A stretch of DNA of 32,589 nt, taken from the NCBI GenBank assembly GCA_947258885.1, contig CAMYKD010000096.1, positions 1-32,589 of the forward strand. The letters are read 5' to 3'. This stretch comes from an uncultured Kiloniellales bacterium (GTDB taxonomy: Bacteria; Pseudomonadota; Alphaproteobacteria; Kiloniellales; JAKSDN01). Every line of letters begins with the position of its first letter. Position 1 is the stretch's first letter. Positions 1 through 32,589 of the stretch are shown here, piece after piece. Made by a program: the position numbers and the translations under genes. Below the pieces are notes generated by a model. The model searched no databases. It was not told the DNA's origin and saw only the letters and a program-made list of their open reading frames with translations.

Positions 1-385
1 TCCTCAGCTTTTCGTCCAAGACCACCCAAGGGAGTTGGTGCTCGAGATAGACGTTCGTGGTGGGCTTCGCGAAGCCGGGGTCGTCGAGCGTCGCGGACAG
101 GACGCCAACATCAGTCCAGTCGTCTCCGGCATACGTGAGGGAGGTGCCGCATTTTTGGCAGAACCCGCGCCGCACGCCGGGCGAGGACTCGTAGATCGTG
201 ATCTGCCCCTTGGTCACCTCGAAGTTCTCCGGCTTCACACCCGACCAGGTCGCGAATCCGGCCCCGACAGCACGCTGGCAGGATCGACAATGACAATGCG
301 CCGAATAGGTCGGTGCGCCGTGCAGCGCGTAGCGGACCGCGCCACAGAAGCAGCCGCCCTCATGGATTTCCCTGGGTTCAGTCAT
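1..385 (-). CDS. GFA family (CENP-V/GFA domain) zinc protein, C-terminus beyond window edge
   Basis: The reverse strand reads MTEPREIHEGGCFCGAVRYA from an ATG at 383-385 and stays open to the left edge, so the C-terminus is missing. The fold signature is clear: CFC (Cys-x-Cys) at residues 12-14, a CHCRSCQ segment near residues 31-37, and FCQKCGTSL near residues 74-82. These match the zinc-binding Cys pattern of the glutathione-dependent formaldehyde-activating enzyme/CENP-V family. Members are small cytosolic zinc proteins; most have no proven substrate, so formaldehyde handling should not be assumed. An AAGGAC ribosome-binding site sits just upstream of the ATG. The gene is divergent from a LysR regulator at 569, which is therefore a candidate regulator of it. 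Confidence 0.88.
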   Translation of the reverse strand, partial: MTEPREIHEGGCFCGAVRYALHGAPTYSAHCHCRSCQRAVGAGFATWSGVKPENFEVTKGQITIYESSPGVRRGFCQKCGTSLTYAGDDWTDVGVLSATLDDPGFAKPTTNVYLEHQLPWVVLDEKLR

Positions 386-425
386 GTCCTTAACCCCCGT
401 TTGAGACATCCGCAGCCCGCCGGTT

Positions 426-467
426 GTATCCGGGCATCGACTAAGCGATACTTACAGTATCCGGGCA
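426..467. promoter_or_regulatory. Candidate LysR-type operator: palindrome plus direct repeat
   Basis: The 183-bp divergent gap between the GFA gene and the LysR gene holds a perfect dyad GATACT-TAC-AGTATC at 447-461. It also holds an 11-base direct repeat GTATCCGGGCA at 426-436 and 457-467, with starts 31 bases apart, close to three helical turns. Interrupted dyads of about this size in the divergent promoter are typical of LysR-type regulators. The exact T-N11-A form is not present, so assignment to the adjacent regulator is inference. Confidence 0.5.
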
Positions 468-568
468 AGCAGACAATCGTTCGGATTGCTCCAATCAATT
501 TGATTATCGGACATATCTCGATCCGGTGCGACTCACAAAAAATGCTAATGAATAAGTTGTGCTAACAG

Positions 569-1459
569 ATGGACTGGTCGGATTTTCCTTCGCTGAGCAG
601 TCTGAGATCATTCTCTGCCTTGGCGGAGACGGGGGGCTATTCCCAAGCTGGTGCGGCCCTGAACGTTACCCACGCAGCCGTGATACAACAGGTAAAGTTG
701 TTGGAAGGGCGCCTCGGCGTCGCACTTGTCGTCCGCAAGGGGCGCAAGGTTTCGCTGACTGAAGAGGGAGAATCGCTGGCGCGCGATCTCGCGGCCGGCT
801 TCGCTACCATTCGCAGGGGCGTCGCGGGTCTTACCGGCACCGATGCCCATCGCCCGGTTCAGATAACCATGTCGCCGGCCTTCGCCGTGAGCTGGTTCAT
901 GCCGCGGATCGTGGACTTCCAAAACAAGCACCCGGCTATAACACTGTTGCTGAACCCGACAGCAGAGGTGATGGAGCTGAAACCGGGCGGAATTGATCTG
1001 GCCATTCGCTATGGGGACAGCAGCAGGCTGGATACGAAAGTCGATCCCGTTCTGATTGCCGATCTGGTCGTGGTGGGAACGCCCTCGTTGATTGGCACGC
1101 AAAAGATCTCCGACCCCGCGATGCTCGTGAACCTGCCATGGCTGCAGGAGTTAGGTACGAACGAAGTTGCGGACTGGATGGCACGGCACGGCGTGACACC
1201 GGACAGGCCCTTGATGATCTCTCATATGCCCGGAAACCTTATCATGGAGGCGGTTCGCCGCGGAGATGGGATCACCTACACCGCGCGTCCCTTTGTCGAA
1301 GAGGAACTCCGGTCCGGGCAGCTCGTCGAACTGTTTTCAGACAAGGCTTTCGGAACATACTACGTCCAAACGCGTCCCGGCGTGCTGAGGCCACCGGTAA
1401 AGACCTTTGTAAGATGGCTGAAGCGGCAGGCAGCAAAGCAGACTCCGACTCGCTCGTGA
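569..1459 (+). CDS. LysR family transcriptional regulator (GcvA-like)
   Basis: This 296-residue protein has the usual LysR layout. An N-terminal winged helix-turn-helix spans about residues 6-65 (LRSFSALAETGGYSQAGAALNVTHAAVIQQVKLLE), followed by a linker helix and a periplasmic-binding-like effector domain from about residue 95 to the end (VQITMSPAFAVSWFMPRIVDFQNKHP, then the LAIRYGD strand). The length and the effector-domain wording resemble the GcvA subgroup, common in proteobacteria as local regulators of a divergent gene. Here the divergent gene is the GFA-family gene ending at 385. The effector is unknown. No strong Shine-Dalgarno precedes the ATG; the start is supported by the HTH beginning immediately after it. 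Confidence 0.88.
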   Translation: MDWSDFPSLSSLRSFSALAETGGYSQAGAALNVTHAAVIQQVKLLEGRLGVALVVRKGRKVSLTEEGESLARDLAAGFATIRRGVAGLTGTDAHRPVQITMSPAFAVSWFMPRIVDFQNKHPAITLLLNPTAEVMELKPGGIDLAIRYGDSSRLDTKVDPVLIADLVVVGTPSLIGTQKISDPAMLVNLPWLQELGTNEVADWMARHGVTPDRPLMISHMPGNLIMEAVRRGDGITYTARPFVEEELRSGQLVELFSDKAFGTYYVQTRPGVLRPPVKTFVRWLKRQAAKQTPTRS

Positions 1460-1661
1460 AGTCGGCAATGTCGCCTTAATGGCTCTGGCTGTCTGGTGTC
1501 CTGCCAAGCAGCGACAGCCGACCGCCAGTAGCAGATATTGCAGGTCCACCGGAAATCCGCAGTCCCGGGCGTGCGCAAACCCCTGAACTTAGGCACCTGA
1601 CATCAGGCGCCGAGCGCGAATTCCCCCTCCGCCGCGTCGGGCGGCCCGTTGCGGCAGGGCG
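1460..1661. other. Non-coding stretch
   Basis: About 200 bases follow the LysR stop. Overlapping open frames here are antisense shadows or lack ribosome-binding sites and recognisable protein features. I see no RNA gene in it. Confidence 0.5.
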
Positions 1662-1723
1662 AAAAAAAGGGACATTCTACTTTTCCCGAAAAGTTGAATG
1701 TCCCCTTTTTTGTCCCCTTTTTT
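1662..1723. repeat. Long imperfect palindrome with tandem GTCCCCTTTTTT (REP/MITE-like)
   Basis: Bases 1669-1685 pair with 1688-1704 (GGGACATTCTACTTTTC against GAAAAGTTGAATGTCCC) with one mismatch and a two-base loop, giving a 17-bp hairpin flanked by A and T runs. The right arm continues into a tandem 12-mer GTCCCCTTTTTT at 1700-1711 and 1712-1723. From memory, near-identical GGGACATTCTAC hairpins recur in many bacterial genomes near REP-associated tyrosine transposases. No transposase is present here. The hairpin lies between the converging LysR and GYD genes and could also act as a bidirectional terminator. Confidence 0.65.
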
Positions 1724-1725
1724 CC

Positions 1726-2019
1726 CTAACCTAGGGACGCGATGATCTCCCGGTAGGCGGCTTCGGGGAAGGCCTTCAGCGTGCGCGTCCGGATGTTCCC
1801 GAGCATGCCGACCTGCAGGGTGAAGCGCGCCGCCACGGCGTCGTCCGGCGCCGTGTAGACGGCGACGATGTCATGGTCGCCCATGGTCATGAAAAAGGCC
1901 GTGAACTCGCCGTCCATGTCCCGCAGCGCGGCCTTCGCCGCGTCGAGACGGCGGGGCGACTCCTTGACGTTCCGCGCGCCCTGGTCGGTCCAGTTGGCCA
2001 GCATGACGTATGTAGGCAT
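1726..2019 (-). CDS. GYD domain-containing protein
   Basis: The product of 97 residues begins MPTYVMLANWTDQGARNVKESPRR and continues through an MGDHDIVAVYTAPDDAVAARFTLQVGMLGNIRTRTLKAF segment. This is the full length and typical sequence of the GYD family (PF08734), small dimeric alpha/beta-barrel-like proteins of unknown function. A longer frame starts upstream, but the ATG at 2017-2019 has a strong GGAGGAGG Shine-Dalgarno right before it and matches the conserved family N-terminus. It is divergent from the oxygenase gene at 2227, and its 3' end abuts the palindromic element at 1662-1723. Confidence 0.87.
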   Translation of the reverse strand: MPTYVMLANWTDQGARNVKESPRRLDAAKAALRDMDGEFTAFFMTMGDHDIVAVYTAPDDAVAARFTLQVGMLGNIRTRTLKAFPEAAYREIIASLG

Positions 2020-2226
2020 GGTCCTCCTCCTTCCCGACAATCGGATATACCGCCGGTGCGCCGAAGAGGGCCGCCGCGAAACGTCCGCTCGCGGAACGAT
2101 CGCTCCGGCGTCCGGCGGACATCGCCCATCATAGCAGACCGGGCGGGCCGTGAGGGCGAATTCCGTTGCCTGGTGCGAGCGCCGCCCTTAGCGTTCTTGG
2201 CGTCGCAATCCTTCACGGTGCCGCCC

Positions 2227-3009
2227 ATGCCCGCTCTTGCTTCGATTGTCGATACCGCGCGCTATCCGCTGACCGACGCCGCGTTCCAGGCCGCCTGCCG
2301 CGAGACCCTCGCGGAGACCGGCGCCTTGGTCATGCCGGGGTTCCTCCTGCCCGAGGCGACCGCGAGCCTTCGCCGCGAAGGCGAGGCCAAGCAGCATCTG
2401 GCGTACTTCTGCAGTCAGAGCCACAACGTCTACCTGACGGCGCCGGACCCGGACTATCCGGCCGACCACCCCCGCAACCGCGAGGTCGTCTCTTCGAAGG
2501 GCTGCATCACCGACGATCAGGTCGCCCCGGACTCCGCCCTGCGGGCGCTCTACGACGCCGAGGCCTTCCGCGGCTTCCTCTGCGCCGTGCTGGGCGAGGA
2601 CCGGCTGCACCCCTATGCCGATCCGCTGTCCTCCGTCAACCTGCACTACGCGCGTCCGGGCCAGGAGCTCGGCTGGCATTTCGACAACTCGTCCTTCGCG
2701 ATCACGCTGATGGTCCAGGCCCCCGAGGCGGGCGGGGCCTTCGAATACGTCGGCGCCGTGCGGGACGCGGACGCCGGCGACATGAACTTCGAGACGACGG
2801 CCCGGGTCCTCGACGGCGAGATCGAGCCGGCGCGCCTGGCCATGGAGGCCGGCGCCCTGGTCCTCTTCCGCGGCCGCAACGCCCTGCACCGCGTGGCCCC
2901 GGTCGCCGGCACGCGCGCCCGGATGCTGGCCGTCCTTGCCTACAACTCCCGCCCGGGCATTGCTCTCTCGGAGTCCGCAAGACGCACCTTCTACGGACGC
3001 CTCGGCTAG
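2227..3009 (+). CDS. 2-oxoglutarate/Fe(II)-dependent oxygenase family protein
   Basis: This 260-residue protein has a double-stranded beta-helix oxygenase signature. The HxD pair is at residues 151-153 (GWHFDNSSF), the distal iron His is at about 221 (ALHRVAPV), and an Arg at about 230-232 (GTRARMLAVLAY) is placed to bind the 2-oxoglutarate carboxylate. HxD rather than HxG or HxA argues for a hydroxylase type of chemistry over halogenation. Substrate is unknown; the protein resembles the broad phytanoyl-CoA/HalD-like group. The frame is open further upstream, but the ATG at 2227 gives a compact family-like N-terminus (MPALASIVDTARYPLTDAAF). The Shine-Dalgarno is weak, so the start is moderately certain. 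It stands alone, with no obvious operon partner. Confidence 0.82.
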   Translation: MPALASIVDTARYPLTDAAFQAACRETLAETGALVMPGFLLPEATASLRREGEAKQHLAYFCSQSHNVYLTAPDPDYPADHPRNREVVSSKGCITDDQVAPDSALRALYDAEAFRGFLCAVLGEDRLHPYADPLSSVNLHYARPGQELGWHFDNSSFAITLMVQAPEAGGAFEYVGAVRDADAGDMNFETTARVLDGEIEPARLAMEAGALVLFRGRNALHRVAPVAGTRARMLAVLAYNSRPGIALSESARRTFYGRLG

Positions 3010-3500
3010 CGCGGCCGCCGATGTCGGCGCCTCCGTTGTCGCTCGGCGTGCTGGCCAGGTTTCGGAATTGGGGCGCCACGGGCGACCGAGGGAGGATATT
3101 CTCTTTCGTCTTGTGGCAAAGATCGTTGCAGTCGTAAGATTTCTCATCAAGATTGGTCTGCTCCGCCTCGCGAGGCAGGCGGCCCACGCGACAAGGCATG
3201 GCAAGGCGCGGGCCGTTCAGACCACTCGCTGGAGTCTTGTCATGCCGAAAACCGGACTATCGGTGAACCGCCTGGGGACGGTGTCCCTCAGAAAGCGGCA
3301 CGATTCGATCCTCGATGCCCAACGGCAAGAGGATGAAATCGGGCCGGCTTCAAGTCGTGTGACCTGGGCTGATGAACGGTAGCCACGTGCGGGACCTGAA
3401 GAACATCGAACAGCGAGCGGGACGCCGGAGTCGGCGCGCGACGCTCCGCCCACTTGGGTCGCAGCACCCTTGATCGGGAGGAGAATAGAGGGGAAATAAA
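3010..3500. other. 491-base gene-poor stretch
   Basis: No credible gene is visible. Open frames crossing it lack a ribosome-binding site and protein-like composition. A perfect loopless palindrome GCCTCGCGAGGC lies at 3165-3176. The last 20 bases carry the Shine-Dalgarno of the next gene (GAGGGGAA just before the ATG at 3501). No tRNA, terminator or known riboswitch was recognised. Confidence 0.5.
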
Positions 3501-4631
3501 ATGAAAGACTATCCGAGAGCAGACGCGGAGTATTTCATAAAAGAGAAGCAAAGCATGGAAGTCGGGCTGGCCTTCGACCTGTATGAGATTTTCAACAAGG
3601 AAATGCTGCCGAACTTCCGGCTGATGTGCCAAAAATCCATACTGAAAGTCGACAAGGAATGCGGGGCAAGTCCGGCATTCAAGGCGGCGTACAAGAAGGA
3701 CTGGCACTTCTACGCGTGTTTTCATGGCCTGCCCTTTTGGCACGCGGACCACGTGTTGGGATTATCGGAGCGCTGGACAGCTTCGGAGTGCGGCGACTGG
3801 ATCCGCGTATATGGAGAAATCATCGAGAAGAAGACGTTTTTCGGAGCCGACCAAGACAAGCTTCGGAAAGAACCGCAGAAAGGGCCCGCCGGAAGTTGGG
3901 ACAAGACGAAATTTCCCGAAGGTGCGTCAAAACAAAAAATCAGCCAGCCGAAATTTCAACCTGACAATTTGCGGCGAAGGGTCGAGTTGAAAGCGCTCTC
4001 CAATCCGCAACGGGGCGATTACATAGATGGCAGCACCCCTTCGCGAGAACTCATGACGTCGATGCCGTTTGCCGGCATAAAGAAGTGGGCGATCATGGCC
4101 AACGACATTACCGGCAAGATGGACAGGGTATTCGGTCTCTTGCGCGGCGCGACCATATCCGGCACCACGACCGACAACATCTACTTCCTCAGGCAGTACG
4201 GCCAGGTCGTAGGCGACCCGGTCAATTTCCTGCTGCCCTTGGGTACGATCGTGGCGGGCGGTCACCATTCGCTGATCGAGGTCGCCCTGCCGTTGACGAT
4301 CAATGGGTTGGTCGACTATCGCGTGGGGTGCTATTCGACGCTGTTCCCCGACCGCGAGCCCAAGGGAACGAACGATGAAGCGGCCAAGATCATTCGCCGC
4401 GTCCTGGGCGCCTATGAGATCCGCCCCGAGAACCGGCTCATGCTGGTCTACTATCGCGGCGGACGGGTCGACGGCTGCCTGGTTTGCGAGAAGCCGGACG
4501 AGAAACGACAGTGGAAGGAAACATTCAGAGCGGACAAGGACCTGATGAGCGAATTCATTCAGGTGCCCCCGGACCCCAGCAAAGGCCAAATCGAGACATT
4601 CGCGATGCGCCACGGACTGTATGCTGGCTGA
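3501..4631 (+). CDS. Hypothetical protein, 376 residues, unrecognised family
   Basis: I do not recognise this protein. The ATG is preceded by GAGGGGAA at good spacing. It has no signal peptide and no clear membrane helix. The N-terminal third is charged, with Lys/Glu-rich helices (DAEYFIKEKQSMEVGLAFDLYEIF), and a Cys/His/Trp cluster follows (KKDWHFYACFHGLPFWHADH, about residues 66-85). A Lys/Pro-rich linker comes next. The C-terminal half looks like a compact globular domain with ordered motifs: TTDNIYFLRQYGQ, GTIVAGGHHSLIEVALPLTI, and DYRVGCYSTLFPDREP. The GGHHS motif and the aromatic-rich strands look conserved-type, but no function follows. The 5' half is visibly more AT-rich than its neighbours, and the gene is flanked by gene-poor DNA on both sides, which suggests acquisition by transfer. 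Confidence 0.75.
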   Translation: MKDYPRADAEYFIKEKQSMEVGLAFDLYEIFNKEMLPNFRLMCQKSILKVDKECGASPAFKAAYKKDWHFYACFHGLPFWHADHVLGLSERWTASECGDWIRVYGEIIEKKTFFGADQDKLRKEPQKGPAGSWDKTKFPEGASKQKISQPKFQPDNLRRRVELKALSNPQRGDYIDGSTPSRELMTSMPFAGIKKWAIMANDITGKMDRVFGLLRGATISGTTTDNIYFLRQYGQVVGDPVNFLLPLGTIVAGGHHSLIEVALPLTINGLVDYRVGCYSTLFPDREPKGTNDEAAKIIRRVLGAYEIRPENRLMLVYYRGGRVDGCLVCEKPDEKRQWKETFRADKDLMSEFIQVPPDPSKGQIETFAMRHGLYAG

Positions 4632-5013
4632 GGCGGGTCGGCCGCGGTCGGACTCGACAACCGGGCCCCTGGAACCGATACCTCCGTCACCCCGTCTCCG
4701 CCATGCCCGGATCAGGGGTGGCAGGTGCCGGCAGTCGGCTTCGGCGGCGGCGCAGCGCCGAACAGTGGTTCATCACGGAGGCACGGGCGACTCAATGGAA
4801 ACCGTGCCGGTTATGCGCTTCGGGGGCGAGAACCGGTATTCCTCCGTGCTTCGCCGGAAGGTTTTTCCCCTGCGCATGGACTCGTTCCGATTTTTCGGCC
4901 TCGAATGGGCGTTCAAGGAATCGCAAGACATTCGTATGAGTTTCCGGCCGATATCGTCCAGGCGGCCGCCGTCCGTCCGGCGCCGGCCGCGCGCCAAGGT
5001 CCCGAGGTGAACC
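4632..5013. other. 382-base gene-poor stretch
   Basis: Several short overlapping frames exist, but none has a plausible ribosome-binding site or a recognisable protein. The stretch ends with the GAGG just before the ATG at 5014. I see no RNA gene or terminator. Confidence 0.45.
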
Positions 5014-5792
5014 ATGACCGTCGGTCAGGAGAGTATCGACACGCCGCTGCCCGCCGGCGATCCGGCGAGGCAGGGGGAGCGGGTCTGGGCGCTCTGGGGC
5101 ACGATCGGGCTCTCGGCCGTGATCCTGTTCGTCTTCGTCCTGGTCCAGTTCTTCGTCGTGGTCTGTTTCCTCGCCCTGGGCGTGCTCTACGAGCCGAACT
5201 TCCAGATCGACGCCTTCTTCGACGGCATCGAATTCAACGGCCTGGTGCTCTCCACCGCGACGGCGGCCACCTCGGTGCTGACCACGGGTCTGGTGCTGGG
5301 CCTGATCCGGCTGCGCAAGGGGGCGACGGTCCGGGGCTATCTCGGCCTCCATCCGGTCGATGCCAAGACCTTTCTGGTCTGGCTGGCGGCGGCGCTGGTC
5401 TTCATCGCGGCGTCGGACGGGCTCTCGATCCTCCTGGGGCGCCCGGTCGTGCCCGAGTTCATGGTCCGGCTCTACGACACGGCGAAGGTCCTGGCGCTGT
5501 TCTGGGCCGCCATCGTGCTGCTGGCCCCGATCTTCGAGGAGGTGTTCTTCCGCGGCTTCCTGTTCGCGGGTTGGCACGCTCGCGCCTCGGCGGCGCGGGG
5601 ACGGTCGTGGTGACGGCGCTCGCCTGGGCGGCGATCCACGTGGAGTACGACCTCTACTGGAAGGCGCCGATCTTCGCGATCGGCCTGCTGCTGGGCGTGG
5701 CGCGGCTCAGGACCGGGTCGCTCTATCTGACCATCGCCCTGCACGCGGCCTTGAACCTCGTCGCGTTGCTGGAGGTCGTGCTGCTCGTGTGA
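5014..5792 (+). pseudogene. CPBP family intramembrane metalloprotease, frameshifted
   Basis: The first frame (5014-5613) encodes several hydrophobic helices and the first CPBP motif EEVFFRG at residues 175-181, then turns into a non-homologous end (ARASAARGRSW). The rest of the family continues in another frame: GLARSRLGGAGTVVVTALAWAAIH, then EYDLYWKAPIFAIGLLLG and the final HAALN motif, ending at the TGA at 5790-5792. One missing base after about 5565 explains it: restoring a C would read FLFRGLARSRLGG without interruption. The three motifs of CPBP (Abi/CAAX-like) proteases, E-E-x3-R, W-x3-H and H-x3-N, are all present across the two frames. The cause is either a real single-base deletion or a sequencing error. 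No slippery heptamer is visible at the site. Confidence 0.83.
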
Positions 5793-5811
5793 CCCGAGCG
5801 GTGCCCCGGAC

Positions 5812-5844
5812 GAAAAACGGGCCGCCCCGCGAAGGGCGGCCCGT
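5812..5844 (-). terminator. Rho-independent terminator of glnA
   Basis: On the minus strand, a perfect 11-bp GC-rich stem (ACGGGCCGCCC with GGGCGGCCCGT, 5817-5827 and 5834-5844) with a six-base loop is followed directly by TTTTCG. It lies about 30 bases after the glnA stop codon. Confidence 0.85.
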
Positions 5845-5873
5845 CAGGTTCCCGCCTCCTGCGGATCAGGCCA

Positions 5874-7283
5874 TCAGGCCGAATAGTACATCTGGAACTC
5901 GATCGGGTGCGGTGCCTGCTCGAAGGCCAAGATCTCCTCCCACTTGAGCTCGCAGTAGGCCTCGATCTGGTCCTTGTCGAAGACCTCGCCGGCCAGCAGG
6001 AACTCGTGGTCGGCCTGCAGCGTCTCGACGGCCTGACGCAGCGAGCCGCAGACGGTCGGCACGTCGTAGAGCTCCTCGGGCGGCAGATCGTAGAGGTTCT
6101 TGTCCATGGGATCGCCCGGGTGGATCTTGTTGCGGATCCCGTCCAGGCCGGCCATCAACATGGCGGCGAAGGCCAGGTAGGGGTTGGCGGTCGGGTCCGG
6201 GAATCGCACCTCGACGCGCTTGGCGTTCGGGCTGGCGCCGTAGGGGATGCGGCAGGACGCCGAGCGGTTGCGCCCGGAGTAGGCCAGCAGCACCGGCGCC
6301 TCGAAGCCCGGCACGAGTCGCTTGTAGCTGTTGGTCGTGGGGTTCGTGAAGGCGTTGATCGCCCGGGCGTGCTTGATGATGCCGCCGATATAGAACAGTG
6401 CCGTCTCGGACAGCCCGGCGTAGCTGTCGCCGGCGAAGAGCGGCTTGGAGTCCTTCCAGATCGACTGGTGGCAGTGCATGCCCGAGCCGTTGTCGCCGTA
6501 GACCGGCTTGGGCATGAAGGTCGCCGTCTTGCCGTAGGTGTGGGCGACGTTGTGGACCACGTACTTGTAGATCTGCATTTGGTCGGCGCTGGTCACCAGG
6601 GTGTTGAACTTGAGGCCCAGCTCGTGCTGCGAGGGCGCGACCTCGTGGTGGTGCTTCTCCATGGTCAGGCCCATCTCGTCCATCACCGTGACCATCTCGG
6701 CGCGCAGGTCCATGGCGGAATCGACGGGCGGCACAGGGAAATAGCCGCCCTTGATCCCCGGGCGGTGGCCGATGTTGCCTTCCTCGAAAGATTCGCCGGA
6801 CATGTAGGGGCCCTCTTCCGAGGAGAAGCGGAAGAAGCTGTGGTGCATGTCGTTGGCGAACTTCACGTCGTCGAACACGAAGAACTCGGCCTCGGGCCCG
6901 AAGACCGCGCTGTCGCCGACCCCCGAGGCCTGCATGAAGGCCTGGGCCTTGAGCGCGGTCGAGCGCGGGTCGCGGTTGTAGGGCTGGCCGGTCTCGGGCT
7001 CGATGATGTCGCAGAACAGGATGAGCTGCGGCTGCGCGGCGAAGGGGTCCATGACCGCCGTCGAGAGGTCCGGCTTGAGGCGCATGTCGGACTCGTTGAT
7101 TGCCTTCCAGCCGGCGATCGACGAGCCGTCGAACATCACGCCCTCCTCGAGGGCGTCCTCGTCGACGGCGCCGGCGTACATCGCCAGGTGCTGCCACTTG
7201 CCACGGGGGTCGGTGAAGCGGTAATCGACGTACTTGACGTCGTTCTCCTTGATCATGTTCTGAATCGTGCTGACGTCGGACAT
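5874..7283 (-). CDS. glnA: Type I glutamine synthetase
   Basis: The enzyme catalyses ATP-dependent condensation of ammonia with glutamate to glutamine in the cytosol. The start [20 protein letters not shown] at 7283 gives 469 residues, the normal GSI-beta length. Visible signatures are [10 protein letters not shown] (50-59), the [11 protein letters not shown] metal-ligand strand (128-138), the ATP-binding [16 protein letters not shown] region (259-274), [11 protein letters not shown] (339-349) and the adenylylation loop [10 protein letters not shown] with Tyr398. The adenylylation Tyr implies control by a GlnE-type adenylyltransferase, in turn controlled by PII. A further upstream ATG is in frame, but the MSDV start fits the family. 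It lies 114 bases downstream of glnB, the usual alphaproteobacterial pair, and ends before a strong terminator. Confidence 0.97.
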
Positions 7284-7397
7284 TGTTCTGTTCCCGTCCT
7301 TGCTGATTTCTTGCATCTTGATTGTCTGGCGCTTGTTCGGCCGAACTCCCGGCGCGGCTGCGCCCGGCGTCGGCCGCCGATTTGGGTGGCCGTCCTA

Positions 7398-7787
<390 letters not shown>

Positions 7788-7806
7788 TCATCGTTGGGTC
7801 TCCATG

Positions 7807-7822
7807 TGCACGTGGCGTGCCA
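7807..7822 (-). promoter_or_regulatory. Sigma-54 (-24/-12) promoter for glnB-glnA
   Basis: On the minus strand the sequence TGGCACGCCACGTGCA matches the RpoN consensus TGGCACG-N4-TTGCA at all fixed positions but one, with the GG and GC dinucleotides at the required 10-base spacing. The predicted start of transcription is near 7796, giving a leader of about 60 bases before glnB. A nitrogen-responsive NtrC-dependent promoter here agrees with known glnBA control in alphaproteobacteria. I did not find a convincing NtrC dyad upstream. Confidence 0.78.
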
Positions 7823-7951
7823 AGATCCGCAAATGCCGGAAAAAGCTCGATTTGGCGGGGCGGCAAGGGCGGCCGAGGATCGGTGGCGCTGTCTTGTTGC
7901 CCAAATTATGAGCAGATTGCCGCTAGAACGGGCAGGGTTTGGCGTGGCCGG

Positions 7952-9124
7952 TCAGGTGCCGGACAGGAAGGCGCGGATCCGTTCGGCGGCCGCGCGGATA
8001 TTGTCGGCGCTGTTGGCGTAGGAGACCCGCAGGAACCCCTCGCCATAGATGCCGAAGCTGGTACCCGCCACTGTCGCCACGCCGGCCTCCTCCAGCAGGG
8101 CTCCCTCCAGGTTCTTGGCGCTGCGGCCGGTGCCGACGATGTTCGGAAAGGCGTAGAAGGCGCCGCCGGGCGTGCCGCAGCGGAAGCCCGGGATGCGGTT
8201 CAGCTCCTGGACCACCACGCGGCGGCGCTGGTCGAAGGCGGTCACCATGTCGCGGACGGCGTCCTGCGGCCCGGCGAGCGCCGCGATGCCGGCCCACTGG
8301 GCCGCCGCGTTGACGCAGGAATGCGAGTTGACCGCCAGTCGGGTCGCCCCGTCGAGCAGCGCCTCGGGCCAGACCCCGTAGCCCATCCGCCAGCCGGTCA
8401 TGGCGTAGGTCTTGCTCCAGCCGTCGAGCAGAATCAGCCGGTCGGCGAGCGCCGGATAGTGCAGCAGGCTGGCGTGGACCTGGTTGTCGTAAAGCATCCG
8501 GCTGTAGATCTCGTCCGAGAGCACGGCGACCTGCGGGTGGTCCTCCAGGCCGGTTGCCAGGCGGTCCATCTCCTCGCGCGGCGTTACGCCGCCGGTCGGG
8601 TTGGCCGGGCTGTTGAGGATCACCAGGCGCGTGGCCGGCGTCAGCCGCGAGAGCACGGACTCGGCCGAGAAGGCGAAGCCCTGGTCCTCCTCGAGCGGGA
8701 TCGGCACCGCCTTGGCGCCGGTGTAGTCGATCAGCGAGCGGTAGATCGGAAAGCCCGGGTCGGGATAGAGGATCTCCGCGCCCGGCTCGCCGAACATCAG
8801 GACCGCGAAGAACATGGTCACCTTGCCGCCCGGCACCACCACGACGCGGCCGGGGTCGATCTCGACGTTCAGGCGCTTGGCGAGATCCGCCGCCACGGCC
8901 TCGCGCAGGGGAGCGATGCCGCCGGCCGGGGTATAGCCGTGGTGGCCGTCCCTGAGGGCCTTGACGGCCGCCTCGACGATGTGCTCCGGGGTCTTGAAGT
9001 CGGGCTGGCCGATGCCGAGATTTATGATCGAACGGCCCGAGGCCTCGAGCTGGGTGGCGCGGGCCAGTACTGCGAAGGCGGTTTCGGTGCCGAGACGGGC
9101 CATCGCGGCGGTGGTTTGCAGCAT
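7952..9124 (-). CDS. Pyridoxal phosphate-dependent class I/II aminotransferase (aspartate aminotransferase-like)
   Basis: This protein of 390 residues is of AspC class Ib type. Visible are the N-terminal INLGIGQPDFKTPEHI (33-50), YTPAGGIAPLREA (64-76), the NSPANPTGG cofactor/substrate segment (171-179), the LSDEIYSRMLYD strand (202-213) and the PLP lysine in DGWSKTYAMTGWRMGY at Lys238. A substrate-carboxylate Arg lies in FLRVSYA near the end. Likely reactions are aspartate, prephenate or related 2-oxo acid transamination; sequence alone does not separate these. The ATG at 9124 has AAGGAGG nine bases upstream, so it is preferred over a further upstream start. It is divergent from tRNA-His and lies upstream of the glnBA pair on the same strand, with its own downstream gap. 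Confidence 0.9.
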   Translation of the reverse strand: MLQTTAAMARLGTETAFAVLARATQLEASGRSIINLGIGQPDFKTPEHIVEAAVKALRDGHHGYTPAGGIAPLREAVAADLAKRLNVEIDPGRVVVVPGGKVTMFFAVLMFGEPGAEILYPDPGFPIYRSLIDYTGAKAVPIPLEEDQGFAFSAESVLSRLTPATRLVILNSPANPTGGVTPREEMDRLATGLEDHPQVAVLSDEIYSRMLYDNQVHASLLHYPALADRLILLDGWSKTYAMTGWRMGYGVWPEALLDGATRLAVNSHSCVNAAAQWAGIAALAGPQDAVRDMVTAFDQRRRVVVQELNRIPGFRCGTPGGAFYAFPNIVGTGRSAKNLEGALLEEAGVATVAGTSFGIYGEGFLRVSYANSADNIRAAAERIRAFLSGT

Positions 9125-9229
9125 GTCGCCGGGCCTCCTTGCCTCTGGCACCGTGGCGGCGGTATCGGGTCGCAGACTACGCCCGCCCTGCGGCGTCGGG
9201 CAAGACTGGTCGCAGGACAGGCAGCGCGC

Positions 9230-9257
9230 TTGACGTTGCCCGACACGAGCGTATAAA
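9230..9257 (+). promoter_or_regulatory. Sigma-70-type promoter for tRNA-His
   Basis: TTGACG at 9230-9235 and TATAAA at 9252-9257 are separated by 16 bases, about 57 bases before the tRNA. Spacing and both hexamers are close to the housekeeping consensus. Confidence 0.72.
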
Positions 9258-9314
9258 CCCTCGAACGGCGGACGAGGATCGGCGCGGCGGCGGGTGCTCG
9301 CGCGATATCCGGTG

Positions 9315-9391
9315 GTGGCTGTAGCTCAGTTGGTTAGAGCGCCTGGTTGTGGTCCAGGAGGCCGTGGGTTCAAATCCCATCAGCCACCCCA
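9315..9391 (+). tRNA. tRNA-His (GTG)
   Basis: The acceptor GTGGCTG (9315-9321) pairs with CAGCCAC (9381-9387). The anticodon stem CCTGG/CCAGG encloses the loop TTGTGGT with anticodon GTG, and a GGGTTCAAATCCC T-arm is present. The extra G at 9314 can pair with the discriminator C, the hallmark G-1 of histidine tRNA. The CCA end is encoded at 9389-9391. Confidence 0.97.
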
Positions 9392-9617
9392 ATTCACCTC
9401 GCATCCACAGTATCTTGCGGTAAGCCTCCCGGGTCTTGCTCAGGCCTGCGCGGTGCTGCGTGCGGAGGGCGGCCGACAAGGCGTACGGTACCGCGGTATG
9501 CAGGTGCAGCAGGTTGGGTCAACTGCGGCCGACTTGGGTTTCAGCGGACCGAAGAACTTGCTGGTCCGCGGAACTGGACGGCAGTTGTGATCCCGGTACG
9601 ACACATGCCATTTATAG

Positions 9618-9653
9618 TTAACATACGTTAAATAATATTAATTATTCGTTAAC
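9618..9653. promoter_or_regulatory. Phased TTAA array with a full CtrA box
   Basis: Four TTAA motifs start at 9618, 9628, 9638 and 9649, that is every 10-11 bases on one face of the helix. The last two form TTAATTATTCGTTAAC (9638-9653), an exact TTAA-N7-TTAAC CtrA recognition sequence. CtrA is the alphaproteobacterial cell-cycle/motility response regulator and directly controls the flp pilin gene pilA in Caulobacter. The Flp-pilin-like ORF starting at 9756 fits such control. Binding is inferred from sequence only. Confidence 0.65.
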
Positions 9654-9665
9654 CATGAATTCTTG

Positions 9666-9681
9666 TGTTTCACGTGAAACG
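9666..9681. promoter_or_regulatory. parS centromere site (ParB binding)
   Basis: TGTTTCACGTGAAACG matches the near-universal bacterial parS TGTTTCACGTGAAACA at 15 of 16 positions, including the whole 14-bp palindromic core. Such sites load ParB for chromosome segregation and usually cluster near parAB and oriC. No parA, parB, gidB or dnaA is in this window, so this would be a peripheral parS, or the origin region lies outside. Confidence 0.8.
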
Positions 9682-9755
9682 TCTTGTTGCAGATTGAAAT
9701 GTTGCATATTTATGTTTTATTAAGGTAATTAATTATTCGCAATCTGGAGGCGGCG

Positions 9756-9917
9756 ATGCTTCCGTCGTGCCGGGAGATTCTGGACGACGAATCGGGGGCG
9801 GCCGGGACCGAGTACATCTCGATCGCGGCAATCGTGTCCTTTGCGGCTTTACCGTTTTCAGCATCCTGGAGAGGAATTGGACCGGTGCCGGCGTGTTTCA
9901 AGCACGGGACCTGGTAG
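9756..9917 (+). CDS. Small Flp/Fap-type pilin-like protein (53 residues)
   Basis: The ATG at 9756 has TGGAGG five bases upstream. The product begins MLPSCREILDDESGAAGTEYISIAAIVSFAAL. A short charged leader, the DESGAA segment, Gly-x3-Glu-Tyr (cleavage after Gly, then mature E-Y) and a hydrophobic stretch are the hallmarks of Flp pilins cut by a TadV-like prepilin peptidase and assembled by a tight-adherence secretion system. The hydrophobic stretch is cut short by Pro, and the last 20 residues (WRGIGPVPACFKHGTW) are not pilin-like, so this may be a degenerate or frameshifted copy. No tad/cpa genes are nearby. The upstream CtrA box and the good ribosome-binding site argue that it is or was expressed. 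Confidence 0.55.
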   Translation: MLPSCREILDDESGAAGTEYISIAAIVSFAALPFSASWRGIGPVPACFKHGTW

Positions 9918-10047
9918 TTCTCCTCGGAGGATGGGCATCTGGCGGATTCGCGCAATTCGGTTCCCCCGTCTTGCTGGCGTGGGTCCGCCCGGCTATGGTG
10001 TGTCCGCCGGAGATGGGGATTGAACGTGGACGAGGATTGTCGGAACC

Positions 10048-11632
10048 GTGGGACGCATTGCATTGGCGCTGGCGCTTGTGCTCATGGGCTGGTGCGGACC
10101 GGTCCGGGCAGAAGGCTTCGAGGCCGGCTTGCGCGCCTTCAGAGCCGGCGAACCCGACCGCGCCCGTGACATCTGGTTGCCCCTGGCCGAGGCAGGGGAC
10201 GCGGCCGCGCAATACAGCCTTGGAAAACTCTTCGAGCACGGCGAGGGCCCCGTCCGGCAGGACTTGGTAAAGGCCGCCCAATGGTACCGGACCGCTGCGG
10301 CCCAGGGACTCCCGGCCGCACAGAACAATCTGGGCCTGATGTATGCGCAGGGTCGCGGCGTCCCCACCGATCTGACCCGCGCGATCGAGATCTGGCGTGC
10401 CGCAGCGCAGCAGAATTACCCTTGGGCCCAATACAATCTCGGACTGGCCTTTTTCCGCGGGCAGGGTGTTGCGGTCGACGGCCGCGGTTTGGTTTCGCCA
10501 AGCGGCGGACGGCGGTTTGGCCGAAGCGCAGTTCATCATGGGACAGTTGAGGCGCGAGGGCCTGGGCCTGGAAAAGGACGAAGGCCGGGCCTTGACCTGG
10601 TATCGCCGCGCCGCCGAGCAGGGGCACCCGCGCGCACGAAAGCACGCCGAACTGCTGAAGGCTGCCGGTTTCGAACCGACGCCGCCCGAGATGCCGGGAG
10701 CCACGGCGCGAGACATCGCCACCGGCCAGCAGAGTCGGGCAAGCGCGAAATCGCCGGAAGGCGGTTCGGCCGCGGAACAGCCTCGAGTGGCCACACAGAC
10801 CGTGCCGCAGAAATCAAGCAAGGCCAAGGCAGGGTCTGAAGCCAAGGCAGGGTCTGAAGCCAAGGCAGGCTCTGACGTCAAGGCAACGTCCCAGACCGAA
10901 CTCGCGACCCCGGCAAAATCCGAGCTTCAAGTGCCCGGCACCGAGGCCGATACCAAGACCGAGACCAAGGCAGAGGTTCCAGGGGCGCTGAAAACAAGGA
11001 CGAAGCCCAAGGCCGCGGCCAAGCCGCGACCGCAGGCCAAGGCGGTGATCCAGCCAAAGCCCAAGGCGGTGCCCGAGACCAAGGCAGAGGCCGAGCCGGT
11101 ACCCGCCCCAAAGCCCAAGGCCGCGGCCGAACCGCGACCGCAGGCCGAGACAGTGCCCGAGACCGATACGGATGCCAAAGTGGCGGCCAAGCTGCGACCG
11201 CAGACATCCAAGGCCGAAGCGAAGCCCGTGGTTACGGCTGAACCATCGGTTGCGGAAGAGCCCTCCGCCAGCCCGCGGGTCGTGCCGAAACCCGAAGCGC
11301 CACCTGCGTCGGAACCCGCAGCGACCCAGACCGCAGCCATAAAGCAGGACGATGAGGGGCTGGCGGACCCCAAGGCGAAGAGGGCTTTTCGAATCTGGCT
11401 GGCCTCGGCCCGGAACAAGGCCACGGCGACCAAGCTGTGGCAGACGGTCCGGGACCGCCATCCGGAAGTCTTTGCCGGAATCGAAGTCACCTTTGCCGAA
11501 GTCAAACTCGGCGACCAGACCTTGGTCCGTGTCCTGGCCGGGCCCTTGGCCAGCGTGCAGTCGGCCGAAGGTCTCTGCGAGCGTCTGCGCGGCGCGGAGC
11601 CGGACGCATTCTGCAAGGTGCGGTCCGACTGA
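10048..11632 (+). pseudogene. Sel1-repeat and SPOR-domain envelope protein, frameshifted
   Basis: A GTG start at 10048 with GAGGA upstream gives a signal peptide (GRIALALALVLMGWCGPVRA). Two complete Sel1-like repeats and the first half of a third follow (AAQYSLGKLFEHGEG; AQNNLGLMYAQGRGV; AQYNLGLAFFRGQGVAVD). At about 10480 the frame changes and the third repeat resumes as AAVWFRQAADGG in the frame running to 11632. A fourth repeat follows, then a roughly 200-residue Lys/Ala/Pro/Glu-rich linker with repeats, and a C-terminal SPOR domain (AFRIWLASARNKATATKLWQ to the end). Counting Sel1 spacing suggests a net loss of 8 bases. SPOR domains bind denuded septal peptidoglycan, so the intact protein would be periplasmic or envelope-associated at division sites. 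Confidence 0.8.
10823..10876 (+). repeat. Three tandem 18-base units encoding AKAGSE
   Basis: GCCAAGGCAGGGTCTGAA occurs at 10823-10840 and 10841-10858, with a near copy (two changes) at 10859-10876. These sit in the linker of the Sel1/SPOR gene and are prone to slippage-driven length change. Looser Lys-Pro/Lys-Ala repeats continue to about 11215. Confidence 0.85.
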
Positions 11633-11677
11633 ATATCGGCGAGCGCCGGGCGCGCGGCCATTCCGTTGGAGGATTTC

Positions 11678-12493
11678 ATGAACGAGGGCGCGGTCTTGAA
11701 GGCGCGGCTCGGCACCGGCCGGCCGGCGGTGGGCTGCTGGCTCCATCTGTTCTCTCCGCTGGCCGCCGAGGTCGTGGCACAGGCTGGCTACGACTGCGTG
11801 ATGATCGACCTGGAACACGGTGCCGGCAGTCTGATGGACGCCGTCTCCCTGATGCATGCGGTCCAGGGCCGGGCCTGCGCGCCTTTGATGCGTGTGCCGG
11901 CGAACGACCCCGTATGGCTCAAGCGCGCGCTCGACACCGGGGTCGCCGGGGTGATGATTCCGGCGGTCGACGATGCCGCGGAGGCTGAGGCTGCGGTCGC
12001 CGCTTGCCGCTATCCGCCGCAGGGCCGGCGGGGCATGGCGCCAACCATTGTGCGCGCCTCCGCCTATGGCGCCGACTGGCGGGAGTATGTCGAGCGAGCA
12101 GCGAAGGACCTGCTGGTGGTTTGCCAGATCGAGACGGCGGAGGGCGTCCGGAATGCGGCTGAAATCGCAGCGGTCGAGGGCCTCGACATGGTGTTTCTGG
12201 GCCCCTTCGACCTCTCGGCGGCCCTCGGGCGGATGGGCGAGCCGGATCACCCTGAGGTGCGCACCCGTATCGACCGGGTCGAGCAGGCGGCCAAGGCCGC
12301 CGGCAAACGTCTGGGCGGGATCCCGACGCCGGGCCGTACGGCCGAGGCTCTGTTCTCCGCCGGCTACGACATGGTTCTGGCCGATTTCGACGTGCTGCTG
12401 CTGCGCGATGCGGCGCGCGACGGCGTGGCGCGGCTGCGCGCCGCCATGGCCCCGGAGACCGGGGCTCGGCGTGACGAGTCCGGCAAGGGTTAG
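11678..12493 (+). CDS. HpcH/HpaI family aldolase
   Basis: This class II, metal-dependent aldolase-family protein has 271 residues and a TIM-barrel fold. It shows the catalytic set of HpaI-type enzymes: His47 in MIDLEHGAGS, Arg72 in MRVP, Glu152 in CQIETAEGV and Asp178 in GPFDLSAALG, with a GVAGVMIPAVDDAAEA strand. Family members cleave 4-hydroxy-2-oxo acids such as 2,4-dihydroxyhept-2-enedioate to pyruvate plus an aldehyde; the actual substrate is not readable here. The ATG at 11678 is preceded by TTGGAGG at five bases, so the in-frame TTG further up is rejected. It sits 45 bases after the Sel1/SPOR gene and could be co-transcribed with the hydrate-repair gene downstream. No aromatic catabolism genes are adjacent. 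Confidence 0.9.
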   Translation: MNEGAVLKARLGTGRPAVGCWLHLFSPLAAEVVAQAGYDCVMIDLEHGAGSLMDAVSLMHAVQGRACAPLMRVPANDPVWLKRALDTGVAGVMIPAVDDAAEAEAAVAACRYPPQGRRGMAPTIVRASAYGADWREYVERAAKDLLVVCQIETAEGVRNAAEIAAVEGLDMVFLGPFDLSAALGRMGEPDHPEVRTRIDRVEQAAKAAGKRLGGIPTPGRTAEALFSAGYDMVLADFDVLLLRDAARDGVARLRAAMAPETGARRDESGKG

Positions 12494-12586
12494 GCTTCCT
12501 GGACGATCGAACGGCGCGAAGCGACCGGCGACACCATGCCGCCGGACGTTTATGGTAGGATTCGTGACCGTGAGGGCCGATTCGCC

Positions 12587-14092
12587 ATGCCGGAATCCGC
12601 ATCAGAAACCACGACGAAATCCCGGGACCAACGAGCGCTGCTGAGTGTCGCCGAAATGTCGCGCGCCGATGCCGCGGCGATCGCCGGCGGTGTGCCGGGC
12701 AGAGAGCTGATGGAAAACGCCGGGCGGGCGGTGGCCGAGGCGGTCCTGGCCCGCTGGGATCCCCGGCCGATTCTGGTCTGCTGCGGGCCGGGTAACAATG
12801 GCGGCGATGGTTTCGTCGCGGCGCGCCACCTGGTGGAAGCCGGCTGGCCGGTCCGCCTGGCCCTGCTGGGCGACAGAGCGCGCCTGAAGGGAGACGCCGC
12901 GCAGCACGCGGCACTATGGATGGGTGAGGTCCTGCCGCTCGACGAGGCCCTGCTGGACGGCAGCGAATTGATCATCGACGCCCTGTTCGGAGCCGGGCTG
13001 AGCCGCCCGTTGGACGGCGCTGCGCGCCGTGTGGTCGAAGGGATGAGCGCGCGGGGCCAGCCGGCGGTCTCAGTCGATGTACCCAGCGGTCTGGCCGGCG
13101 ACAGCGGCACGGTTCTGGGCGAGGTCGCGGTGCGGGCGGCGCTCACCGTGACGTTCTTCCGCAAGAAGCCCGGCCACCTGCTGCTTCCGGGCCGGGAGCA
13201 ATCGGGCGAGCTGGTGGTGGCGGACATCGGGATCCCGGACTCGGTTCTCGAGGCGATTGCTCCCCAGACCTGGGAGAACGGCCCCGACCTGTGGGCTCGC
13301 GGCTATCCGCGCCGCCGGATGGGCGACCACAAATATCGCTTCGGCCACGCGCTGGTGCTGGGCGGCGCGACCATGACCGGAGCGGCCCGCCTGGCGGCAC
13401 GCGCCGCCCTGCGCGCCGGGGCCGGACTGGTCACCGTCGCCTGCCCGCGCGAGGCGCTCGCGATCTACGCGCAGTCCATGGCCAGCATCATTACCCAGCC
13501 GCTCGATGGCAATCAGGACTTCGGCCGCCTCCTGGAGGACCCTCGCCGCAACGCCGTGCTGCTCGGCCCGGGCAACGGGGTGACGGCGGAGACCCGGGAC
13601 CGGGTGCTGGCCGCCTTGCGCGACGGCGTCCGGGTTGTCGTGCTCGACGCGGACGCGCTTACCGTATTCCAAGACGACCCCGGCGTTCTGTTCGAGGCGA
13701 TCGCGGGACCCTGTGTCCTGACGCCCCACGAAGGCGAGTTTGCCCGCCTCTTTCCCGACCTGGACGACGACAAGCTGGCGTGCGCTCGTGCCGCGGCGGC
13801 CCGGAGCGGAGCCGTGGTCCTCGTCAAGGGCGCCGACACGGTGATCGCCGCGCCCGGGGGAGCGGCCGTCGTCAATACCAACGCACCGCCGGAGCTGGCG
13901 ACAGCGGGGGCCGGGGATGTGCTCGCCGGCCTCGTGCTGGGCCTCGTCGCCCAGGGTATGTGGCCTTTCGAGGCGACCTGTGCCGCCGCCTGGTTGCACG
14001 GTGAGATAGCAACGGATTTGGGACCGGGTCTGATCGCCGAAGATCTTCCGGACGCGCTTCCCAAGGCGCTCCGTTCGCTGTCCAGAAAATAA
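12587..14092 (+). CDS. nnr: Bifunctional NAD(P)H-hydrate epimerase / ADP-dependent (S)-NAD(P)H-hydrate dehydratase
   Basis: The 501-residue protein repairs hydrated NAD(P)H. The N-terminal YjeF_N epimerase domain covers about residues 15-225, with CCGPGNNGGDGFVAARHL (65-82), DALFGAGLSRPL (131-142) and VDVPSGLAGDSG (163-174). The C-terminal ribokinase-like dehydratase domain (about 240-495) has HKYRFGHALVLGG, LLGPGNGV, VLDADALTV, LTPHEGEFARLFPD and the catalytic ATAGAGDVLAGL with Asp444. An upstream in-frame ATG at 12536 exists, but the ATG at 12587 has GAGGG at ten bases and gives the normal length. It follows the aldolase after 93 bases. Confidence 0.94.
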   Translation: MPESASETTTKSRDQRALLSVAEMSRADAAAIAGGVPGRELMENAGRAVAEAVLARWDPRPILVCCGPGNNGGDGFVAARHLVEAGWPVRLALLGDRARLKGDAAQHAALWMGEVLPLDEALLDGSELIIDALFGAGLSRPLDGAARRVVEGMSARGQPAVSVDVPSGLAGDSGTVLGEVAVRAALTVTFFRKKPGHLLLPGREQSGELVVADIGIPDSVLEAIAPQTWENGPDLWARGYPRRRMGDHKYRFGHALVLGGATMTGAARLAARAALRAGAGLVTVACPREALAIYAQSMASIITQPLDGNQDFGRLLEDPRRNAVLLGPGNGVTAETRDRVLAALRDGVRVVVLDADALTVFQDDPGVLFEAIAGPCVLTPHEGEFARLFPDLDDDKLACARAAAARSGAVVLVKGADTVIAAPGGAAVVNTNAPPELATAGAGDVLAGLVLGLVAQGMWPFEATCAAAWLHGEIATDLGPGLIAEDLPDALPKALRSLSRK

Positions 14093-14122
14093 CATAAAAT
14101 CAACTATTTAAATGGTCTCTCC

Positions 14123-14138
14123 TTAACCCGGCGTTAAC
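14123..14138. promoter_or_regulatory. CtrA box TTAA-N7-TTAAC
   Basis: TTAACCCGGCGTTAAC is an exact full CtrA site lying in the short gap between the hydrate-repair gene and the small gene at 14211. A box at this place would put a transcription start near 14160-14165 if CtrA activates, which suits the ATG at 14211 better than the upstream ATGs. Confidence 0.6.
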
Positions 14139-14210
14139 CCGAACCTTCTACACTCAGGGATGGTTCTAATGAATCCGGATGATAACCGGTCGAGATTAGG
14201 GAACGAGGCC

Positions 14211-14504
14211 ATGATTTCAGAGACGGTGGGTCAATTCTTCCGACCGATATTCCGGCCAAGCGAGAAGCCCGAGATCGAGCGCCGGGAAGTGCGGATCGGC
14301 GGCACATATCTCCACAAAGGTCCCGGAAACGTCGTCGAGACAGCCAAAGTGATCGATGTGGGGCCCGACGCCATGGGCATTCCACATGTGCGCTATGAAG
14401 TCGAAGTAGCGCAGCGCCGCGTGCGGCAAACCCGATTCGCATCGGTCAGAACGCTCAATCTAGAGACCTTTAAGGATCATTTCGTCGAACTCGCAGGCGC
14501 CTGA
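14211..14504 (+). CDS. Small conserved-looking hypothetical protein (97 residues)
   Basis: MISETVGQFFRPIFRPSEKPEIERREVRIGGTYLHKGPGNVVETAKVIDVGPDAMGIPHVRYEVEVA reads as a basic, soluble protein with a compact beta-rich core (RIGGTY, GNVVETAKVIDVGPDAMGIPHVRYEV), without signal peptide or membrane helix. It resembles an uncharacterised small protein I associate with Rhodospirillales; no function is known to me. Starts at 14160 and 14169 are also in frame. The one at 14169 has AGGGA at eight bases, the one at 14211 has AGGGA/GAGG. The CtrA box position tips the choice to 14211, with low certainty. Confidence 0.7.
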   Translation: MISETVGQFFRPIFRPSEKPEIERREVRIGGTYLHKGPGNVVETAKVIDVGPDAMGIPHVRYEVEVAQRRVRQTRFASVRTLNLETFKDHFVELAGA

Positions 14505-14641
14505 ATTCCGCCGAGGAACTGGATTATCTGAATAACTTCCGACATCAGAATAACAATGTATGGCGACCGCCCTTGTTGGGTGCTTGAGAACCCGCACGTC
14601 CTGGCCAAATATGTGCACGTGGCTATCGAGGGGCGGCATTC

Positions 14642-16974
14642 ATGGCGGAGCTTGTGACCCCAAGACCGGGCAGCGGTCAACCCGACAAGAGCGTAGGTAG
14701 GCTTGCGTGTCTGAGGGCATTGGAGAAGAAGGTGCTGTGGCTCGCCGCCTGGATGATCCATAACGCCAATCATTTGCGCGATAGTCGCGACGGCCTCAAG
14801 GTCGGCGGTCACCAGGCATCCTGCGCTTCCATGGTCACCCTGATGACCGCGCTCTATTTCGACGTCCTGCGTCCCGCGGACCGGGTCGCCGTCAAGCCGC
14901 ACGCGAGCCCGGTCTTTCATGCCATTCAGTACCTGTTCGGCAACCAGAGCCGCGAAAAGCTGGAGGGTTTCCGCGCCTTGGGCGGTGCCCAGTCCTACCC
15001 CTCCCGGACCAAGGACGTGGATGACGTGGACTTCTCGACCGGATCGGTCGGGCTGGGCGTCGCCATGACCAGCTTCGCAAGCTTGGTGCAGGACTATGTG
15101 CGGCTCAAGCGCTGGGCCCCCGAAGGCCTGGCAGAGGGCCGCATGGTGGCCCTGGTCGGCGACGCGGAACTCGACGAGGGAAACATCTACGAGGCCCTGC
15201 TCGAGGGTTGGAAACACGATCTGCGGAACACCTGGTGGATTATCGACTACAACCGCCAGAGCCTGGATGCCGTGGTCAGGGACCGCCTGTTCGGACAGAT
15301 CGACCAGTTGTTCCGGAACATGGGCTGGAACGTCGTTACCCTGAAGTACGGCAAGAAGCTCGAGTCCGCCTTCGAGCTGCCGGGCGGCGGGGCGCTGAGG
15401 CATTGGATCGATGACTGCCCGAATTCGCTCTACTCGGCGCTCACCTTTCAGGGCGGGGCCGCGTGGCGCCGGCAGCTCCTGGCCGACGTCGGCGATGCGG
15501 CCGGCATGAAAGAGTTGCTGGACGGGCACGACGAAGCCGCGTTGGCGGCCTTGATGACGAATCTGGCCGGCCACGACCTGGAGTCGGTTCTCGAGGCCTT
15601 TCACGGCACCCGGGGAACCTGGACCAGATGGCCGAGTTTCAGCGCCGCAACGAGATTCCGGAGGGTGCCGAATGGGAGCCCTTTGCGGGGCTTTCCGTGG
15701 CGCCCGACGAATTGAAGGCCTTCCTCGCCGAGCTCCCCTTTGCCGCGGCCGGACCGAGACGGCACAAGGCGCCGTGGGTGGCGGTGCCGGCGCGGCTACC
15801 CGCGCCGAGCGGCGAGCGGCTCTCCACCCAGGAGGGATTCGGCAAGATTCTGGCTGATATAGCGCGCGACGACAGCGAACTGGCCGAGCGAATCGTCACG
15901 ACCTCGCCGGATGTGACGGTCTCGACCAACCTCAGCGGATGGGTCAACCGGCGGGGCATCTTCGACCGGCACCCGCGGGCCGACACCTTCAAGGAGCAGA
16001 AGGTGGTCTCGGCCCAGCGCTGGGCCATGTCGCCGGACGGCCAGCACCTCGAACTCGGCATCGCCGAGAACAATCTGTTCATCCTGCTGGGCACTCTGGG
16101 CCTGTCGCACAGTCTGTTCGGGGTGCGCCTGCTGCCGGTCGGCACGCTTTACGACCCCTTCATCCAGCGCGGCCTCGACGCCCTCAACTACGCCTGCTAT
16201 CAGGATGCCCGTTTCATGCTGGCGGGGACGCCCTCGGGGATCACCCTGGCCCCCGAAGGCGGCGCCCACCAGTCGGTATCGACGCCGCTGATCGGCATTG
16301 CGCAGGATGGCCTCGCCTCCTTCGAGCCGGCCTTCGCCGACGAGCTGGCGGCCATCATGGCCTGGGCCTTCGACTACATGCAGCGCGACGGCAGCGGCCA
16401 CTCCGGGACCGATTGGCTGCGCGACAGGGAAGGCGGCTCGGTCTATCTGCGGCTATCGACTCGGCCCGTCACGCAACCCGGTCGCGACATGAATGCGGGG
16501 CTGGAGGAAGAGATCATCGCCGGGGGGTACTGGCTGAAGCCGCCCGGGCCCGGCGCCGAATTGGCGATCGTCTATACCGGCGCGGTGGCGCCCGAGGCCA
16601 TCGAAGCCCACGCCCAACTGCTCGAGGATATTCCGGGTGCGGGGCTGATGGCGGTGACGTCCGCCGACCGCTTGAACGCCGGCTGGCACGCGGCCGAGCG
16701 CGGCCGGCAGGCGGGGCACCGCTTGGCGCAATCTCAGGCTGAACGGTTGCTCTCACAGCTTGCGCCGGATGCCGGCTTGGTGACGCTGGTCGACGGCCAC
16801 CCCGGCGCCCTCGAGTGGCTGGGCTCGGTGCGGGGGCACAGGGTGCGGGCGCTGGGCGTTGAGCATTTCGGCCAGTCCGGCGATCTTCCCGACCTTTATC
16901 GCAAGTACCGGCTGGATGTGGAGGCGATCCTGAATGCGGCGGCGGCCGCTTGTCTCGGGCGTTACGGAACCTAG
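14642..16974 (+). pseudogene. Transketolase / homodimeric pyruvate dehydrogenase E1-type TPP enzyme, internal out-of-frame deletion
   Basis: The 5' frame (to 15715) encodes the TPP domain: VGGHQASCASMVTLMTALYF, KPHASPVFHAIQYLFG, and the TPP/Mg motif VGDAELDEGNIYEALLEGW with DYNRQSLD. The 3' frame encodes the pyrimidine-binding and C-terminal domains: LDQMAEFQRRNEIPEGAEWEPF, VTTSPDVTVSTNLSGWVNRRGIF, HLELGIAENNLFILLGTLGLS, PEGGAHQSVSTPLIG, to the TAG ending at 16974. Frames change between 15604 and 15616. At that place the family normally has about 25-30 residues including the conserved loop of the type FIAYTIKGFG-x-GHKDNHAG; this segment is absent. The gene therefore has lost a catalytic loop and the frame. 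Start ATG 14642 has GAGGGG upstream. Substrate of the intact enzyme is uncertain. Confidence 0.85.
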
Positions 16975-17008
16975 TCGAGAGGGACTATCGAGGGGGCAGC
17001 TGGGCCGC

Positions 17009-17037
17009 TTGTGGGCGCGCATGGGCCGTGCTATACA
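17009..17037 (+). promoter_or_regulatory. Sigma-70-type promoter for tRNA-Leu
   Basis: TTGTGG at 17009-17014 and TATACA at 17032-17037 are 17 bases apart, ending 20 bases before the tRNA. Confidence 0.65.
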
Positions 17038-17057
17038 CCGGCGCCTTGCGGGGCCGC

Positions 17058-17142
17058 GCGGGCGTGGCGGAACTGGCAGACGCGTCAGGTTTAGGTCCTG
17101 GTGAGGCAACTCGTGGGGGTTCGAGTCCCTCCGCCCGCACCA
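17058..17142 (+). tRNA. tRNA-Leu (TAG)
   Basis: The acceptor GCGGGCG (17058-17064) pairs with CGCCCGC (17132-17138). The anticodon loop in GTCAGGTTTAGGTCCTG gives anticodon TAG. The 85-base length comes from a long variable arm (GGTGAGGCAACTC region), typical of a class II leucine tRNA. Discriminator A and CCA are encoded at 17139-17142. Confidence 0.96.
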
Positions 17143-17239
17143 TCAGACCGCCGGGTCGGCGGACGGACGGCGATAGGCCCCTGCGGCGTATGGAAATCCG
17201 TGGACAGCAAGCAAGTTATCGGGAGAGGCCGATTCGGCC

Positions 17240-18579
17240 ATGCAGGTGACGGAAACACAGACTGACGGCCTGAAGCACGAGTACAAGGTCGTCATTGCGG
17301 CGAGCGACATTGCGGAAAAAATGGCGCATCGCCTTCAGGAAATCGGCCAGCAGGTGCGTCTGCCGGGGTTCAGGCCCGGCAAGGTGCCGGTCAACATTCT
17401 CAAGCAGCGGTTCGGCTCTTCGGTCATGGGCGAGGTTCTGGAGCGGGCGGTTACCGACAGCTCGAACCAGGCGCTCACCGAGCGCGGCCTGCGGCCTGCG
17501 CTGCAGCCGAAGATCGAGATCGTCTCCTTCGACGAGGGCAAGGATCTCGAGTACACCATGGCGCTCGAGGTCCTGCCCGACATCAAGGTGATGGACTTTG
17601 CCCAGATCGAACTCGAGGGTCTGACCGTCGAGGTGCCGGATCAAGAGGTCCAGGCCGTGCTGGAGCGCTTAGCCGGCAGCCACAAGAGGACCCAGGCGCT
17701 TTCGAAGAAGCGCAAGGCCCGATCGGACGATGTCCTGGTGATCGATTTCCGGGGCTCCGTGGATGGTGAGGAGTTGCCGGGAATGGCTGGCGAGGGCCAC
17801 CACCTAGAACTGGGGTCGAATCGCTTCGTGGCCGGGTTCGAGGAGCAGTTGATCGGGATCGACGTGGGCGAGGAGCGCGAGATTACGGTGACCTTCCCCG
17901 AGGCCTATGTGAACGACAAGCTCGCCGGGAAAGACGCCGTGTTCCAGGTCAAGGTCCACGACATCCTGGAAACCGTCCCCATGGAGATGCGCGCGCGCGG
18001 CTGAAGCGCGCGCTTCTCGACCAACTGGCCGATGGGCACCAATTCCCGGTCCCCGCCGGCATGGTCGACGAGGAATTCGACGTGATCTGGAAGCAGCTCA
18101 AGGAAGATCACGAGCAAGGCCGGATCGATCCCGAGGACGAGGACAAGGACGATGAGGTTCTGAGAGCCGAGTACCGGGCCATCGCCGAGCGGCGCGTGCG
18201 GCTCGGCCTGTTGCTTTCGGAAGTTGGCCGCCAGAACGGCATAGACGTCACCCAGGACGAGGCGAACCGTGCTTTGATGCAGGAAGCCCAGCGGCATCAG
18301 GGTCACGAGCGCGAGGTCTTCGATTTCTACCAGAAATCGCCCGAGGCGATGGCCAAACTTCGGGCGCCGATCTTCGAGGACAAGGTGATAGACTTCATCG
18401 CCGCCCTGGCGAAGGTCACGGAGCGTAAGGTCACGCCGCAGGAATTACAGAACGAGGACAGCGCGCCCGAGCCGGTGGCCGCGTCCAAGAAGAAGAAAAC
18501 GGCGGCCAAGTCCGCCGCCAAGAAGACCAAGACCACGAAGGGCAAGACCGCGGCCACGAAGGCGGGGAAGGAGTCGTGA
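17240..18579 (+). pseudogene. tig: Trigger factor, internal out-of-frame deletion
   Basis: The 5' frame (17240-18004) encodes the ribosome-binding domain with the GFRPGKVP signature at residues 43-50 and the FKBP-like PPIase domain (DDVLVIDFRGSVDGEELPG to AVFQVKVHDILETVPME), then stops at TGA 18002-18004. The C-terminal chaperone arms continue in another frame from about 17998: RLKRALLDQLADGHQFPVPAGMVDEEFDVIWKQL and on to a Lys/Ala-rich tail ending at 18579. Between VPME and RLKRALLDQL family members normally have about 30 residues; these are missing, with loss of frame. Trigger factor is a ribosome-tethered folding chaperone and not essential in most bacteria. The position directly before clpP-clpX is the classic order. 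Confidence 0.9.
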
Positions 18580-18621
18580 CCGGCCGGCCGAGACCCAATC
18601 TGGAAGGATGTAACGATACAC

Positions 18622-19275
18622 ATGAGTGATCCACGCGACCTCGCGATGAATGCGCTTGTACCCATGGTGGTTGAGCAGACCAATCGTGGCGAGAGGGCCT
18701 ATGACATATACTCCCGCCTGCTCAAGGAAAGGATAATTTTCCTTACAGGCCCTATAAACGACATGGTGGCGAGCTTGATATGTGCCCAGCTGTTGTTTTT
18801 GGAATCGGAGAATCCCAAGAAAGATATCGCCTTCTACATCAATTCTCCGGGAGGCATCGTCTCCGCCGGGCTGGCGATATACGACACTATGCAGTACATC
18901 CGTCCCGACGTCTCGACGGTTTGCATCGGTCAAGCCGCTTCGGCCGGCTCGCTTCTGTTGATGGCGGGCGCAAAAGACAAGCGCCATGCCCTGCCCAATG
19001 CAAAGATCATGGTACACCAACCCTCGGGTGGATTTCAGGGCCAGGCAACCGATATAGAGATTCACGCCAGAGAGATCCTGGCGACTCGAGGCCGGCTCAA
19101 CGAGATCTACGCCCGGCACTGTGGCCAGGCGCTCACGGCCATTGAAGACGCCATGGAGCGAGACAAGTTCATGAATCCGGAAGAGGCCATGGAGTTCGGC
19201 CTGATCGACAGCGTGGTCGAGCGCCACGAAATCGCGGGCGAAGAGGGGAAGGACGATAAGGCCGGCCTGGACTAG
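18622..19275 (+). CDS. clpP: ATP-dependent Clp protease proteolytic subunit
   Basis: The 217-residue protein is the serine peptidase ring of the ClpXP/ClpAP machines. The catalytic triad is visible: Ser107 in [12 protein letters not shown], His132 in [10 protein letters not shown] and Asp181 in [20 protein letters not shown] (71-78) is the oxyanion-loop signature. The N-terminus [41 protein letters not shown] includes the axial loop and the usual short propeptide. Upstream AAGGA lies 13 bases before the ATG. The gene follows tig after 42 bases and precedes clpX by 224 bases. Confidence 0.97.
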
Positions 19276-19499
19276 CGCAGACGTTTAGGAATATGTTCTG
19301 ACATGACCTGCGCGTTAAGGAATTGTAGAGCGCTATGGGCTAGGCTCACTATGTATGGAGGTCATACGGCCAGGGTCGTGGCGGCCCGACGCCCCCCGGG
19401 AGCGGTACCACACAGTACAAGATTTTTTTGTCGTTGTGTGCCGGTGGCGCGTTTGTCTAACATAGCCGCGTCGAACCCCGTGGCTCGAGACGTGAGAGC
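19276..19499. other. clpP-clpX intergenic region
   Basis: This 224-base gap is unusually long for these co-working genes and holds weak inverted repeats (ATGACCT near 19303 and AGGTCAT near 19362, and CACACA/TGTGTG arms around 19409-19442 enclosing a T7 run). It probably carries the clpX promoter, but no hexamer pair is convincing. Confidence 0.35.
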
Positions 19500-20768
19500 A
19501 TGACAAAATCGAGCAGCAGTGACGCCAAGAATACTCTTTACTGCTCTTTTTGCGGTAAGAGCCAGCATGAGGTGCGCAAGCTCATCGCTGGGCCGACTGT
19601 GTTCATCTGCGATGAATGCGTCGAGCTGTGCATGGACATCATCCGCGAGGAGCACAAGACCACGCTGGTCAAATCTCGCGACGGCGTGCCCACCCCGCGC
19701 GACATCTGCAATGTCCTGGACGACTATGTAATCGGCCAGGATCACGCAAAGCGGGTGTTGTCGGTCGCGGTTCACAATCATTACAAGCGATTGGCTCATG
19801 GCTCCAAGAACGATGACGTGGAGCTTGCCAAGTCCAACATCCTGCTGGTCGGTCCGACCGGCTGCGGCAAGACGCTGTTGGCCCAGACGCTCGCACGCAT
19901 CTTGGACGTGCCATTTACCATGGCCGATGCCACGACGCTCACCGAAGCGGGCTATGTCGGCGAGGATGTCGAGAACATCATTCTGAAGCTGTTGCAGGCC
20001 GCCGACTACAATGTGGAGCGGGCCCAGCGCGGCATCGTCTATATCGACGAAGTCGACAAGATCAGCCGTAAGTCGGACAACCCGTCCATCACCAGGGACG
20101 TGTCCGGCGAGGGAGTTCAGCAGGCCCTTCTAAAGATCATGGAAGGCACCGTGGCTTCGGTGCCGCCCCAAGGCGGACGCAAGCACCCGCAGCAGGAGTT
20201 CCTGCAGGTCGACACGACGAATATCCTGTTCATCTGCGGCGGCGCGTTCTCGGGGCTCGAGAAGATCATTACCCAGCGCGACAAGGGGTCGTCGATCGGC
20301 TTCGGCGCGGAGGTGCATGCGCCCGACGAGCGCCTGACCGGTCAGATCCTCAAGGACGTGGAGCCCGAGGATCTGCTGAAGTTCGGCCTGATCCCGGAAT
20401 TCGTCGGCCGGCTGCCCGTGGTGGCCACCCTGGAGGACCTAGACGAGGCGGCGCTGGTCGAAATCCTGACCAAGCCGAAAAACGCCTTGGTCAAACAGTA
20501 CGAGCGCCTGTTCGAGATGGAAGACGTCGCGCTGCAGTTCACCGACGACGCTCTCAAGGCAATCGCCCGCAAGGCCGTTATCCGCAAGACCGGCGCGCGC
20601 GGCCTGCGCTCGATCATGGAGAGTATCCTGCTCGAGCCGATGTTCGACCTCCCGGGTCTCGAGGGTGTCGAGGAGATCGTCATCAATCGCGACGTGGTGG
20701 AGGAAGGGCGTGGCCAGCCGCTCTATATCTATACCGACCGCCGCGAGGACCTGGGCAGCAGCGCCTGA
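19500..20768 (+). CDS. clpX: ATP-dependent Clp protease ATP-binding subunit ClpX
   Basis: The 422-residue AAA+ unfoldase feeds substrates to ClpP; in alphaproteobacteria ClpXP also degrades CtrA during the cell cycle. The N-terminal zinc domain has Cys15, Cys18, Cys37 and Cys40 ([18 protein letters not shown]). Walker A is GPTGCGKT (118-125), the pore loop is GYVGEDVE (151-158), and Walker B is [10 protein letters not shown] (179-188). The ClpP-docking IGF loop (SSIGFGAEV, about 263-271) is present, with a sensor-2 region [11 protein letters not shown] near the C-terminus. Length and all motifs are intact. The ribosome-binding site is weak (GAGA). Confidence 0.98.
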
Positions 20769-20910
20769 CGCTCTGGCAGGGGTTCGGCACGTCGCCCTTG
20801 AACTGGCCGATCCTATCCACAATGTTCTACGCGAGGGGCGGGACACGTGCTAAACAGTGTCCAGGCTCCCGAACGACGCAACGCATTACGCCCAACGGCT
20901 TAGAGGACTC

Positions 20911-23319
<2,409 letters not shown>

Positions 23320-23400
23320 TCACGCGCCGGGCTTGCCTTCGACGATGCTCGATTCCTTCTCTCCCGGGCCGCAAATGCCCTGCAAACGTGCGTTCGCGCA

Positions 23401-23430
23401 TTGACGCGGGGCGCGCGCGCGATCTAAACT
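23401..23430 (+). promoter_or_regulatory. Sigma-70-type promoter for hup
   Basis: TTGACG at 23401-23406 is followed by TAAACT at 23425-23430 (18-base spacer) or TCTAAA at 23423-23428 (16-base spacer), about 70 bases before the hup start codon. Confidence 0.6.
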
Positions 23431-23499
23431 TCCGGCCTCCTCACACTGGGCAGTCCCGTTCGTTTACTTAATTCCTGTGTCTCTCAAGGGGGGATCAAC

Positions 23500-23772
23500 G
23501 TGAACAAGAACGATCTCGTAGCCGCTATTGCCGGCAGTACTGGACTTTCAAAATCCGACAGTGCCAAGGCCGTCGACAGCGTGTTCGATTCGATCGCCGA
23601 TGCCTTGAAATCGGGCCAGGAAGTACGCATCGTCGGATTCGGCAGCTTCAACGTCACGCGTCGCAAACAGTCGCAGGGCCGCAATCCCAGGACTGGCGAG
23701 CCCATTACGATACCGGCATCGAATCAGCCCAAGTTCAAGGCTGGCAAAGGATTGAAGGACGCCGTAAACTAG
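23500..23772 (+). CDS. hup: HU family DNA-binding protein
   Basis: The 90-residue protein MNKNDLVAAIAGSTGLSKSDSAKAVDSVFDSIADALKSGQEVRIVGFGSFNVTRRKQSQGRNPRTGEPITIPASNQPKFKAGKGLKDAVN is full length and shows the HU signature GFGSF-N-V-x-R-R and the DNA-intercalating arm GRNPRTGEPITIPA. HU dimers bend and compact DNA. Translation begins at GTG (23500) behind AAGGGGGG, a strong ribosome-binding site. It has its own promoter and a terminator directly after it, so it is expressed apart from lon. Confidence 0.97.
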   Translation: MNKNDLVAAIAGSTGLSKSDSAKAVDSVFDSIADALKSGQEVRIVGFGSFNVTRRKQSQGRNPRTGEPITIPASNQPKFKAGKGLKDAVN

Positions 23773-23800
23773 GTCTTGCGGCATGTACCGCTGAGGAGCC

Positions 23801-23838
23801 CGGCCGCCAAGAAAAACCGAGGCGGCCGAATTCTTTTT
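23801..23838 (+). terminator. Rho-independent terminator of hup
   Basis: CGGCCGCC (23801-23808) pairs with GGCGGCCG (23821-23828) across a 12-base A-rich loop, followed by AATTCTTTTT. It lies 28 bases after the hup stop. Confidence 0.78.
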
Positions 23839-23920
23839 GCAGCTGGAGGTGGGAAACCGAGCCGGACCCGGGACGCCCGCGAGGTGCGTCCGGTTGGACC
23901 GGAATCACGGCCCACGTGCA

Positions 23921-23996
23921 GGGCGGTTAGCTCAGTTGGTAGAGCACCTCGTTTACACCGAGGGGGTCGGCGGTTCGAGCCCGTCACCGCCCACCA
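23921..23996 (+). tRNA. tRNA-Val (TAC)
   Basis: The acceptor GGGCGGT (23921-23927) pairs with ACCGCCC (23986-23992). The anticodon stem-loop CCTCG-TTTACAC-CGAGG gives TAC. The T-arm CGGTTCGAGCCCG is normal. Discriminator A and CCA are encoded. Its place between hup and the nuo region is a familiar alphaproteobacterial arrangement. Confidence 0.97.
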
Positions 23997-24270
23997 GTCA
24001 AGCCATCGATGATCGCGGATCGGATCGGAGCCGGAAAACGGCGATCAGGCCGGCGGGCGATGGCGCGTTCGGGTTTGCAGCAGGAACAATGATCGAACCG
24101 GCGTCTTGCCGGCGGTCCGGACCGGTATCAGAGATCATTGATATCGGCAGGCTTACTCCGGGAAATCGCTGTCAAGCCGCCACAGAGATCATCTCGATTC
24201 ATTATTAATCTTTTTGGAGTATCGTGAGCTCCAAGATCGCCCCGGAAATTGGCGCCTGGAAGGAGCGGCG
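23997..24270. other. Gap between tRNA-Val and the receiver-PilZ gene
   Basis: I see no gene, RNA or clear promoter here. An AT-rich patch (TTCATTATTAATCTTTTTGG, 24200-24219) precedes the downstream gene and contains one TTAA half-site but no full CtrA box. Confidence 0.4.
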
Positions 24271-24936
24271 ATGCGGGTTCTTTGTGTCGAGGACGATGTG
24301 ACGATGGCCAAGAATGTGGAGCTGATGTGCCACATGGCGGGGCACAGCTGCGACACGACCGGGCTGGGCGAGCAGGCGATTATGCTCGGCAAGACCAATG
24401 AATACGACATCATCGTCCTGGACATCATGTTGCCGGACATAGACGGCTATCAGGTCATAGGACGATTGCGGGCGGCGGGCGTGCAAACTCCGTTCCTGAT
24501 TCAATCTGGACTTGTGGATCGGGGCAACGAACTCGGAGAGGACGTGTTCCGGGGCAACGAGCACTTGGTCAAACCCTATACCAAGAACGAACTCATCGAC
24601 CGTATGCAGGCGGTCATCACCAGCCTGGAGAGCAAGCCCGCGGCGGTTCTGGACGATGACCTGAACGTCGCGGAGCCCCCCAGGCACGATGGCGTCGAGC
24701 GCAGGCAGCATCAGCGATTCGCCACGCTCAAGACCGGTGAAATAACCTACAAGAACGGAAAATCTCCAATCTCCTGCATTATCTTGAATCTTTCCTACGG
24801 CGGGGCGGAAATCAGGTTCTTGGATGCCGAATTCGACTGCCCGCCGGACTTTGCCCTGAAACTCCAAGCCGGACCGATCCAGAACTGCGAAGTCCGCTGG
24901 CGGCGTGGGGATAGGGTCGGTGTGCAGTTCGTCTGA
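24271..24936 (+). CDS. CtrA-like receiver domain fused to a PilZ domain
   Basis: This 221-residue, two-domain protein has a receiver at residues 1-118, MRVLCVEDDVTMAKNVELM, with acidic pocket Glu7-Asp8-Asp9, phospho-acceptor Asp51 in YDIIVLDIMLPDIDGYQV and Lys101 in HLVKPYTKNELIDRM. The wording (GLGEQAIMLGKTNEYDII, KPYTKNELI) closely parallels CtrA receivers, whose acceptor is also Asp51. A PilZ domain replaces the DNA-binding output at about 144-221, with RQHQR (145-149) and NLSYGG (173-178), the two c-di-GMP-contact motifs RxxxR and N/DxSxxG. The protein thus probably joins phosphorelay and c-di-GMP input; it lacks any DNA-binding part. The ATG at 24271 has AAGGAG five bases upstream, so the longer frame from 24214 is rejected. 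Its kinase is not in the window. Confidence 0.88.
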   Translation: MRVLCVEDDVTMAKNVELMCHMAGHSCDTTGLGEQAIMLGKTNEYDIIVLDIMLPDIDGYQVIGRLRAAGVQTPFLIQSGLVDRGNELGEDVFRGNEHLVKPYTKNELIDRMQAVITSLESKPAAVLDDDLNVAEPPRHDGVERRQHQRFATLKTGEITYKNGKSPISCIILNLSYGGAEIRFLDAEFDCPPDFALKLQAGPIQNCEVRWRRGDRVGVQFV

Positions 24937-25188
24937 CCATGGGTGGTGGCCAAGGTGCCACAGCGCCCTGCGGCGGTGTAGATAAGACCGGTTTCCCCGA
25001 AACTCCCTGCAAAACCCGGCGAATATGCCGGCTGCCGAAGGATTCCGGCCGGCTCCGGGCACTTCCGCGAATGAGATTCCCTTGAAAGTAGTGTCACTGT
25101 GACGGCCGTCACTTCGGTTGGCGCCCGGATTGGCCATTTGGAGTTGAGAACAGGCGGACGATACCGCTCACCTTCAAGAGGCCAGATC
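24937..25188. other. Gap with three GTCAC/GTGAC pentamers
   Basis: The 252-base gap has no gene. At 25093-25112 it reads GTCAC-T-GTGAC-GGCC-GTCAC, an 11-bp dyad plus a third pentamer, about 80 bases before the next start codon: a plausible operator of unknown regulator. Confidence 0.4.
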
Positions 25189-25554
25189 ATGACAACAGGA
25201 GCAGATGACCCGGAGGAGACCGGGGCCCGGACGGAACCGCCCTCGGAGTTCGAGCCAGCCTCTTGGCTGGCCTGGGCCGAGCGTTGCGGTTATCGCATCT
25301 ATCTCTCCGGTGCCGCGAAAAAGGGCCCGTTTCGCATCGTCACCGAGCCTCCCCAGGGCCCGAGGGCGGCCGAAGACGTGGCCCTGTGGCATGCTTTCCA
25401 GGGGAGCCCGAAGCAAAGCAAGGTCAACCGGGCAGTCTTGATCGCATATCTCGTCAGGACGAATCGTTTCGGGCGGACCGGTTCCGACACCCCGCACGCG
25501 CCGAGGTCCAAGCCTTGTCGCTCAATCCAGAGGCGTCACATTCGACAAAATTGA
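25189..25554 (+). CDS. Hypothetical protein (121 residues)
   Basis: The ATG at 25189 has AAGAGG seven bases upstream; the open frame extends further up but without better start signals. The product, MTTGADDPEETGARTEPPSEFEPASWLAWAERCGYRIYLSGAAKKGPFRIVTEPPQGPRAAEDVALWHAFQG and on, has an acidic disordered N-terminus, a small predicted alpha/beta core (ASWLAWAERCGYRIYL, VNRAVLIAYLVRTN) and a basic disordered tail. No signal peptide or membrane segment is seen. I do not recognise the family. It converges with the PAS gene. Confidence 0.55.
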   Translation: MTTGADDPEETGARTEPPSEFEPASWLAWAERCGYRIYLSGAAKKGPFRIVTEPPQGPRAAEDVALWHAFQGSPKQSKVNRAVLIAYLVRTNRFGRTGSDTPHAPRSKPCRSIQRRHIRQN

Positions 25555-25783
25555 ACGCACGAAGGCGCCCCTGCCGCGGTTGATCTTCAAGATCGCGGCA
25601 ACCGCTGTCGGGCCGGATTGGAATGCCTTGCCCGAACTTGCTGATTCGTCAGAGTTTTGGTGCCTATACCAAAGGTCATTATCTATGACCATTAGTATTA
25701 CCTGGCCGAGGCATCCGGGACAGAGGTCAACAGGCGACCGGTTCCCGCCGGCCGAGGGCACCGGGTAGGACCACGTCGGGCCG
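25555..25783. other. Gap between convergent genes
   Basis: These 229 bases lie between two converging genes. No clear terminator hairpin or small gene was recognised. Confidence 0.35.
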
Positions 25784-26266
25784 TCAGGCGCTTGGTTGGC
25801 CTTCTGCTGGCAGCACCTTGCAGCGGGCGCCGCCGACCAGAAGACCGACCGTGCCCCGACCGTCGGTCAGCGGCAGCAGGATGCTTCGATAGAGGTTGGC
25901 CCGGCCAAGATGGTCCCTGAACTCGCCACCATCGACGATCGGGTACCTCACCTTCAACACCTCCGCCACCAGGTGCAAGGCCCTGCCCAGAAGGGTATCC
26001 ACCGGAATGTCCGATACCACGAGACCCACGGTGGTCAGGCCGGAATCGGCCGCGATCATGTCGCCGACGTGAACGAAGGTCGCCTTGTCCGGATTGGGGG
26101 CCGGCACGATGGTGAAGCAATGCGGCCAGAGGTCGGCGACTGCGTCCGGGTCGAAGCGCTCGATCGGCGCATGCGATTCCGTGCCTCGCAGATCCTGCCA
26201 GTACGCCATCAGGCGCATATTGAGCCTGCGCTCGCTCACGCGCGGGTGATGATCCGCCGTCTCCAT
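25784..26266 (-). CDS. PAS domain-containing protein (PAS_5 type)
   Basis: The 160-residue single-domain protein METADHHPRVSERRLNMRLMAYWQDLRGTESHAPIERFDPDAVADLWPHCFTIVP matches the pattern of the alphaproteobacterial PAS_5 family (PF07310), in which a Y-W-x2-L-R-G-x-R/E-x3-P start is followed by D-P-x2-I/V-x2-L-x-P. Later strands FVHVGDMIAAD and SILLPLTDGRGTVGLLVGGARC complete the PAS core. Members lack output domains; roles are mostly unknown. A TTG start five codons upstream is possible, but ATG at 26266 is preferred; neither has a good ribosome-binding site. It is divergent from tRNA-Asp. Confidence 0.8.
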   Translation of the reverse strand: METADHHPRVSERRLNMRLMAYWQDLRGTESHAPIERFDPDAVADLWPHCFTIVPAPNPDKATFVHVGDMIAADSGLTTVGLVVSDIPVDTLLGRALHLVAEVLKVRYPIVDGGEFRDHLGRANLYRSILLPLTDGRGTVGLLVGGARCKVLPAEGQPSA

Positions 26267-26397
26267 TACGATTCTGCCCAAATATCCATGCTAAGCGGTT
26301 TCCGCTGCGGGGTGCGCGGGTCATACCTACATTATTTCCCACTTCACGCCTAGCCGGCTATGGGCTTTCCTTGCCTCGGGCTGCCGTCGTGGCCGGG

Positions 26398-26426
26398 TTG
26401 ACACCCCTCGGGGGGTGGAGTACATC
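26398..26426 (+). promoter_or_regulatory. Sigma-70-type promoter for tRNA-Asp
   Basis: TTGACA at 26398-26403 and TACATC at 26421-26426 have a 17-base spacer. The spacer itself is a C/G palindrome (CACCCC/GGGGTG). A perfect 14-bp palindrome GCCCACGCGTGGGC follows at 26433-26446, just before the tRNA. Confidence 0.65.
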
Positions 26427-26453
26427 ACGGCAGCCCACGCGTGGGCCCCTCGC

Positions 26454-26530
26454 GGGGGTGTAGCTCAGTTGGTTAGAGCGCTGGCCTGTCACGCCAGAGG
26501 CCGCGGGTTCAAGTCCCGTCACTCCCGCCA
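26454..26530 (+). tRNA. tRNA-Asp (GTC)
   Basis: The acceptor GGGGGTG (26454-26460) pairs with CACTCCC (26520-26526) with one G-T wobble. The anticodon stem-loop CTGGC-CTGTCAC-GCCAG gives GTC. Discriminator G and CCA (26528-26530) are encoded. Confidence 0.96.
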
Positions 26531-26551
26531 TCCCTTTCGGCCATTCTTCGA

Positions 26552-26576
26552 CCGGTTTTGCATTGCGCAAAACCGG
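26552..26576. repeat. Perfect 10-bp inverted repeat downstream of tRNA-Asp
   Basis: CCGGTTTTGC and GCAAAACCGG enclose five bases (ATTGC). There is no T run after it, so it is not a classical terminator. It may be a REP-like palindrome or a processing/attenuating hairpin between tRNA-Asp and the nuo operon. Confidence 0.6.
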
Positions 26577-26762
26577 AGCTGGGAATGGGACCGTCCGAAG
26601 GAGGCGCGACGTTTGTTGCTTTCCCCGGTCGAGCGATGGTTTTATATTCCGGATGCTCCGGGCTGACGGCGAGCGAAACCGCGTCGTCCGGTGCGGTTGC
26701 TGCAGTGCAATAACATTTGCTTGCCGGCGTCAGTCGAGGTAAGGAGTCCAGGGGGTCGGGAA

Positions 26763-27128
26763 ATGGACGCGCTCTTACGGGAATACCTTCCAATCCTGAT
26801 GTTTCTCGCCATCGCCATCGCGATGGCGGGCGCCATGGTCGCCGCATCCTACGTGATCGCGCGACAGCGGCCGAACTCCGAAAAAGAGTCGGCCTATGAA
26901 TGCGGCTTCGAGGCCTTTGACGATGCGCGCAGCAAGTTCGACGTCCGCTTCTATCTGGTATCGATACTCTTCATCATCTTCGATCTCGAGGTGGCCTTCC
27001 TGTTTCCCTGGGCGGTTTCGCTCGGCGAAATCGGGCTGTTCGGATTCTGGTCGATGGTGATCTTTCTGGCCATCCTGACCGTCGGCTTCATCTACGAATG
27101 GAGAAAAGGAGCCCTGGAATGGGAGTAG
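26763..27128 (+). CDS. nuoA: NADH-quinone oxidoreductase subunit A
   Basis: This 121-residue membrane subunit of complex I (ND3 homologue) has three hydrophobic helices at about 10-32, 62-84 and 94-112. The conserved loop [43 protein letters not shown] includes Cys47, the equivalent of the ND3 switch cysteine. The frame is open upstream, but the ATG at 26763 behind an AGGGGG-type site gives the family length. It is the first gene of the nuo operon and overlaps nuoB by ten bases. A TATATT at 26643-26648 may be part of the operon promoter, but no fitting -35 is seen. Confidence 0.95.
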
Positions 27129-27673
27129 AGGCGCCGAGCGATAGCCAGGGCCACGCGCCGGTTCCACCTGGGCCCGAGCAGGACGCGATCCTGCGCCGCG
27201 TGACCGGCGAGCTGCAGGACAAGGGATTCATCGTTGCCTCGATGGACAAGGTAGCCGCCTGGGCGCAGACCGGTTCGCTCTGGCCGATGACCTTCGGGCT
27301 GGCCTGCTGCGCGATCGAGATGATGCACAGCGCTTGCAGCCGCTACGATCTGGACCGCTTCGGGATCGTGTTCCGGCCGAGCCCGCGGCAAGCCGACGTG
27401 ATTCTCGTGGCCGGCACCCTCACCAACAAGATGGCCCCCGCGTTCCGCAAGGTCTACGACCAGATGGCCGAACCGAGGTGGGTCATCTCCATGGGCTCCT
27501 GCGCCAATGGGGGCGGCTACTATCACTATTCCTATTCCGTAGTCCGAGGCTGCGACCGCATCGTGCCGGTCGACATCTACGTGCCAGGCTGTCCACCAAC
27601 CGCCGAGGCGCTGCTCTACGGCATCATGCAGCTTCAAAAAAAGATCCGGCGCAGCGCCGGTCTCGCCCCGTAA
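27119..27673 (+). CDS. nuoB: NADH-quinone oxidoreductase subunit B
   Basis: This 184-residue peripheral-arm subunit carries cluster N2, the last iron-sulfur centre before quinone. Ligands are visible: Cys63-Cys64 in [11 protein letters not shown], Cys128 in [10 protein letters not shown] and Cys158 in [14 protein letters not shown]. An earlier in-frame ATG at 27098 lies inside nuoA; the ATG at 27119 has AAAAGGAG at seven bases and is chosen. Its start overlaps the nuoA stop, implying translational coupling. Confidence 0.96.
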
Positions 27674-27710
27674 ACCCCGTCCCGCAGACGGTCTGGAACA
27701 GCTGACCGAG

Positions 27711-28331
27711 ATGAACCAAGCCTTGATCGACTTAGGCGAGTATGTCGCCGCCGCCCTGGTGGGGGATGTATCGGAACCGCGGGTCGCCCTGGACGAGCTC
27801 GCGGTTTGGACGGAGCCGGGGTCGGTCATAAAGCTCCTGACCTTTCTCAGAGACGACCAGAACTGCCAATTCAAGGAACTCGTCGACCTCACCGCGGTCG
27901 ACTATCCAGAGCGCGAGAAACGCTTCGAGGTGGTCTACAACCTACTCTCGCTCAAGCACAATCAGCGCATCCGCGTGAAGCTGGCCGCCGACGAGCAGAC
28001 CCAGGTCCCCTCGGTCACGACGGTCTTCAGCTCGGCCCTCTGGTACGAGCGCGAGGTCTGGGACATGTACGGCCTGTTCTTCTCCGACCATCCGGACCTG
28101 CGCCGAATCCTGACGGACTACGGCTTCGAAGGCCATCCCCTGCGCAAGGACTTCCCGCTGACCGGCTACGTTGAGGTCCGCTACGACGATGACAGCAAGC
28201 GCGTGGTCTACGAGCCGGTGAAGCTGGCTCAGGAATTCCGCAGCTTCGATTTCACGAGCCCCTGGGAGGGCATGCTGCATCTGCCGGGCGACGAGAAGGC
28301 GCAGGAGACCGGGGAGGGAGACGAAGTCTGA
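27711..28331 (+). CDS. nuoC: NADH-quinone oxidoreductase subunit C
   Basis: The 206-residue peripheral-arm subunit (30-kDa type) has the signature segment [52 protein letters not shown] near residues 108-158 and [23 protein letters not shown] near the end. It is a separate protein, not fused to nuoD as in enterobacteria. It starts 37 bases after nuoB, and its stop overlaps the nuoD start (TGATG). Confidence 0.95.
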
Positions 28332-29509
28332 TGGCCGAGGCCCAAATCAAGCCGCTGACCCTCAACTTCGGCCCCCAGCACCCGGCGGCCCACGGCGTGC
28401 TACGCCTCGTGCTGGAGATGGACGGCGAGGTCATCGAGCGGGCCGATCCGCACATCGGCCTGCTGCACCGCGGCACCGAGAAACTGATCGAGTACAAGAC
28501 CTATCTCCAGGCGGTGCCCTATTTCGATCGGCTCGACTACACGGCGCCGATGGTCCAGGTGCACCCCTTCGTGCTCGCCATCGAGAAGCTCATGGGGATC
28601 GCGGTGCCCAAGCGCGCCCAGTACATCCGCGTGCTGTACAGCGAGATCACCCGGTTGATGAACCACCTCCTGAACGTCACCGCCTTCGCCATCGACGTCG
28701 GTGCGATGACGCCCTTGCTCTGGGGCTTCGAGCAGCGCGAGAAGCTGCTGGAGTTCTACGAGCGGGTGTCCGGCGCGCGCATGCACGCGGCCTATTTCCG
28801 CCCCGGCGGGGTGCATCAGGATCTGCCGGCTGGTCTGCTGGAGGACATCGGGCGGTTCTGCGAGAGCTTTCCCAAGGTCATCGACGATATCGAAACGCTT
28901 CTCACCGACAACCGGATCTTTCGGCAGCGGACCGTCGATATCGGCGTGGTCGGCGCCGAGGAAGCCTTCGACCTCGGGTTCTCGGGCCCTATGCTGCGCG
29001 CCTCCGGGGTGGCCTGGGACCTACGCCGGGCGCAGAGCTACGAGTGTTACGACGAACTCGATTTTCAGATTCCGGTCGGAAAGAACGGCGATTGTTTCGA
29101 CCGCTACATGGTACGTATGGCGGAGATGCGCCAGAGCGTGAAGATCATCGAGCAGTGCATCGAGCGCATGCCGGAGGGCCCGGTGCTGGTGCCGAACCAC
29201 AAGGTCACGCCGCCGAAGCGGGGCGAGATGAAGCGCTCCATGGAGGCCTTAATTCAACACTTCAAGCTCTACACCGAGGGCTTTCACGTGCCGCCGGGCG
29301 AGACCTACACGGCGATCGAGGCGCCCAAGGGCGAGATTGGCGTCTACCTCGTCTCCGACGGCACGAACCGGCCCTACAGGTGCAAGATCCGAACGCCTGC
29401 CTTTGTCCACCTTTCGGCCATGGACCGCCTGTGCCGCGGTCACATGCTGGCGGACAGCGTCGCGATCATGGGGGCCCTGGACGTCGTGTTCGGCGAGGTC
29501 GATCGATGA
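28331..29509 (+). CDS. nuoD: NADH-quinone oxidoreductase subunit D
   Basis: This 392-residue, 49-kDa-type subunit forms the quinone pocket with NuoB. Signatures are [23 protein letters not shown] (12-34), [25 protein letters not shown] and the C-terminal [43 protein letters not shown]. Full length. The start overlaps nuoC by one base and the stop overlaps nuoE (ATGA). Confidence 0.97.
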
Positions 29510-30348
29510 AGGTGACTAGCCATCCCGTGGGCGAGGCTGGCGGCTTCGCATTCACGGCCGAGAACGAGGCGCGAGCCGGGCAGATCATCGCCCGCTATCC
29601 CGTGGGACGGCAGGCAAGCGCGGTGATCGCGCTGCTCGACTTGGCCCAGCGCCAGAACGGCAACTGGCTGTCAACCGAGGCCATAGAGTACGTGGCCAAC
29701 AAGCTCGATATGGCACCCATCCGGGTGCACGAGGTCGTCTCCTTCTACACGATGTTCAACCAGAAGCCGGTCGGCAAACACTTTATCCAGGTGTGCCGCA
29801 CGACGCCCTGTTGGCTGCGCGGTTCGGACCACCTGACCGGGACTTGCCTGCGCAAGCTCGGGACCAAGCTGGGCGAGACCAGCGACGACGGTCTGTTCAC
29901 GGTGGTTGAGGTCGAATGCCTGGGGGCCTGCGCGAACGCGCCCATGGTGCAGATCAACGATCTCTACTACGAGGACCTGACCCCCGAGCGCATGGCCGGG
30001 GTGATCGACGATCTCAAGGCCGGCAAGGAAATTCCCATGGGGTCTCAGACCGGCCGCCAAGGCTCGTCGCCGAACGGCGCGGCGGTTGCCGGCGTTGCCG
30101 CGGTTGTCGAGGAAGCGCTTGTGGTCGGCGAGGACGATGGCGCGGAGCCGGCCGTGGATGAGGCCGCGGCGTCGAGTGACGATGCGCCGCCGACCGACGC
30201 GGAGGGCGATGAGGGCGCGACCGGCGCTGACGAGCCTGCCGGCGCGGACCAGGGGATGGTCACGGCCGACCCGCCTGCCGACGAAGATGCCGCGACCGAC
30301 GAGGACGCGGCCGCGACGGCCCCGCGCGCGACCGACAAGGAGGCCTGA
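29506..30348 (+). CDS. nuoE: NADH-quinone oxidoreductase subunit E with long acidic tail
   Basis: The thioredoxin-like 24-kDa subunit carries the [2Fe-2S] cluster N1a: Cys97 and Cys102 in [11 protein letters not shown], Cys138 and Cys142 in [17 protein letters not shown]. The normal domain ends near residue 178. It is followed by about 100 residues rich in Ala, Asp and Glu ([30 protein letters not shown] and on), low-complexity and certainly disordered. The whole is 280 residues against about 160-220 in most bacteria. The frame is open far upstream in the nuoD region, but the ATG at 29506 overlapping the nuoD stop is the clear start. The stop overlaps the nuoF ATG. Confidence 0.95.
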
Positions 30349-31637
30349 TGCTCCAGGACAAGGACCGCATCTTCACGAACCTCTACGGCCAGGACGACTG
30401 GCGCCTGGACGGCGCGCGCCGCCGCGGCGTATGGGACGGCACCAAGAAGCTGCTCGACCTGGGCCGCGACGAGATCATCGATCAGGTCAAGGCCTCGGAG
30501 CTGCGCGGACGTGGCGGGGCTGGTTTCCCGGCCGGCCTCAAGTGGTCTTTCATGCCGAAAGAGAACAACGGACGTCCGGCCTACCTGGTGGTCAACGCCG
30601 ACGAGTCGGAACCCGGCACCTGCAAGGACCGCGAGATCTTGCGGTACGATCCGCAGCGCTTGCTCGAGGGCTGTGTCGTGTCCGGCTTCGCCATGGGCGC
30701 CACCGCCTGCTACATCTACATCCGGGGCGAGTTCTTCAGCGAGGCCTCGCATGTCCAGCAGGCCATCGACGAGGCCTATGAGGCCGGATTGATCGGCAAG
30801 AACGCCTGCGGCTCGGGCTGGGACTACGACATCTATCTGCACCGCGGCGCGGGCGCCTACATCTGCGGCGAGGAAACCGCCCTCCTGGAGAGCCTGGAGG
30901 GCAGGAAAGGCCAGCCGCGCCTCAAACCGCCGTTCCCGGCGGCCTGCGGACTCTATGGCTATCCGACCACGGTCAACAACGTCGAGACCATCGCCGTGGT
31001 GCCCGAGATCCTGCGCCGCGGCGTCGCTTGGTGGACGTCGCTCGGCCGGCCCCGAAACACGGGGACCAAGATCTTCAGTATCTCGGGACACGTCGAAAAG
31101 CCGTGCAACGTGGAAGAGGAGATGGGCATCCCGCTCAAGGAGTTGATCGAAAAGCACGCCGGCGGGATACGGGGCGGCTGGGACAACCTGCTGGCGGTCA
31201 TTCCCGGCGGCTCGTCCGTTCCCTGCATCCCGCGGTCGATCTGCGACACCGTGCTGATGGACTTCGATTCGCTCCAGGCGGTGAAGTCGGGCCTCGGCAC
31301 CGCGGCGATCATCGTCATGGACAAGTCGACCGACATCATCGCGGCGATCCAACGCCTCGCGCACTTCTACATGCACGAAAGCTGTGGCCAGTGCACGCCC
31401 TGCCGCGAAGGCACCGGCTGGATGTGGCGCGTGCTGACCCGCATGGTGACAGGCCGGGCCGAGCCGGAAGAGATCGACGTGCTGCTGGACGTATCGCAGC
31501 AGGTCGAGGGCCACACCATCTGCGCTCTCGGCGATGCGGCCGCCTGGCCGATCCAGGGCCTGATCCGGCACTTCAGGCCCGAGTTGGAGCGGCGAATCAA
31601 GAGGTACAAGGAAACCAGCCAGGCGGCGGCGGAGTAG
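30348..31637 (+). CDS. nuoF: NADH-quinone oxidoreductase subunit F
   Basis: The 429-residue, 51-kDa subunit binds FMN and NADH and holds cluster N3. The nucleotide/FMN segments are [17 protein letters not shown] (about 51-67), [17 protein letters not shown], and [18 protein letters not shown]. The [4Fe-4S] ligands are Cys346, Cys349 and Cys352 in [16 protein letters not shown], plus Cys392 in [13 protein letters not shown]. Full length, one-base overlap with nuoE. Confidence 0.97.
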
Positions 31638-31645
31638 GGGGGAGC

Positions 31646-32589
31646 ATGCCGAAGCTGACCATAGACGGCCGGGAGATCGAGGCGGCCAGCGGCCTGACGG
31701 TGATCCAGGCCTGCGAGCTGGCCGGTATCGAAATTCCTCGCTTCTGCTATCACGAGCGTCTCTCGGTGGCCGGCAACTGCCGCATGTGCCTGGTCGAGAT
31801 GGAACGCTCGCCCAAGCTGATCGCGTCCTGCGCCATGCCGGTCGCCGACGGCATGGTGATCCGGACCGACACGCCTGCCGTTCAAAAGGCCCGCAAGGGG
31901 GTGATGGAGTTTCTGCTGATCAACCACCCCCTCGATTGCCCGATCTGCGATCAGGGCGGCGAGTGCGACCTGCAGGATCAGGCCATGGCCTACGGTTTCG
32001 ATCGCGGGCGCTACGAGGAGAACAAGCGCGCGGTCCCGGACAAGTACATGGGCCCGCTGATCCAGACGATCATGACGCGTTGCATCCACTGCACGCGCTG
32101 TGTGCGCTTCAGCACGGAGGTCGCGGGCATCGAGGAGATGGGCGCGCTCGGCCGCGGCGGGCACGTGGAGATCACGACCCTCGAAAAGGCCGTCGGATCG
32201 GAGCTCTCGGGCAACCTGGTCGACGTCTGTCCGGTCGGCGCCTTGACCTCCAAGCCCTACGCCTTCTCCGCACGTTCCTGGGAGCTGCGCAATACGGACA
32301 GTGTGGACGTGTTGGATGCCGTCGGCTCCAACATCCGAGTGGATTGCCGTGGGCGCGAGGTCATGCGCGTGCTGCCCCGCCTGCACGAGGATGTCAACGA
32401 GGAGTGGATTGCCGACAAGACGCGCTATGCCTGTGACGGCCTGCGCCGTCAGCGTCTCGACCGCCCCTATGTGCGAAGTGCCGAGGGCCGGCTCGTGGCC
32501 GCCACCTGGGAGGAGGCCTTCAAGGCGATCGCCGGGCGCCTGGACGGTCTGAGCGGCGAGAAGATCGCGGCGGTGGCCGGGGACCTCTG
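31646..32589 (+). CDS. nuoG: NADH-quinone oxidoreductase subunit G, runs off right edge
   Basis: The N-terminal 314 residues of the 75-kDa subunit are present. The [2Fe-2S] N1b ligands are Cys34, Cys45, Cys48 and Cys62 ([24 protein letters not shown]). N5 has His94 with Cys98, Cys101 and Cys107 ([16 protein letters not shown]). N4 has Cys146, Cys149, Cys152 and Cys195 ([21 protein letters not shown]). The molybdopterin-oxidoreductase-like domain begins at about 218. The ATG at 31646 follows GGGGGGAG and lies eight bases after the nuoF stop. The C-terminal half is outside the window. Confidence 0.97.

Follow-up and report, generated by a model that had tools for sequence, protein, structure and literature searches.

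A CtrA-related receiver joined to a PilZ domain: a family of candidate protein-interaction switches in one Kiloniellales-like order

CtrA is the transcription factor that ends the best-studied bacterial cell-cycle phosphorelay. The stretch of DNA analysed here (32,589 nucleotides from an uncultured Kiloniellales bacterium, hereafter the window) carries a gene whose product combines a CtrA-like receiver with a PilZ domain, and the questions that this locus raises are whether that receiver belongs to the CtrA lineage, whether the combination defines a family, and what such a protein might do in place of binding DNA. PilZ fusions with other receiver types are listed in response-regulator surveys. 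In the open-access literature, no description of a family of REC-PilZ or CtrA-like plus PilZ proteins was found.

The gene and its domains

The reading frame described in the earlier note was borne out to the base and is preceded by a Shine-Dalgarno-like AAGGAG (Table 1). A longer, TTG-started frame was considered as the gene start and is disfavored by the position of that element and by the homologues, which start at the same methionine as the ATG at 24271. Two Pfam matches account for the product, namely Response_reg (57.5 bits, residues 3-112, above cut-off) and PilZ (PF07238; 31.6 bits, residues 143-220, gathering cut-off 22.5); they are the sole matches, and Pfam identifies no DNA-binding domain in the 221 residues. 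The proposal that a PilZ domain bearing the two c-di-GMP motifs, RQHQR and NLSYGG, replaces the DNA-binding half thus stands, as does the reading of Asp51 and of the segment KPYTKNELI in the receiver. Together with D8/D9, S79 and K101, Asp51 completes the set by which phosphorylatable receivers are recognized (PF00072: acidic pair, phospho-Asp, Ser/Thr and Lys). The AlphaFold model of the protein, built from three sequences, has a mean pLDDT of 32, too low for a structural reading.

Table 1. Coordinates of the REC-PilZ gene and its features in the window
Feature	Position	Strand	Basis or remark
REC-PilZ response regulator gene	24271..24936	+	221 aa + stop; ORF, Pfam Response_reg + PilZ; start ATG 24271, stop TGA 24934-24936
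Shine-Dalgarno-like AAGGAG	24260..24265	+	6-11 bases 5' of ATG 24271 (sequence reading)
CtrA-type receiver domain, residues 1-118	24271..24624	+	NF045991, 113.7 bits; tree with CtrA; PDB 4qpj
Asp51, predicted phosphorylation site	24421..24423	+	39/39 family members
Ser79, the receiver's conserved Ser/Thr	24505..24507	+	directly after family-specific Gln78
Lys101, phosphate-site lysine	24571..24573	+	39/39 family members
Linker, residues 119-141	24625..24693	+	dN/dS 0.38 vs G001, 0.10 vs G002
PilZ domain, residues 142-221	24694..24933	+	Pfam PF07238; family-specific PilZ profile
PilZ motif 1, RQHQR (RxxxR), residues 145-149	24703..24717	+	
PilZ motif 2, NLSYGG ((D/N)xSxxG), residues 173-178	24787..24804	+	

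Two sister species (G001 and G002) carry, likewise behind lon-hupB-tRNA-Val, orthologues that are 95-97% identical to the window protein; relative to them the gene has an overall dN/dS of 0.09-0.10. Since same-locus orthologues exist in two species and dN/dS is about 0.1, this is a real gene and not a chance open reading frame. Taken separately, the domain ratios against these two species (0.06-0.07 for the receiver, 0.08-0.11 for PilZ) show that both domains are under purifying selection. Downstream of the gene lie a small frame without Pfam match (25189-25554, + strand) and, on the opposite strand (25784-26281, -), a frame for a PAS_5-family protein whose score of 23.0 bits is barely above cut-off.

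Affinity of the receiver to CtrA

Among NCBIfam receiver models, the best for the window protein is that of CtrA (NF045991, 113.7 bits over residues 1-126), with PmrA as runner-up at 62 bits, and the best PDB match to the receiver is that of Brucella CtrA (4qpj, E 2e-24). The score lies below the full-length cut-off of NF045991, set at 350 bits, whereas the true CtrA of the genome that carries the window (G000) reaches 429 bits. In a tree of 88 receivers, 39 REC-PilZ proteins and two stand-alone receivers form one clade (support 99/90), next to which stand two CtrA-like regulators and the 37 CtrAs, themselves a clade (88/78); the tree has 124 columns, too few to settle the branching within the REC-PilZ clade. 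The split between CtrA-type receivers, i.e., CtrA, CtrA-like and REC-PilZ, and OmpR-type receivers is supported at 100/91 when the OmpR-type outgroup also includes BasR and DrrD. On a profile of the whole CtrA receiver, the window protein scores 128 bits and the OmpR-type DrrD of Thermotoga 120 bits, so that REC-PilZ and DrrD are not separated. Because the dimer face dominates that profile, the comparison was redone on residues 1-84, where the window protein scores 111.7 bits, DrrD 67.6 bits and the non-CtrA regulators tested at most 74 bits.

By these criteria of sequence, the window receiver is a relative of CtrA that belongs to a sister clade, and it is not a CtrA orthologue. The notion that the window protein might be a CtrA proper was discarded, given its score below the 350-bit cut-off, the lack of a winged-helix domain, an incomplete set of dimer salt bridges, and its place in a separate clade. 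The CtrA-like character claimed in the earlier note is therefore upheld as regards the best-matching model and the grouping, and corrected as regards identity; likewise phylogeny, by which that kinship was to be checked, places the receiver with CtrA and against the OmpR types, but only as a sister clade. Separately, it was noticed that two genomes encode, besides CtrA, a divergent CtrA-like regulator of full length whose dimer face is intact (L076, G000:C5:43540-44205, 312 bits; L165, G040:C217).

The residues at the phosphorylation site are kept throughout, with Asp51, Lys101 and Ser or Thr at position 79 each present in 39 of 39 REC-PilZ proteins. Position 78, in contrast, is Gln in 35 of the 39, as opposed to Leu in all 37 CtrAs; further family-wide switches from CtrA are Gly36 to Ala, Ile39 to Leu and Gly40 to Ala, and the conserved Tyr43-Asp44 of CtrA is missing. 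The three salt-bridge pairs that we take to form the dimer interface (K87-E107, D97-R111 and D96-R118) occur together in all 37 CtrAs, whereas none of the 39 REC-PilZ proteins combines them; one of the pairs is left in the window protein. Conserved charged residues of the alpha4-beta5-alpha5 face mediate dimerization of OmpR-type regulators (PMC2586830), among them D96-R118 and E107-R111 in KdpE (PMC4773095). With no complete salt-bridge set in 39 proteins and both Asp51 and Lys101 in all of them, the family has retained its site of phosphorylation but not the surface for dimerization. On the alpha4-beta5-alpha5 face, the family is less CtrA-like than unrelated OmpR regulators are (p about 0.0001, a descriptive value, the rows being related). 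One paralogue of G000 (C25; L067:3669-4334, -) has E7-N8-N9 where the acidic pair would stand and keeps Asp51 and Lys101; its metal binding may be altered.

The alpha1 face, which docks ChpT, is more CtrA-like in REC-PilZ proteins than in OmpR regulators (p about 0.0001, again descriptive for related rows), a likeness that may reflect ancestry alone. CtrA contacts ChpT through D9, A11, S15, L18 and M19 (PMC9981736). Three of these five positions are kept in the window protein (D9, L18 and M19), A11 being replaced by T and S15 by N. Another part of the receiver in contact with ChpT, the beta4-alpha4 loop, is changed to the family-specific QSGLVDR.

The earlier note had also tied two CtrA boxes in the window to the putative system. 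The boxes are real: two exact matches to TTAA-N7-TTAA, of which none is expected by chance, lie at 9638-9652, about 0.4 kb upstream of a Sel1-repeat gene (10048), and at 14123-14137, directly after a NAD(P)HX repair gene and ahead of a pyruvate-dehydrogenase-like gene. Their tie to the REC-PilZ gene, however, is not supported. Both boxes are about 10-15 kb away from it, and none stands upstream of it, so that they suggest at most that CtrA regulates other genes. Within the 300 bp upstream of the REC-PilZ gene, the best candidate box has two mismatches and is equalled in 33% of shuffles, and control of the gene by CtrA through upstream boxes was accordingly rejected. A few relatives have a box with 0-1 mismatch upstream (in G004_C30, 0 mismatches at about 265 bases); the pattern is not shared.

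A multicopy family and its genomic contexts

The survey of relatives for the same fusion, which the earlier note had proposed, used the window protein against 58 related genomes and a profile of seven paralogues against 61 genomes of the order. It revealed ten REC-PilZ paralogues in G000 (the window copy and those on contigs C68, C25, C18, C24, C5, C77, C3, C114 and C45), with a complement that looks alike in its two congeners, and at least 39 sequenced REC-PilZ proteins in three families of one Kiloniellales-like order. The other carriers are G004 (five copies, counting C3b), G005 and G006 in family f1, G007 and G021 in f2, and nine genomes of f7; no REC-PilZ protein was found in families f3, f4, f5, f6 and f8 of the order. 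Across 385 genomes of the class, searched for the best few candidates per genome, a setting at which uncommon or strongly diverged members may have escaped, full-length matches came from G000 only, and the other matches listed end near residues 124-143, i.e., within the CtrA receiver. Among the matches listed from plasmid and phage collections, there were CtrA or other receivers only and no REC-PilZ protein of the window type. Stand-alone receivers of the REC-PilZ clade, with the QSGLV signature and without PilZ, were seen in two f7 genomes (L163:887-1249, G027_C171; L164:2691-3056, G040_C45). REC-PilZ is a real family, apparently undescribed within the open-access literature and the searches made. 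The earlier note mentions neither its tenfold expansion nor the erosion of the OmpR-type dimer face, and it also lacks the fusion to bactofilin and the linkage to type II secretion that are described below.

On a PilZ profile specific to the family, the 39 REC-PilZ proteins score at least 65 bits (11 of the 39 went into the profile), against at most 39 bits for the remaining PilZ domains of G000 and 46-72 bits for PilZ proteins found outside G000; the five of the latter that were read have no receiver. The family's PilZ domains thus fall into a single score class, for which one fusion followed by duplication is the most economical account. Receiver and PilZ were probably joined a single time, within one order of Alphaproteobacteria, and later expansion gave the ten copies of G000. 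The canonical PilZ motifs are present in most members, RxxxR being lost in G000_C3, and the window PilZ domain is predicted to bind c-di-GMP. Searching the PDB with phmmer gave no match for the PilZ part of the window protein, and the PilZ profile gave a sole match, the PilZ domain of BcsA, at an E value of 0.04 that is too weak for a structural argument.

The surroundings of the paralogues point to candidate outputs. In seven of the nine f7 genomes, the REC-PilZ gene lies within or beside a type II secretion operon (L157, G031:C17, 1692-12584; L155, L158, L159, L161, L162 and L147), and in the clearest cases it is inverted between the pseudopilin genes and gspL. In six f7 genomes, a T2SSG match shares the contig with the REC-PilZ gene and is no more than a few kb from it, and the operon of G031 was confirmed by Pfam, its GspE bearing an MshEN domain. 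MshEN domains bind c-di-GMP. In the remaining two f7 genomes, the REC-PilZ gene adjoins that of a MucR-type regulator. A 423-residue protein in which REC-PilZ is joined to bactofilin, a polymer-forming cytoskeletal domain, is encoded in two species (L068:2590-3858, -, in G000:C18, E 8e-13; orthologue L139:3868-5136, +, E 7e-15). No kinase or shared output gene was recognized beside the REC-PilZ copies of G000, nor a kinase gene beside the other copies examined, when the predicted frames were judged by eye.

Other copies depart from the compact architecture. In proteins of 875 residues (L073, G000:C114:16874-19498) and 1052 residues (L144, G001:C266), receiver and PilZ are set far apart, by more than 600 residues in the G000 protein, and this linker is rich in Pro, Glu, Asp and Ala, repeat-like, and variable in length between species. 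The degenerate-PilZ copy L072:5056-7322 (G000:C3) is located near a gene for a CcrM-type adenine methylase (N6_N4_Mtase + RAMA), with apparent dsbA and smc genes close by.

Possible modes of action and comparison with known systems

REC-PilZ proteins are most likely protein-interaction switches that respond to phosphorylation and to c-di-GMP. The best explanation, which we consider somewhat probable, is that a receiver of the CtrA lineage and a PilZ domain act together, phosphorylation by the ChpT relay or a related one and c-di-GMP jointly gating a protein partner and not DNA. In this view, the receiver split off from the CtrA lineage and acquired PilZ, the winged helix that binds DNA being lost as its output; Asp51 would be phosphorylated through the CckA-ChpT relay or by a related phosphotransfer partner, PilZ would bind c-di-GMP, and the two signals together would gate binding to the partner. 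Different paralogues might relay the combined signal to different machines, such as type II secretion in f7 and the bactofilin cytoskeleton for one paralogue of G000. This genome encodes CtrA and one clear ChpT, and has seven GGDEF matches. Transfer of phosphate from ChpT/CckA to the window receiver, as put forward in the earlier note, is plausible, and the competition with CtrA for phosphate that it envisaged would follow if ChpT were the donor of REC-PilZ. More tentatively, the family might go back to a duplicated CtrA receiver and let the CckA-ChpT relay fan out, with one phosphotransferase serving many c-di-GMP-gated effectors of direct action on secretion, bactofilin and other machines in parallel to transcriptional CtrA.

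Alternatively, the receiver could have left the ChpT relay and be phosphorylated by an unlinked orphan or hybrid histidine kinase, its resemblance to CtrA reflecting ancestry and its output being protein interaction through PilZ, a reading that we lean against without finding it far-fetched. It would account for the variation of contact positions 11 and 15 among paralogues and for the changed beta4-alpha4 loop, it accords with the insulation of partners that usually accompanies paralogue expansion, and G000 has many further receiver-bearing proteins; on the other hand, no kinase gene was recognized next to the copies examined, and the alpha1 face is still nearer to that of CtrA than are the alpha1 faces of other OmpR regulators. 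It is improbable that the receiver is a docking scaffold whose phosphorylation is irrelevant, with c-di-GMP alone gating the protein as in Caulobacter Cle. Although the Cle proteins show such a mode in an alphaproteobacterium (PMC5677366), and the C25 paralogue lacks the acidic pair, the retention of Asp51, Ser/Thr79 and Lys101 in all 39 proteins and the low dN/dS of the receiver would be unexpected for a pure scaffold.

Two further readings seem less attractive. Ten CtrA-type receivers per cell could load the relay, and in Rhodobacter the receiver-like Osp inhibits CckA directly (PMC9430884), so the protein might serve as a sink or competitor that drains phosphate from ChpT and lowers CtrA~P, with PilZ merely tuning stability or localization; yet varied linkers and outputs would be superfluous in a sink, and the bactofilin fusion, the linker of more than 600 residues and the operon-specific placement make this quite unlikely. 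That a generic OmpR-type receiver was joined to PilZ, its resemblance to CtrA being coincidental, would fit the close whole-receiver scores of DrrD and the window protein, but is very improbable in view of their separation on residues 1-84 and of the 100/91 split in the tree. If the preferred reading of a phosphorylation- and c-di-GMP-gated interaction switch holds, CtrA-lineage receivers that drive c-di-GMP-type, non-DNA outputs and are expanded tenfold would be a natural experiment on relay branching, and would inform on receiver specificity after duplication and on the integration of phosphorelay and second messenger at protein level. With ten paralogues, one clear ChpT and CtrA in one genome, the question lends itself to direct tests.

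Compared with CtrA of the CckA-ChpT-CtrA relay (NF045991), REC-PilZ proteins have a sister receiver in which Asp51, the acidic pair, Ser79 and Lys101 are the same and the alpha1 docking helix is partly preserved; they differ from it in having no DNA-binding domain, in never combining the three dimer salt bridges, in the Gln that replaces Leu78, and in the loss of Tyr43-Asp44. With the c-di-GMP receptors YcgR, MapZ and PlzA (PF07238), they share a PilZ domain with RxxxR and (D/N)xSxxG, but a phosphorylatable CtrA-type receiver stands where those receptors have an enzyme, another PilZ-like domain or no partner at all. Like the Cle proteins of Caulobacter, they are a paralogous receiver set in an alphaproteobacterium with C-terminal c-di-GMP binding, predicted from motifs in REC-PilZ, whereas the receivers of Cle resemble CheY, and c-di-GMP is bound there by a short tandem peptide, [YF]xGP[DE][RK]R, and not by PilZ (PMC5677366). 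Cle activation is independent of phosphorylation (PMC5677366), and the tandem motif is absent from the 221-residue window sequence read by eye. The two stand-alone receivers of the REC-PilZ clade recall Osp of Rhodobacter (PMC9430884), CpdR and DivK, receiver-only proteins that act in the CckA/ChpT/CtrA circuit. Osp, CpdR and DivK, unlike REC-PilZ, have no PilZ domain. To our knowledge, none of the three has been assigned to the receiver clade of CtrA. Finally, PopA and PleD of Caulobacter, in which receivers are combined with GGDEF, likewise join receiver and c-di-GMP biology around the control of CtrA (PMC10333796 and general knowledge); their output is a GGDEF or degenerate GGDEF domain, where that of the REC-PilZ proteins is PilZ.
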